From positions 1 to 64,000 of the forward strand of contig JAJFFY010000055.1 of assembly GCA_021776415.1 (NCBI GenBank): a DNA stretch of 64,000 bases. Reading direction: 5' to 3'. The position numbers were made by a program, and so were the translations under genes. Positions within the stretch are counted from its first letter, which is position 1. The number at the start of each line of letters is the position of its first letter. The notes beneath the pieces are model-generated. The model was not told the DNA's origin. It did not search any database and saw only the letters and a program-made list of their open reading frames with translations. This DNA is from Hyphococcus sp. GTDB lineage: Bacteria > Pseudomonadota > Alphaproteobacteria > Caulobacterales > Parvularculaceae. This document shows positions 1 to 64,000 of the stretch, piece after piece.

Positions 1-88
1 AGGCCGATAATCCCGGCGGTTTGAACTTTTGAAAATTGCAACATGGGCGAGACGCTCCCAAGCGAAAATATCGCTCCGCTGGTTTTGG

Positions 89-421
89 TTATTTATCGTT
101 AGCGGCAGGTTCCGGCTTGGTGCGAACATCGCTGAGGGTCGATTTGACGACCTTGACCGCAACCTTGTCGGCAAGTTCGACCATCACTTCATTGTCATCA
201 ATCACTTTGGTGATCTTGCCGATAAGGCCTCCGGCGGTGACAACGACGTCGCCACGGCGGACTTTAGAGATCATTTCCGTATGTTTCTTGCGCGCGGTCA
301 TTTGCGGACGGATCAGCAGGAAGTAGAAAATCACAAAGATGAAGACCAGCGGGGCCAACTGCATCAACGGGTTGGGCGCGGCGGCCTGGGCGGCCTGCGC
401 ATAAGCGGGCGATATAAACAT
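89..421 (-). CDS. yajC: Preprotein translocase subunit YajC
   Basis: Internal Met of the 192-aa ORF gives a 110-aa protein: short N-terminus, one TM helix (LAPLVFIFVIFYFLLIRPQ), then KVRRGDVVVTAGGLIGKITKV, typical of YajC. Confidence 0.95.
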   Translation of the reverse strand: MFISPAYAQAAQAAAPNPLMQLAPLVFIFVIFYFLLIRPQMTARKKHTEMISKVRRGDVVVTAGGLIGKITKVIDDNEVMVELADKVAVKVVKSTLSDVRTKPEPAANDK

Positions 422-799
422 CTGGTCGGTCTCCTCGGGAATTTCAGCGATCAAGGCCGCACAGCACAAGCCACGCCGCCGACGCTTGGTTGGCGGATAT
501 ATAACGATCACGTTCCCGGTTGCAATGCGTGGGCGCGCGAAGATACGCCGGCAGGGTTCGGGGGCAACACATCGCGGCGGCGGCGCTGGACGCCCATAGA
601 CGGCAAATTGGGCAAATGTCGCTCCGAGGGGTGAAAATCCGCCGCTTTTCGGGGGTGGCGGGCACAATAGGCCAGCTCGCGCCGCCCTTGTGAGCGGGCC
701 CTGACTTGTTAAGCGCCGCCGCCGCCGCTACCCCGGAACGGATGGCGTGGGGCTCCCCCATACCGGCAAGGACGGGTTCATGTGCGGTTTGGTGAAAAG

Positions 800-2203
800 A
801 TGACAGATCATCCGACCGCCCCTTCGGGCGATGAAACCCTGAGCGAAGCGGCTACCGCCTCCGCCGCGCCACGAGGCCATAGGCCGCTATTCTTTCAGCG
901 GCGCTTCCTGCCGATGTGGACCGCGCTCTCGCTCGGCGCCTTTACCGACAATATGCTCAAACAGGCGCTTTCCGTCGCGCTCATCTACTCCCTGATTACC
1001 GCGCCGCTGATCAGCAATGACAGCGCATTGCCGATTGTCGGCTCGCTGTTTCCCATCGCAATGTTGATCTTTTCCAGCATCGCCGGCCAGCTCGCCGACA
1101 AATATGAGACCGCGATGATGTTTCGGCGCACCAAATTCATCGAGTTGTTACTGATGATAGTCGCCGCAGTCGGCTTTGCTTCCGGCAACGCCCTTATCCT
1201 CATCCTCGCTTTGTTTTTGATGGGCGCGCAGTCGGCGTTCTTCAGCCCTGTGCGCACCGGCGCGATGCCAAAATATTTTGCGCCGGAAGAGCTGGTCCGC
1301 GCCAACGCGTTTTGCAGCGGCGGTCTGTTTGTTTCCGTCATGCTTGGTATTGTCGCCGGCGGATTTTTGATCATCCTGCCAAACGGACCGCTGATCGTCT
1401 CGGCGCTGCTGGTCGTCGCCGCGCTTGGCGGATGGCTCGCCATCCGGTTGGCGCCGCCTGCCGCCGCCAATGCGCCCGGTCTCGCAATCAGTTGGAACGG
1501 CCTGGCGCAGACGCCAATATTGCTTGGCTACGCCTTTCGCGCGCGCGGGGTTTGGCGGCCATTGCTCGGCGTTGCCTGGTACTGGTCGGTCGGCGCGCTG
1601 GTGACGGTCGCCGTGCCGTTTTTTGTCCGCGATACGCTCGGCGGCGACGGAACCGTTATCGCCGTGATGATGGGGCTGTTTGCGATCGGTGCGGCAATCG
1701 GCGCGACCATGGCGTCGCTGCTCGCCAAGGGCCGCAGCGGGCTCGGCTTTGCAACCGTCGGCGCGCTTGCCGCCGGATGTATGATCCTGGCGGTCTATTT
1801 TCTGAGCGCTGGTTTCAACCCGCCTGCTGACGGATCGTTCCTGAATGCGGGCGAATTTTTTTCCACTGCGCAGGCTTATACGTTAGCCGGCGCCTTCGTT
1901 CTGGCTTCGATATCGACCAGTGTTTTCGTGGTCCCGTTGCAAGCGGCCGTACAGAGGCGCGCGCCCATAGACAAGCGCGCCCGTATCCTTGCCGCCAACA
2001 ACATGCTCAACGCCGCCGGCGCGATGATCGGCTCATTACTGGTGTTGCTGGTGCCAAAAACATCACTGGAGGCGGTTGATCTGTTTCTCGCCATTGGCTT
2101 TGCGCAAGGCTTGCTGGCGTTTTATATGGTTCGCAGGCGGCGAAGTGTTAAAGACGGACTATATGACGAGATGCTGCATTGCGCAGAAAAATCAGCGCCT
2201 TGA
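800..2203 (+). CDS. MFS transporter (LplT/Aas-type lysophospholipid transporter-like)
   Basis: Multi-TM protein; FTDNMLKQALSVALIYSLI N-terminal motif resembles LplT-like MFS proteins. Confidence 0.8.
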   Translation: MTDHPTAPSGDETLSEAATASAAPRGHRPLFFQRRFLPMWTALSLGAFTDNMLKQALSVALIYSLITAPLISNDSALPIVGSLFPIAMLIFSSIAGQLADKYETAMMFRRTKFIELLLMIVAAVGFASGNALILILALFLMGAQSAFFSPVRTGAMPKYFAPEELVRANAFCSGGLFVSVMLGIVAGGFLIILPNGPLIVSALLVVAALGGWLAIRLAPPAAANAPGLAISWNGLAQTPILLGYAFRARGVWRPLLGVAWYWSVGALVTVAVPFFVRDTLGGDGTVIAVMMGLFAIGAAIGATMASLLAKGRSGLGFATVGALAAGCMILAVYFLSAGFNPPADGSFLNAGEFFSTAQAYTLAGAFVLASISTSVFVVPLQAAVQRRAPIDKRARILAANNMLNAAGAMIGSLLVLLVPKTSLEAVDLFLAIGFAQGLLAFYMVRRRRSVKDGLYDEMLHCAEKSAP

Positions 2204-2337
2204 AGCACTGACGACAGCCCATAAGGGGGGGACCTGCAAGCAGACAGAGCGACGGCGTGGGGAGATCCGCGCTAGGGCCGCTATTTCGCTTGTCCGGAGA
2301 GGTCTGGCGGCGCCTTTCGTCTGAGCCGCGCCTTCTG

Positions 2338-2352
2338 TTAAGGTCTGGTTAA
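2338..2352. promoter_or_regulatory. Putative CtrA full binding site TTAA-GGTCTGG-TTAA
   Basis: Exact TTAA-N7-TTAA in the intergenic region upstream of the 2464 gene. Confidence 0.5.
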
Positions 2353-2463
2353 CCATTCGGCCGGGGCGCGGACCCGCAGGGAGACCAAACCCTGAAAAAA
2401 GCTTCATTGGCCAGTAAATTGCTTAACTCACTAGAAAGAACGAAACGGTAAATTAGAGCGGTT

Positions 2464-2973
2464 ATGGGCCTGTCCTTCTTAATCATTGCGATCTGTCTGG
2501 TGTTTGGCTCGATCGCCGCTGTGCTGTCGATACGGCCTAACCTGCTGCCCGAAATTGGCGCCAACCTTCGGCGCGCCGACCCGGTTAAGAAATTTTCACC
2601 CCGCAACACGCTATTCATTATCGGCCCGTCGGCTAACCACGCCGCCTGCCGGATGCAAAGGCGGCTTTTGAAACCAGCAATCCCGGCTCTCATCCGTGAG
2701 GATATTGCGGTCATCGAAGTCTATGGTGAGGATACGCCGCGCAAAAATGGCGATCCGATTGAATGGCTTGACCCCTCACTGTTGCGCCATGCACTGGATG
2801 CGGAAAGCGGGTTTTTCCTGATCTATGTGGACCCGATCGGCAAAGCCCGGTTCCGCAGCGAAGCGCCGATGCTCACTGCCGATATTTTGCAGCGTGCGCA
2901 ACTTGAAATCGACGCGCCCAATCGCAGTCACTCAAAAAAGTCGTCGGTGCTGAAAAAATTGCGCGCGGCTTAA
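2464..2973 (+). CDS. DUF4174-like domain protein with N-terminal membrane anchor
   Basis: N-terminal hydrophobic helix then thioredoxin-like NTLFIIGPS...IAVIEVYGED...GFFLIYVDPIGKARFRSEAPM. Confidence 0.55.
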   Translation: MGLSFLIIAICLVFGSIAAVLSIRPNLLPEIGANLRRADPVKKFSPRNTLFIIGPSANHAACRMQRRLLKPAIPALIREDIAVIEVYGEDTPRKNGDPIEWLDPSLLRHALDAESGFFLIYVDPIGKARFRSEAPMLTADILQRAQLEIDAPNRSHSKKSSVLKKLRAA

Positions 2974-2977
2974 AAGC

Positions 2978-4297
2978 CTATTCAAAAATCTCACGCGGAC
3001 GACCAATGGAGTGGTAATCAATGCCGCGTTCAGCCATTTCGCGCGGACGATATATGTTTCTTAGATCAACCATCACCGGCGCCTTCATCAGCGCCTTGAC
3101 GCGATCAATATCGAGCGCCCGAAACTCATCCCATTCGGTGATAATGACAACGCCGTCCGCGCCCTTCAGCGCCTGATACGGCCCCTCAGCATATTCGACG
3201 TCGTCCAACAGCGCCGCCGCCTCTTTCATACCGACCGGATCATATGCGCGAATCGCCGCACCAGCCGCCTGTAGCGCAGGCACAATGTCGAGCGACGGCG
3301 AATCACGCATATCGTCCGTATTCGGCTTAAATGTCAGCCCCAAGACGGCGATTGTCTTATTCGCCAGCGATCCGCCGCAAGCGGCGATAACACGGCCAGC
3401 CATTTTCTTCTTGCGCTCATCGTTAATCTCCACAACCGCTTCGACTATGCGTGCTGGCGCGTTGTTGCTTTGCGCGGTGCGTACCAGCGCAATAGTGTCT
3501 TTGGGAAAGCACGAGCCGCCATAGCCCGGCCCGGCATGTAGAAACTTTGCGCCAATGCGCCCGTCAAGCCCCATGCCGCCGGCGACCTCCTGAACATTGG
3601 CGCCAACTTGCTCGCACAGGTCGGCAATCTCGTTGATAAATGTAATTTTGGTCGCGAGGAACGCGTTGGCGGCATATTTAATCAATTCCGATGTCGCGCG
3701 ATTGGTAAACACCATCGGTGTCTCATTGAGATAGAGTGGCCGGTATAGCTCGCGCATAACCTGTATCGCACGATCATCCTCAACGCCGACAATGATGCGG
3801 TCGGGATGTTTAAAATCAGCAATCGCAGCACCTTCACGCAAAAACTCCGGGTTTGACACAACGGAAAAACCGGCGTCTGGCCGCGCTTTGCGGATGATCT
3901 GCTCAACCTCGGCTCCTGTGCCGACGGGAACGGTCGATTTATTGACGATCACCGTATAACCTTCGATGACCGAAGCGATTTCCTCCGCCGCGCTGTAGAC
4001 ATAGGACAGATCGGCAAATCCGTCGCCGCGCCGCGATGGCGTGCCGACAGCGATAAAGACAGCATCGGCATTCGGCGTTGACGCTGCAAAGTCGCCGCTG
4101 AAAGACAAACGCCGGGCTTTTACATTTTCTGCGACCAGCGCGGCAAGTCCGGGTTCAAAGATCGGAATATTACCGGCTTCGAGGCTTCTGATTTTTGCCG
4201 CATCCTTGTCAACGCAGACAACTTCATGGCCAAAATCGGCAAAACAGGCCCCGGATACCAGTCCAACATATCCGGCGCCGATGATGGTGACGCGCAT
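2978..4297 (-). CDS. UDP-glucose 6-dehydrogenase
   Basis: MRVTIIGAGYVGLVSGACFADFGHEVVCVDKD, GPGYGGSCFPKDT catalytic motif. Confidence 0.96.
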   Translation of the reverse strand: MRVTIIGAGYVGLVSGACFADFGHEVVCVDKDAAKIRSLEAGNIPIFEPGLAALVAENVKARRLSFSGDFAASTPNADAVFIAVGTPSRRGDGFADLSYVYSAAEEIASVIEGYTVIVNKSTVPVGTGAEVEQIIRKARPDAGFSVVSNPEFLREGAAIADFKHPDRIIVGVEDDRAIQVMRELYRPLYLNETPMVFTNRATSELIKYAANAFLATKITFINEIADLCEQVGANVQEVAGGMGLDGRIGAKFLHAGPGYGGSCFPKDTIALVRTAQSNNAPARIVEAVVEINDERKKKMAGRVIAACGGSLANKTIAVLGLTFKPNTDDMRDSPSLDIVPALQAAGAAIRAYDPVGMKEAAALLDDVEYAEGPYQALKGADGVVIITEWDEFRALDIDRVKALMKAPVMVDLRNIYRPREMAERGIDYHSIGRPREIFE

Positions 4298-4392
4298 GGC
4301 GCTTCCTTGTGATTCCGGCCAGCAGCAAGCTCGCGACCTGGGACGTTCCGGCTAGCAGCAGAGCCGCAGCCTGAGGGATTTCAGACGCAGTT

Positions 4393-5850
4393 TTAAACAG
4401 CGTTTTTAGGAAAAACCACCGCCATAATGGTCATCAGCAAAATTTTAAAATCGAACCATAGGGACCAGGCGTCGATATAGCCGAGGTCATAATTGACCCG
4501 TTGTTCCATAAGCTCGTTTTCAGAGGTCTCGCCGCGATAGCCATTGACCTGCGCCCATCCGGTAATGCCAGGCTTGACCTTGTGCCGGCCGGAATAGTTT
4601 TCGATCAATCGAGCATATTGGTGGTTGTGCGCCAGGGCGTGGGGGCGCGGACCGACCAGCGACATCTCGCCGCGAATGACGTTAAACAGTTGCGGCAGCT
4701 CATCAAGACTATAGCGGCGAAGGAATTTCCCCAGCGGGGTAATGCGGGCGTCGTCTTTTTGCGCCTGCTGGATGGCGTCGCCGTCTTCGGCAACCGTCAT
4801 GGTGCGGAATTTATAGATCCGAAACACTGCATTGTTAAATCCATGCCGCTGCTGTGCAAACAGGATCGGTCCCTTACCTTGTAATTTAACCGCTATCGCC
4901 ACCACCAGCAATACCGGGCTCAATGCGACCAAAAGAATAGAGCCGAGGACAAAGTCCTCAATGGTTTTGATGATGCTGCCCCAACCCTCCAGCGGGCGGC
5001 GATAGAGCGACAAAACGCTCGCCTCGCCAACCTTGGTGACGCCGCCGCCAGTATGGTCCAGCCAATGCGTGTTCGGACAAATCGAAATCGACACTGGCAG
5101 CGAAGACAGCCGCCGCGCAAGGCGATCCATTTCCGCGCGTGAAGCGCGCGGCGTAGCGATCACAATATCATCAATCTCGCCATTGCGGGCGGCCAGTTCC
5201 AGCGCATGGAGATCGCCAGCGATAGCCTCATCATGGTCATCGCCATTGTCAGGCAGGCCGGCCTCGAACAGACCGACAATTGAAATGCCGTTTTCCGCGG
5301 CCCCGACATGTTCGGCAAATCTGGCGCCCAATTTCGTCGCGCCAACAATTGCAATCCGCCGGGAGAAAACGCCGCCATCGCCAATCATCGACCGCAACAG
5401 CCTTGAGGCAATAATTCTCGCCAGCGCAAGAACCACTACGGTCGTCACCGACCACGCGGCCAGCCAAACGCGCGAGAAGATATCGGAGACCTTCAACGCA
5501 AACCCAAATGCGAGCAGACCCAATATGACCATCCCCCATGTCGAGACAATTGCTCTGATGTTGCCGCTCGACGACAAGAGCTGATCAAATTCATAATACC
5601 CGTCGCGCCGCAAAAGCGCGGTCAGCCCGGTCGCGCCGATAATGCCGGCCGCCGCATAGGATTGGAAATCGAACTCCAGTTGCAGGGCAAAAACATGGTA
5701 GATGGCGGCGACCACAACCGAGGATGCGATCACACTGATGAAGTCAATGAATTGCACAACATCGCCAAAGAGCGCCCGCGACGCCGACGACCTGCGACGA
5801 CCGCTTTCGCCGGAAAAATTCTCTGCGTTACTCACGCTCGTTTCAGCCAT
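4393..5850 (-). CDS. Undecaprenyl-phosphate glucose phosphotransferase (WcaJ/HfsE-type polyprenyl glycosylphosphotransferase)
   Basis: N-terminal TM helices, CoA-binding-like domain, C-terminal KFRTM...DELPQLFNVIRGEMSLVGPRPHA...KPGITGWAQVNGYRGET. Confidence 0.95.
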   Translation of the reverse strand: MAETSVSNAENFSGESGRRRSSASRALFGDVVQFIDFISVIASSVVVAAIYHVFALQLEFDFQSYAAAGIIGATGLTALLRRDGYYEFDQLLSSSGNIRAIVSTWGMVILGLLAFGFALKVSDIFSRVWLAAWSVTTVVVLALARIIASRLLRSMIGDGGVFSRRIAIVGATKLGARFAEHVGAAENGISIVGLFEAGLPDNGDDHDEAIAGDLHALELAARNGEIDDIVIATPRASRAEMDRLARRLSSLPVSISICPNTHWLDHTGGGVTKVGEASVLSLYRRPLEGWGSIIKTIEDFVLGSILLVALSPVLLVVAIAVKLQGKGPILFAQQRHGFNNAVFRIYKFRTMTVAEDGDAIQQAQKDDARITPLGKFLRRYSLDELPQLFNVIRGEMSLVGPRPHALAHNHQYARLIENYSGRHKVKPGITGWAQVNGYRGETSENELMEQRVNYDLGYIDAWSLWFDFKILLMTIMAVVFPKNAV

Positions 5851-6044
5851 TGGACTTAATCACTACTGGTTCGCGTTAACTGTGTACTAATTTGGCAAAT
5901 AATCCGTAATCATCGCCAAGATGTGCAATTTTCAGGCGCTCCCCGCCTCTGACGCTAAATTGCGGCGAACCTCAGTTCGGCCCGCCATTTGCCTGTGTCT
6001 TACCGGATATCGGGCTATTATGCGTCAAAAAGGTTACCTGTGCC

Positions 6045-6269
6045 ATGTCGAAACAATTTGCCGCCTTTCATGTCGCCTGGCGAGACGTCAAGCGCCGCCC
6101 GATTGGCCTTTTCGCCAACGAGCGCGATTATGGCCGCGCCGCCGCTGAGGCTTTGCAGGACCGGCTCAATCAATTGGCCGATGAGGGCTGGATTATTCAG
6201 GAAATCATTCCCGCATCGGGGCTGACGCCGCAACAAACGGCGGCGTTTACGGTGGTCGCCTTCCGCTAG
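6045..6269 (+). CDS. Small hypothetical protein (DUF4177-like)
   Basis: 74 aa; C-terminal LNQLADEGWIIQEIIPASG...FTVVAFR resembles DUF4177-type small proteins. Confidence 0.5.
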   Translation: MSKQFAAFHVAWRDVKRRPIGLFANERDYGRAAAEALQDRLNQLADEGWIIQEIIPASGLTPQQTAAFTVVAFR

Positions 6270-6318
6270 CCGCATGGTCGGACTTGCATCTCGCTATCGC
6301 CTGCGCCATCCCCCCATA

Positions 6319-7122
6319 ATGACCGACTATACAAAAAACGACGTGCAGCTCGCCGATGACCTTTGCGCCCTGGCGCTTGCGGCGGGAGCCAAGGCGCTTG
6401 AGATTTACGCCACAGATTTTGTCACCGAACACAAAGGCGACGCCTCTCCGGTCACCGCCGCGGATCGCCTGGGCGAGGAAATCATTCTTGCCGGGCTAGC
6501 AACCGTGGCGCCGGATATTCCGGTGCTGGCGGAAGAGCGCGCCTCGGATGGCGATATCCCGCAGCTGGGCGATGTGTTTTTCCTCGTCGATCCGCTCGAC
6601 GGCACGCGAGAGTTTGTTAACAGAACCGACGAATTCACCGTCAACATTGCATTGGTCAAAGACGGGCGGGCGGTGATCGGCGTGGTTTACGCCCCGGCGC
6701 TCGGAAAGCTCTATTGCGGTATTTTAAATGTCGGCGCCTGGCTACAGCAAATTACCAAGACCGGCGCGGCGGGGGAGCGTTCGCCGATACGCGCTCGCAA
6801 AGCGTCAGCCGCGGGCCTCGTCGCCGTCGCCAGCCGGTCGCATCGCTCGCCCGAAACCGATGATTTTCTGAGCGCGATGAATGTCTCTGAGTTCGCCGCC
6901 GCCGGGTCTTCGTTGAAGTTCTGTCTGATCGCCGAAGGCAAGGCGGATATTTATCCGCGGCTCGGCCGCACCATGGAATGGGACACCGGCGCCGGCCAGG
7001 CGGTGCTGGAAGCAGCCGGCGGCAAAGTTGTCGTCCACCCCGGGGGCGAGCCATTGGCATACGGAAAAGAACAGCGTGGATATGACAATCCGTATTTTAT
7101 CGCCTGGGGCAAAACTTCTTAA
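6319..7122 (+). CDS. cysQ: 3'(2'),5'-bisphosphate nucleotidase CysQ
   Basis: Inositol monophosphatase-fold motifs DPLDGTREFVNRTDEFTVNIAL and MEWDTGAGQAVLEAAGG. Confidence 0.93.
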   Translation: MTDYTKNDVQLADDLCALALAAGAKALEIYATDFVTEHKGDASPVTAADRLGEEIILAGLATVAPDIPVLAEERASDGDIPQLGDVFFLVDPLDGTREFVNRTDEFTVNIALVKDGRAVIGVVYAPALGKLYCGILNVGAWLQQITKTGAAGERSPIRARKASAAGLVAVASRSHRSPETDDFLSAMNVSEFAAAGSSLKFCLIAEGKADIYPRLGRTMEWDTGAGQAVLEAAGGKVVVHPGGEPLAYGKEQRGYDNPYFIAWGKTS

Positions 7123-7136
7123 TTGTAGCGCCGCGC

Positions 7137-8777
7137 CTAACGATAAAGAACCGCGCCTGATGTTCTAAGCAGACTTGCGGGAACCGTCGCGCCACGGCGC
7201 ACCCAGATTTCCCAAACCGGTGTTTGTTCCACCAGCTTGAATTCAGTGTAAAGCAACGCCTCAGCGCGGCCGATAGCCGCCGCCGTCGCCGGGTCGAGAT
7301 CAAGGCGCGGCACGAACACCACATTCGCCTTACTCGCCGCCGCGTCGCCCGTGGCCTCGCATTTTCGCATTTCCGCCAGGACGCAGGCCGTGTCAGCGCC
7401 GGTCAAAATGGCAACGCCCCATCCTTCCGCCGCCATCGATTTTGCTCTGCCCGCCGCCTCAAGCAACATCATCGACTGGTCCACAGGCGCCAGCGCAAAA
7501 AACTCGCGCGCTTCAACGGTTGAGAAGCGCCCCTCTTCAATCCATTGCGCAATGGTCGGACCGCCCGGCTGCACCAATGCCAGCTCGGTGCGGATATTTT
7601 CCGGCGCCGCTGCTGCAACCTGATATTGAAGCGCGAATTGTCCGGCTGCATGAACCACAATCGCAACCGTCCAGAACAGCGTCAGCGCGCCGCCAGTCAG
7701 AGCGACCGAAACGCTGGCGCGGTCGTGACTGCGAAACAGGCCGTCATAGAACGGCGAGGAAACCGAAAATACTGTAATCGCCGCGACCAGAACAAAGACC
7801 GGAAGCGCATTCGCGCCGGCAATACGCGCGGCGATGAAGGCGGTTATGCCAAGCAATAGCGCCGTCAACCATGACCTTAGATGCTCGCGGCCGCCAAACA
7901 CTGATGCAGAAAGGAGGACAAGAACCGTGCTGGCCGCAACGCCGCTTAGCCCCATCGCGCCATCGCCGCCGACAACCGATGCATCAACCTGTAACACGCC
8001 GCTGGCCGCAGAGGCGCGCGCAATGTTGATGCCCGGCGACAGCCATTCCGCGAGGCCGGCAAGCGCGGCAAAAGCGGCAAGCGTCGCAGCATAACGCGAC
8101 AGACCGCACCGTCCGGACAGAAACGGGCATGCGGAAAGCGCAATGAAACCGGCAAGCGAAAATACCGGATTGAGCTGCCACAGAGTGAACAGTCCAACGC
8201 CGGCAATCAAACCTTCAAAGCGCGCGCGCGCCGGCGCATTGTCCGCCGATGCGGCGACAAAACAAAAACTGTTAACCAGAAATATCGCCAGCGCGAGTTC
8301 GGTCGGACCGGCAAAAGGCGAGGCGACATATGCCCCCAAGGCGCCCGTAGTTAACGCCGCTGGAATAGTCGGCAACCGCGACGCGGAAAAATACGCCATC
8401 GGGTAAATCACGAAAAGCGCGCTGAGTGCTTTTGCGATGAGGTGAATGCGCCCTGGCGCTTCGGCGAAAATATCCGCCGCCAGCAGCAGCAGCACATAAA
8501 ACGGTGATGCGTTGTCGCGAAGCGCGTCTGCGCCGGCGCTGATCGCTCGCGCCTCGGCAATCGGCGCAATCATATCAACTGTCGGCGACAGGCTTAACAG
8601 GGCCGGCGCCAGAACCGCGGCCAGAACAAACGGCGCCGCCGCCAACACCGACCAGAGGAACGACCAACCCGGCTCCTGCCATGAATAAATCATTATCGCC
8701 GCGCCGCGCGCAACCGGCGCCGGTCGCCGCCAGGCGAAGTCTTCATCGCGTTCCCAATTGTCGCTGTTGGCGCTCAT
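7137..8777 (-). CDS. Hypothetical multi-pass membrane protein (possibly GT39-like)
   Basis: About 10 hydrophobic segments followed by a soluble C-terminal domain; no diagnostic motif. Confidence 0.55.
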   Translation of the reverse strand: MSANSDNWERDEDFAWRRPAPVARGAAIMIYSWQEPGWSFLWSVLAAAPFVLAAVLAPALLSLSPTVDMIAPIAEARAISAGADALRDNASPFYVLLLLAADIFAEAPGRIHLIAKALSALFVIYPMAYFSASRLPTIPAALTTGALGAYVASPFAGPTELALAIFLVNSFCFVAASADNAPARARFEGLIAGVGLFTLWQLNPVFSLAGFIALSACPFLSGRCGLSRYAATLAAFAALAGLAEWLSPGINIARASAASGVLQVDASVVGGDGAMGLSGVAASTVLVLLSASVFGGREHLRSWLTALLLGITAFIAARIAGANALPVFVLVAAITVFSVSSPFYDGLFRSHDRASVSVALTGGALTLFWTVAIVVHAAGQFALQYQVAAAAPENIRTELALVQPGGPTIAQWIEEGRFSTVEAREFFALAPVDQSMMLLEAAGRAKSMAAEGWGVAILTGADTACVLAEMRKCEATGDAAASKANVVFVPRLDLDPATAAAIGRAEALLYTEFKLVEQTPVWEIWVRRGATVPASLLRTSGAVLYR

Positions 8778-8945
8778 TTTTGCCCGTTTTCCATGTTGCC
8801 TTTTGTCTCAAAGCGGCGCGCTTTGAAAATCCTTAACGGCAAAACTGCAATTGCTTTGCCGAAGCGCTTTGTCCGATGCTAAAATCTTTCGATATCAGTC
8901 GTTTGTGGCTTTGCGCGGCGCGCTGCGCTGCTATGGTTAGGGTTA

Positions 8946-9626
8946 ATGCGTACGCTTTTTCATATGCCCCTCGACCCCGCCTCGCGGATGGTGCGCATTG
9001 CGCTTGCCGAAAAGGGACTGCCGGCGCAGCTGGTCGAGAAACGGCCATGGGACAACGATGGATCGTTGGTCGCGGCAAATCCTGCGGGCGCGGTTCCGGT
9101 GCTCATTGACGAGCCGCCAACCCGCGGCGTGATTAACGCGGCGCCGGCGACGGTCATCATCGAATATATCGAAGACGCCTACACCGCCTCCCCGTTATTG
9201 CCGTCAACGTCTGCGGCCCGCGCCGAAGTGCGCCGGCTCTGCGCATGGTTCACCGACAAATTTGAGGCTGACGTCATCACCCCAATCGTTCGTGAGCGGA
9301 TTGATAAGCGGTTGATGCGCCTTGGGCAGCCTGATTATGAACTTATCAAGCAGGGCGGCGAGGCGCTGGCGTGGCATATGGATTATTTCAACTGGATTCT
9401 CGATAAAAAAACCTGGTTTGCGGGAGAAAAATATACCGCCGCCGACATTGCCGCGGCCGCTTATATCTCTAGCGTCGATTATGTTGACGCCATGCCCTGG
9501 GGCGCCTTTCCTCTAGTGAAGGACTGGTATGCACGGGTCAAATCGCGGCCCGCCATGCGCCCGGTGCTGCGTGACCGGATCGCCGGACTGCCGCCGCCCC
9601 GGCATTATGATGATCCGGATTTTTAG
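8946..9626 (+). CDS. Glutathione S-transferase family protein
   Basis: N-terminal thioredoxin-like fold with [13 protein letters not shown]-terminal [20 protein letters not shown]. Confidence 0.9.
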
Positions 9627-9628
9627 AT

Positions 9629-10741
9629 ATGCCCAGCGTCAGCAATGACACTATCCGAGCCCAGGCGCGCGCGATTGGCTTTGACGCCGTTGGATTTGCG
9701 CCCGCGTCGCTGCCTTTAGAGGCTGGCGAAAACTTAGCGCAATTTCTGGCGCTCGGCCGTCACGGCGAGATGACATGGATGGAGGGCCGCGCAGAACAAC
9801 GCAGCGCGCCGCAAGCACTTTGGCCCGAGGCGCGTAGCGTCATTATGCTCGGCGTGAATTATGGGCCGGACGAAGACCCGCTGAACGCGCTAAACCAAAA
9901 ATCATCCGCGACGATTTCCGTCTATGCAAAAAACAAAGACTATCATGAGCTCATCAAAAAACGCCTCAAGCGCCTCGCCCGCTGGCTGATTGAAAACCAT
10001 GGCGGCGATGTCAAAGTTTTTGTGGATACCGCGCCGGTGATGGAAAAGCCGCTGGCGGCAAAAGCCGGCGTCGGCTGGCAGGGCAAGCACACCAATCTGG
10101 TATCACGCGAATTTGGCTCGTGGCTTTTTCTGGGTTCCATCTTCACAACGCTCGATATTGTCGCCGACACGCCGGAGGCAGATCATTGCGGCTCGTGCCA
10201 AAACTGTCTCGATATCTGCCCAACCGACGCTTTTCCCGCACCGTATAAACTCGATGCCAGGCGGTGCTTGTCTTATCTCACCATCGAACATAACGGCCCG
10301 ATCCCGGTTCAGTTTCGCAAAGCCATGGGCAACCGGATTTATGGGTGCGACGATTGTCTCGCGGTCTGCCCGTGGAATAAATTCGCAACACTCTCGCAAG
10401 AGACCGCATTTCACGCACGCGAAGCATTGCGCGCGCCAGGCCTTGCCGAGCTTGCCGCATTAGACGATCGCGCATTCCGGGATATGTTTTCCGGATCGCC
10501 AATCAAGCGCACCGGCCGCGCCCGGTTTGTCAGAAATGTGCTGATTGCAATCGGGAATTCGCAAGACCGGGAATTGGCGCCATCAGCGCAAGCGCTGCTC
10601 AACGACGACAATGCGCTGGTCCGCGGCGCCGCGATTTGGGCGTTACGACAATTGTTGGAAGTTGAAAAAGTCGTTGCCTTGCAGCGGCTTTATACAGAAC
10701 AGGAGAACGACGCAGGTGTTCTCGCCGAATGGACGCATTAA
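9629..10741 (+). CDS. queG: Epoxyqueuosine reductase QueG
   Basis: Two 4Fe-4S motifs ([24 protein letters not shown]) and [20 protein letters not shown]. Confidence 0.96.
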
Positions 10742-10744
10742 GAG

Positions 10745-13700
10745 CTACACTTCAACGTTAATATATACCTCGCCCTTCGCGAAGTTGCCGTTGTCGTCTT
10801 CAACCCAATACCAGAATTGATCCATCCCAGTGAAATTTGGGTCCGGCGTATAGGTTACCGTTCCATCACTATTCAGGTCCACGCGCCCATGCTCTGGATG
10901 CACAAACCCATCCACGGCAATCGCGTCGCCATCAGGATCGAAATCATTTGCAAGAACGTCGAGAATGACCGAGCTCCCGGAACTAACCGTCGTAGTATCA
11001 TCGGTCGCCACCGGCGCCGCGCTATTGACGTCAAGGACGCCATGATAAACCGGGTCAGCAAGGCCCGATGAACTCTTCGCCCCATCCACGCCGCCGGGTA
11101 TTTCAATAAACGTTGACTGCTTGGTCAGCTCTCCAGTAGCCCGGTCAGCAAAATACCGCTCAAAAACGGTTACGGCCCGCCCATCAGGCAAGGTCCAATA
11201 GCCTTCCTGTTCGATCGCATTGCCAAGAGCCTCAGCACGAAACACCTGGGGATCCAAGCCGCCGAGTTCGATAGCGCCAATGCTATCGGTTTTCACACCC
11301 GGTAAATTCATCCCGTAAAAGGGGGCGGCAACCGTGTGGAAAAGAGGAAAATCCTCAAGTCCGGATACAAACTCCATGCGCCCGGAAACAAGGTCAGCCG
11401 CGGTCAGGATTTGATCATTTGCGTCAAGGTTGATAAAATCATTGACCGCATTACTAACATTCACATCGATGAACACATATTGGAAGTTGCCGTCGAAATC
11501 AGTGAAGTTGGTGGTTTTGGCCAGGTTCAAGCCGGTCTCAAAGCCATCAATGTTGGCGTTGTTCACAACCAAGTCGAACGTGTTTTGCCCAAGGGATATG
11601 CCGCTCGCGCCATTGTCAGCGCCAATAAGATCAATATCTTTCAGCGTATAGTGGCCGGTATATTCCAGGTGAATGCCAAAACGCGTTTCCCAGGCGGTAA
11701 AGTCATCGATGACCGAGCGTACATCATGGCCCTGCCTAGGGCCTGGCTTGACAACATAAAAACCCGACCCTGTCGCAAAGGCCTCGTTGCCAACAAATTG
11801 AGATATCGCAGGCTGAAATATAGGCACTTCGTCTGCATAGTTCAGACTTTCCGGGTGCGGTGCATTGTCGGGAATAACCTTAATTGCATCGTCAAGGGGC
11901 GCACGTGAAAAATAGATGAACCCATGCCCGCTGGGAATGCCGGCGGCAACATTATCTACCGCATCAACTAATCGTCCCTGAAACCAGAAACCCGCGCCAG
12001 TGCGCCCAAGGTCAAACGCGGCGACGTCGGGACCATGTTTCGGATTATTGTCAAAACCTAACCCGGCTACACCAATCGACTTGATCGCTATATTGCTAGC
12101 CCACCGTCCGGTTTCATTACCGGTCTCGGCAACGAATGCCGCGCCGAACACATCATAGGCGGCGTTGTCTGTCAGAATCGCATTTGAATCATGATGAACC
12201 ACTCCCCAGCCGGGAGATCCCCAAACAGCGTTGCCGACAAGCTGGGCAGGATGGTCTTGATCGGAAACACCAGCGCGGTGAATATGAAGCGGGTAGCGCG
12301 CTTTGATATTGGTGTCGAAATCAACCGAATCCAGTTTTGCTATATCAAATGCGCGTTCAGACTTATCGGTACGTCCAAGATCTGTAAATTCCGCATAACG
12401 GACGTCGATATCGTCCGAATGCATAAACATCACATGACCGCGCTGGTACACCGGCAAATCATCTGCATTCTCGGTAATAAACTGAACATTGCGTGAATAG
12501 TTGGCGACGTAAGCTTTCAGATCAGCACGCGGCGTATCGTGATCGAAAACTAGTGGGCGATCAAATGAGATGACATTGCCATTGATCGCCGTAATGATGA
12601 TCTCTTCATCTTCCGTTGTAAGATCAGGGCGCTCCGTACCTGGCGGCAACGGGTTAGTATCGGGCAATTTCGTTCCGGTTAAAACCAGCCTGTCGCCGAC
12701 CGCCCAGCCATCCGGCGGCGCCTCGAGTGTCAGTGAAGTGTCGCCCGCCATCGCATCGATGGCGACTTTCAAGAATGTGTCTTTTTCGTCGCCATAAATT
12801 TCTACTGTTCCCTGACTGACAACGCCGCGAGACAAGAGTTGCGTGTCCCAGGAAACATCTATCGGACCATTGTCGGCGATCTGAATAACCGCCTCAACGC
12901 CAGGCGCCACCGGATTATCGGCTGTGCCGATCCTCAACGCGCCTGTTGGCGTAACGATCAGCGTATCAACTTCCATAAAGGTATTTTGATCTGTGGCGAA
13001 TTCAAGCGCGCCATCGATACGGACAGTAAACAGGGAAACCGTACTTTCGCCGTCATATGCGACCGTAACACCCTCGGGGATAAAGACTTTTGCGCCTTCT
13101 GGCGGCACTTCGCCATTCGCCCATGTATTGGGATCAAACCAAGACCCATCCGTAACGGCGACATGAGTTGCATCATCTACGGGCACAAGGTCCAATAGGG
13201 CCTGGTGTTCAGACGCCTTCGCATCCCCATGATGATCATGTCCCCCTAAACTGTCTGGCTGCGTTACATTGTCAGGTTCAACATGCGGCACGTCGCCCAC
13301 GATGACCTCAACGGACGCCGTACTTAGAGCGCCGCCCACATCTCGGACTTCATAGGAAAATGTCGCTACTCCCGTAAAGCCTTCACTAGGCACAAACCTT
13401 ACGCCAGCGCTGTCCAAAAATACGGTTCCATTCACCGCATCAAATACACGAACGACTTCCAGTCCGCCAAAATTCGGATCGATATCATTGGCTTGTAATT
13501 GCGAAGCTGGAATCAGCAGCGGCTGATCGACTTCAGCATGGACGTGATCATCGACTGCGGTGAGGTTTGCAGCGACACCGCCGCCGCCGGGATCCGAAGC
13601 CGCCCCGTCATCGCCGGCCGCGCCAAGTGGTATCTCTTCTTTACCAACGCTAAGACAGCCCTCCGCCGCCAGTAGCGGCGCCAGCAAACTGGCGCTCATC

Positions 13701-13861
13701 ATCTTCTTATGGTTTGCGCGCTTTCTTGCACGGCGACCTGTCGCTAGCGGCGCTTTGATGGCGCCAAGCCGGCTGGCCATTAATAAATCGTTTATGTTCA
13801 CTGAACTGGCGGAAAGAACAGTATCGCCGGAGCGAAAATTTTTGCTCATAATCAAGCTCAC
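10745..13861 (-). CDS. Large secreted/surface G8-domain protein with parallel beta-helix and cadherin/Ig-like domains (CEMIP/TMEM2-like architecture)
   Basis: G8-like WFDPNTWANGEVPPEGAKVFIPEGVTVAYDG...GALRIGT; beta-helix segment with ARYPLHIHRAGV; N- and C-terminal Ig/cadherin-like repeats (VLANDFDPDGDAIAV...FTGMDQFWYWVEDDNG); basic N-terminus then lipobox-like LLAAEGC. Confidence 0.82.
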   Translation of the reverse strand: MSLIMSKNFRSGDTVLSASSVNINDLLMASRLGAIKAPLATGRRARKRANHKKMMSASLLAPLLAAEGCLSVGKEEIPLGAAGDDGAASDPGGGGVAANLTAVDDHVHAEVDQPLLIPASQLQANDIDPNFGGLEVVRVFDAVNGTVFLDSAGVRFVPSEGFTGVATFSYEVRDVGGALSTASVEVIVGDVPHVEPDNVTQPDSLGGHDHHGDAKASEHQALLDLVPVDDATHVAVTDGSWFDPNTWANGEVPPEGAKVFIPEGVTVAYDGESTVSLFTVRIDGALEFATDQNTFMEVDTLIVTPTGALRIGTADNPVAPGVEAVIQIADNGPIDVSWDTQLLSRGVVSQGTVEIYGDEKDTFLKVAIDAMAGDTSLTLEAPPDGWAVGDRLVLTGTKLPDTNPLPPGTERPDLTTEDEEIIITAINGNVISFDRPLVFDHDTPRADLKAYVANYSRNVQFITENADDLPVYQRGHVMFMHSDDIDVRYAEFTDLGRTDKSERAFDIAKLDSVDFDTNIKARYPLHIHRAGVSDQDHPAQLVGNAVWGSPGWGVVHHDSNAILTDNAAYDVFGAAFVAETGNETGRWASNIAIKSIGVAGLGFDNNPKHGPDVAAFDLGRTGAGFWFQGRLVDAVDNVAAGIPSGHGFIYFSRAPLDDAIKVIPDNAPHPESLNYADEVPIFQPAISQFVGNEAFATGSGFYVVKPGPRQGHDVRSVIDDFTAWETRFGIHLEYTGHYTLKDIDLIGADNGASGISLGQNTFDLVVNNANIDGFETGLNLAKTTNFTDFDGNFQYVFIDVNVSNAVNDFINLDANDQILTAADLVSGRMEFVSGLEDFPLFHTVAAPFYGMNLPGVKTDSIGAIELGGLDPQVFRAEALGNAIEQEGYWTLPDGRAVTVFERYFADRATGELTKQSTFIEIPGGVDGAKSSSGLADPVYHGVLDVNSAAPVATDDTTTVSSGSSVILDVLANDFDPDGDAIAVDGFVHPEHGRVDLNSDGTVTYTPDPNFTGMDQFWYWVEDDNGNFAKGEVYINVEV

Positions 13862-14165
13862 TCACACATTTGTCTGCAATCGAACAGTAAACAGTATCTT
13901 TCTCGCCACACTTCGTACAAATTTTCTTGCACGATGCGATTGTGCAACAGGTAAGAAATTAGGAACCTTAGATTTCTTTTGTCTGAAACTCTTGAAAATA
14001 ATTTGATGAAAATAAGCCGATCACGGATTAAATTTTCACAAGTTTCAAGCACGACAGTACGAATCCTCGATCTGAGCGATCAAGTTACTATGGGCGCCTG
14101 GAAAATGAATCTAAAATTTTATCAATCTACGCCCGCAAAAACCCAGCGGGATGGCGTAGAGGCGC

Positions 14166-14993
14166 TTAACGGCTAAGCTTTCGTAAGCCTCGCAGCAGTA
14201 TGGGAGGTAACAAATCGTTAATGATTTCGCCCCGCCTCACCGCCCAGTCGGTTTTATCATCCGAGCGCGGTCGCGCTTTAAACTGAGTCGTCTTTTCACG
14301 CGCAGCTTTGTCCCAAGTGGCAGTGTAGTAATAAAGAGCAATAGAGCGGCGCGCCTCACCGTGCGGATGTGCGACCGGCGCCGGATGACCATGATAGCTA
14401 TTGCCGCTGGTTGAAAACACAACACAACGATTAAATAGAGGTACAATTTTGTGGCGGAGATGTTTCATATCGCGATCCCAAAGCTCAAGCTCGCCCCCGA
14501 AACCTTCCTCCCAATTTTTGTTGAGATATATCAACAAATTCAACCGCCGCTCGAGACCAAGCTTGCTGTGTCTGTTGAAATCGGCGTGAACATCGAGATG
14601 GCCGCCTTGTTTAGTTTGATGAAATCCGCCGCCGACAAAATAAGGGTCGGGAATAAGCCCCGTGATGCCGGTCATTTTTTCCAGAAATTCGACAAACGGC
14701 CGCGAGTTCATTGAATAGAAGAACGAGCGCAATTGCGGCGTCAGGAAATCTGGGTTGAAACTTGTCTTGTAGCGTTCCTGGTCGCGGTCGAAGGTGCGGC
14801 TGTCGGGGTCCGGCGCCTGTGGAAACGCGTCGAGACATGCATCCAAAATTTCCGGCGAACAAAAATCATCGATAGCAATATGCGGGAAAGGTTTGGCCGA
14901 AACATACTTATCGTGCAGGTCCGCACCCTTCTCCTTCATCTCCAATACGTCAAAGAATCCAAACTGCGTATCAGTGACCTCAAGATAGCTCAT
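14166..14993 (-). CDS. 2OG-Fe(II) oxygenase (prolyl 4-hydroxylase-like)
   Basis: HLDVHADFN (HxD), then VVFSTSGNSYHGHPAPV with the distal His and RRSIALYYY. Confidence 0.85.
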   Translation of the reverse strand: MSYLEVTDTQFGFFDVLEMKEKGADLHDKYVSAKPFPHIAIDDFCSPEILDACLDAFPQAPDPDSRTFDRDQERYKTSFNPDFLTPQLRSFFYSMNSRPFVEFLEKMTGITGLIPDPYFVGGGFHQTKQGGHLDVHADFNRHSKLGLERRLNLLIYLNKNWEEGFGGELELWDRDMKHLRHKIVPLFNRCVVFSTSGNSYHGHPAPVAHPHGEARRSIALYYYTATWDKAAREKTTQFKARPRSDDKTDWAVRRGEIINDLLPPILLRGLRKLSR

Positions 14994-15134
14994 AAACGCC
15001 ACCCTCTTTTTTGATAGCAAAAATCATCTTCGCCAACCCAACCTGCGGCCGAACACTAAAATTGCACCATGGGCTCTGGCCAATATTATGTATCCGCCAA
15101 TGTAAATATCTTTGCAATGCAACGAATTAAGTCT

Positions 15135-16331
15135 TTAACCCGCCTCGCCTCCATCACCGCCACGTTTGGTTCGGGTCCAGGTTCTGGATGAGGCCCGTCC
15201 GCGACGCCCATAGACTTTCAGCTTCTGAAGCATAAATGGCGCCAACGCCCACAATTGGGACGCAGGAAGAGCCGTACGCCCAAAGCGCAGCCAGCCTGCG
15301 ACAAGCGCCAGGGAGAACAGCGCAATTGCGGTCAGTATAGTGATGAACGGGCCAGGTCCTGCAAATCCAAGCGATAAGGCCGACAGCACCGCCGCAAGGA
15401 TCAACGCGGAGCCGAGCGCAACTAGCGGCGGTATCATCGCATCGGCAGCCAACATCATCAGCCTCATATCGGCCCGAAAAATTCCACGCAACATCGCCGG
15501 CGCTGCACGGCGCGCCATAATCTCCAGCGATCCATGCTCCCATCGTGCGCGCTGGGTCACGCTGGCGTCTTTCGTGGTCGGGAAAAGGCTGGTCACTTGC
15601 GCATCGGGCGCAAATATCGGCGGCGCGCCGGCGAGCGCCATTTTCAGCGTCATCACCAGATCTTCGGTAATGTCGCCGGCGCCGAAATCCAGACGGGCGA
15701 TCAGCCCCCACGGCGCGGCAAGCCCCGCCCCGGTAAAACGCGTGGCGTTAGTGAGATTTGAAAGCCCCGTCATGCGTACGCGGTTGATCATAATCCAGGC
15801 AAATGCAGAAACGCTGGCTCCCGGTCCTGCGCCGGCTGGCGCGTTCATAATATAGAGCGCCTGTGCCGGGCGCCCGCTCGCCGTTGCTACGCCAGCTAAA
15901 TGTTGTAGTGCGCCCTCCCCCACCCGGCAGTCGGCGTCAAAGAATAATACGCATTCCGGCGGTTTATCGCGCAGACAATCAATTGCATATTGCAGCGCAT
16001 AACCCTTGCCGCGATGATCGGGCGCAACGCGAACCAAAACCTCCGCGCCGCATTCCCGCGCAACCGCTGCGGTGTCATCGGTGCAATTATCGGCAACAAC
16101 AATCAGCCGGTCATCCGGTCGCAATTGCGTATGAAGGTCACGCAATGTTGCAACTATATGGCGGCCCTCATTATGGGCGGGTACGATCACCGCGAGAGAC
16201 GACGGCGGCGCGCATGCAGATTGCCGGCGCAACGGGAAAAACGCGGCCAGAGTTTCGATGGCCAGCAAGACAGCCGGCGCCGATACCGCCAGTACTAAGC
16301 CCCAAAGCAGGGTTGTTAAGCCCGTGCTCAT
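15135..16331 (-). CDS. Glycosyltransferase family 2
   Basis: AVIVPAHNEGRHIVATLRDL, VVADNCTDDTA, FFDADCRVG, QRARWEHG; C-terminal TM helices. Confidence 0.93.
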   Translation of the reverse strand: MSTGLTTLLWGLVLAVSAPAVLLAIETLAAFFPLRRQSACAPPSSLAVIVPAHNEGRHIVATLRDLHTQLRPDDRLIVVADNCTDDTAAVARECGAEVLVRVAPDHRGKGYALQYAIDCLRDKPPECVLFFDADCRVGEGALQHLAGVATASGRPAQALYIMNAPAGAGPGASVSAFAWIMINRVRMTGLSNLTNATRFTGAGLAAPWGLIARLDFGAGDITEDLVMTLKMALAGAPPIFAPDAQVTSLFPTTKDASVTQRARWEHGSLEIMARRAAPAMLRGIFRADMRLMMLAADAMIPPLVALGSALILAAVLSALSLGFAGPGPFITILTAIALFSLALVAGWLRFGRTALPASQLWALAPFMLQKLKVYGRRGRASSRTWTRTKRGGDGGEAG

Positions 16332-17542
16332 GAGCGCGCATCCAGAACGGCTGAAAAATGCCCCGCGAGGCGCCCGGCTTCTCTATCAATATCGTGCATC
16401 GCTTCGACCCGTCGACGGCCTTCATTCCCCAACTGCGCAATTTGTTCGTCGTCAGCTTGTATGGCCTTACGCAAAGCCGCGGCGATCGCATCAATATCGC
16501 CGGCAGGCGTCAGCCAGCCGCAAACACCATCCGAAACCAACTCGGGGATGCCGGCAATGTAAGTTGTGATCACCGGTCGGCGCAGCGCCAACGCCTCCAT
16601 GATTGAGACCGGCAACCCCTCCGCATAGCTCGGCAGGATAAATCCGCGCGCATTAAGCAGCGCCTCACGCACTTCGCCCGGCGTCTTCCACCCCGCAAGC
16701 ACAACATTACGGCCTATGTCATGGCGTTTTATCGCCGCCTCAATTTCACTGCGCATTGGCCCGTCGCCGATTAGCGTGATTTTGATATCAGGAATATCTT
16801 TTGCAACCCGCGCTGTTGCTTCGACCAGATCGATCTGACCTTTTTCCGCACACAGACGGCCAGTGCAGATGAAGTTCGGCGCAGAAATCACATCAGCTCC
16901 AGCATCTTTGTAAAAAGTGCGCTCTATACCGCAACGAATGATTTTAATTGTCGGCCAGACAGACGGGGAGGAAAGCTTCTTTAACTGGCTTGCTCCAAAC
17001 TGCGAAATTGCGACGCTAAACGCTGCGCTTTCCAGCTTGCGTCGGAGTGAGATAAGCGCCGGCTTTTCAAATTCCTCCGGGCCGTGAACCGTGAAACTAA
17101 AGCTCGCGCCCGCCAGCGGCGCGGCAAGCATCGCAATCGTCGCGGCATTAGTGCCAAAATGCGCATGAACATGGCGCAAGCCATCGCGTTTTAGCCAATT
17201 TGCAAGAACCAGCGCTTCACCGAAATAGAACAAATGCCGCAACAGACCGGCCTCCGACCGCCAGCCGATGGAAACCGCCGCCGCCAGCGTACGCACAACG
17301 CCCAATGGGTTGGCCAAGCTTTCAGCAACAATTGACCGCAAAATTGAACCGGCGCCGGCGGTTATGATGTGGCGCGTTTTGGCGCTTTCATCAAAATCTT
17401 CCTGAGCGATCACTTCATCCTTTGACGGACGAATGGCGTAGCGAACAATCTCGGCGCCGCCACGCTCCAGCGCCTGGATTTCACGGCGGATGAAACTATG
17501 AGAAATTCCGGGATACTGGTTGATGAAATAAGCCAGCTTCAT
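16328..17542 (-). CDS. Glycosyltransferase family 4
   Basis: HVHAHFGTNAATIAML, FICTGRLCAEKGQIDLVEA, FILPSYAEGLPVSIMEALALRRPVITT. Confidence 0.95.
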   Translation of the reverse strand: MKLAYFINQYPGISHSFIRREIQALERGGAEIVRYAIRPSKDEVIAQEDFDESAKTRHIITAGAGSILRSIVAESLANPLGVVRTLAAAVSIGWRSEAGLLRHLFYFGEALVLANWLKRDGLRHVHAHFGTNAATIAMLAAPLAGASFSFTVHGPEEFEKPALISLRRKLESAAFSVAISQFGASQLKKLSSPSVWPTIKIIRCGIERTFYKDAGADVISAPNFICTGRLCAEKGQIDLVEATARVAKDIPDIKITLIGDGPMRSEIEAAIKRHDIGRNVVLAGWKTPGEVREALLNARGFILPSYAEGLPVSIMEALALRRPVITTYIAGIPELVSDGVCGWLTPAGDIDAIAAALRKAIQADDEQIAQLGNEGRRRVEAMHDIDREAGRLAGHFSAVLDARS

Positions 17543-17565
17543 GATGCATCGCGCTCAATCACCGC

Positions 17566-19647
17566 TTATCGCTTAGCCCCGAACCATAATTTGCACGCAC
17601 CCAAAAACTCAGGAAACCGTCCCATAACGGCTGGAAACGCCACCTTCCAGGAGGAGAGTTTGAATAGCCCCCGGATCACCACCGCGGCGGCGATCCTGAA
17701 CACGAACACGCCGACCCCGAAGGCCAAAATGGCGCCGGCAATCAGTATTGGCGGCGTCGCCGGAGAAAATTTCATCGCCACAAGCGCGCCCAGCAAGGCA
17801 GCAGTAACGACCGCAGTAGGGAATAAAAATCCCCACAAAACCGCCAGAACCGTGTCCACCATTCCCAGGCGCTCTGGCGGCCCGCCATGCAGCGACGCGC
17901 AATAAGCATTTTCAAACCCACGCTGGCGGCTTTGCGCCCACCAACCGCCTGGCTTCACCGCCGGCCGGCACATCGCCATTGCCTCATCCAGGCGCCAGAT
18001 CCGCGCCCCGCGACGCCTCAGGCGGATACATAAATCTACCGTTTCCGCCGTTAAAAGGTCGCCGCGAAATCCGCCGGCCGCCTCAAAGCTTTCCACACGC
18101 ATTAAAGCAGACCCAGCATAGACGCACTGGATCTCACCTTCGCTATTGGCCGCGTCGCGAGCCCCCATCGGGGCTGTGGTTAAATTCGACCCGCTTAGAG
18201 GTTTTATCGCGCCGGTCACAATCGAGACCTCCGGGCGACGCGCCATAAATTTTTCCGCTGTTGCAATCCAGTCCGGGTCAAGAGCGGTATCGGCATCGAC
18301 AAACTGTACATATTCCAGATGCGGCGCAATCTTCTTCAACTGCCGATAACCGGCATTGCGCGCACGACCCGCAGGGCTGAATGACCGCTCTGATCCTTCG
18401 GCGATAACCGCGCCCGCACTTTTGGCGATTGCAATCGTGTCCGGTGCGCCGCCGACGGCCACAAAAACAATGGCCCGCCCGTCGCCCGCCGAGCGGATGG
18501 CCGCCTCTGGCGAGGCGTTGTTGTCAGATGCAACGACAACGACGCCGGTAATTGATGATTCTTCTTTTACGCCAGTAAATCGCGGCGTCGCCTCGTGCAA
18601 TTGACCGCCTGCGCGCGTAGCTACATCGACGATGACGTCGTCTGCGACGCGTTTTTCAGTCTCGTGAGGCTTGTTCAGCGGCGGTGCGGATTGTACGCGC
18701 GCGTCTTCGCTTGGTGCGGCTATGGCCTCGTCATTGTCATTGCGTCGGTTTTTTTTTGAATTGTCGGCAAAGGCGTCAATACCAGCTTCGCTAGCAGATC
18801 TTAGCGGCGGCGCGGCGGCCTCATCGGACGCCAGTCCAAATACGCCAAATTCAGACTTGTCGCGAATGACATTGCGAATGGTCTCCACCCCGACGACCAG
18901 CTCCTCAGCAGAAAACGCATAGACAAGCGCCGTGTCGGTGATAATGTTAATGACCCGCGGGACCCCACGTGAATGCTCCGCAATCGAATCAATAGCGCGG
19001 TCAGTAAACACGCGCCGCCGGCAACCGGCAATTGCCAGACGGGTGTCAATATAGGCGTGGACCTCCTCCACATTGAGCGGCGTGAGATGAAAATCCGATC
19101 CGACGCGCTGCGCCAATTGCAAAAGCTCCGGTTTATTTAGGAGCTCCTTCAATTCAGGCTGCCCGACTAAAATGAGTTGTAAGAGCTGATCCTTGCCAGC
19201 GTTAATGTTGGAAAGCATGCGCAATTCTTCGAGCATGTCGGTGGAAAGGTTTTGCGCTTCATCAATGATCAAAACAACGCGCCGGCCTTTGGAATATTCG
19301 CTGATAAAGAACGATTGCAGCTGTGAGAACAGCTCAACATGGGTCTTGCCCGCAAATGGTTCGCCAAAACCCATCAGCACCCAGCTTAAGAGGTCGCCGC
19401 GCCCTTGCTGAATATTCGACAACAGCGCGACAGTATGGGTGTCAGACAATTGATCGAGCAAACGATGCACGAGCGTAGTTTTGCCGCAGCCGACCTCGCC
19501 GGTAATGACCGATATGCCGGCATGGTTGAGGACGCCATATTCGAGCATGGCATAGGCAAGTCTGTGGGTCCGGCCCCAATATAAAAAAGCGGGGTCGGGC
19601 TGGATCGAAAACGGTTTTTCCGTTAGGCCAAAAAATTGTTCGTACAT
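17566..19647 (-). CDS. Fusion protein: N-terminal ExeA/GspA-like AAA ATPase and C-terminal membrane-anchored GT2 glycosyltransferase
   Basis: N-term MYEQFFGLTEKPFSIQPDP...GEVGCGKTT (Walker A)...VVLIIDEAQN (Walker B); low-complexity linker; C-term FVDADTALDPDW (DxD), FRGDLLTAETVDLCIRLRRRG, and TM helices; one uninterrupted 693-aa frame. Confidence 0.9.
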   Translation of the reverse strand: MYEQFFGLTEKPFSIQPDPAFLYWGRTHRLAYAMLEYGVLNHAGISVITGEVGCGKTTLVHRLLDQLSDTHTVALLSNIQQGRGDLLSWVLMGFGEPFAGKTHVELFSQLQSFFISEYSKGRRVVLIIDEAQNLSTDMLEELRMLSNINAGKDQLLQLILVGQPELKELLNKPELLQLAQRVGSDFHLTPLNVEEVHAYIDTRLAIAGCRRRVFTDRAIDSIAEHSRGVPRVINIITDTALVYAFSAEELVVGVETIRNVIRDKSEFGVFGLASDEAAAPPLRSASEAGIDAFADNSKKNRRNDNDEAIAAPSEDARVQSAPPLNKPHETEKRVADDVIVDVATRAGGQLHEATPRFTGVKEESSITGVVVVASDNNASPEAAIRSAGDGRAIVFVAVGGAPDTIAIAKSAGAVIAEGSERSFSPAGRARNAGYRQLKKIAPHLEYVQFVDADTALDPDWIATAEKFMARRPEVSIVTGAIKPLSGSNLTTAPMGARDAANSEGEIQCVYAGSALMRVESFEAAGGFRGDLLTAETVDLCIRLRRRGARIWRLDEAMAMCRPAVKPGGWWAQSRQRGFENAYCASLHGGPPERLGMVDTVLAVLWGFLFPTAVVTAALLGALVAMKFSPATPPILIAGAILAFGVGVFVFRIAAAVVIRGLFKLSSWKVAFPAVMGRFPEFLGACKLWFGAKR

Positions 19648-19723
19648 TTCAAACTTGCCAAATCGACGCGCCCCAAATCAGCGCGGCGGGGCGCCCTTAA
19701 GGTAAATAGATTTGCGCCCCTGT

Positions 19724-22102
19724 CTATTGCTGATTGAGAAGGTCGCGCACTTCGGTTTCAAATCGAAAATTCTCTCCGCCAACCTCCAACGCCTTGTTCA
19801 AATTGATCCGGCCAAGCTCCGTCTGGCCAGCGGCGATTTGCGTCGCACCCAGATGGTAGAGGATTTCTCCATTGCTCGCCGCCGCTGACGCTTTGGTTAG
19901 AAACTCCAGAGCGCTGTTATATTGACCGGCGCGGTAATGCGCCCAGCCAACCGTATCCTGAACTAGCGCATTTTCATCTTTCTCAAGCACGCGAGAGACC
20001 TCAAGAGTGCGCGCAATGCTCTTTTTATCCTTGCGTAGATCGCTCGACAGGCTGACAAAATTATTAGCGATAATCCGGTCTCCCGGGCGCGTTTCAATCA
20101 GGTCGCTATAGATTTCAAGCGCTTGCTCTAACTTACCGGAGGTCACCAGATAGTCGGCCTTAAAAAATTGCAGCGCAATGTTATCCGGCGCCCGTGAAAG
20201 ACCGTCCTCAATTAGTGCAATCGCTTTTTCACGCTCGCCTTTAGCGATATTGTACCGATAGAGAAGTTCAAACGCCTCGCCGCGGGACGGCTCAACATCG
20301 ACGGCTTCTAGCAGAACCGCCTCGCCAGCGGCGGCGTCGCCGCCGGCGCCATAAGTTCGAGCCAGAAGTATGCGGGCTGCGTAATTGTTTGCATCCGACG
20401 CAATAACATTTTGCAACACCTGTTCAGCTTCATCAACGCGGTCGGCCTTCAAATAGGCGGAAACAAGCATCGCCAATGGCCGGCTTTCCAGCGGCGCGTC
20501 TTTATTTTGCGCAGACAGCATATCGATGATTTGGCCGTATTCTCCAAGGCCGCTCAGCGCGACTGTGCGTATTTGACTTGCAAGATCATTTTCAGCGCTC
20601 ACATCAAGCGACTCGATAATAGACGCAACTTCATCAGCGCCCTGCCAATCCCGAATATCCAAACGCACTGCGGCGAGAAGTTTTAAATTATCTAAATCAC
20701 CAGAGAAAGCCGCAAGTGACTGCACCAATATATCTTCAGCGCGCCTCGCATCGCCGTGTCGGATTAAAAATTTCGCGTACGCATTGGCAATGCGCGCTTT
20801 TTTGCCGCTTGTCTCAAATGCTTTTGCAAGTTCGGCTCTGGCAAAGTCGATATTGTCCTGACGCTCAAACGCACTCGACATCAAAACCATCGCCTCAACC
20901 AGGTCTGGATTGTTGCTAAGCGCTGTGCGCAAATCGGCAACGCCGTTTTCAAACTTGCCTTCATCAAGCAGTAAACCCGCCCTACGGATTAACGCGTCGG
21001 TATTGTTGGCGTCAGCTTTAAGGATTTCATTGACGAGCGCTTCTGCCTTGTCGCGATCGCCATTACGTAAGTGCAAAAGCGTGAGCTTATTTTTTGCACG
21101 CAACTCCACAGCTGGCTCATCAGCCCCCATCAGCGGCTCTAGCGCCGTGATCGCCTTATCCAATGCGCCCCGATCATATAGCAGATCGACAAGCGCGAAC
21201 CGCAAATCCTGGTTTTTTGGAAACTCCTCAATGAATGCGCGAAGCCGGTTTTCAGCAGCGTCCGCACCATCTTTTGCGCTCACGATCCGCACGACGTCGA
21301 GTTTGGCGTCATTATTTTCAGGGTCCAGACCAACTAGGATTTCCATTTGTTCCTTGGCGGCCGCAAAATCCTTCCGCTTAATGAATTCCATTGCATAGGC
21401 GCGCCGATAGACCGGTTCCTCAGGGAAAAGCTCCGACAACCGCGCGAAGCCTGCAAGAACATCTTCGCTGCGATCAAGATTCGACAATATCTGGATGCGC
21501 AGGAGTTGCAGTACGGCAGCTTTAGGATCAATATTTAGTGCGCGATCAAGCTCGCCGATTGCGCCTTCCATATCGCCGTTCATGCCGCGCTCGGTCGCCA
21601 ATACAGTGGCCGCTTCGACATGCCCCGGTTGGACGGAGATTGCCTGACGCGCCAACTTAACGGCGCCCTCTGTATCACCAAGGCGCAACAGGATGCCGGA
21701 TTTCAATGCAGTGGCGTCGACAGAATTTGGGTCTAGCGTAAGCGCCGCTTCAGCAGATTCAAGCGCTGCGGTCTCGTCGCTGCCGATCAAATAGAGTTTA
21801 CCAAGCTGGATGTGAGCAAAGGTGTTGTCGGCGTCGAGCCGTATGATGCGCTGATACAGACCGAACATCGCTTTAAGGTTTTTTCGCCCTTCAGCAATCT
21901 CAGCCATGCCCATCAACGCCGGCACATAGGTTTCATCAATTTTCAATACATTTTGAAATTGAACATTCGCTTTTCCGTACTCGCCCTTTTCAAGAAATTC
22001 CTGCCCGCTGGCGTAATATTTCTCAATTTTGGCTTCCGGCGATGAGCAGGCTACTGAAAACATGCTGAGCGCGGCAATTGCTGCAATCTGGATATTGCGC
22101 AT
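19724..22102 (-). CDS. TPR-repeat lipoprotein (resembles PrsT-type EPS/PEP-CTERM-locus TPR lipoproteins)
   Basis: Signal peptide with lipobox MRNIQIAAIAALSMFSVACSS, then many TPR repeats along the whole length. Confidence 0.85.
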   Translation of the reverse strand: MRNIQIAAIAALSMFSVACSSPEAKIEKYYASGQEFLEKGEYGKANVQFQNVLKIDETYVPALMGMAEIAEGRKNLKAMFGLYQRIIRLDADNTFAHIQLGKLYLIGSDETAALESAEAALTLDPNSVDATALKSGILLRLGDTEGAVKLARQAISVQPGHVEAATVLATERGMNGDMEGAIGELDRALNIDPKAAVLQLLRIQILSNLDRSEDVLAGFARLSELFPEEPVYRRAYAMEFIKRKDFAAAKEQMEILVGLDPENNDAKLDVVRIVSAKDGADAAENRLRAFIEEFPKNQDLRFALVDLLYDRGALDKAITALEPLMGADEPAVELRAKNKLTLLHLRNGDRDKAEALVNEILKADANNTDALIRRAGLLLDEGKFENGVADLRTALSNNPDLVEAMVLMSSAFERQDNIDFARAELAKAFETSGKKARIANAYAKFLIRHGDARRAEDILVQSLAAFSGDLDNLKLLAAVRLDIRDWQGADEVASIIESLDVSAENDLASQIRTVALSGLGEYGQIIDMLSAQNKDAPLESRPLAMLVSAYLKADRVDEAEQVLQNVIASDANNYAARILLARTYGAGGDAAAGEAVLLEAVDVEPSRGEAFELLYRYNIAKGEREKAIALIEDGLSRAPDNIALQFFKADYLVTSGKLEQALEIYSDLIETRPGDRIIANNFVSLSSDLRKDKKSIARTLEVSRVLEKDENALVQDTVGWAHYRAGQYNSALEFLTKASAAASNGEILYHLGATQIAAGQTELGRINLNKALEVGGENFRFETEVRDLLNQQ

Positions 22103-22227
22103 AGATTTTCCACGCTGTGCAAAGCCGCGTTGTCGGCCGATTGTTGGCTGGTTCATTTCTCTAGGCATTTACTTCCCCCTAAACAGGTCAAAAACTTTTC
22201 GATCACTCAAATACATGGCGCCGCTAT

Positions 22228-23502
22228 TTATGCCGTAGCCGCGCGACCGGTATCCAAAATCCGTTCTTCCGCCGCCGCCGCACTATAATTCATAGCGTTC
22301 GCCCGCAGGATCGCTCGGTGGCGCGCTGTAGCGCCATCTACGTAAAGCCTCCTGCCGCCTCTGGCGACATGTTTTTCCAACATCAAGATCAGCCCAAGAA
22401 ATGACCGGTCGAATTGGGTCACCGCGGAAAAATCAAGCACGATATCGCTCCCGCTGGCGGCGGCGCTCCGAAACGCCTTGCGGGCTGCAGCAAGACTTGC
22501 CGTCGTAAACGCCCCGGAAAGGACAATGGCGGTCCGCGAGGCGTCGCGACGGATATCAGCCGTCGCAGCTGCTGCACCCCGGCTAGGCCCGCTAGACCAA
22601 TGGTGCAGCGCCAGCAATTGGGGCGCGAGACGACGTATAACGATCCCGACCAGGGCCGCGCCATCGCCCAAATAGCGCCGCCACAATGCCGGCTCTTCCT
22701 TGATCCGCCAGAGCCATTCAAGGCCCAGTTTTTTGACTATCTCTGGTGCGCGGTCGATCCCGCCGGCGGTGAAATCCACCACAGCGCCAAGATGTGCGAT
22801 CACCGGCGCATCTAATCGGTCCTTGTTGCGGTCAATCCAGGCCTGACCTTTCGCAGCGCCCAGCGCAACAACGACAAAATCCGGGCGCGCAACGTTAATC
22901 TCGGCGATAATTGCCGGCGCGCTCATGGTCTCGACGTCTCCAAATCCCGGATTGAGGCAGCCGACCGCCTCTACGCCGCTTTGTTCTTTGTTCAAGGCCT
23001 CAACTGCCGCCGCGCCCGCGCCATCGCGCCCGCCAAAGAAAAACACTCTTGTCTGGCGCGCGCCGAAACCCGGGCGCCGGCGCAAGGCTTCAAATATATC
23101 CGCACCCGCCACCCGCGACGGCGCCGGAACGCCCAGCATTCTCGCCATCGCAACCAGCGGCGCACCATCAATAAAACTAAGATCAGCGTTCAGAACTTCG
23201 CGCCGCGCGACGTCATCCCTCAAGACCCGCACAAGCCAGTTCACATTTGGCGTGACGAATGAAAGCTTGTGCCCGGTCCGCACCGCCGTATCGATCTCCG
23301 CAACCGCCCGGTCAACGGTAGCGGCGTCAACGGGAAGGCCCAACAAACACCAAACGTCACGGTCGAAATCATCGCGCGGGACAAGTTGCCTTGCCCGCCC
23401 GGCAGCGCCAACCGATCCTGGCTGCGGCTTGGATTGCGCGCCCGGGCCTTTTTCCGCAGCGGCGTTTTGCGCCGAAGAAGAGCTTGCCCGTAATCCTGCC
23501 AT
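22228..23502 (-). CDS. WecG/TagA/CpsF (GT26) glycosyltransferase fused to C-terminal STAS domain
   Basis: GT26: LSFVTPNVNWLVRVLRD, NADLSFIDGAPLVAMARMLG, RVAGADIFEAL, APVIAHLGAVVDFTAGGIDRAPEIVKKLGLEWLWRIKEEP; STAS-like: TAIVLSGAFTTASL...DIVLDFSAVTQFDRSFLGLILMLEKHVARGGRRLYVDG. Confidence 0.88.
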   Translation of the reverse strand: MAGLRASSSSAQNAAAEKGPGAQSKPQPGSVGAAGRARQLVPRDDFDRDVWCLLGLPVDAATVDRAVAEIDTAVRTGHKLSFVTPNVNWLVRVLRDDVARREVLNADLSFIDGAPLVAMARMLGVPAPSRVAGADIFEALRRRPGFGARQTRVFFFGGRDGAGAAAVEALNKEQSGVEAVGCLNPGFGDVETMSAPAIIAEINVARPDFVVVALGAAKGQAWIDRNKDRLDAPVIAHLGAVVDFTAGGIDRAPEIVKKLGLEWLWRIKEEPALWRRYLGDGAALVGIVIRRLAPQLLALHHWSSGPSRGAAAATADIRRDASRTAIVLSGAFTTASLAAARKAFRSAAASGSDIVLDFSAVTQFDRSFLGLILMLEKHVARGGRRLYVDGATARHRAILRANAMNYSAAAAEERILDTGRAATA

Positions 23503-24101
23503 AAAAGCGCGCCTTCTTTATTCTGGTTAACAAAAACAGCGTTCCAAACTGAACCCTGCGCCGGTATTAACAACCTCGCCGGGTCTTCTGGCCGGTATTG
23601 AGCAAGGCCCGGGCCAGCTTTCTCGATTGCCTGGCTGGGTCTTGGCCAGAGCCGGCCGTATAGAAAAATTCCCTGCATCGGCGCCAGCCGCTAGCGAGCT
23701 TAACCCTTAATACCGGCATTTTGGCGATTAAATTAACCTAAAGACAGGCCGGCGACAAAGACCAAACGCCTAATCGAGCCCTCAAAGACCGTCTTTCGCG
23801 GGGGAGTTGGCGTATTGCGCACGCCAATTGCGGCATTCCGTCAAGATATAAGCGGTTGCAGGCAATAGCGTCTGAATAGTATAATAAGCTGAATAACACA
23901 GCCAAACGAACAGCTTAGCTGTTGGTCAGCGCCGCTCGCTCGGGCATTTGTTAACCGGCCTAAAGCTTGCAACCAAAGTTTGCCTTTGCGGGGCAGCAGT
24001 TGGGGGCTTGATGTCTGGGCTTGCAACCGTGGCCTGCAGGACGAATAACCGCCACATTGGCGTAATAACTTTGCGTAAAGCTTGAATCGGGAAGTTCCAG
24101 A

Positions 24102-25721
24102 ATGGGCGACGAATTTTCACTTGAAGATGTGCTGATCATCCTGCAGCGGCGGTTTTGGTATTTCCTCATTCCGGTGCTGGTGATTGCACCGATCGGTATT
24201 TTAACGGTGATGTTGCTGCCGCCTAAATACACCGCAAAGGGCACGATCTTAGTTGAATCACAGCAGATCCCGACGGAATTTATCCGCTCAACGGTCAACG
24301 CTTACGCTCAAGAGCGCATCCAAACCATTCGCCAACGGGTGATGACGCGCAACCGGCTGTTGCAGGTTGCTGATAAATACACGGTGTTTCCGCGAACCAC
24401 ACGGCTTTCTGAAAGTGAGCGCGTTGCTCTGATGCGAGACGGCCTCAACGTATCCCTGATTACCATCGACCGGGGGCGGCGCTCGGCGAAGGATGGCACG
24501 ATTGCCTTCACCGTTTCCTATACCGACCGTGACCCGGCCAAGGCATATCTGGTCGCAAACGAATTCATGACGCTTTTCCTCAGCGAAGATGTCCGCTCAC
24601 GTACTGCCGGCGCCTCCAATACAACGGAATTTTTTGAGCGAGAAGCCGCCAAGCTACGTGCGGAAGTCAGTGCAATTGAAAGCCGGATCTCGAATTTCAA
24701 AGTTGAAAATGCCGATGCATTACCGGAACATCTCAATATGCATCTCGATATACTTGAGCGCACAACGCGTGAATTAAGCGGCGCCCTGCGATCAATCGAA
24801 TCCTTGGAAGAAGAAAAACGGTTTTTGGAAACGCAACTGGTCTCCAATGTCCGTCCCGAAAATGGGTTGTCGCAAGAATTATTGCGCCTGGAGAGCGAGC
24901 TGGCGCGGCTGCGCGGCACCTACCTTGACACTTATCCCGAAATTCAAGCCAAGCGCGACGAGATCGCCGCTATAAAACGCCAGATGGCGCCGAGTGCGGA
25001 AATTCAGCGATTGCGCACCGCGCTGCGCGACGCCGAAGCTGAGCTGTTTTCATCCGAGCGAACCGATGACCCCAACGCCGATGATATCGCCGCTGCAGAA
25101 GCCGCGGTCGAGAACGCACGCGACGCACTCAGTCAAAAAATCTCGCGCGACACCCGCAACGGAGCGACGGACATTTCCGGCGTGCAAATGGAAGGCCGGC
25201 TCGCGATCATTGAAAACCGTATCCGCATGCTGGATCGATCCGCAGAAGGGCTGCGCGCTCAGATACAAAATTATGAGGAGCGTATCGGCAAAACCCCGGC
25301 GGTCGAGCGCGACCTGGCCGGCCTGACGCGCGATTACGAAAACACATTCCGGGAGTACCAGGAAGTTCGAGGCAAACAACAGGACGCCCAGCTTGCCGAA
25401 AACCTTGAGGAAAACCGGCAGGCGGAAAAGTTTTCCATTCTTGAGCCAGCACTGCGGCCGGACCGGCCGACCAGCCCCGACCGCATAAAACTCAGTATTC
25501 TTGCTATTTTTGCATCGCTCGCCGCCGGCGGCGGTATTGGGCTTGCCGCTGAATTATTGCTTTCCACCGTCCGCGGCCGCAATCATGTGGCTGGCCTGGT
25601 CGACGAACATCCCATCGCCGTCATTCCTTATATACCTGGCAACAAGGACAAAAGGCCGCCTCTTTTTTCGTTGTTCAGGCTCCGCAAGATGAATGTCGAT
25701 AACGCGCCAGAAGCGGCTTAA
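24102..25721 (+). CDS. Wzz/GumC-type polysaccharide chain-length determinant / co-polymerase
   Basis: N- and C-terminal TM segments, Wzz N-term (EDVLIILQRRFWYFLIPVLVIAPIGILTVMLLPPKY), long coiled coil, P-rich C-terminal motif LEPALRPDRPTSPDRIK. Confidence 0.92.
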   Translation: MGDEFSLEDVLIILQRRFWYFLIPVLVIAPIGILTVMLLPPKYTAKGTILVESQQIPTEFIRSTVNAYAQERIQTIRQRVMTRNRLLQVADKYTVFPRTTRLSESERVALMRDGLNVSLITIDRGRRSAKDGTIAFTVSYTDRDPAKAYLVANEFMTLFLSEDVRSRTAGASNTTEFFEREAAKLRAEVSAIESRISNFKVENADALPEHLNMHLDILERTTRELSGALRSIESLEEEKRFLETQLVSNVRPENGLSQELLRLESELARLRGTYLDTYPEIQAKRDEIAAIKRQMAPSAEIQRLRTALRDAEAELFSSERTDDPNADDIAAAEAAVENARDALSQKISRDTRNGATDISGVQMEGRLAIIENRIRMLDRSAEGLRAQIQNYEERIGKTPAVERDLAGLTRDYENTFREYQEVRGKQQDAQLAENLEENRQAEKFSILEPALRPDRPTSPDRIKLSILAIFASLAAGGGIGLAAELLLSTVRGRNHVAGLVDEHPIAVIPYIPGNKDKRPPLFSLFRLRKMNVDNAPEAA

Positions 25722-25734
25722 ACATTTCCGATTA

Positions 25735-25790
25735 GGGCACTTCCCGAAAAGTGAAAACCGGATTTCGGATAAAGAAGAGCACAGAACAAA
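25735..25790. repeat. Dispersed intergenic repeat, copy A (CGAAAAGTGAAAACCGGATTTCGGATAAAG)
   Basis: Shares the cgaaaagtg(g)gaaccgg-ttcg core with 63650-63690 and more weakly with 39742-39785. Confidence 0.65.
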
Positions 25791-25793
25791 GGA

Positions 25794-25836
25794 CTAGAGC
25801 ATTACCGCAATTCAAGAAAAGATGGAAATGCTCTAG
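25794..25836. repeat. Inverted repeat CTAGAGCATT-N23-AATGCTCTAG
   Basis: Perfect 10-bp arms between the Wzz-like gene and the BY-kinase-like gene, ending 9 nt before the ATG. Confidence 0.85.
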
Positions 25837-25845
25837 GTTGGTATC

Positions 25846-26670
25846 ATGGATCGCATAAGACAAGCAGTAACGCGCGCACGCAGCGGCGCAAAACAAACCG
25901 CCACGTCGACCGCGGCAAAACACCCGCAGGGTCCGCGATTTGCACACCAAGGCGCTGGCGGCGATCATCCGCTAGCGGAAGATCGGTTCGCATCGGCGGC
26001 ATGCAATTTTGACCAGTTCGGCGCCCATCGCATCATCTCTAATGAACAAGATCCGGTTCTCAACGCCTATCGGGTTCTTCGCACCCGTGTTCTGCAGAGA
26101 ATGGATACTGCAGGCTGGAAGACGATCGCCGTTGTCTCCCCCGGCGCCGGCGCCGGCAAAACCGTTACTGCAATCAATCTGGCGATTGCCATCGGCGCAA
26201 AGACAGGCGCGCATCCGGTGCTCGTCGATCTAGATTTTTACCGCCCCAGCGTCTCGCGATATCTCGGGTTTCGCGAGCCTCCTTCCCTGCTCGATTTTTT
26301 TGAAGGCAAGCGCGAGCTTGACGAGGTCACGGTTCGCCCGGACCTTAACGATTTGCTGGTGATTCCAAATGAGCGCGTGACCCGCAGAGGCGCGGAGTTC
26401 TTAACCTCCGAACGGGCCGACCAACTCATCCATACGGCCGTCAATGATTACAAATCGCGCACCGTGATTTTCGATATGTCGCCGCTGCTCGGCTGTGACG
26501 ACACCCTCGCCTTCCTACCCAAAGTCGATTGCGTACTACTTGTCGCAGCAAGCGGCCAGACCCGGGTATCGGAATTGAAGGAAGCAAAGCGCATCCTCGC
26601 CAAGACCAACGTGATCGGCACGGTCTTGAACAAGTCGCCGCGGGCGCTGATGGCCAACCAATATTATTAA
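25846..26670 (+). CDS. BY-kinase-like (CpsD/HfsB-type) capsular exopolysaccharide family ATPase
   Basis: Walker A SPGAGAGKTVTAINLA, Walker A' VLVDLDFYRPSV, Walker B RTVIFDMSP; C-terminal NQYY. Confidence 0.88.
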   Translation: MDRIRQAVTRARSGAKQTATSTAAKHPQGPRFAHQGAGGDHPLAEDRFASAACNFDQFGAHRIISNEQDPVLNAYRVLRTRVLQRMDTAGWKTIAVVSPGAGAGKTVTAINLAIAIGAKTGAHPVLVDLDFYRPSVSRYLGFREPPSLLDFFEGKRELDEVTVRPDLNDLLVIPNERVTRRGAEFLTSERADQLIHTAVNDYKSRTVIFDMSPLLGCDDTLAFLPKVDCVLLVAASGQTRVSELKEAKRILAKTNVIGTVLNKSPRALMANQYY

Positions 26671-26889
26671 CCAAGCCTTTCCAAGGAAACGCAACAGCGC
26701 CTTAAAACTGACGACAAATGCCGCCCGCATGGGGGGCAAATGCAAAAAATTCTCAATAATTCTGGATTTGGCTGGTCAGGCTGCTTGATCCAGCCAGTAA
26801 ACCGCCCAGTATAATGAATGGTGAAGATTATATTCACCGAATTGTCAGCGTTTTATTGTAATAGGGCCGCTGCTTAACATCAGGCGGAT

Positions 26890-27987
26890 ATGCAAGTTTC
26901 ACAGTCAGTCAAGTTCGCGGCGCTCATTGCCGTGGTGACCACTCTCTATTTCCTCGCCCGCGGGCTGTTTGGAGACGGGGGCGAAGCTGTCGATTCGGCT
27001 GCGCCTGCCCGCTTCACGGTGGTCACGCAGACCATATCGCCACAGACCTGGCGGGCGGAAATCGTCGTGCGCGGCCGCACCGCTGCGGAGCGCAAAGTTG
27101 TGGTTCGCGCAGAAATCTCCGGCGCGGTTGCGGCAACGCCAACGCCGGAAGGCGCTTCTGTTCACACAGGCGATGTGCTTTGCCAGATTGAGGTGAACGC
27201 GCGTCAGGCGGAGCTGGCCGAGGCCCGAGCCGCCTTCGATAAAGCACGCCTCGATTACAACGCTGCGGTAAAGCTTCATGAAGGCGGGTTTCGTTCTGAA
27301 ACCGCCGTTGCGGCGGCAAAAGCCGCGCTCGACCTGGCGGCCGCAGGCAAACAGCGCGCCGGCATTATCCTGTCAAAAACCAAAATCTCCGCACCATTTG
27401 ACGGCGTGTTTGACCGCCGCAATGTCGAGGTCGGTGATTTTTTGAGCGTCGGGGACGCTTGCGGCACGGTCATCCAGCGTTCACCGTTTCTGGTAATCGG
27501 CGCGGTGGCCGAAAAAGACGTTGCCAAGGTTTCCAAAGATGACCGCGGCGTTGCGCGTCTGGCGACCGGACAAACCATTGAAGGCGTCGTGCGGTTTATC
27601 GCCGCCGCCGCCGATCCGGCAACCCGCACTTTCACGGTAGAGCTGTTAGTTCCGAACGAAGACGGCGCCTTGCGCGATGGCGTCACTGCTGATTTTACTA
27701 TCTTCGCCAAAGAACGCGTCGCGCATCATATACCGCGGTCATCACTGACCTTGGCCGATGATGGCAGCCTCGGCGTTCGCACGCTTGGCCCCGACGGAGA
27801 CGTTCGCTTTACGTCTATCCGCCTTCTCGGCGAGGACCAAAGCGGCATTTGGGTTGCTGACCTTGATGACGCGGTCCAGCTGATTGTGCGCGGCCACGAT
27901 TTTGTCAGCGCCGGTCAGATCGTTGAGGCGGTTGATGTTCACAGCCTGAAAACGGGGCAAGGCCCGGATGCCGGGGCGACGCCATGA
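26890..27987 (+). CDS. RND efflux periplasmic adaptor (HlyD/MFP family)
   Basis: TM anchor, lipoyl-like and coiled-coil region, KISAPFDGVFDRRNVEVGDFLSVGDACGTV. Confidence 0.93.
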   Translation: MQVSQSVKFAALIAVVTTLYFLARGLFGDGGEAVDSAAPARFTVVTQTISPQTWRAEIVVRGRTAAERKVVVRAEISGAVAATPTPEGASVHTGDVLCQIEVNARQAELAEARAAFDKARLDYNAAVKLHEGGFRSETAVAAAKAALDLAAAGKQRAGIILSKTKISAPFDGVFDRRNVEVGDFLSVGDACGTVIQRSPFLVIGAVAEKDVAKVSKDDRGVARLATGQTIEGVVRFIAAAADPATRTFTVELLVPNEDGALRDGVTADFTIFAKERVAHHIPRSSLTLADDGSLGVRTLGPDGDVRFTSIRLLGEDQSGIWVADLDDAVQLIVRGHDFVSAGQIVEAVDVHSLKTGQGPDAGATP

Positions 27988-30900
27988 ACGGTCTAATAGA
28001 CGCTGCGTTCTCGCATACGCGCGTCGTCATGACGGCGCTTATCGTGATGATCATTTTCGGCGTCAATTCCTTCAACACCATACCGCGCGAAGCCGAGCCG
28101 GATATTCCGGCGCCTTTTATTCTGGTAACGCTGCCGCTGCCGGGCGTCTCGCCCGAAGACGGAGAGCGGTTGCTGATCCGCCCGACCGAGCTGGAATTTC
28201 AGAGCATCGAGGGTCTGAAACAGATGGACTCGCTGGCCTTTGACGGCGCAGCGCAGATCACCCTCGAATTTTTGACCACCATTGATGTCGACCAGGCCGT
28301 TCTTGACGTGCGCGAAGCGGTCGACCGGGCAAAGGCGGAATATCCCTCGAATGCGGAAGAGCCGATTGTCACCGAATTCAATCTGCAAAACGAATTCCCG
28401 ATTTTAACGGTCATGCTTTTTGGCGACGCGCCGGAGCGCGCGGTTTACCGGACTGCAAAAGCATTACAAGACCATCTCGACAGCATTTCAGGCGTCCTTG
28501 ATGCGCGCCTGAGCGGCTCCCGCGAAGAACTGCTCGAAATTATCATCGATCCCAAAGTGTTGGAATCCTTCCACCTCACCGAGGTTGAGGTCATCAACGC
28601 CGTCGGCGCCAACAACCAGCTGGTCACCGCCGGTTCGATCAATCTCGCCGACGGCCGTTTCGCCATCAAAGCGCCCGGACTGATCAAAAACGCCGCCGAT
28701 CTGATGTCGATCCCGGTTCGCGTCAATGGCGATAATGTAGTCACCATCGGCGATCTCGGCGAGGTGCGCCGGACCTTTAAAGATCGCGACGGCTATGCCC
28801 TGTTCAACGGCCAGCCGGCGATTGGCGTTGAAATATCAAAGCGCGCCGGGGCCAATATCGTCGAGACGATTGAAGAAGCGCGCGCGGTTGTAGAACGCGA
28901 AGCCGCGCTGTGGCCGGCAACCATTCGCTATGAATTTCTGAGCGATCAATCGATCAGAGTGAAGGACAATCTCCAAGGCCTGACTTCTTCAATCGTGACC
29001 GCTATCCTCCTTGTGATGATCGTTATCGTTGCAGCCCTTGGCATGCGTTCGGCGGTCATGGTCGGGATTGCGATCCCAACATCATTCCTGATCAGTTTTT
29101 TATTGCTGTCGGTGTTTGGTTACACACTCAATATGATGGTGATGTTTGGGCTGATCTTATCCGTCGGGATGCTGGTCGACGGGGCCATCGTTATTGTCGA
29201 ATATGCCGACCGGCGGATGGCGGAAGGCGCGCCGCGGCGCGACGCCTACGCCGAAGCGTCCAAGCGCATGTTCTGGCCGGTCATCACCTCAACGGCGACG
29301 ACACTGGCCGCCTTCGTCCCGTTCTTGTTCTGGCAATCGTTGCCCGGCGAATTCATGAAGTTCTTGCCGCTGACGCTCATTTTCGTGCTCTTGGCCTCAC
29401 TCGTCGTCGCCCTCATTTTCTTGCCGGTGCTGGGCGGGTTGTTGGGACTGCCGGTCTGGGTGAAGAAGAAATTCAACATTAAAGGAAAATCGGACGCGCC
29501 GACCAAACAACTGTTGGTCGACGAAGTGGACCCAACCACGCTTGACGGCCCGGTCGCAATCTATGCCCGCATCTTGTCCAAGCTGGTTCGCCGTCCGTTG
29601 CTGGTGATGGCCGCGGCGGGCGTTCTGGTATCGATCTGCTATGCGTTATTTGTCCGTGCGGCGCCGGATGTTGAATTTTTCATTCGCAGCGATGACGAGC
29701 AGGTCAACCTCTTGGTGCTCGGCCGCGGCAATATGTCGGAGCAACAGAAAATTGAAATCGTCAAAGAAGTCTCTGCACGCATTGAGAACCATCCGGCGAT
29801 AGAACACCTTTATTTGCAAACCGGTCCGGCGCTCGGGCGCAGCCGCGACGTACCATCTGAGACCATCGGTCAGGTCGGCGTTGATCTGATTGCCTATACC
29901 GAGCGCGAGCATTCCAGTATCATTCTTGGACAATTGCGCGATCTTGTGCAGGACGTTCCCGGTGTAATTGTTGAGGTGCGCCAACGCGAAAGCGGCCCGC
30001 CGGTCGGCAAGGACGTTCAGGTTGAAATCACCGCAGTCGATTTTAATGCGATGCTGCGGGCTGCAAAAAAAGTGCGCGCCTATGCCGACCAAGCGACCCT
30101 CACCGTAAACGGGCAGGACGTGCCAGCCTATATGGACCAGGAGGACACGCTTCCCCTGCCTGGCATAGAGTGGTCGGTTGATGTCGATCGCGAACTTGCC
30201 GGCCGTTATGGACTTTCGGTTCAACAGGCGGGCGGCGTCCTTCAATTTGTCACCGATGGGCTCTTGCTCGACAAATACCGCCCTGACGACGCCGATGATG
30301 AAATCGATATTCGCATCCGGTATCCGAAAGAATATCGAAATATTTTCGCGCTCGACGCCGTACGCATTCAAACGCCTGAGGGCTCGGTGCCGCTATCAAA
30401 TTTTGTCACCCGCACCGCGCGGCCGCAAGTCGATCGCATCGTTCGGCGTGATGGCCGACGCATTATCGAGGTCAAGGCCAATGGCAATACTCGAATGGAA
30501 GGCCATGAAGTGAGCCAGGGGGTGGCGATCGCCGATATGAAACAATGGCTCTCCTCTGGCGTGCTGGGGGAGGATGTCAGTTGGATCATGCGCGGCGCCG
30601 ACGAAGAAACCGTCGATGCGGCAGCGTTTTTCCAAGGCGCGATGGCGGCCGCCTTGTTTATGATTGCAATGATCCTGCTGCTTGAATTTAACAGCTTTTA
30701 CCACGCCGCGCTGACGCTTTCATCGGTGATATTATCAGTGTTCGGTGTATTTCTGGGGATTGCCCTGTCCGGGCAATATATCAGCATTATCATGACCGGG
30801 ACCGGGATCGTGGCGCTTGCGGGGATTGTGGTGAACAATAACATTGTCCTCATAGACACCTATCAATATCTACGGCGCAAAGGCCTTGCGGTTGAGAACG

Positions 30901-31280
30901 CCGTTATCCGCACCGCCGCCCAGCGCGTGCGCCCGGTGTTGCTGACCACGGTCACCACCATCCTCGGGCTGTTGCCGATGGTGTTTGAGATTACCGTGAA
31001 CTTCGCCTCCGGCACGATCACGCGCGGGTCGACAACATCGGACTGGTGGGTGCTGTTATCTTCAGCGGTGGTGTTCGGGCTCGCCTTTTCGACTATGCTG
31101 ACGTTGATTTTAACGCCGGTCATGCTCGCAGCGCCGACAGTTTTGCGCAAACGCCTGCCCGGCGCCGCTGGCGTCATCATGCGCCTCTATGGCAAACTGA
31201 CCGGTCGCCGCATCGGGCAAAGCCACCCCCCCGATACACCGCCGCCGCTCGAAGTCGATTATAAGCGCGCGGCTGAGTAG
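27984..31280 (+). CDS. RND transporter permease (AcrB/MexK-like)
   Basis: 1098 aa, typical RND topology; NNNIVLIDTYQYLRRKG, GSTTSDWWVLLSSAVVFGLAFSTMLTLILTPVML; overlaps the adaptor stop. Confidence 0.96.
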   Translation: MNGLIDAAFSHTRVVMTALIVMIIFGVNSFNTIPREAEPDIPAPFILVTLPLPGVSPEDGERLLIRPTELEFQSIEGLKQMDSLAFDGAAQITLEFLTTIDVDQAVLDVREAVDRAKAEYPSNAEEPIVTEFNLQNEFPILTVMLFGDAPERAVYRTAKALQDHLDSISGVLDARLSGSREELLEIIIDPKVLESFHLTEVEVINAVGANNQLVTAGSINLADGRFAIKAPGLIKNAADLMSIPVRVNGDNVVTIGDLGEVRRTFKDRDGYALFNGQPAIGVEISKRAGANIVETIEEARAVVEREAALWPATIRYEFLSDQSIRVKDNLQGLTSSIVTAILLVMIVIVAALGMRSAVMVGIAIPTSFLISFLLLSVFGYTLNMMVMFGLILSVGMLVDGAIVIVEYADRRMAEGAPRRDAYAEASKRMFWPVITSTATTLAAFVPFLFWQSLPGEFMKFLPLTLIFVLLASLVVALIFLPVLGGLLGLPVWVKKKFNIKGKSDAPTKQLLVDEVDPTTLDGPVAIYARILSKLVRRPLLVMAAAGVLVSICYALFVRAAPDVEFFIRSDDEQVNLLVLGRGNMSEQQKIEIVKEVSARIENHPAIEHLYLQTGPALGRSRDVPSETIGQVGVDLIAYTEREHSSIILGQLRDLVQDVPGVIVEVRQRESGPPVGKDVQVEITAVDFNAMLRAAKKVRAYADQATLTVNGQDVPAYMDQEDTLPLPGIEWSVDVDRELAGRYGLSVQQAGGVLQFVTDGLLLDKYRPDDADDEIDIRIRYPKEYRNIFALDAVRIQTPEGSVPLSNFVTRTARPQVDRIVRRDGRRIIEVKANGNTRMEGHEVSQGVAIADMKQWLSSGVLGEDVSWIMRGADEETVDAAAFFQGAMAAALFMIAMILLLEFNSFYHAALTLSSVILSVFGVFLGIALSGQYISIIMTGTGIVALAGIVVNNNIVLIDTYQYLRRKGLAVENAVIRTAAQRVRPVLLTTVTTILGLLPMVFEITVNFASGTITRGSTTSDWWVLLSSAVVFGLAFSTMLTLILTPVMLAAPTVLRKRLPGAAGVIMRLYGKLTGRRIGQSHPPDTPPPLEVDYKRAAE

Positions 31281-31282
31281 CC

Positions 31283-32275
31283 CTACTCGGTGGGTTCACT
31301 CCCAGCGTCATCGGCGTTTTCATCTGTATCTGGCACTTCAAAAATCTGGCCGGGATAGATCAGGTCCGGATCGCGGATCTGATCGGCATTAGCTTGATAG
31401 ATGATGGTGTACTGAGCGCCGCGGCCATAAGCGCGCCTTGCGATACGCCACAGGCTGTTGCCCGGCTGGACCACAACCTTACCGTCGCGAAGCTGGATTT
31501 GGTGCGGGCTGGCGCGCTCAAATGGCAGTTCAATCGCATAGATCGGCCGGCCGTTCTCATCGAGCTGGATGACCAGTAATTGATATACGCCCGGCGCAAT
31601 CTGGCCTTCCGGCGCCAGTGTCCAGCGTCCGGCTTCCGACGATGGAGTCTGTCCCAACATGCGGCGATTGATGAACAGCTGCACCATGCGATTGGGCTCG
31701 GCGCGCCCTGAAAAAATCACCGCACCGCTATCGTCATAGTCGATAACATCGAGGGTGAGCGGGCCGAGGCCTTCCGGCGTGTCGCGCGGGTCCTGGAGGA
31801 CTTGCGTCGCGCCGCCCGGGGTTGTGCGCAGCACCAGCGGTCGGTCGCCTTCGCGTTCCGGCACATAAATCAACACCGTCTCGTCGGAACGGATGGTCAG
31901 CCCGTCAGTGGTGGTCATCGACAGGCTTAACTCGACCGGCCCGGACGCCAGCGGCGTGTCGGTCGCTAGCGCCCATGAGCCGTCAGCTTCGGCGACGGTC
32001 TCGGCCAGATCCTCGCCATTGGCGTAGAGGTTTACGGTAGCGCCCGGTTTTGCGCGCCCGGCAATCGTCGCGTAACCGCTGCGGGTGACATAAACAATGT
32101 CGAAGCTCGGTAGCGCCGGCTCTTTTGTAGCGGCGGCGCCATCCGCGTCACTCGCGTCCGCGTCCCGCGCAACCGCGTCCGGCTCGGCATCGTCAATAAT
32201 CTTGAAACGCTCCACCGCCTTCCAGCCAATGAAGCCAAGAACAATCAGTAACAGGACAATGATGACAACACGCAT
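31283..32275 (-). CDS. LysM-domain, Ig-like-domain membrane-anchored protein
   Basis: N-terminal TM helix; GRAKPGATVNLYANGEDLAETVAEADGSW; C-terminal LysM VVQPGNSLWRIARRAYGRGAQYTIIYQANADQIRDPDLIYPGQIFEVP. Confidence 0.9.
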   Translation of the reverse strand: MRVVIIVLLLIVLGFIGWKAVERFKIIDDAEPDAVARDADASDADGAAATKEPALPSFDIVYVTRSGYATIAGRAKPGATVNLYANGEDLAETVAEADGSWALATDTPLASGPVELSLSMTTTDGLTIRSDETVLIYVPEREGDRPLVLRTTPGGATQVLQDPRDTPEGLGPLTLDVIDYDDSGAVIFSGRAEPNRMVQLFINRRMLGQTPSSEAGRWTLAPEGQIAPGVYQLLVIQLDENGRPIYAIELPFERASPHQIQLRDGKVVVQPGNSLWRIARRAYGRGAQYTIIYQANADQIRDPDLIYPGQIFEVPDTDENADDAGSEPTE

Positions 32276-32377
32276 AAAACGCCGCTCCTTCATAAAACCG
32301 TCAAGCACCCGAATTTACTTTACCCAAAAGAAAATCTGCGTACAATGCCCAGCCAACAACAAGAAACGTACAAACTT

Positions 32378-32932
32378 ATGAAATCATTATGTGTTTACTG
32401 CGGGTCCCGGCCGGGAAAAGACCCCGCCATCGAAGAAGCTGCCATCGCAATCGGAAAAGAGGCCGCCCGCCGTGGGTGCCGGATCGTCTATGGCGGCGGT
32501 AAAATGGGCCTGATGGGCGCAACGGCTGGCGCGGCGCGCGACGCCGGCGGCGATGTTTTTGGCGTCATTCCGGATTTTCTGGTCGAGCTTGAGGGTATTT
32601 TGGAGGGCGTCGATCACAAGATCGTCGATACCATGCATGAGCGCAAAATGCTGATGTTTGAAGAGTCTGACGCGATTTTGACGCTGCCCGGCGGTATTGG
32701 CACGTTGGAAGAATTGATCGAAGTCTTGTCCTGGGCGCGGCTGGCGCTTCACCGCAAGCCGATCATCGTCCTTAATCTCAATGGCTTTTGGACGCCGCTG
32801 CAGGAATTATTTGAACACGTCGTATCGCAGGGCTTTGCTGACAAGGAACTTTTGAACGATACGATCTTCGTTAAAACTGTAGATGAAGTGTTCCCCGCCG
32901 CTGAGCAACACATGCTGCGCGCACGCGCATAA
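32378..32932 (+). CDS. LOG family / TIGR00730 Rossmann-fold protein
   Basis: CVYCGSRPG, GGGKMGLMGATA, MHERKMLMFEESDAILTLPGGIGTLEELIEVLSWARL. Confidence 0.95.
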   Translation: MKSLCVYCGSRPGKDPAIEEAAIAIGKEAARRGCRIVYGGGKMGLMGATAGAARDAGGDVFGVIPDFLVELEGILEGVDHKIVDTMHERKMLMFEESDAILTLPGGIGTLEELIEVLSWARLALHRKPIIVLNLNGFWTPLQELFEHVVSQGFADKELLNDTIFVKTVDEVFPAAEQHMLRARA

Positions 32933-32949
32933 TCACATAACCAAACCGA

Positions 32950-34278
32950 TCAGGCGCGCTCGCCGCGAAAGCGGGCGCGCGCCTTCTCGGCGCCGATAAG
33001 TGGAAATAACGCAGCCATTTCCGGACCGCGCGCCTCGCCGGTCAGGGCCAGACGAAGCGGCATGAATAGTTTCCGCCCCTTGGCGCCGGTTTTTTCTTTG
33101 AGTGCATTGGTCAGGACCGTCCAGCTCTCCTCATTGAGATCATTCTCAATAAGATTTGCCGCTTCATCCGTAAGCGCCTTATCTTCAATCACCGGATCGA
33201 TTTCCCCGCTGATGACCGTCACCCAATGGGCGACGTCGCTGAGCCGGGTAATGTTGCCGCGCGCCGCGTTCCAGATGGCCTCATTAACCCCCATGTCGCC
33301 AAGGCGGGCTTCAACATCGCTGAACGGGGTTTCATGCAGGAGTTTGGCGTTGAGCGCCTCAAGCTCGGCCGGATCAAACCGTGCCGGGGCGCGGCCGATG
33401 CGGTTAAAATCAAAGCTTTGAGCAAGGGCGCCAATGTCGCGGACCGGCTCCACCGGATCGGCGGTGCCGAGCTTGGCAAGCAGGCTGGTGATCGCCGCCG
33501 CTTCAAACCCGTCGTCGCGCAGCGCCTCGATCGACAGCGAGCCAAGGCGTTTCGACAGGTTGCTCCCATCAGCGCCAACCAACAACGAGTGATGCGCAAA
33601 GGCCGGCGGCTCGCCGCCAAGCGCTTTGAATATCTCAATTTGCACGCCGGTATTGGTGACGTGGTCTTCGCCGCGCATCACATGGGTTATGCCAAGGTCG
33701 ATATCGTCAACACAACTCGGCAGGGTGTAAAGATACATTCCATCTTCACGGATCAGCACCGGATCGGAGACACTGGCAGTATCGACGCTCGTGTCTCCAC
33801 GAATTAAATCAGTCCACATCGCTGGCGCGTGCGACAGCTTGAACCGCCAATGCGGGCGGCGCCCTTCGGCCTCGAGCGCTTTGCGCTCCGCCTCGCTGAG
33901 CGCTAATGCGGCGCGATCATAGACCGGCGGCAGACTGCGCGCGCGCTGCAGCTTGCGCTTGCGGTCAAGCTCGTCGGCGGTCTCATAACAAGGATAAAGC
34001 AGGCCTTCCGCGATCAGCCTGTCGCGCGCGGCGTCATAGCGGTCAAACCGGTCGGACTGGTTCACCGTCTCATCATAGTCGAGCCCAAGCCAGGCAAGGT
34101 CGGCCTTGATCGCCTCCTCATAGGCCTTGGTCGAACGCTCCTGGTCGGTGTCGTCAATGCGCAGGATAAACCGGCCGCCCTGTTTGCGGGCCAAAAGCCA
34201 GTTCCAAAGCGCGGCGCGCACATTACCAACATGAATTTTACCGGTTGGCGACGGCGCAAAACGAACGGTGACGGTCAT
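32950..34278 (-). CDS. gltX: Glutamate-tRNA ligase
   Basis: RFAPSPTGKIHVGNVRAALWNW (HIGH-type) and LSKRLGS (KMSKS-type) motifs. Confidence 0.95.
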   Translation of the reverse strand: MTVTVRFAPSPTGKIHVGNVRAALWNWLLARKQGGRFILRIDDTDQERSTKAYEEAIKADLAWLGLDYDETVNQSDRFDRYDAARDRLIAEGLLYPCYETADELDRKRKLQRARSLPPVYDRAALALSEAERKALEAEGRRPHWRFKLSHAPAMWTDLIRGDTSVDTASVSDPVLIREDGMYLYTLPSCVDDIDLGITHVMRGEDHVTNTGVQIEIFKALGGEPPAFAHHSLLVGADGSNLSKRLGSLSIEALRDDGFEAAAITSLLAKLGTADPVEPVRDIGALAQSFDFNRIGRAPARFDPAELEALNAKLLHETPFSDVEARLGDMGVNEAIWNAARGNITRLSDVAHWVTVISGEIDPVIEDKALTDEAANLIENDLNEESWTVLTNALKEKTGAKGRKLFMPLRLALTGEARGPEMAALFPLIGAEKARARFRGERA

Positions 34279-34373
34279 GGAAATCTCGATATTTAAACGG
34301 ATCGTGAGGTTGGAAAGTCGTGGCCTAACGCTTTGCTCGGCTGCGGTCAAACGGCGTTCTAATCGCGCCAGCG

Positions 34374-36032
34374 CTAATCTCGCCAACCATGGGTGATCGG
34401 GTAGCGCCGGTCGCGGCCGAAATTGACCGCCGTGACTTTCGGTCCCGGCGCCGCCTGGCGGCGTTTGTATTCGGCGACATAAAGCAGATGCTCAACGCGC
34501 CGCACCACCGCCTCGTCAAAGCCTTTGGCGACAATCTCCGATACCGCCATTTCCTTTTCGACCAGCATCTCCAAAATCGGGTCGAGAATGTCATAGGCCG
34601 GCAGATTGTCCTCGTCTTTTTGGTCGTCGCGCAGCTCCGCCGAGGGTGGTTTGGCGATGATCCGTTCTGGGATCACGGCGCCGCTCGTACCTTGCAGGTC
34701 TATGGCGTGGTTTTCATTGCGCCAACGGCACAGCGCAAACACATCGGTCTTATAAATGTCCTTGAGCGGATTATAGCCGCCATTCATGTCGCCATAAAGC
34801 GTTGCATAGCCGACCGACATTTCCGATTTATTGCCAGTGGTTAAAACCATATCGCCAAACTTGTTGGACAGCGCCATCAAAATAACGCCGCGCAGGCGCG
34901 ACTGGATATTTTCTTCCGTTGTATCTTTGTCAAGATTTCCGAATACCGGCGCTAGCATCTCATCGAATGCGGCAACGCCCGGCTCAATACTGATCGAGCG
35001 ATAGTCAACGCCAAGCAACGCCGCACATTGTTCCGCATCCTCAATGCTCTCGCGCGACGTATAGCGCGACGCCATCATCACGCAGCGCACTCGATCCGCG
35101 CCCAACGCATCAACAGCAATCGCCGCCGTTAGCGCTGAATCAACCCCGCCCGACAGGCCGATGATGACGCCCTTGAACCGGTTCTTGTTGACATAATCGC
35201 GCACCGCCATGGTCACCGCACGGTAGGTCATCTCCGCACCGTCGACCCATTGCGCATGCGGGCCATCTTCGCAAATCCAGCGTTGGCCGTCGCGCCGCCA
35301 CTGCGTCAGGAACACGCCTTCGATAAATTGCGGCGCCTGGAAGGCAATCTCGCCGGCCCGATCCATGATAAAACTGGCGCCCTCGAACAATACCTCATCT
35401 TGCCCGGCAAGCTGGTTGACGAAAATCATCGGCAACCCGGTCTGGGCAACGCGCTCGCGCGCCGCATCGGCGCGGTCGATAAGCGAGGTTTCGCGAAACG
35501 GCGATCCGTGCGGCACGATAAAAATTTCAGCGCCAGCTTTCTGCAACGCCTCCCCGGCCCCCGGCAGCCACATATCTTCGCAAACCATCAGCCCGAGGCG
35601 GACGCCGTTGAGGTCAACGGGTTCGGGAAACGCAGGCCCCGGCGTGAACCGGCGCGGCTCATCGAAAACACCGTAATTGGGCAAGCGCACTTTATAGCGC
35701 GTCGCCACGATCTCGCCGGCATTCAAAACGAAAGCCGCATTATAAAGGCTATCGCCGTCCCTCCATGGCGCGCCGACAATCATCGCCGGACCGCCATCAG
35801 CAGTGTCGGCGGCGAGCGCCAGGACGGCGGCGTGGCAGGCGCGTTGAAAGGACGGTTTTTGCACAAGGTCTTCAGGCGGATAGCCCGCCACAACCAACTC
35901 GCAGAAGACAACAAGGTCAGCACCACCGGCGGTGGCCTCGCGCCGGGCCGCGCGGATGCGCACGACATTTCCGTCAATGTCGCCAACAACCGGCGCGATC
36001 TGCGCCACAGCAATTGAAATCCGGTCCGTCAT
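34374..36032 (-). CDS. nadE: Glutamine-dependent NAD+ synthase
   Basis: N-terminal nitrilase domain, C-terminal GLSGGVDSALTAAIAVDALG, TGNKSEMSVGYATLYGDMNGGYNPLKDIYKT. Confidence 0.96.
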   Translation of the reverse strand: MTDRISIAVAQIAPVVGDIDGNVVRIRAARREATAGGADLVVFCELVVAGYPPEDLVQKPSFQRACHAAVLALAADTADGGPAMIVGAPWRDGDSLYNAAFVLNAGEIVATRYKVRLPNYGVFDEPRRFTPGPAFPEPVDLNGVRLGLMVCEDMWLPGAGEALQKAGAEIFIVPHGSPFRETSLIDRADAARERVAQTGLPMIFVNQLAGQDEVLFEGASFIMDRAGEIAFQAPQFIEGVFLTQWRRDGQRWICEDGPHAQWVDGAEMTYRAVTMAVRDYVNKNRFKGVIIGLSGGVDSALTAAIAVDALGADRVRCVMMASRYTSRESIEDAEQCAALLGVDYRSISIEPGVAAFDEMLAPVFGNLDKDTTEENIQSRLRGVILMALSNKFGDMVLTTGNKSEMSVGYATLYGDMNGGYNPLKDIYKTDVFALCRWRNENHAIDLQGTSGAVIPERIIAKPPSAELRDDQKDEDNLPAYDILDPILEMLVEKEMAVSEIVAKGFDEAVVRRVEHLLYVAEYKRRQAAPGPKVTAVNFGRDRRYPITHGWRD

Positions 36033-36162
36033 AATTTAACCGCCAGCAAACCCGTACATTATGTGCAAGCCACAGGCTCTATGTCAGTGTAGATATGGTC
36101 TCGCCAACAGAGAAGCAAATATTTGTTTGCAGCCGCAGCGCAAGGGGCGGCAGGCAAAGGGG

Positions 36163-37140
36163 TTACGCGCGCAACCTTTTGTCGACCTCTACTTCAGCGC
36201 CGGTCTGCTCGACCCCGATCTGGGCGGCTTGCTCAATCTGCTGCGCCCAGGAGACCGTCACCCGGCCATCGTGGCCGGAAACTACGGGCGCTTTGGAAAG
36301 ACGGATCGCTTCGATAAACAAAGCCGCGCCATAGGCCAGTGGATCGCGGATCGCCAGCGGCGCTTTGTCTGGCGAGATATCCGCTTTCAACTGCGCCGGC
36401 GTGGTGTTGGAAATGGTCCGGGCAATAAAATCAAAATCGATGACGCCGTCATCGTAAACCAACTTCATACGGCGCTCTGAAACTTTTGACCGGCGGGCGG
36501 CCCCCAGGACCGCAACAGTTCCATTTTCAAGTAAAAGTTCAGCCGATATTTCATCTGTATTACCGCTTGCATAGACGGTGCTGACATCAGCCCCTGACAG
36601 CTGGCGCACAATATCAAGGTCGTGGACCATCAAATCAAACGCAACCGAAACATCATCGCAGCGCCCGCTATGGGGAACGCGCCGTACGCACTCAATCCTA
36701 ACCGGCGCGCGCTCACGCGAAAAAAGCCCCACCGCAGCGCAAACATAGCGTTCCTGATGGCCAATCTGCAGCACCAGATTTTTGGTATCGGCAAGGGCAA
36801 TCAAACGATCGACGTCACCGACCGTCAGGGCAAGCGGCTTTTCGACAAAACAGTGGCAGTCGTTTAACAGCGCCGCTTCGCAAAGCGAAAAATGGTCGCT
36901 TGCCGGCGCGGCAATCACTACCGCATCCATCTCCTGCAGGAACGTAAGATAGCTCTGATAGGTCTTGGTATTATGTTTGTGCGCCAGCGCCTGCGCGCGC
37001 GCTTCGTCGGTGTCGTAGACGCCGGCGAATATAATATTCCCGCGCTCAACAAGATCGCGATCTACAAGCTTGGCGGCGTGGTAAGAGCCGAAAACACCGG
37101 CCCCGGCAACACCCACTCTTAATGATGGCGGCACGCACAA
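36163..37140 (-). CDS. Gfo/Idh/MocA family oxidoreductase
   Basis: RVGVAGAGVFGSYHAAKL, HCFVEKPLALTVGDVDRLI. Confidence 0.92.
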   Translation of the reverse strand: MCVPPSLRVGVAGAGVFGSYHAAKLVDRDLVERGNIIFAGVYDTDEARAQALAHKHNTKTYQSYLTFLQEMDAVVIAAPASDHFSLCEAALLNDCHCFVEKPLALTVGDVDRLIALADTKNLVLQIGHQERYVCAAVGLFSRERAPVRIECVRRVPHSGRCDDVSVAFDLMVHDLDIVRQLSGADVSTVYASGNTDEISAELLLENGTVAVLGAARRSKVSERRMKLVYDDGVIDFDFIARTISNTTPAQLKADISPDKAPLAIRDPLAYGAALFIEAIRLSKAPVVSGHDGRVTVSWAQQIEQAAQIGVEQTGAEVEVDKRLRA

Positions 37141-37277
37141 ACCCCCGTTCGCACTGGTAACAACACCGGCTCTCCCGCCGGTTTCCGCGACACCATACAG
37201 GCGGTTCCTATCGGGACAATTGCCTTAGTTCACACAAATGGTCAAACTATGTTTCCGGCTATTTCAGCACCCCAGAA

Positions 37278-38642
37278 CTATTTTTCACCGCTTTCGTTAC
37301 GGTTGTCTTTAAAGCTGTCGCCGAGAATGAAAGCCAGTTCAAGCGCTTGGCTGGCGTTCAGCCTCGGGTCGCAATGGGTGTGGTAGCGTGAGGAAAGATC
37401 GGCCTCGGAGATTTCCTGTGATCCGCCAAGGCACTCGGTCACATTCTGACCGGTCATCTCGATATGGACGCCGCCCGGGTGGGCGCCTTCGGCGCGGCAG
37501 ACATCCACAAAATTGCGCACCTCCGATAAAATTGAATCAAACTGCCGGGTTTTGTAGCCAACCTCGGTCTTAATGGTGTTGCCGTGCATGGGATCGCAGG
37601 ACCAGACCACATTGCGGCCTTCGGACCCTATCCGCCGTAACAGGGGCGGCAAACCGTCGGCGACATGGTCCGCCCCAAACCGGGCGATCAGAACGACGCG
37701 GCCGGCTTCATTTTTTGGATCGATCACATCGAGAATGCGGATCAGCTCATCAGGTTCGAGCGACGGGCCGCATTTGACGCCAATCGGGTTTTCAATACCG
37801 CGGCAAAATTCAACATGAGCGCCATCCGGCTGACGTGTGCGATCGCCAATCCAGACCATATGGGCGGAAGTGTCATACCAGTCGCCAGTCGTTGAATCGA
37901 CGCGCGTCATCGCCGCTTCATAGCCGAGCAACAACGCTTCGTGGCTGGTGTAGAAATTGACCTCGCGAATAGCCCGCACATCGCCGCCGTCAACGCCGCA
38001 GGCCTCCATGAAGTTGATCGCTTCGGAAATCTTATCGGCAAGAGCGCGATAGCGATGTTCCTGGCTGTTGCCGGAAACAAATTCTAAATTCCAGCGATGA
38101 ACATTGCGCAAGTCCGCATAGCCGCCAGTTGCAAAGGCGCGTATCAGGTTGAGCGTCGCCGCTGATTGTCCATATGCCTTCAATAACCGTTGTGGGTCTG
38201 GCGCACGCATCGCTGCGGTAAACTCCGCGCCGTTGATATTATCGCCGCGATAGCTCGGCAAAGTATCACCGTCTTTGGTCTCTATCGGTGCGCTGCGCGG
38301 CTTGGCGTATTGCCCGGCGATGCGGCCGACTTTCACCACCGGCACCGCCGCGCCAAAGGTCAGCGCCACCGACATTTGCAACAGCACCCGGAAGGTGTCG
38401 CGGATGTTGTCGGGGTGAAACTCCTTAAAGCTCTCCGCGCAATCGCCGCCCTGGAGCAAAAATGCTTTGCCGCGCGCGACTTCCGCCAAGGAGGCGCGCA
38501 AGGTTCTGACCTCGCCGGCAAAGACCAGCGGCGGATAGCCCGACAGCTCCGCCTCGACCACCGCCAGGGCGGCAGGGTCCGGATAATCCTCAGGAATATG
38601 CCGCGCCGGCTTTGATCGCCAGCTATCAACCGTCCAAGTCAT
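37278..38642 (-). CDS. Class II (plant-type) 3-deoxy-7-phosphoheptulonate synthase
   Basis: [60 protein letters not shown]. Confidence 0.97.
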
Positions 38643-38780
38643 CTCAAAACTCCAACCAATACATGTCTGTAGCGCGGGGCTCGCCGCACCGCAACAATTT
38701 CGCGTCCTGTCATTTTCGTGACTTCGCATCCATGAGTGTGGCTGCTAAGACAGAACGTTGAAATTTTCAGGAGCTTGCCC

Positions 38781-39647
38781 GTGAAACACGCCCTCTACGC
38801 CACCGCCATTGTGATGGCTACCGCGCCCGCACTCGCCCAGAATGATTTCTCCGAGGTTGAGATAAAGACCACCAGCGTCGCCGAGGGCGTCTATATGCTC
38901 CAAGGCGCAGGCGGTAATATCGGCCTTTCGGTCGGCGAGGACGGCGCCTTTCTGATCGATGATCAGTTCGCTCCGCTGAACGAGAAAATCCTGGCGGCGG
39001 TCGCCGCCGTGACGGACAAGTCGGTAGAGTTTGTCCTCAATACTCACTACCACGGCGACCACACTGGCGGTAATGAACTGCTCGGCAAATCCGGCGCTCA
39101 TATCGTCGCCCATGACAATGTGCGCGTCCGCCTCGCCAAGGCCAAAGCCGGAACCCCCGCCGCCGCGCTGCCGGTGATTACCTTTTCAGACACAACAACA
39201 TTTCACTGGAACGATCAGGAGATTTACATCTTCCATCCCGAAAATGCACATACGGATGGTGATGCGATTGTACATTTTCGCAATCTCAATATCGTGCATA
39301 TGGGCGATGCGATGTTTTCCGGCCGCTACCCCTATATCGATATTGACGCCGGCGGCAGCCTCGAAGGCTATATTGCATCACTTGAAAGCGTTGCGGCGAT
39401 GATCGGTGACAACGTCAAAGTAATCCCCGGACATGGACCGCTATCGTCAAAGGCTGACATCGAACGCTCGATTGTAATGCTCAAAGACGTGCGCACGCGC
39501 ATTGCGGCTTTGATCGATGAAGGGCTTGATGAAGACGCCGCGGTTGCGGCTGATCCACTGGCCGACCTCAACGAGGAATGGGCGTGGCGGTTTATCACCG
39601 GCGAAAAGATGGTCCGCACCGCCTATAAGTCGCTCACGGCAAAATAA
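38781..39647 (+). CDS. MBL-fold metallo-hydrolase, secreted
   Basis: GTG start with signal peptide; NTHYHGDHTGGNELLG, HMGDAMFSGRYPYID, VIPGHGPLS. Confidence 0.93.
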   Translation: MKHALYATAIVMATAPALAQNDFSEVEIKTTSVAEGVYMLQGAGGNIGLSVGEDGAFLIDDQFAPLNEKILAAVAAVTDKSVEFVLNTHYHGDHTGGNELLGKSGAHIVAHDNVRVRLAKAKAGTPAAALPVITFSDTTTFHWNDQEIYIFHPENAHTDGDAIVHFRNLNIVHMGDAMFSGRYPYIDIDAGGSLEGYIASLESVAAMIGDNVKVIPGHGPLSSKADIERSIVMLKDVRTRIAALIDEGLDEDAAVAADPLADLNEEWAWRFITGEKMVRTAYKSLTAK

Positions 39648-39741
39648 AAAACGCGCCCGCTGATGCGGACGCGTCAAGTTGCTGGGAAGTTAGAGCAGAG
39701 CCGTCATTGGTCGGACTTGACCTCTGCTCCATTTTTTACCG

Positions 39742-39790
39742 TCGCGCGATCCGAAAAAGTGGGAATTGCTTTTTCATTTGATCACGCTCT
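39742..39790. repeat. Dispersed intergenic repeat, copy B (CGATCCGAAAAAGTGGGAATTGC...GATCACGCTCT)
   Basis: Same core as copies A and C; intergenic. Confidence 0.55.
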
Positions 39791-39797
39791 GGGTTGT

Positions 39798-40082
39798 TCA
39801 GGACTGCAACGCAACCTCGAGAACTTTACCGCGGCGCACTTTGCACTCAGCACGCAGAACTTCACCGTCAGCATGCGGGATAAGTTCAAGGCTCAGCCGT
39901 TTGGCGGAACCGCCAGTGGTGCGAATAAATTTCACGCGATAATCACTGACAACCGCTAATTCCTGAGCATCGATCGCCTCAGCGCACAAATTGACCTCTT
40001 CGCTTATGCTTGTGGCGTGTGCAGGAACCGCCGCGAGGGCGAAAATACTTACAAAAAGACCGGCAAATAACTTCTTAACCAT
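39798..40082 (-). CDS. Small secreted hypothetical protein
   Basis: Signal peptide MVKKLFAGLFVSIFALAAVPAHA; 94 aa; two Cys. Confidence 0.65.
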   Translation of the reverse strand: MVKKLFAGLFVSIFALAAVPAHATSISEEVNLCAEAIDAQELAVVSDYRVKFIRTTGGSAKRLSLELIPHADGEVLRAECKVRRGKVLEVALQS

Positions 40083-40150
40083 GGGATTGGCTCCATCAAA
40101 GGGGTTTGCGACCGGCTGCGCAGAATTCAGGGGCGCCGGTTGATACACTT

Positions 40151-40176
40151 TATAGTTTACTATATATTTTTATAGT
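40151..40176. promoter_or_regulatory. Operator-like TATAGT/ACTATA half-site cluster
   Basis: TATAGT-TT-ACTATA (40151-40164) followed by TATAGT (40171-40176) in an AT-rich divergent intergenic region. Confidence 0.55.
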
Positions 40177-40236
40177 GTCAATAGCTATTTAAGGAAGCAT
40201 ATGATATTTTTGCAAAGACGACAGATTCGTCGCAGA

Positions 40237-40248
40237 TATAGTAACTAT
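40237..40248. promoter_or_regulatory. Second operator-like dyad TATAGT-A-ACTAT
   Basis: Same half-site as 40151-40176, ends 13 bp before the HxlR-family gene start. Confidence 0.5.
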
Positions 40249-40261
40249 CGAGGGCCATCAG

Positions 40262-40993
40262 ATGGCTAAGCCGCAAAGGACGCCTATGTCGCGCACCTAT
40301 AATAAGGACTGCATTCTCGCCCATGCTCTCGATCTTCTGGGCGAGCGTTGGACACTCCTTATTTTGCGCGATCTGTTTTTAGGCCCGCAGCGCTTTGGCG
40401 ACTTAGCGGCCGGGATGCCGGGCATCGGCGCCAATCTTTTGAGCAAACGTTTGAAGGAACTTGAGCAGGCGGGCATTATTGCCGCCCCAACATCGACCGA
40501 GGCCGGGGCCGGCTATCGGCTGGCGCCGTGGGGAGAAGGGCTGCGACCGGCAATCCGCGCAATGATGTCGTGGTCAATCCATTATTTCATGGAACGGCCT
40601 GAATCATCACCGGCGCGCGAATGTATTTACACCAATAATCTTGAGCCGGACAGTGTCGCGCTTGCGATCGAGCTATTTGCCCAATTTAGTCCGGAACCGG
40701 ATCTAAGTTATGTCGCCCACATATTTATCGATGATTTCCCGTACACATTATACTACATGAACGGTGATATGATCGCGCGGCGCGGGGCCGACACGCCCGC
40801 GGTTGCAAAAATCTCGACGAATGTCGCCACGGTTATGCAGGCGTTCCGCAAAGAGCTTTCGCTTGAGAACGCCAAGTCTCGTATGGATATTTCCGGCCCC
40901 GACAAAGTGATTACGCATCTTCTCAGATGCATCGTCCACACAGAAACGCAAATGGACGACGCATGTGGGCCGGCGCAGGCAAGCGCCGTTTAA
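40262..40993 (+). CDS. HxlR-family winged-helix regulator with C-terminal SCP2-like domain
   Basis: DLLGERWTLLILRDLFLGPQRFGDLAAGMPGIGANLLSKRLKELEQAGII. Confidence 0.92.
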   Translation: MAKPQRTPMSRTYNKDCILAHALDLLGERWTLLILRDLFLGPQRFGDLAAGMPGIGANLLSKRLKELEQAGIIAAPTSTEAGAGYRLAPWGEGLRPAIRAMMSWSIHYFMERPESSPARECIYTNNLEPDSVALAIELFAQFSPEPDLSYVAHIFIDDFPYTLYYMNGDMIARRGADTPAVAKISTNVATVMQAFRKELSLENAKSRMDISGPDKVITHLLRCIVHTETQMDDACGPAQASAV

Positions 40994-40995
40994 TT

Positions 40996-41633
<638 letters not shown>

Positions 41634-41634
<1 letters not shown>

Positions 41635-42338
41635 TATGCGCTCTCCCTTTCACGAACCGTGCGTTGTTCAATACGCTTTTCGTGTTCGGCCTCGATGATC
41701 CGCTGGACATAAATGCCCGGCGTGTGGATGCAGCCAGGATCAAGACTGCCAAGCGGTACAATCTCCTCAACTTCAGCGACCGTTACCTTGCCGGCAGTCG
41801 CCATCATCGGATTAAAATTGCGCGCAGTCTTTCGGTAGATGAGGTTGCCCTGTTCGTCGCCCTTCCAGGCTTTGACGATCGACAGATCCGACACCAGGCC
41901 GGTCTCGAGAATGTAAGTCTCGCCGTCAAAGTCTTTGTGCTCTTTGCCTTCGGCTATAACCGTGCCGACGCCGGTCTTGGTGTAAAAGCCAGGAATGCCG
42001 GCGCCGCCGGCGCGGCAGCGCTCAGCCAGCGTGCCTTGCGGATTGAATTCGAGCTCCAACTCGCCCGCGAGGTATTGGCGTTCAAATTCTTTGTTCTCAC
42101 CGACATAAGAGGAGATCATCTTTTTTATCTGGCGCGTCTGCAGCAAAAAGCCGAGCCCGAAATCATCGATCCCGGCATTGTTTGAAACCACGGTGAGGTC
42201 CGTGACCCCGGTATCTCTAAGCGCGATGATCAGGTTTTCCGCTATGCCGCAAAGCCCGAAACCGCCGGACATTACAGTCATGCCGTCAAACACCAGGCCG
42301 TCCAGAGCGGCTTTCGCGTCGGGAAAGATTTTCTTCAT
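41634..42338 (-). CDS. 3-oxoacid CoA-transferase subunit A
   Basis: [35 protein letters not shown]; overlaps subunit B by 1 nt. Confidence 0.95.
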
Positions 42339-42405
42339 CGAAAAGCCTCCGGTAAATTTGCCCTTCGAGTAGCGCAAAAGAAACAATGCGTCTACTAAGG
42401 CGATA

Positions 42406-43449
42406 ATGAAGAGCCTCACCAAAATCGCTCTCGACGATATCGTCGCTGATCCATGCTGGCTGCCCCACCAATTAGACTTGGGACGGCGCATCATTACTTT
42501 CGCTCGGTTCGATCGCTACACTTTGTCTAAAGCAACATTCCTGGACAACCGCATTGACGAAACGGTCTCGGCGTGGACGGAAGCGCCCATCGACGCCCTT
42601 CTCGAGGCGAAGGTCCCGGCGCGGCCAGCCCCGGCTTTTCTATTGCATACCTCCTATTGTTGCTCGACCTTAATGACGCGCGCGCTTGACGTTCCCGGCC
42701 GCACTTTGGCGCTCAGAGAACCCGAGATCATTATGGGCTTGTCGAACGCATACAGAATGGCGAGCAACCAGAACGAGCTGAGCCTCGCCGAAAGACTGCG
42801 AGATGTTATTTTAAATTTACTGACGCGACCGCATTTGGAAAACGAACGGGTGCTGATCAAACCGACAAACGCGGCCAACAATCTCGCGCCAATCCTATCC
42901 GCACATGGGGTTCCAATCATATTTCTATATGGCGACCTGAGAGGGTTCCTCGCTTCCGTTATTAAGAAGGGCGAGCCGTGCAGAACCATTGTGCGACAAA
43001 TATATCGGGTCTTCGCCATGGATAAGGTCGGCGTCAGCGTGATCTCCCAACGCGATGCGCTCGCATTGACGGACCTGCAAATCGCGGCTCTGGCCTGGCG
43101 GCATCAAATCGAAATGTTTAACGCAATACTTTTGGCGCCCGACGGCGCACATTTGCGCTCGCTGAACTTCCAAACGCTTTTGGAGCGCCCAGCTGAAACG
43201 TTGCGGGCTGCAAGCGATCACTTGCAACTTAACATCGACGTTGAAACACTAAATGAGACCGCTAACGGCCCGGTGTTTCAAACCGACTCCAAAGAGGAGG
43301 GCCGCCGCTACGACGCCGCTCAACGCGCCAGAGAAGAAGCGGCGCTGATGGATCAACACAGCGAAGTGCTGGATTTGATCGAACAGTGGGCGTTCAAACT
43401 CTCCCTCGGCGGTGACGCGCCAGCGCGTTTGCCGAAATCCTTGATCTAA
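42406..43449 (+). CDS. Sulfotransferase-like P-loop protein
   Basis: [20 protein letters not shown] resembles a 5'-PSB loop; [19 protein letters not shown]. Confidence 0.55.
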
Positions 43450-43576
43450 AATAGCATGTTAAGCAGCGCTCCCGGGCTTCTTGCAAAGCCCACTACGCAA
43501 CATAGTCAAGATCGAATTCTCTCGCTGCAGAAAGCGTTTCCCCGGGGCAGCCAATTCCGGCTAGGTTGCGCATAAT

Positions 43577-44980
43577 ATGAATTTGAAAACACATCATAAG
43601 ATATTGTTGTTGGGCGGAGGCGCGGTAGCGCTCGGCCTGGCATTTGCGGGCATGAAGCTGAACGCCATCGCCCACACCGGCGCCGCCTATAAAGCCAAGG
43701 TCGCCTGCTCGGAAATTTTTCTCGCCGGGCGGGCGCGCGAGGCTGTGCTAACATCCGAGTTTGAAAACATTGATCCATTTCTGGACCGCATGAGCGTTGC
43801 TGTGGATGACGTTAAACGTGAAACCATCGCCGCCGGTCCCTTGGGTCTTGGGCGCGCTAAAGCGATCTACCGCGATGGTTATGGGTGCACGCTTGAAAAC
43901 CAAAAACCGCTCGCCGCTTTGCCGGCCATCGCACCGGTCACAGCTGAGCCATGGATTGACGCGACGATAAATTCCGATCTCAAACTCGACCATGTCGATA
44001 CAAAAAAACTCAACGCCCTTATCGATGCCGCCTTTGCCGACAGCGCCGCCGGCAATCGCGCCTTGCTGGTCGTTGTTGACGGCAGGATTGTCGCTGAGGG
44101 CTATGGCGACGGAATTTCCAAAACCACGCGGCTTGCTTCCTGGTCGATGGCCAAAAGCGTCACCGCGACGGTGCTTGGCGCTGCGGTCTTGCAGGGCCTG
44201 GTTGATCTGGGCGACCCGGTCCCGGTTTCCGAATGGCGTGATGATGCTGCGCGATCAAAAATCACCTGGGGCGATCTTCTACATATGCAGAGCGGGCTGG
44301 CGTTTGACGAAAGTTACGGCGCCATGCTCTCCGATGTGAATTTGATGTTATTTCGCGAGGCCGACGCTGGCGGTTATGCCGCTGACATGCCGGCGATTTA
44401 TCCGCGGGGGGAGCATTGGGCCTATTCCAGCGGCACGGTCAACTTGCTTGCGCGCGCGTTGCGGCGCGTGTTGGAGGACGCCGGCGTCAGTTATCATGAG
44501 TTTGCCCACGATGCGATCTATGCACCGATCGGCGCGGCCAGCATCGTCATGGAACCTGACGCGGCGGGCACGTCGATTGGCTCATCATTTATATACGCAA
44601 CCGCACGCGACTGGGCCCGGCTCGGCGATTTATATCTTCGCGGTGGTGTCTGGGGAACCAAGCGCATCCTGCCCGAAGGCTGGCCCAACTATGTCGCCAC
44701 TCCGGCAGCGGCTTCGGACAATCAATACGGCGCTTATTTTTGGCTCAACCGCGAAGGCGGGCAAGATAAAACCACCCGCGCGCGGTTTATCCCCGGCCTG
44801 CCGGAAGGCGCCTATTTCATGTCCGGTCATGAAGGGCAGTTTGTGTTTATCATCCCTTCGAGGAACATGGTGATCGTCCGTACGGGCATCACCCGGGGAA
44901 GGCCCGCAGTGGCGGCGTCGGCGCCGCTGATCGCCGCGTTATACAACGCCGTTGATGAACCCGAAGCGGCGCCAGAATAA
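43577..44980 (+). CDS. Serine hydrolase (class C beta-lactamase-like)
   Basis: RLASWSMAKSVTATVLG (SxxK), WAYSSGTVNLLARAL (YxS/N), FMSGHEGQ. Confidence 0.92.
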   Translation: MNLKTHHKILLLGGGAVALGLAFAGMKLNAIAHTGAAYKAKVACSEIFLAGRAREAVLTSEFENIDPFLDRMSVAVDDVKRETIAAGPLGLGRAKAIYRDGYGCTLENQKPLAALPAIAPVTAEPWIDATINSDLKLDHVDTKKLNALIDAAFADSAAGNRALLVVVDGRIVAEGYGDGISKTTRLASWSMAKSVTATVLGAAVLQGLVDLGDPVPVSEWRDDAARSKITWGDLLHMQSGLAFDESYGAMLSDVNLMLFREADAGGYAADMPAIYPRGEHWAYSSGTVNLLARALRRVLEDAGVSYHEFAHDAIYAPIGAASIVMEPDAAGTSIGSSFIYATARDWARLGDLYLRGGVWGTKRILPEGWPNYVATPAAASDNQYGAYFWLNREGGQDKTTRARFIPGLPEGAYFMSGHEGQFVFIIPSRNMVIVRTGITRGRPAVAASAPLIAALYNAVDEPEAAPE

Positions 44981-45034
44981 AATTTGCATGGCTGAGTGTC
45001 TGTCTCAAAAAAAGTATGCTTTATCAGTGTTGTC

Positions 45035-45111
45035 ATCATCGGGCTTGTCCCGGTGATCCAGAAATTTTCCCACTATTTGCAGCCCTGGATTGCCGGAACA
45101 AGTCCGGCAAT
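45035..45111. repeat. Tandem hairpin intergenic repeat (ATCATCGGG-N5-CCCGGTGAT and ATTGCCGG-N7-CCGGCAAT)
   Basis: Two adjacent dyads in the gap between convergent genes. Confidence 0.7.
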
Positions 45112-45200
45112 GACACGGGGAGGGTTCACTGACGCTAACTGAGCGCAATGACTCAGTTCGTTTTTCAAACAGGCTCTGAGGCAGCCAAAACGCCCGCGCC

Positions 45201-46985
45201 TTAAGAATGCTCGCCGGAAGGTTTTTCCGGCCGCGCATAGGGTTGGTGCAGGAGTTCTTTGCCCGCCTCCATGCCATAATCGCGTTGCGCCAGCAGGCGT
45301 TCGCGGTCGATCGTTCGGAACTGTTCGACATAATCGTCAATCTCGTCCTGATCATGCCCCATGCGCGTCAGCGCCTCGCGCGCCATCAACACACTGGATT
45401 CAAGCGTCTCACGAATAATCACGTCCGGGCCCAGCTGCGCCAACTCGATTTCATGAGTGCGGTCATGGGCGCAGGCGATAATCGTCAGGTTCGGAACCGC
45501 GGCGCGCAACGCCTCCACCGCATGATTGACGGCTTGCGTATCATCCATGCAAAGCAGCACCGCGCTCGCATCCATGGCGCCCGCCGTCATCAACACATCG
45601 AGCCTTGAGGCGTCGCCAAAATAAACCTTGAAGCCGAAACGCTGCGCATTGCGAATATGCGCCGGGGCGCGATCAATCGCGGTGACGCTGACGCCTGAAT
45701 TGCGCAGCACCTGCGAGACAATTTGTCCGACACGGCCAAAGCCCGCAATGATAACATGGTCGTGGCCGCCACGCGGGCCCTCCAGATCTTCACCGCTGTC
45801 GGCGCCAGATTTGGCGATGCGATGGACCGCCATCACCAATAGCGGCGTTGACGCCATGGAGATCGTCACGATCGCCGACAACAACGTCGCCGCGCCATTG
45901 GTGAACAGCAACGCATCGACGCCGAGACTGATGACGACAAATGCAAACTCGCCGCCTTGTGAAAGCACGGCGGCGGTCTTTAGTGCATTATTGTGCGTGG
46001 ATTTCGCCGCTCGCGTCAGGGCGTAGAGCAAGACCGCCTTGATCACCACCAGCCCCGCCGCGCCGCCGAGAACCATCCACCAGGATGCGGCAATGACGGC
46101 AAGATCGAGGCGCATGCCGATCGAAATGAAGAACAATCCGAGCAGCAATCCCCGGAACGGTTCGATGTCGGTTTCAATCTGATGGCGATAGGCGGATTCC
46201 GCAAGCAAGGCGCCGGCGAGAAAAGCCCCCAGCGCCATCGACAACCCGGCCCAGGAAACCGCAAGCGCGGTTAAAGCAACGACAAGCAGCGCCGTTGCGG
46301 CAAAGGCTTCGCGCGAGCCCGAACCGGCGACAATATGGAAGGCGCGATCAAGACCATATCTGCCGATGATGATCAGCGCGACCAAAACCCCAACCGGTTT
46401 AGCGACCGCCGCCCAACCCATGCCTTCGCCGGCGCCGGCGCCCGCAACAACGCTAAGGCTCGCGATAAACGGAATGGCGGCCAGAAGCGGGATGACGGCG
46501 AGGTCCTGAAACAGGAGAATGGAAAAAGATTGCTTGCCGTAACTGGTATTGAACTCGCCGCGGTCTTTTAGAAGTTGCAGCGCAAACGCAGTTGAGGAAA
46601 ACGCCAGCGACAGACCGGCAATCACCGCCGCCGGCGCGGGCATCACATCGGCGAGGATGAACAGGCCCGCAATTAACACGCCCGTGACGGCGACTTGCGC
46701 GGCGCCAAGGCCGAAAATCTGCTGGCGCATGGACCACAAACGCGACAGCGACAGCTCCAGACCAATGACGAATAAAAACAGCACCACGCCAAGTTCGGCA
46801 ATGTGGAAGACGCCTTCTTGCATGTGCAAAAGATTGAAACCGAACGGTCCGACCGCCACCCCGGCGGCGAGATAACCGAGGATTGAACCCAGCTTAAAGC
46901 GATTGAATATAGGAACCGCAATCACCGCAGCGCCAAGATAGGTCGCCGCCTGAATCAGAAAATCGCTTTCGCCGCCAGCGGCCAT
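45201..46985 (-). CDS. CPA2-family cation:proton antiporter with TrkA-N domain (KefB/KefC-like)
   Basis: Multi-TM Na+/H+ exchanger domain then HVIIAGFGRVGQIVSQVLRNSGVSVTAIDRAP. Confidence 0.95.
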   Translation of the reverse strand: MAAGGESDFLIQAATYLGAAVIAVPIFNRFKLGSILGYLAAGVAVGPFGFNLLHMQEGVFHIAELGVVLFLFVIGLELSLSRLWSMRQQIFGLGAAQVAVTGVLIAGLFILADVMPAPAAVIAGLSLAFSSTAFALQLLKDRGEFNTSYGKQSFSILLFQDLAVIPLLAAIPFIASLSVVAGAGAGEGMGWAAVAKPVGVLVALIIIGRYGLDRAFHIVAGSGSREAFAATALLVVALTALAVSWAGLSMALGAFLAGALLAESAYRHQIETDIEPFRGLLLGLFFISIGMRLDLAVIAASWWMVLGGAAGLVVIKAVLLYALTRAAKSTHNNALKTAAVLSQGGEFAFVVISLGVDALLFTNGAATLLSAIVTISMASTPLLVMAVHRIAKSGADSGEDLEGPRGGHDHVIIAGFGRVGQIVSQVLRNSGVSVTAIDRAPAHIRNAQRFGFKVYFGDASRLDVLMTAGAMDASAVLLCMDDTQAVNHAVEALRAAVPNLTIIACAHDRTHEIELAQLGPDVIIRETLESSVLMAREALTRMGHDQDEIDDYVEQFRTIDRERLLAQRDYGMEAGKELLHQPYARPEKPSGEHS

Positions 46986-46987
46986 GT

Positions 46988-47938
46988 CTATTGCACGATC
47001 CCGGTTAACTCCTTGAGGCCCAGCGCCAGATTGACATTCTGGATTGCCTGCACCGCCGCGCCTTTGAGGAGATTGTCTTCTACTGCCACCACTACCGCAT
47101 TCTTGCCGTCTTCGCTGACATCAAAACCGCCGATCATAACGCCCATGCGACCGGCGCCGTCTTTTAGCTCCGGCGGCGCATTGCGAAGCGCGATCAACGG
47201 CTCGTTTGAATATTTTTGCTCGAAGATTTCTGCTAGCGCACCGACCGTCAGCGCCTCGCGCAGCGGGATATGCGCGGTGACGATCAGCCCGCGAAACGCC
47301 GGATGCACATGCGGCATGAACCGGATGGGAACGCCAAGATGGCGCGCCGCCTCGTGCTCATGCTTATGACCGGTGAGCGCATAAGGCATCAGATTGTCTT
47401 TAAGGCGTTCGGGGTCGTTGCGCGGCGACGGCTTTGTCCCGGCGCCGGAATAGCCCGAAACGCCAAACACCGCCGGAACGCCGCCAAGACGATCAACCAG
47501 CGGGGCTAGCGCGAGCTGCATCGCGGTTGCATAACAGCCGGGATTGGCGATGCGTTTTGCGCGCTCAATCTCTTTGCGGCCGAGTTCCGGCAGGCCATAG
47601 ACCCAAGCGTCATCGAAGCGATAATCCGCTGACAGATCGATAATGATCCGATGCGGCGCATCGCGCTCTAATGCATCGACGTAAGGCTTCGCCGCGCCGT
47701 CGGGGACCGCGAGAATGACGACATCAGCGCGCCGCCGCGCCGCCTCATCCGGCGAGAGCGCCTCAAAGATGCACTCATCCTGGTCTTCCGGCGCAATCTC
47801 CGCGACCGGGCGACCCGCCCATTCGCGGCTCACCGCATAGGCGAGCATCAGCTCCGGATGACCGCCAATCAGGCGGATCAACTCGCGGCCCGTGTGGCCG
47901 CGGGCGCCGATTAGCCCGACAAGGAATGGCTCGCTCAT
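46988..47938 (-). CDS. argC: N-acetyl-gamma-glutamyl-phosphate reductase
   Basis: GLIGARGHTGRELIRLIGGHPE, NPGCYATAMQLAL, SGYSGAGTKP, HVHPAFRGL. Confidence 0.96.
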   Translation of the reverse strand: MSEPFLVGLIGARGHTGRELIRLIGGHPELMLAYAVSREWAGRPVAEIAPEDQDECIFEALSPDEAARRRADVVILAVPDGAAKPYVDALERDAPHRIIIDLSADYRFDDAWVYGLPELGRKEIERAKRIANPGCYATAMQLALAPLVDRLGGVPAVFGVSGYSGAGTKPSPRNDPERLKDNLMPYALTGHKHEHEAARHLGVPIRFMPHVHPAFRGLIVTAHIPLREALTVGALAEIFEQKYSNEPLIALRNAPPELKDGAGRMGVMIGGFDVSEDGKNAVVVAVEDNLLKGAAVQAIQNVNLALGLKELTGIVQ

Positions 47939-49260
47939 GGCGCTTCGCCTTCAAACGACGCCGGAAGCGCGCCGATGCGTTCAACGATAGGCGCAATCTG
48001 CGATAAATCCGAGGCGCCAATCCAGAAAACCGTCCATGGACCTTTTCTCACCGAACCGTCGGCGGCTTCATGATAGAAGGCGTTAAACCCGTTAGCGGTC
48101 TGCGAGCGCCAGTAGAAAACCGGGTTCTTCTCAGCTAACTGCCGCCAGACTGTGCGCGCGAGACCCTCGCCACGCGCATCGCCAAGCACGGCGAACTTAT
48201 CGAGGTAAATAATGTCGTCGAGCTTGGTCAAAATTGCTCCGGCGCGATAGCTCTCGGACATATGGACTTCGTGGATGTCGAGCCCCGCCCACCAGCCGTC
48301 TTTCAGCTTGGCGCCAAATGCATCTGCAACCAGCGTCTCGGTCTTGGCGCGATCGAGCGCGTCTTTGGAGGCGACCTCATTAATGCGCTCACCCATACGC
48401 ACCAGCGTGCCCGAGCCGCCATGGGTGAACAATTCGCGCACTAGACCCGACGGCGTGGTGATCGACACCGACGAGGAGAGCGGCGCGTCGTCCAACAGGC
48501 GCTTGATCTCCTCAACCTTTAACAACATGCCGTCCTTGACCCAGTCCTGCGCCACCAGCGCATCATAGTCCGAGGCCAAGTTGATCGAGTGAATGATCTC
48601 GCCCGCCTCATCGAGCAGACCGCCGACGCTGGACAGAAAAATGATTTTCATCGGCTGCAATGCATGCACCAGCGCGCGCGTCGCAGTGTCGCCATTGACG
48701 TTTAACAGCTGCCCGCCGGGCGCAATGCCGAGGCATGTGAGGATCGGGATCGCGCCCGACTGCGCCACTGAGCGAATAAGTTCGAGATGAACCTTGGTCG
48801 GTTTGCCGACAAATCCGAATTTGTCCTTATCAAGATAGTCCGCCTCAATCGCCCCGGCGGTGAGCGAATGCGCCTCAACGCCTTGCGCACGCACCGCCTC
48901 GACCAGGGCGATATTAACGGCGGTAAAAACATCGCGCGCCGCATCGAGCGCTTCGGCGGAGGTGACGCGCAAGCCATCGATCTTCGGGGTTTTGACGCCG
49001 CGCTCATTCAGCGCCTCATCAAGCTGCGGCCCACCACCATGCAACACAATCGGCGTCAACCCGACAGTGTGCAAAAAGGCCAGCGCAGCAGCGGTCTCCT
49101 CCAGCTGGTCGGCAAGGATCGCGCCGCCAATTTTGATGACTGCAAAGCGCGTCTGATCGACCTCAGCAAACCGGTTGAGGTAGGAACGAATTTCCTTGCC
49201 GTCGCTCATATTGGAGAGCAACTGGACAATGGTTTGGCGGATATTGCGGCTGGCGGTCAT
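47935..49260 (-). CDS. argB: Acetylglutamate kinase with C-terminal NAGS-type acetyltransferase (NAT/DUF619) domain
   Basis: Kinase domain FAVIKIGGAILADQ...VLHGGGPQLDEAL; C-terminal NAT domain YLDKFAVLGDARGEGLARTVWRQLAEKNPVFYWRSQTANGFNAFYHEAADGSVRKGPWTVFWIG. Confidence 0.93.
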   Translation of the reverse strand: MTASRNIRQTIVQLLSNMSDGKEIRSYLNRFAEVDQTRFAVIKIGGAILADQLEETAAALAFLHTVGLTPIVLHGGGPQLDEALNERGVKTPKIDGLRVTSAEALDAARDVFTAVNIALVEAVRAQGVEAHSLTAGAIEADYLDKDKFGFVGKPTKVHLELIRSVAQSGAIPILTCLGIAPGGQLLNVNGDTATRALVHALQPMKIIFLSSVGGLLDEAGEIIHSINLASDYDALVAQDWVKDGMLLKVEEIKRLLDDAPLSSSVSITTPSGLVRELFTHGGSGTLVRMGERINEVASKDALDRAKTETLVADAFGAKLKDGWWAGLDIHEVHMSESYRAGAILTKLDDIIYLDKFAVLGDARGEGLARTVWRQLAEKNPVFYWRSQTANGFNAFYHEAADGSVRKGPWTVFWIGASDLSQIAPIVERIGALPASFEGEAP

Positions 49261-49272
49261 GGCGAATACGTC

Positions 49273-49319
49273 ATCCCGTGCGCGACGCAGCATGCAATGC
49301 TGCTTCGCAGACACGGGAT
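49273..49319. repeat. Long nested hairpin in the leader of the argB-like gene
   Basis: ATCCCGTG...GCAGCAT-GCA-ATGCTGC...CACGGGAT, two concentric perfect stems. Confidence 0.8.
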
Positions 49320-49518
49320 TTCTATCAATGCTGGCGCCTTCCCGGCGACAGATCCCGGACCAGCACAGCAGCGCCCGACCGCGAAGGCGGTCGAATTAAA
49401 GTTTGCGTGCATTCGCACGCGGGTGCTGCGGCGCATCCGGGATGACGGTGTTGTTACAAGCATCACCCCGTCAGCGCATGTTGATGCGCCGCAAGACCCC
49501 CATCGCCGCTTCGCGGCA

Positions 49519-49591
49519 CTTCCCCCGTAAACGGGGGAAGAACAACCCCACCGCAAGCACGACCTAATTCCTCCCCCGCTCGCGGGGGAGG
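49519..49591. repeat. Tandem palindromes CTTCCCCCG-TAAA-CGGGGGAAG and CCTCCCCCGC-TC-GCGGGGGAGG
   Basis: Two perfect stems of 9 and 10 bp, 29 nt apart. Confidence 0.85.
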
Positions 49592-49648
49592 TGTCCGCAA
49601 GGCAGACGGAGGGGGCAACAGCCTGGCTGGTGGAAAGATTAGTGAACA

Positions 49649-50188
49649 TTAGTTGGCTCTATCAATTAGCGCTGTATGAATTATCTTTTCCACCTCGAGT
49701 GTATTCCGAAGATCTTCAATAATACGCGCTAAGTTCTGCTCACCGGCGAAGCCCTTGCAACCCAGGTTATAAATTATGGTTCTCCGTTTATTATGCTCAA
49801 TTTTTTCAATAGTGATGGATGGGTGATCCGTCCAAACCTCAGAGCAAGAAGAGTTATCAACAACGCCATAATCAGCCCGCAATGCAAGAAAGTCTTGCTG
49901 ATTGAGCCGCTCGACGAGTTCTAAAAAGAGTTCATGCTCTTTCTGATATACAAAATCACCAATTAAGAGCGGTTCAACTGAACCAAATCCCGCGCCGTAC
50001 CCGCGCAACAACATCAATCCGTCTCTAAACACATACACGTCGAAAGCTGGACAACTGCCAAAGCAACCACTTTCCGCATAGTGGACAAAATCGCTCCCCA
50101 CAAACGGAAATTGCTGTTGTGATGACGAAGCACATCCTGCGGACATAACAGCCAGTAAGCCGAACAAGACTGGTTTCATTCCCATCAT
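49649..50188 (-). CDS. Lipoprotein, DUF6438-like
   Basis: Lipobox LLAVMSAGCASS; YAESGCFGSCPAFDVYVFRDG matches the DUF6438 signature. Confidence 0.75.
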   Translation of the reverse strand: MMGMKPVLFGLLAVMSAGCASSSQQQFPFVGSDFVHYAESGCFGSCPAFDVYVFRDGLMLLRGYGAGFGSVEPLLIGDFVYQKEHELFLELVERLNQQDFLALRADYGVVDNSSCSEVWTDHPSITIEKIEHNKRRTIIYNLGCKGFAGEQNLARIIEDLRNTLEVEKIIHTALIDRAN

Positions 50189-51204
50189 CCCACCAACGCC
50201 TTCATAATCGCCTTCTGCACATGCAGCCGGTTCTCCGCCTCATCATAGGCAATACAATTCGGCCCATCAAAAACCGCATCGGTCATTTTCACATTGCGGC
50301 GCATGGGCAGGCAGTGGGAGACTAGCGCGTTGTTGGTCATCGCCATTTTTTCTTCATTGACGATGAAATGTTTGAAGCGGTCGCGGATGCCTTTTTCTGG
50401 TTGCCAGTTTCCAAAAAACGGCAGCGCGCCCCAACTTTTGGCGTAGACGACATCAGCGCTGTCATAGGCCTCGGCAATGTCATGGGAAATCGTCAGCGCA
50501 TGGCCGTTGGCGCCGGCGTCTTTCGAGGCTTGGCTGATATAGCGCTCATCGAGAATATAATCTTCCATCGGACAAAGCAGCGTCGGTTTCATGCCGAACT
50601 TGGCGGCGATCATCAGCGCTGAATTGGCGACCGCGGTGTTGAGCGGTTTGGGGTGATAGGTCCAGGTGAGGACGAACTTCTTGCCCTCAAGATCGCCGAG
50701 CCGTTCCTGCAGCGCCATAATATGCGCCATCTCCTGACAGGGATGGGTGATGGTCTCCATATTGATGACCGGGACATCGGCATATTTTGCAAAGGCGGTG
50801 AGGATCTTGTCTTTGCGATCCTCCTGCCAGTCGGCAAATTTCGGAAAGGCGCGCACGCCAATCATGTCGCAATAGCGCGACAGGATTTTGGCCGCCTCTT
50901 TGACATGCTCTTCCGCCTCGCCGTCCATGACGACGCCGTCCTCAAATTCCAGCGGCCACATTCCGCCCGATGGCGACAACACCACCGCATGTCCGCCCAA
51001 CTGGCGGGCGCCGACATCAAACGAGGTCCGGGTCCGCAGTGAGTTGTTAAGAAATAACAACGCAATCGTTTTGCCGTTCAAAGCATCGTCCCACGTTGCG
51101 CCGGGCCCAGCCCCCTGGAGCGCTGATTTCATCGCCCTGGCATCGGTAATCATCGCCTGCAATTCAGGCCGCGACCAATCTGCAGTGTTTAAAAAATGTC
51201 TCAT
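50185..51204 (-). CDS. N-acetylornithine carbamoyltransferase (ArgF'/AOTCase-type)
   Basis: MRHFLNTADWSRPELQAMI, SLRTRTSFDVGARQLGGHAVVL, WPLEFEDGVVMDGEAEEHVKEAAKILSRY, TWTYHPKPLNTAVANSAL, VYAKSWGALPFFGNW, HCLPMRRNVKMTDAVFD; closely resembles the recalled Xanthomonas AOTCase sequence. Confidence 0.9.
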   Translation of the reverse strand: MRHFLNTADWSRPELQAMITDARAMKSALQGAGPGATWDDALNGKTIALLFLNNSLRTRTSFDVGARQLGGHAVVLSPSGGMWPLEFEDGVVMDGEAEEHVKEAAKILSRYCDMIGVRAFPKFADWQEDRKDKILTAFAKYADVPVINMETITHPCQEMAHIMALQERLGDLEGKKFVLTWTYHPKPLNTAVANSALMIAAKFGMKPTLLCPMEDYILDERYISQASKDAGANGHALTISHDIAEAYDSADVVYAKSWGALPFFGNWQPEKGIRDRFKHFIVNEEKMAMTNNALVSHCLPMRRNVKMTDAVFDGPNCIAYDEAENRLHVQKAIMKALVG

Positions 51205-51332
51205 GACCATTGGTTAGACGGGCGAACCGGAAAATCCAAGAAAAAGAACACCCTGCGCCGCAGGGCGACACTGGAAAACTTAAGCCCCCGGCGTGTTGAT
51301 TCGCGGGTGACAGGGGGAGGCGAAGCAGAATA

Positions 51333-51349
51333 GTTTACAAATCGTAAAC
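51333..51349. promoter_or_regulatory. Palindrome GTTTAC-AAATC-GTAAAC
   Basis: Perfect 6-bp dyad in the divergent gap between the AOTCase gene and the sensor kinase. Confidence 0.5.
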
Positions 51350-51425
51350 AAGGGGCGCATGGCGTCGGCGCGGGCCGTTTGCTATGGATCGCGGTTTATT
51401 GGGAAAAGGTTCAGCAGCGCGCTCA

Positions 51426-53666
51426 ATGACGAAAAATCCTAGGGATAATAGCGGTTTGGACTTGGCGGCGCGGATCGATGCGCTCTCGCCTCGGCGTCTG
51501 TCTTATCTGACTGGCGGGTTTATCCTTGTTCTCGCCGTTCTGCTGATCTTCGAAGTCAATGACAAAGCCGCCTCGCGCCGGGTCGAAACCGAATTGCGGC
51601 TGGAACAGGCCGCCAGCGACAGCTCTGCGGCCATGAATATCGCGATCATGACCGGCGCGCCGGCGCGCGAAGTGCTGACCGGCATGTGGCCCGGCGGTTA
51701 TAGCGCGCTCTATCACCTCTCGCCGTCCGGCGATGTCCTGACCACATCGGGCCGCACTGATATTGTGCAAATCCCGGCGCCGGCGTTACGCACGCTTGAA
51801 CTTCAGGGCCGCGGCAAGGGCGTGCTTGATCTTGCCGGGGGGAAAATCGCGGCGGTGTGGCGACCGCTCGACAATGGCGAAATTCTGCTGGCGGCGGCGC
51901 CGGCGCGCGACATCTATGACCGCTCGCAGATCTGGATTGTTTACGCAGTTATTCTGATTGCCCTCAGCGTTGTCATTATCTCGTTGATGGCGGCGTTCAT
52001 CCGCCAAAGCCGGGCGGCGGCGAATGCGGCTTTCGCTCTGACGACGCTGACCGATTTTCAAGCGGCGATGGCGGGCGGGCGTTGTGCGCCGTGGTTTTAC
52101 AAAAAGAACGACCGCATGATCGCGTTCTCGCGCGCGTTCCTTGAGCCGCTGGGTCTTGGCGCGCGCGACCGCTCCTTCACCTTGCGGGAAATATCGGCGA
52201 TCGTTCATCCGAACGATCTGCGCACCGCGATTGCGGTTCTCTGCGGCGAGCCTTCCGGCGTCAATGAAGGGCTGGTGCGGTTTCGCGATCCCGGCGGGCG
52301 CTGGCTAAAGACATATCTGCGCACCGCAACGGATGCGACAAGGTTTGAACGCGCCGGCGTCGCCTTTGACCTTTCCGGCGCCAAGGCGATTTCACCGGGC
52401 GCAGCGATTGCCGAGACCCGGCTGCGCGATGCGATAGAGGCGATCCCCGAGGCGTTCGTGTTGTGGGATGCAAACGGGCGCCTGGCGATTTGGAACAAAC
52501 GCTTCGCCTCGACCTTCCGGCTGCCGGCCAAAGTTTTAAAACCCGGCTTCACCGTTGACGAAGTCTCGACCTGCGCGACGGTCGGCGGTGATATTCTCAA
52601 CCAGCATTTCGGGCCGCTCGATAGCGAGGCCCCGGAGACGGTTGAGGTGGCGTTGCCGGGAAGCCGGTGGGCGCATGTCTCGCGCCGGCGCACGGCCGAA
52701 GGCGGCTGGGTCTGCGTTGCATCAAACGTCACCGACTTGAAACTCCGCGCCAGCGCACAGAAGAAAAAAGAGCGCGAGCTGCAACAAACCGTCGAAGACC
52801 TGGAAGCATCGCGCCGCGACCTTTCAGAAACCATGCTGAAATATCAATATGAGAAATACCGCGCCGAGGACGCCAACCGGTCGAAGAGCGAATTCCTCGC
52901 CAATATGAGCCATGAGCTCAGAACCCCCTTGAACGCCATAAACGGGTTTTCCGAGGTTATGCAGTCGGAGCTTTACGGGCCGCTCGGCGATGCGAAGTAT
53001 AAGGAATATATCGGCGATATTCTCGCCAGCGGCAAACACCTGCTGGAACTTATCGACGACATTCTCGACATGTCGAAAATCGAGGCCGGCCGGCTCAAGC
53101 TGGAGCCGAGAAAAGTCGAGCTTGAAAAACTGCTCAATGAGGCGACCCGCCTTGTGGCGCCGCGGGCGACGGAGGCCGGGGTGACGCTGACGACCTCGGT
53201 CGGCCATGCGCCGCCGGTCTGGGCGGATGCGCGCGCGGTCAAACAGGTCACGCTCAACCTGTTATCGAACGCGCTAAAATTCACCCCGCAAGGCGGCGAG
53301 GTCACGCTTACCGCCGAGGCCGATCTTGACGGCGTCACCATCATCGTCGCCGATTCTGGCTCCGGCATTGAGCGCGTGCGATTGAAAAAACTCGGCGCGC
53401 CGTTCGAACTGGCGGAAAATCATTTCTCCAAAAGCAATACCGGCTCCGGGCTTGGCCTCGCGCTTTCAAAGTCGCTGATGCAAATGCAAGACGGCATTCT
53501 TGCCATCGCCAGCCAGCCCGGCAAGGGCACCGTCGCCTGCGCTGCATTCCCGCGCCGCAAAGGCGCAAAAGTCCGCCTGCCGCAATTCATCCGCAAGGAA
53601 GCCCATGTGCTCACCGGCGGCGAGGCGGCGGCGCCAAGCTTCAAGGTTACGCAAGCGGCGGAGTAG
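51426..53666 (+). CDS. PAS-containing membrane sensor histidine kinase (PleC/DivJ-like)
   Basis: Two TM segments, PAS-like region, FLANMSHELRTPLNAINGFSEVM (H box), LNLLSNALKFTP, GSGLGLALSKSLM. Confidence 0.93.
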   Translation: MTKNPRDNSGLDLAARIDALSPRRLSYLTGGFILVLAVLLIFEVNDKAASRRVETELRLEQAASDSSAAMNIAIMTGAPAREVLTGMWPGGYSALYHLSPSGDVLTTSGRTDIVQIPAPALRTLELQGRGKGVLDLAGGKIAAVWRPLDNGEILLAAAPARDIYDRSQIWIVYAVILIALSVVIISLMAAFIRQSRAAANAAFALTTLTDFQAAMAGGRCAPWFYKKNDRMIAFSRAFLEPLGLGARDRSFTLREISAIVHPNDLRTAIAVLCGEPSGVNEGLVRFRDPGGRWLKTYLRTATDATRFERAGVAFDLSGAKAISPGAAIAETRLRDAIEAIPEAFVLWDANGRLAIWNKRFASTFRLPAKVLKPGFTVDEVSTCATVGGDILNQHFGPLDSEAPETVEVALPGSRWAHVSRRRTAEGGWVCVASNVTDLKLRASAQKKKERELQQTVEDLEASRRDLSETMLKYQYEKYRAEDANRSKSEFLANMSHELRTPLNAINGFSEVMQSELYGPLGDAKYKEYIGDILASGKHLLELIDDILDMSKIEAGRLKLEPRKVELEKLLNEATRLVAPRATEAGVTLTTSVGHAPPVWADARAVKQVTLNLLSNALKFTPQGGEVTLTAEADLDGVTIIVADSGSGIERVRLKKLGAPFELAENHFSKSNTGSGLGLALSKSLMQMQDGILAIASQPGKGTVACAAFPRRKGAKVRLPQFIRKEAHVLTGGEAAAPSFKVTQAAE

Positions 53667-53781
53667 ACGGCGGGTTTTGAACGGCCTTGCTCCTATGGTA
53701 ACAATCGCTCGTCTATTGCACCCCAGTAAATTTATATCTGTATCTATGCTTCCCCAATCAATTTGCATGGAGGATCAATAA

Positions 53782-54585
53782 ATGTCTCATTTCGACCATA
53801 CGACGGCGAAGATTGCCGCATGGAACCTGGCCGGCTTCCAGACCATTTCGCCTGAGCGGCTTGCGCTGCAGGTTGAAGGTCTGGCTATTCTCGATGCGGA
53901 GGTTGTGACGCTGGTGGAGGTCAAACCCTTCAGCCACATGCAAGACCTGATCGACGGTCTCGCGGCGAAGGGGTGCGAGTATGAATTCGTCATGCTGCCG
54001 CAAACCAGCGATTTGAACATTGGCGTCCTGTTCAAGAGCGGCGTCGAGGCGACGAATGCGCGTTTTATCGACAATTCCGACCTTGGCGATCCCGGCAAGC
54101 GCAAAGCCATGGTCGTCGATATGAAGGTTGGAAAATTCGACTTCAAGTTGATCACTGTGCACTTAAAATCCGGCCGCGGGCGCAGCGAGCAACGCACGCG
54201 TGATGAACAATGCAAGGTGATCGGCGCGTTCATTACCAATGAGCGCAATCAAAGCCGCGAGGACATCCTTCTGATGGGTGATTTCAATATGATCCCCGGC
54301 GAGGATGTCAGTAATTTCCATCACCTCGGCGGCGACGATCTGATGAACTTTTTGTCATCGTGGGACTTGCAGGCGCGGTTTTCTCACATCCTTCCCGCCG
54401 GCCGCGCAAACCTCCTTGATGGATTTGCGATCTCACGCACCTATTCCACGGAATATATTCGCGGCAGCCTGCGGCTGTTTCCCATGCACTGGACGATGGA
54501 TATGGGCCGGGAGAAATTTCGCACCAAAGTCTCGGATCACTTGCCGTTCGTGGCCTCGTTCCGAATTGATCGGTCCCGGGATTAA
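53782..54585 (+). CDS. Endonuclease/exonuclease/phosphatase family protein
   Basis: KIAAWNLAGFQ, VTLVEVK, LLMGDFNMIPG, VSDHLPFVASF; good GGAGG RBS upstream. Confidence 0.88.
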   Translation: MSHFDHTTAKIAAWNLAGFQTISPERLALQVEGLAILDAEVVTLVEVKPFSHMQDLIDGLAAKGCEYEFVMLPQTSDLNIGVLFKSGVEATNARFIDNSDLGDPGKRKAMVVDMKVGKFDFKLITVHLKSGRGRSEQRTRDEQCKVIGAFITNERNQSREDILLMGDFNMIPGEDVSNFHHLGGDDLMNFLSSWDLQARFSHILPAGRANLLDGFAISRTYSTEYIRGSLRLFPMHWTMDMGREKFRTKVSDHLPFVASFRIDRSRD

Positions 54586-55746
54586 TTAGCGCCGATCACT
54601 CACTGCATCTTGCGCTTCACGAAACGCTTTCGCCAGTGCGCTTTCAGGCGTCTCATAAAGCTTGGCGGCAACCCTGCCCTCGCCCGGCGCCGGGACGGCG
54701 ATTTCATAGTCCTTCGCCCCCACCGGCCGCGCCACATCAGCGAACGCTACCACCCGCTTGATCGCCGGCGACCAGGCGCAACTGGTGACGCGTCCGACCG
54801 GTTTGCCGCCGGCAAAAACGGCTGCGCCCGGCATGGAGCGTTCATCGTCTACCGACAAAGTGACAAGCCGGCGTTCGGGCCGGCTCGCGACATAGCGCAA
54901 ACCCCGGCGGCCATTATACCAGCCGCGATCGAGCGGCGCCAAATGCGGCAGTCCGATTTCCGCCGGCGTGCGCCGCATTGTCGTACCCGGATGATCGGCG
55001 GCGACAAAGTCTACGCCCGGTCGCGGCGCGCCGCTTTCAATGCGCAAGGTCTCCATCGCATCAAGTCCGATTGGCCCAGCCTTGCCGCGACGCACCAGCC
55101 GCTCCCAGATGGTCAACGCATCGGCGGCGGGAAAGATCAACTCAACGCCCGGAAGCGCGCCGAACTGTATCGGCCGTGCTGCGGTTTCAACGCCGCGCAC
55201 CACCGCCGAGGCGGCGACATCCTCGCCCGGCATTTTCATACCGGCAGCGCTCAAGACTTCGCTGGCGCGCGGACCGAACACGCCGATCGCCGCAACCGCT
55301 TCGCAAATATCCTCGCCCAGCGCATCAACACCGCGCGCGCCAAGTTGCAACCGCCGCGCATGAGATGTTGGGGTGGTCAACAAAAACAAATCGTCCGACA
55401 GGCGCGAGACTTCCGCAAGATCAAGAACCCCGCCGTCACCGTCGAGGATTAACCCACACGCACTTTCACCAACACCAAGCCGTGGCGCCGGCGCGGTGGT
55501 GATGCGCGATAAAAACTGCGCCGCTTCGCGTCCACGCACGGCCCAGCGCGACAGGGCGCCAAGATCGGCAATCGCCGCAGAGTTTTTCGCCGCGTGATAT
55601 TCCTTTTCCACCGAGGTGAAGACGCGCGCCAGGGACCAGCCATTGACCGAGGTCCAGATATTGGCCTCGCTCGCGGATGCGGCCGCTGCATAAAGCGGGG
55701 TCGCGCGCGGGCTATCGACGATCACGTCTTCAGCTGGAAAGATCAT
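54586..55746 (-). CDS. GcvT/YgfZ-family aminomethyltransferase-like protein
   Basis: EYHAAKNSAAIADLGALSRWAVRGREAAQFLSRI, GLDAMETLRIESGAPRPGVDF, SCAWSPAIKRVVAFADV. Confidence 0.88.
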   Translation of the reverse strand: MIFPAEDVIVDSPRATPLYAAAASASEANIWTSVNGWSLARVFTSVEKEYHAAKNSAAIADLGALSRWAVRGREAAQFLSRITTAPAPRLGVGESACGLILDGDGGVLDLAEVSRLSDDLFLLTTPTSHARRLQLGARGVDALGEDICEAVAAIGVFGPRASEVLSAAGMKMPGEDVAASAVVRGVETAARPIQFGALPGVELIFPAADALTIWERLVRRGKAGPIGLDAMETLRIESGAPRPGVDFVAADHPGTTMRRTPAEIGLPHLAPLDRGWYNGRRGLRYVASRPERRLVTLSVDDERSMPGAAVFAGGKPVGRVTSCAWSPAIKRVVAFADVARPVGAKDYEIAVPAPGEGRVAAKLYETPESALAKAFREAQDAVSDRR

Positions 55747-57314
55747 GCCGCACGGCCTCCGCGTTTGACCTCAAAGAGCGCAGCTTTTGCAGCCATGCGG
55801 CCAGCGGCGCAAGAAAGCCCGGCGCCAATGCGCGCCTCGCGCCCACAGAAATATAACCCACTAACATAACCGGCCGAGCCGGCGACCCGCGCCAGCGCAA
55901 CCTGCTCGATGATGCTCGACGGGGCGGCGTAATCTTGCGCCGGCGCGCTGGTCGATTGTGCAATGTCGCTCGCCAACCGCAACGCCCGCGCCTTGATGCG
56001 GTCTTCGATATCAGGCGCAAATTTTTCAATATTGGCGAGGATGGCCGTTTCAATTTCCGCGCGCCGGTCCGCGTCCGGGGCCTCATCAAACGGCAACGGG
56101 TGCGCAATGGCGGAGAGGAGTTGCATCCCATCACCGCCGATCTCTTCATCAAGGACGTCCGGGAACACCGCTTCAATCATTAAGTCACTCGGAACCCGGC
56201 CAGCGCGCGCATCGGCGAACGCCCGGCGCAAAGCTTCACGCGGCGGCGCATAAACCAGGCGCCGGCTCATATGGCCCCTGGTTTTTTCATCTCGCGCAAC
56301 ACCTTTGAGCGCAAGATGTAAATGTCCGCTCGCAAGCTGCGGACTAGCGGCGGTGATCGCGCGTTGAAATCCGATATCGATCGTCGCAGCGCCGATCATC
56401 TCCATGAACACCCGCCGAGCCGAGCCAGCGGCGACAATAATCGGCGCGCGAATTTGCCCGCCGCCCTCAAGCTCCACTCCGGCGGCGTGGTCTTGCTCAA
56501 TCAATATGGAAGCAACGCCGGTCGCGGCGCGAATATCGACCTTGGCCGCTTGCGCCGCGCGGCGCAGCGCTGTCACCACCGCCACCGCGCCCCCTTGCGG
56601 ATAGGCGCAAGCACCCTGAAGCCCGGCGACCTCGCCGGCCCAACGGCGCACCAGCGTCATAAAGCTGAACGGCTCATGCGGGGCTGCGGCGGAGCGAAAC
56701 CCTGCTTCGCACAACAACGCCGTCTTTAAGGGACCGTCAGGCAGATATGCATCCAGCACTTCTTGCGCCGGGGCGAGGGAGAAGAAATTTAACCGCGCCG
56801 CTAAATTGCGCGGCGCCGCGCGCATCACCTTTTCAATATCGCTTTCCGGCGCCGCCGCCGCTTCAAATGCCGGCCGGCAAAATGCAGCCGCCTCAAAGAC
56901 TTCCGCGATGAATTTCTGAAACGCCGGGCCCGCCTCTTCGTCGTCAAACGCCGCCGCCGCCATTTGTAAGTCGCCGCCAAGCTGCAAGGTCTCGCCGTCT
57001 TCAAAAAAATAAGCCGTATCAAGACAACGTGCGGCATAAGATACGCCGTGGCGATAAAGGTCGAGATCGGCGATGACGGCGGGATCGAGAATGGAAATCA
57101 GGTGTTCGCCGTCAACATAGTTCTGACCCGGACTTAACTCACGCGCACACACCGCGCCGCCAATCTCAACGCCGGCCTCAAGCAATATCGTATTGTAGCC
57201 GGCGCGGCCAAGATATGCCGCCGCCGTCAGCCCTTCCGCATCGGCGCCGATGACGATCGCGTCAATCCCACCTTCGATACGTCCGCCGCCCGGTTTGTTC
57301 TGCACATCACTCAC
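55743..57314 (-). CDS. Phytoene dehydrogenase-like FAD-dependent oxidoreductase
   Basis: IDAIVIGADAEGLTAAAYLGRAGYNTILLEAGVEIGGAVCA; C-term GLYFCGREARIGAGLSCAAGRMAA; start GTG inferred, overlapping the upstream gene. Confidence 0.85.
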   Translation of the reverse strand: MSDVQNKPGGGRIEGGIDAIVIGADAEGLTAAAYLGRAGYNTILLEAGVEIGGAVCARELSPGQNYVDGEHLISILDPAVIADLDLYRHGVSYAARCLDTAYFFEDGETLQLGGDLQMAAAAFDDEEAGPAFQKFIAEVFEAAAFCRPAFEAAAAPESDIEKVMRAAPRNLAARLNFFSLAPAQEVLDAYLPDGPLKTALLCEAGFRSAAAPHEPFSFMTLVRRWAGEVAGLQGACAYPQGGAVAVVTALRRAAQAAKVDIRAATGVASILIEQDHAAGVELEGGGQIRAPIIVAAGSARRVFMEMIGAATIDIGFQRAITAASPQLASGHLHLALKGVARDEKTRGHMSRRLVYAPPREALRRAFADARAGRVPSDLMIEAVFPDVLDEEIGGDGMQLLSAIAHPLPFDEAPDADRRAEIETAILANIEKFAPDIEDRIKARALRLASDIAQSTSAPAQDYAAPSSIIEQVALARVAGSAGYVSGLYFCGREARIGAGLSCAAGRMAAKAALFEVKRGGRAA

Positions 57315-58665
57315 CGGCAAGGATCCTGTCCACCAGCCGCACCGCGGCAGCGACTGCGTTGTGTCGGTTCGGCTGTACAATAACATTTTCAATGCCGGCC
57401 CAACCTGGTCCCGCAAAGCCTGATCTCGCAAAAACTGGCGACCGGTCGGGCGACGCCGCGCCGATCACTTCAATTTTTGTTTTGCGGACATTGGCGGAAA
57501 ATTCCGGGATGCGGCTTGCCAGCTGATCGATCATCCGCCGCGCAACGGCCTGGCGATCCTGCCCAGTCCATTCGCGCCAGCCATCATCGTCGCGAAACGA
57601 CGCCGGGCAATAAGCGGTGCGGACAATGATGTCGCCATTGGCCGCATATTCAAACTCAACCGGCAAGCGATCGGGCAGCCGCCCATCAAGCGCGGCGTCG
57701 CGGGCGATTTGCAGATCACCGGCGCCGTCGAGAATTTGAAACACCGCCTTGTCATCGGGCGTCGCCGCCGGCATCGGTCTTTTGAGAGCAATGCGCAACA
57801 CCGCCGTCGCCGCGCCATGGCCCGCCAACGGACAGACCGAAGCGCCCATGCCGGCTTTTTGCGCCGCGCCAGGCGAAGCAAACAACACATAGCGGGTTTT
57901 TATCTTCTCCCCGTCCACAAGACTGACGACGACCTGCCGGGCGCCTTCGCGCGCGAGCTCAGCGAGGTCTTTGGTGAAAAATTCAACACCGGAATCCTTG
58001 CAAGCCGTCTCCAGCGTCGACAACAACGACGGCCCATCCTCATCAGGGCGCACCCGCCAGGCATGCTCGTCAAAAAATTCAGACAGCGCCAGCGCGGACC
58101 CGGGCTCTCCGCCGCCAAGCCCTGACGGGCCGAGCGCGTGGGCGGCGATATGAGTTTTCAAAGCGTCATCGCCAAGATAATCATCAAGCGCAGCGGCGCA
58201 AGAACCGGTCGCCTGGCCAAGCGCGGCGCAGTCACGCACGCCGCCGCTGAACAGGGAAAAGCCGGCGACGCCATTTGTTGGCGCTGCGGTCGCGGCATCG
58301 CGCAACTTTCGTCCAGCTTCAAGCGCCTTCATGTCATCAACAAAATCCGCCCACAGAAGATGGTCGGCGTTCTCACTTTGCGCCAGCGCCGCTTTGGTCT
58401 CGCGCACGCCCTCATGGGTGGTCACCGTCGCACCGTCCGGACCCAGCGTCACCCGGGCGCTAATCCGTTCAAGCGATAATCCATATTCGTGGAGGTCAAG
58501 CCGGCGCCATACGAAGTTCGGCATATCGCAATAAGACGCCGCCATGTTCTTTCGTTTTCGGGGACGGATGATCGCGACCGACGCGCCCGCTCGCGCAGCG
58601 ACCGCCGCCGCCGAGAAACTTGCCTCGTCAGCGCCGATCACTGTTAAATCAAATGTCGCTGTCAT
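57307..58665 (-). CDS. Second phytoene dehydrogenase-like (degenerate) oxidoreductase
   Basis: FDLTVIGADEASFSAAAVAARAGASVAIIRPRKRK; C-term SPDRSPVFARSGFAGPGWAGIENVIVQPNRHNAVAAAVRLV. Confidence 0.7.
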   Translation of the reverse strand: MTATFDLTVIGADEASFSAAAVAARAGASVAIIRPRKRKNMAASYCDMPNFVWRRLDLHEYGLSLERISARVTLGPDGATVTTHEGVRETKAALAQSENADHLLWADFVDDMKALEAGRKLRDAATAAPTNGVAGFSLFSGGVRDCAALGQATGSCAAALDDYLGDDALKTHIAAHALGPSGLGGGEPGSALALSEFFDEHAWRVRPDEDGPSLLSTLETACKDSGVEFFTKDLAELAREGARQVVVSLVDGEKIKTRYVLFASPGAAQKAGMGASVCPLAGHGAATAVLRIALKRPMPAATPDDKAVFQILDGAGDLQIARDAALDGRLPDRLPVEFEYAANGDIIVRTAYCPASFRDDDGWREWTGQDRQAVARRMIDQLASRIPEFSANVRKTKIEVIGAASPDRSPVFARSGFAGPGWAGIENVIVQPNRHNAVAAAVRLVDRILAGE

Positions 58666-58683
58666 CTGTGCTCGGCTCGCCGC

Positions 58684-61587
58684 TCAAGGGCTCGGGTTCA
58701 ATTTCATCACGCTACGATAGATTTGCGCGACCGCCGACTGCCGCCGGATTAAAGTGCGCTCAGCTTCACCAATGCTCGCCGCACCGCAAAGCGAGGCCAT
58801 GTGCGCGGTCAACATTTCACCGGCTCCGTCGGGCGCAAAAATTCCGCCCGTCGCTGCTCTGGCGCCATGCAGCACCGCATCGAAGAGCGCTTGCGCGTCA
58901 CTGAGAGCGCTTGCATCTTTATCATTCAGCTCTCCCCTCTCCGCAAACCATTTCACCGCGTCGGCAGTGGCGCGCGGCGGCCGGCCAAAACTCGCGCCCG
59001 TCGCGAGCGCAAGATATTGGCAGATAAAGGCAATATCGGTGAGCCCGCCTAAGATATTCTTTACATCCCATGGGCTTTTGCCCGGCTTGGCCTCGGCCAG
59101 GCGCCGTCGCATGTCGTTAACATCTTCAGCTGCCTTGGCGCGCTCGCGGGGACGGCGCAGGATTTGCTCAATTTCCGCATCGATGCTGGCGGCGAGCCTA
59201 TCGGGCGCGGTGATAATCCGGGCTCGGCTCAGCGCCATCAACTCCCATATCCAGGCGTCTTGTTCATAATATCGGCGGAACGCCGGCAGGCTGACCGCGG
59301 CGGGGCCGGCGCGACCGGACGGGCGCAGTTGCATATCGACTTCGTAAAGCGCGCCTTCCGGGGTCGCGGCCGAAAGTGCGGTGATGATGCGGCGCACCAG
59401 GCGGGTGTAATATTCGCTCGCCTGCAGCGGACGGGAGCCGTCAGAGAGTGCGTCCGCCGGGGCGTCATAGATGAACATCAAATCAATATCCGACGTCGCC
59501 GTCATCTCCCGGCTACCGAGGCGGCCGAGACCAACCACGGCCAGCGCGCCGTCGATGGTTCCGTGTGCGGCGCGCATTTCCTCCTGCGCCGCTGGCGCCA
59601 GCGCGGTGATGCAGGCGTCTGCAATAGCGGTGAAATGCGCGGCGGCCGCTTGCGGCGGGCAGAGCCCGGTTGCGAGCTGTGCGGCGACCGGAAATTTGTG
59701 CTCCCCCGCCCAACGCCGGGTGAGGTTAAGCGCATCTTCAAAACCGCCGGCGGCGCGCAAAACTTGCCCCAGCGCCGGTGCATAATCATCGAGCGGCGGC
59801 GGCGGCTCCGCCAGTCCGGTCTCAATAAAGCCTTCGACGATATTGATGCGCTGCGACAACTGACGCCCAAGAAACGGGGAAATCGTCATGATCCGGATTA
59901 ACACATCGAACAGCGCAAGGTTGTTGACCAGTAGTGAGAACACCTGAACCCCGGATGGCAGGTTGGCGAGAAAATCAGAAAACGCAAAAAACACATCGTC
60001 GGGATTGCCGGCCTTTGATAAAGCCACCAGGAGCGGGTTCATCAGCTTGGTGAGGAGGAGGCGCGCGCGTTCAGTTCGCGTTGCGCGTATGCCGCCCGCA
60101 TGCCAGCGGCGGATCGCCTCGCACACTGCGCCGGCGCGCCTAAAGCCAAGCCCTTCAAGGGTCGCCATCGTCGCCGGGTCGTTCTCAACTCCGGTGAACA
60201 CCAACGGGCCAATAGCTTGCGCCTCAGAAGTCTTGTCGCGGAACAGATCATCATAGCGTCGCTCTACGCGGGCGAGCGTTTCCATCAGCTTTCGTCGCAA
60301 GGCGCCGGCGTCTTTCGCGCCGGTAAAAAGCGCAAGGCGCCGAATCGCGGCGGCGTCTGTCGGGATGCGATGGGTCTGCTCGTCATTGATCATTTGCAGG
60401 CGATGTTCGACCAGACGCAGATAGCGATAGGCGGTGGATAATTCATCGCACACCGCCTCGCTGATATGACCGTTAGCGGCGAGCGCGGCCAGCGCCTCCA
60501 ACGTCATGCGCGAGCGCAATGCCGGGTTCTTGCCGCCGAGAATGAGCTGCTGGGTCTGGACATAAAATTCAATCTCGCGGATGCCGCCGCGGCCAAGCTT
60601 GATGTCATGGCCTTCAAACTCAATCTTTGCGCCGCCCTTGGCCGATTGGATTTGCCGCTTGACCGCATGGACATCTTCAATCGTCGCGAAGTCGAGATGT
60701 TTGCGCCACACGAACGGCCGCAGCGCTTTTAAAAACCGGGCCCCGACGGCAATATCGCCGGCAGCTGCGCGCGCCTTGATATAGGCCATGCGCTCCCAGT
60801 TCTGGCCATAGGCCTCGTAATAAGCCTCAGCCGCCTGCACGGAAATCGCCAGCGCGGAAACGCCGGGGTCGGGCCGTAGCCGTAAGTCCGTACGGAAAAC
60901 ATATCCGTCCGGTGTTTGCGTCTGCAGGAGGTTGACCATTTCGCGCGCCGCTTTTACCGCGCCGATCTGCGCTTCGCTGCTGGTCGAAAATCCCATTGCC
61001 TGATAGTCGAACACCAACACCAGATCGATGTCGCTGGAATAGTTCAGCTCCTCGCCGCCATGCTTGCCCATCGCCAGAACTGCGATGCCGCGGACCCCGT
61101 GTTCAAGCTTTGCAAATCTGGCGGCGGCGCTGAGCGCGGCGTTGACGGCGGCGTCGGCAAAACTCGAGACCGCGCCGGCCGCCTCCATCTCCGTCCAGAC
61201 GCCGGCGATATCAGCGAGCGCAATCGCCAGCGCGGCTTGGTCTTTCGCGCGGCGCAGGATTTTGATCTGTTCGGCTTGGTGGTCGGCGGCGGCGGCCTTG
61301 GCCGCAGTCGCACAGGCGTGCTCCAGCATCCGGCGCAGCGGCGTCCGCAAAATCTCAACCACAAGATCGAAGTCGCGAGCCATCAACCGGGAGAGGTAGG
61401 GCGAGCAACCAGCTACGCCCTCAATCAGCTCGCCTTCACGCGGCGTCAGTTGATCGAATGCCGCACCAACCCCATCGCGCAAGCGTTGCACCGCATCCGG
61501 ATCGTAAGCCTTCGGCGCAGACTTAATCGCCTCGCCGAGCGTTATTTCATCCGGAGTTTTTTCACGCGTCATCAATCGCGATTTCAT
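58684..61587 (-). CDS. glnE: Bifunctional glutamine-synthetase adenylyltransferase/deadenylase
   Basis: Two nucleotidyltransferase domains: MGKHGGEELNYSSDIDLVLVFD and LGRLGSREMTATSDIDLMFIYD; start codon uncertain. Confidence 0.95.
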   Translation of the reverse strand: MKSRLMTREKTPDEITLGEAIKSAPKAYDPDAVQRLRDGVGAAFDQLTPREGELIEGVAGCSPYLSRLMARDFDLVVEILRTPLRRMLEHACATAAKAAAADHQAEQIKILRRAKDQAALAIALADIAGVWTEMEAAGAVSSFADAAVNAALSAAARFAKLEHGVRGIAVLAMGKHGGEELNYSSDIDLVLVFDYQAMGFSTSSEAQIGAVKAAREMVNLLQTQTPDGYVFRTDLRLRPDPGVSALAISVQAAEAYYEAYGQNWERMAYIKARAAAGDIAVGARFLKALRPFVWRKHLDFATIEDVHAVKRQIQSAKGGAKIEFEGHDIKLGRGGIREIEFYVQTQQLILGGKNPALRSRMTLEALAALAANGHISEAVCDELSTAYRYLRLVEHRLQMINDEQTHRIPTDAAAIRRLALFTGAKDAGALRRKLMETLARVERRYDDLFRDKTSEAQAIGPLVFTGVENDPATMATLEGLGFRRAGAVCEAIRRWHAGGIRATRTERARLLLTKLMNPLLVALSKAGNPDDVFFAFSDFLANLPSGVQVFSLLVNNLALFDVLIRIMTISPFLGRQLSQRINIVEGFIETGLAEPPPPLDDYAPALGQVLRAAGGFEDALNLTRRWAGEHKFPVAAQLATGLCPPQAAAAHFTAIADACITALAPAAQEEMRAAHGTIDGALAVVGLGRLGSREMTATSDIDLMFIYDAPADALSDGSRPLQASEYYTRLVRRIITALSAATPEGALYEVDMQLRPSGRAGPAAVSLPAFRRYYEQDAWIWELMALSRARIITAPDRLAASIDAEIEQILRRPRERAKAAEDVNDMRRRLAEAKPGKSPWDVKNILGGLTDIAFICQYLALATGASFGRPPRATADAVKWFAERGELNDKDASALSDAQALFDAVLHGARAATGGIFAPDGAGEMLTAHMASLCGAASIGEAERTLIRRQSAVAQIYRSVMKLNPSP

Positions 61588-61639
61588 CACGCTCCGGCAA
61601 AGAAGGCCAGAGAAGCGTGCATAAAAATCGGGCGCGTAT

Positions 61640-61678
61640 AAAAAAACCACCGCTCGGCAAATGCCGGCGGCGGTTTTC
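61640..61678 (-). terminator. Rho-independent terminator downstream of the HU gene
   Basis: On the minus strand ACCGCCGCCGGCATTTGCCGAGCGGTGGT hairpin followed by a T-run. Confidence 0.75.
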
Positions 61679-61748
61679 AGTCAGCCCAATAGGCCGACCA
61701 TAATCGCGGGTTGGAGACGAAGCCCCGCAACCCAAACCGTTGCTTATG

Positions 61749-62033
61749 CTAGCAGCCCGCAGCGCCTTTAAGATAAGATGACGGACGGAAGCGCAAGCTC
61801 TTGGAGGCTTTGATTTTGATCTCTTCGCCGGTGCGCGGGTTACGACCCTTGCGCGCAGCGCGTTTTGAAATCATGAAAGTACCAAACGTGCCGATGGTGT
61901 ATTTGCCATCTTTCTTGGCGCGTTTCAGGCCGCTTTCGATTTCACCGAAAACAAGTTCGACAACGCGTTTTGCTTCGGCGTTGCTCATGTCGCCGGTTTT
62001 CGCAACGTTGGCGATAAATTCAGCTTTGCTCAT
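61749..62033 (-). CDS. HU-family DNA-binding protein
   Basis: MSKAEFIANVAKTGDMSNAEAKRVVELVFGEIE...GTFGTFMISKRAARKGRNPRTGEEIKIKASKSLRFRPSSYLK. Confidence 0.96.
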   Translation of the reverse strand: MSKAEFIANVAKTGDMSNAEAKRVVELVFGEIESGLKRAKKDGKYTIGTFGTFMISKRAARKGRNPRTGEEIKIKASKSLRFRPSSYLKGAAGC

Positions 62034-62203
62034 GACAGGTTCCTTAAGTTTATGTCGCAGAAAAAGTAATGCACCCGATTACCAATTTGTTGGCCATCGC
62101 TACCGACGGCGCGAAATCACCAAGAACTGATTTCCCACACTCCGCAAGGGCAAATCTTCCATGAAAGCCTGTTTTTGGTTGACGAATTTGAAAGGTTGCG
62201 GCG

Positions 62204-63640
62204 TCATTTCCCATCCGCGGACGGAAAGGTCATGGCGATCCGCAGACCGCGCCGGGTGTCGTTCTTGGCCGATGGGTTAGCGTCCTGGAGCGTGATTTTC
62301 GCGCCATGGGCCTGGGCGATCGCCGCCACCAGGCTCAGCCCAAGGCCGCTGCCCGGCGTGGTGCGGCTTTTTTCAAGCCGGACATAGCGCTCCAAAATGC
62401 GAGAGCGATCATCGGGATCGACCCCCGGCCCGTCATCGGTAACGCTCAGCTCCGCTTTGCCGCGGGCGCCGGGCACAACTTTTAATTCAATGCGTGTTCC
62501 GCCCTCGGCATATTTCAATGCGTTGTCGAGAAAGTTCGCAATCGCCTGCGACACCAACTCGCGCGAGCCGTTGACCGGCGATGTCGGCGCCGTGGTGAGG
62601 ACAAGCTCAAAGCCCGCATCTTGCGCCGCCGGCTCATACAGCTCAGCCATTTCCTCGGCAATCGCCACAAGGTCAATCGGCGCCATCACGCCGGCGCTTT
62701 CACCGGAGCGAATGCGTGCAATCGACAACAGCGCGTTGAACGTCACCAGCATGCGCTCGGTGTCGTCCAGCGTCGCGCGCAAGGCTTGTTCCTTGTCGTT
62801 CGCATCACCCTTCATCGCATCGGTCAGGCGGTTGCGAATGCGGGTCAGGGGCGAGCGCAAATCATGGGCGATGTTGTCGCTGATATCGCGCATGCCGGTC
62901 ATCAGCCGCTCGATCTGGTCGAGCATCGCATTGAGATTGCCGCTTAAATGATCAAGCTCGTCACCCGCCCCGGTGCGGGGAATGCGCTGGGTGAGATCGC
63001 CGCCGCGAATCGCCCGCGCGGTGCGGCTGACGGCTTCCACCTGGCTCAACAGCGAACGCGAAAATAAAATCCCGATGATCACGCCGAGCGCCACGGTCGC
63101 GGCAAGCATGCGTACAAGAACATTGACCAGGCTGGCGCGCAGATCATCGCGCGCAGCAATATCGCGTGCGACCACCACCAAAAAGGATTGCTGGACGCCC
63201 GGCGCGGAGCGAAACCGCATCACCTTGCCGCGCGCATTGCGTTGCTGAATACCAATCTCGCGCCCCGCCGCATCAAGGATCGGGCGCTCAAACGCAAAGT
63301 CGAAAAACCCACCTTCGGTATTTAAGGCTTCCGGCGGCAAGGCGGTAAGATTGCCGGCAAGCACCGCGCCGGACGGCGCGCCGATCAGCATATAGATGCT
63401 GTCATCGCGCCAGGCCGTCCGCTGACGGATCACTCGCGTCAACATCCCGGGACCGCTTTCAGAAAAAAGGTCGGCCAGAACGGCAAGCTCGCCATCGATG
63501 GTCTGGTCGGTCTGGCGCGCGGCGGCGCCGAAAGACGCGCGATAAACAACGGCGCCAAGAATACCGACCGCGAGTGTGAACAGCAGAACGAAGACCAACG
63601 TGAAGCGAAACGACGTCGTGCGGAACAGCCGCAGCATCAC
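62204..63640 (-). CDS. Sensor histidine kinase with HAMP domain
   Basis: MRDISDNIAHDLRSPLTRIRNRL (H box), NFLDNALKYAEGG, GSGLGLSLVAAIAQAHG. Confidence 0.94.
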   Translation of the reverse strand: MMLRLFRTTSFRFTLVFVLLFTLAVGILGAVVYRASFGAAARQTDQTIDGELAVLADLFSESGPGMLTRVIRQRTAWRDDSIYMLIGAPSGAVLAGNLTALPPEALNTEGGFFDFAFERPILDAAGREIGIQQRNARGKVMRFRSAPGVQQSFLVVVARDIAARDDLRASLVNVLVRMLAATVALGVIIGILFSRSLLSQVEAVSRTARAIRGGDLTQRIPRTGAGDELDHLSGNLNAMLDQIERLMTGMRDISDNIAHDLRSPLTRIRNRLTDAMKGDANDKEQALRATLDDTERMLVTFNALLSIARIRSGESAGVMAPIDLVAIAEEMAELYEPAAQDAGFELVLTTAPTSPVNGSRELVSQAIANFLDNALKYAEGGTRIELKVVPGARGKAELSVTDDGPGVDPDDRSRILERYVRLEKSRTTPGSGLGLSLVAAIAQAHGAKITLQDANPSAKNDTRRGLRIAMTFPSADGK

Positions 63641-63643
63641 CTA

Positions 63644-63692
63644 GAGCGCCTTGCGAAAAGTGGGAACCGGTATTCGCACAAAAAGGCGTTCG
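63644..63692. repeat. Dispersed intergenic repeat, copy C (CTTGCGAAAAGTGGGAACCGGTATTCGCAC)
   Basis: Same core as copy A; located between the response regulator and histidine kinase genes. Confidence 0.65.
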
Positions 63693-63742
63693 ACATATAA
63701 AGTATAGACCATCATGTTCATCGTCATAAAATGCATGATGGC

Positions 63743-63997
63743 CTAGTCGATATCCGAAATGGTATAACCGGCGCCGCGGACGGTCTTTAACAGGGGTTTT
63801 TCAAAATCCTTATCGATCTTCGAGCGCAGCCGTGAGATGTGCACGTCGATAACATTGGTCTGCGGATCAAAATGATATTCCCATACATTTTCTAAAAGCA
63901 TGGTGCGCGTCACCACCTGGCGGGCGTGACGCATCAGATATTCAAGCAACCGGAATTCGCGCGGCTGAAGATCGATCTTCTTGGACGCCCGGCGCAC
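63743..63997 (-). CDS. OmpR-family response regulator, C-terminal DNA-binding part (gene continues past the window end)
   Basis: KIDLQPREFRLLEYLMRHARQVVTRTMLLENVWEYHFDPQTNVIDVHISRLRSKID. Confidence 0.93.
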   Translation of the reverse strand: MRRASKKIDLQPREFRLLEYLMRHARQVVTRTMLLENVWEYHFDPQTNVIDVHISRLRSKIDKDFEKPLLKTVRGAGYTISDID

Positions 63998-64000
63998 GGT

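Follow-up and report, generated by a model that had tools for sequence, protein, structure and literature searches.

The window analyzed here is a stretch of 64,000 nucleotides from a Hyphococcus sp. contig of the family Parvularculaceae. It contains an uninterrupted open reading frame of 693 aa, which runs on the minus strand from the ATG at 19647 to 17566. A sequence-only reading of this DNA had proposed an ATPase–GT2 fusion in one 693-aa frame. The fusion is real, but it has to be placed on the minus strand; the plus strand across 17566-19647 contains many stops. The encoded protein consists of an XrtA/PEP-CTERM-type AAA ATPase, a low-complexity linker, a domain of the GT-A/GT2 fold, and two transmembrane (TM) helices. 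The ATPase domain is TIGR03015/ExeA-like (aa 1-265; 18853..19647, minus strand) and carries the Walker A motif GEVGCGKTT and the Walker B motif LIIDEAQN. It is followed by a linker of ~95 aa (aa 271-363; 18559..18837, minus strand), which was delimited by its composition, rich in Ala, Asp, Glu, and Pro, and by a pLDDT <50. The pseudo-glycosyltransferase (pseudo-GT) domain of the GT-A/GT2 fold (aa 366-600; 17848..18552, minus strand) was assigned by PF13632, Foldseek, and residue contrast, and the C-terminal membrane segment (aa about 594-693; 17569..17868, minus strand) by hydropathy and AlphaFold2 (AF2) helices. This segment comprises two predicted TM helices (about 594-665) and a terminal helix; the helices of the AF2 model span residues 596-627, 633-659, and 664-689. 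Prediction of the full chain gave a confident GT part (pLDDT mostly 80-90) followed by two long C-terminal helices, with the linker disordered.

The gene lies in an EPS locus. Adjacent upstream, on the minus strand, is a gene for a PrsT-like TPR protein (19724..22168; TIGR02917, 5.5e-62, 209.8 bits against a cut-off of 312.2); PrsT was defined within the PEP-CTERM system (PMC1569441). A WecG/TagA/CpsF glycosyltransferase with a C-terminal STAS domain is encoded at 22228..23502 on the minus strand (PF03808, 5.1e-44; PF13466, 4.2e-13), and its gene stands next to prsT across the family. The next gene downstream of the fusion codes for a GT4 glycosyltransferase (16328..17542, minus strand; PF00534, 1.6e-31, and synteny), beyond which an EpsU-like GT2 is found (15135..16331, minus strand; PF13641, 1.1e-19; NF041865, 9.6e-44). 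A Wzz-type chain-length determinant (24102-25721; TIGR03007) and a tyrosine autokinase of the same locus (25846-26670; TIGR03018) are encoded on the plus strand. The genes adjoining the fusion, for PrsT, Wzz, the tyrosine kinase, and glycosyltransferases, correspond to the EPS/exosortase locus context of TIGR03015 ATPases. Across the family, the order is Wzz/kinase, often an exosortase, WecG-STAS, PrsT, the fusion, GT4, and the EpsU-type GT2, and then an active GT2, a 2OG oxygenase, and a G8 protein; not every locus has all of these members. The active GT2, which belongs to the subfamily of the pseudo-GT, is located one or two genes downstream of the fusion in many loci; the window's locus is without a linked copy, and a relative is found elsewhere in the same genome (G000:C33). 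Many relatives also carry an exosortase gene between the Wzz and WecG genes, in the place of the interval 23502-24102, which is not the case in the window's close clade; the exosortase of this genome is on another contig (G000:C41). The EPS locus ends with a conserved gene (10745-13861); its large product, a G8/CEMIP-like beta-helix protein, has cadherin-type repeats and may act on polysaccharide or belong to the cell surface. In an Amphiplicatus-like genome (G001), the locus contains a second fusion, of the EpsU-type GT2 to the active GT2 (729 aa; L123:4515-6704).

The best family match for aa 1-263 of the fusion is TIGR03015 (1.9e-84, 283.3 bits), under the NCBIfam cut-off of 324.5, and aa 42-170 match AAA_22 (PF13401; 9.4e-29, 100.8 bits against a Pfam gathering cut-off of 27). 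Walker A and Walker B are kept in 32/32 fusions checked. The ATPase part was poor in the first full-length AF2 model, probably due to too uniform an alignment; when the domain was refolded with 20 diverse homologues, a pLDDT of 90 and an Orc/Cdc6/TnsC/MuB-like AAA+ fold were obtained. Its PDB relatives found by sequence are weak MuB/AAA-type matches. The same genome codes for a second ATPase, which scores 332.8 bits to TIGR03015, above the cut-off, and whose gene belongs to a canonical XrtA locus that also encodes Wza, Wzz, a kinase, a deacetylase, and FemAB; the fused ATPase is another copy, encoded beside prsT. The unfused orthologues nearest to it are about 59% (family f45) and about 42% (genus g8) identical, and they directly adjoin prsT. 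Adjacency in fused and unfused genomes alike indicates that prsT is the ancestral partner gene of the fused ATPase. Based on hydropathy, a TM segment was predicted in none of the unfused orthologues, whereas two were predicted in the fusions examined. Since the unfused forms stand beside prsT and are without TM segments, the fusion appears to have given a membrane anchor to the soluble ATPase of a conserved prsT–ATPase pair. In other fusions found elsewhere, an XrtA-type ATPase is combined with polysaccharide deacetylase/DUF3473, ankyrin repeats, a coiled coil, or RodZ_C (L175:266-2530, L178:850-3462, L171:8424-11432, and L172:367-2409, with gene starts as predicted), and this ATPase looks like a portable module.

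The C-terminal half keeps the glycosyltransferase fold. Residues 446-623 match PF13632 (Glyco_trans_2_3) with 28.9 bits at a cut-off of 27, and Foldseek placed this part among GT-A/GT2 structures (6p61, TMt 0.77, and others). The pseudo-GT matched active GT2s by profile (hhalign, probability 100%, E 4.3e-66); a sequence search with the pseudo-GT profile returned no PDB relatives. The residues of 32 fusions were aligned with those of 18 active relatives, of which 17 are from the same clusters and one is from elsewhere in this genome; "active" means motif-intact by sequence. The Asp that binds the nucleobase and the His of the HD motif are present in all 18 active relatives and in none of the fusions, which also lack the Arg and Glu of GRNEG (0/32). 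The catalytic base, the second acid of the ED motif, is found in 18/18 active relatives and 1/32 fusions; the window's own protein has Thr at this site and, as most fusions do, keeps the first Glu. The active set has GRNEG, VDSGS, DGD, the second acid of EED/EEP, and HD in intact form, and the fused set has lost them. The earlier claim of a GT2 domain marked by DADTALDPDW holds with respect to the string and the fold. The window's protein has D-A-D at the DxD site, but relatives that are 85-88% identical have D-A-E, D-A-G, or D-A-Q, and the second Asp is present in 7/32 fusions, so the site lacks the conservation expected of a catalytic motif. Of the positions that 34 active GT2s conserve to at least 97%, the fusions have lost most of those around the donor site, and they keep others (R66, N69, G116, C176, R178, W206, G214, and H224, L003 numbering). 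Structural residues (RxRN, CxR, W, G, and H) stay while donor-side motifs are erased. The fusions have invariants of their own, several of them basic, which include residues of GYRxLK, RRPEV, and RRRG. Stand-alone GT2s of other families keep the motifs; 3/10 miss one pattern each, which may reflect a limit of the motif search. Because the catalytic residues are lost throughout the fused clade, the GT part is read as a pseudoenzyme, and it is almost certainly not a working glycosyltransferase.

The distribution of the architecture was determined by profile searches. Of 63 Parvularculaceae genomes, 32 carry an intact fusion, and it occurs in four of the nine genera; the carriers include named isolates, among them Marinicaulis flavus and Amphiplicatus metriothermophilus, and one single-contig genome. 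Four more family genomes (G004, G007, G022, and G042) have a fusion cut by contig ends or a frameshift. A full-length profile run over 299 genomes of the order (E <= 1e-60) matched in Parvularculaceae only, and in samples of 395 class and 399 phylum genomes, all that the GT profile met outside the family were stand-alone GT2s. An assembly or frameshift artefact, with two separate ORFs in relatives, was rejected; such ORFs were not encountered, and the fusion is intact across independent assemblies. In the tree, all fused GT domains fall into one clade (support 100/100) on a long branch apart, and by this phylogeny the fused domain is of single origin. A degenerating pseudogene was likewise rejected. 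The dN/dS of close pairs, computed by NG86 with some dS values >1, was 0.04-0.19 in the GT part, compared with 0.09-0.22 in active GT2s. The fused domain is therefore not decaying, and purifying selection acts on it with the same strength as in its active relatives. The corresponding values were 0.005-0.035 for the ATPase domain and 0.17-0.36 for the linker, the fastest-evolving part. In one UBA4496 genome (L052:6744-8986), a frameshift divides the fusion into parts of 649 and 113 aa; it is either real or a draft error.

We conclude that the protein is probably a PrsT-associated XrtA-type ATPase with a C-terminal pseudo-GT that acts as a membrane anchor and docking module in the EPS locus. The transferase part most likely serves as an anchor or docking piece and not as an enzyme. 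The sequence-only reading had suggested that the ATPase directly gates or positions an active membrane GT2, for which the GT2 fold, the Pfam match above the cut-off, and the DxD of this species would speak. However, the clade as a whole is without the donor-binding and base residues, and the DxD varies even among close orthologues. With the catalytic residues missing across the fused clade, gating of a working GT2 is not supported, and we regard this model as highly improbable. What stands is a covalent fusion that is real, old, and conserved, with the ATPase at the membrane in a locus of EPS/XrtA type; the positioning survives in an altered form, in which the ATPase is probably what is positioned, by the inactive GT fold and possibly beside active glycosyltransferases.

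A sensor role, in which the GT domain binds a ligand without catalysis (nascent glycan, undecaprenyl-linked sugar, or nucleotide) and thereby controls the ATPase, would agree with the better conservation of the acceptor-side/structural half than of the donor half; the nucleotide-binding motifs are gone, though, and we find this role improbable. The C-terminal module could also be a pure membrane tether, with the GT fold an evolutionary leftover without a specific partner. TM helices were gained in fused forms only, and fold and TM are retained, as such a tether would have it, but it is an unlikely explanation of the many invariant soluble-domain residues, several of them clade-specific and basic, and of a dN/dS that is no higher than in active enzymes. 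Together, the invariant residues and the low dN/dS suggest a specific surface on the pseudo-GT. It is tentatively possible that the pseudo-GT is a dedicated adaptor, which docks the ATPase on the active GT2 of the same subfamily or on the EPS polymerase and makes it an ATP-driven control or assembly module of exopolysaccharide production. Docking to that GT2, which is encoded outside the window, is a conjecture.

The anchor and docking reading can be put as a sequence of events. By the sequence evidence, a membrane GT2 of the active subfamily present in many of these clusters was copied and joined to the end of the ATPase gene in an ancestor shared by several Parvularculaceae genera. The copy lost its donor-binding and catalytic residues, while the GT-A fold and membrane helices were kept under purifying selection. 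The dead domain would anchor an otherwise soluble ATPase at the inner membrane and may dock it onto the EPS assembly machinery (glycosyltransferases, Wzz/kinase, and PrsT). ATP hydrolysis at the membrane could then drive the export complex to assemble, or regulate it, in the way that ExeA acts on its secretin; the ExeA ATPase domain is required for complex formation and secretin multimerisation (PMC4098917). A further precedent, at the level of AAA+ ATPases, is PrmE, which is essential for Sphingomonas EPS (PMC11340318).

The literature search found no description of the ATPase–GT2 fusion architecture, so it is not widely described in the literature searched. Pseudoenzymes are a known kind, as are XrtA ATPases; that the two are covalently united and that the GT is dead appears to be new. 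To our knowledge, no target is known for the XrtA-associated ATPases that recur in exosortase/EPS loci; if the adaptor reading is true, they would obtain a defined physical one. A natural fusion whose partner lost catalysis but kept fold and surface suggests that docking at the membrane, beside glycosyltransferases, is required. The natural unfused orthologues offer a comparison of the ATPase with and without the anchor. The case also warns that dead domains can pass for enzymes when GT2s are annotated by fold or Pfam match.

Compared with known systems, the fusion shares intact Walker A/B motifs and a prsT neighbour in an EPS locus with TIGR03015 XrtA ATPases, but it scores under their cut-off and carries a pseudo-GT. 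Inactive GT partner subunits and domains are known, exemplified by GtfB, the non-catalytic partner of GtfA. Such partners similarly retain a GT fold for a non-catalytic role; their GT fold and pathway are different, and they are not known to be fused to an AAA ATPase. With ExeA/GspA of type II secretion, the fusion has in common an AAA ATPase in the cytoplasm that is linked to a membrane segment (PMC4098917). ExeA/GspA has one TM and a periplasmic domain, whereas the fusion has a GT-A pseudo-domain and two TM helices, and no Pfam match to the peptidoglycan-binding domain of ExeA/GspA was found in it. In the same EPS loci, the active membrane GT2s (MftF/EpsD-like, an unnamed subfamily) are homologous to the fused form over the whole domain and the C-terminal helices, but their catalytic motifs are all intact, while those of the fused form are lost.
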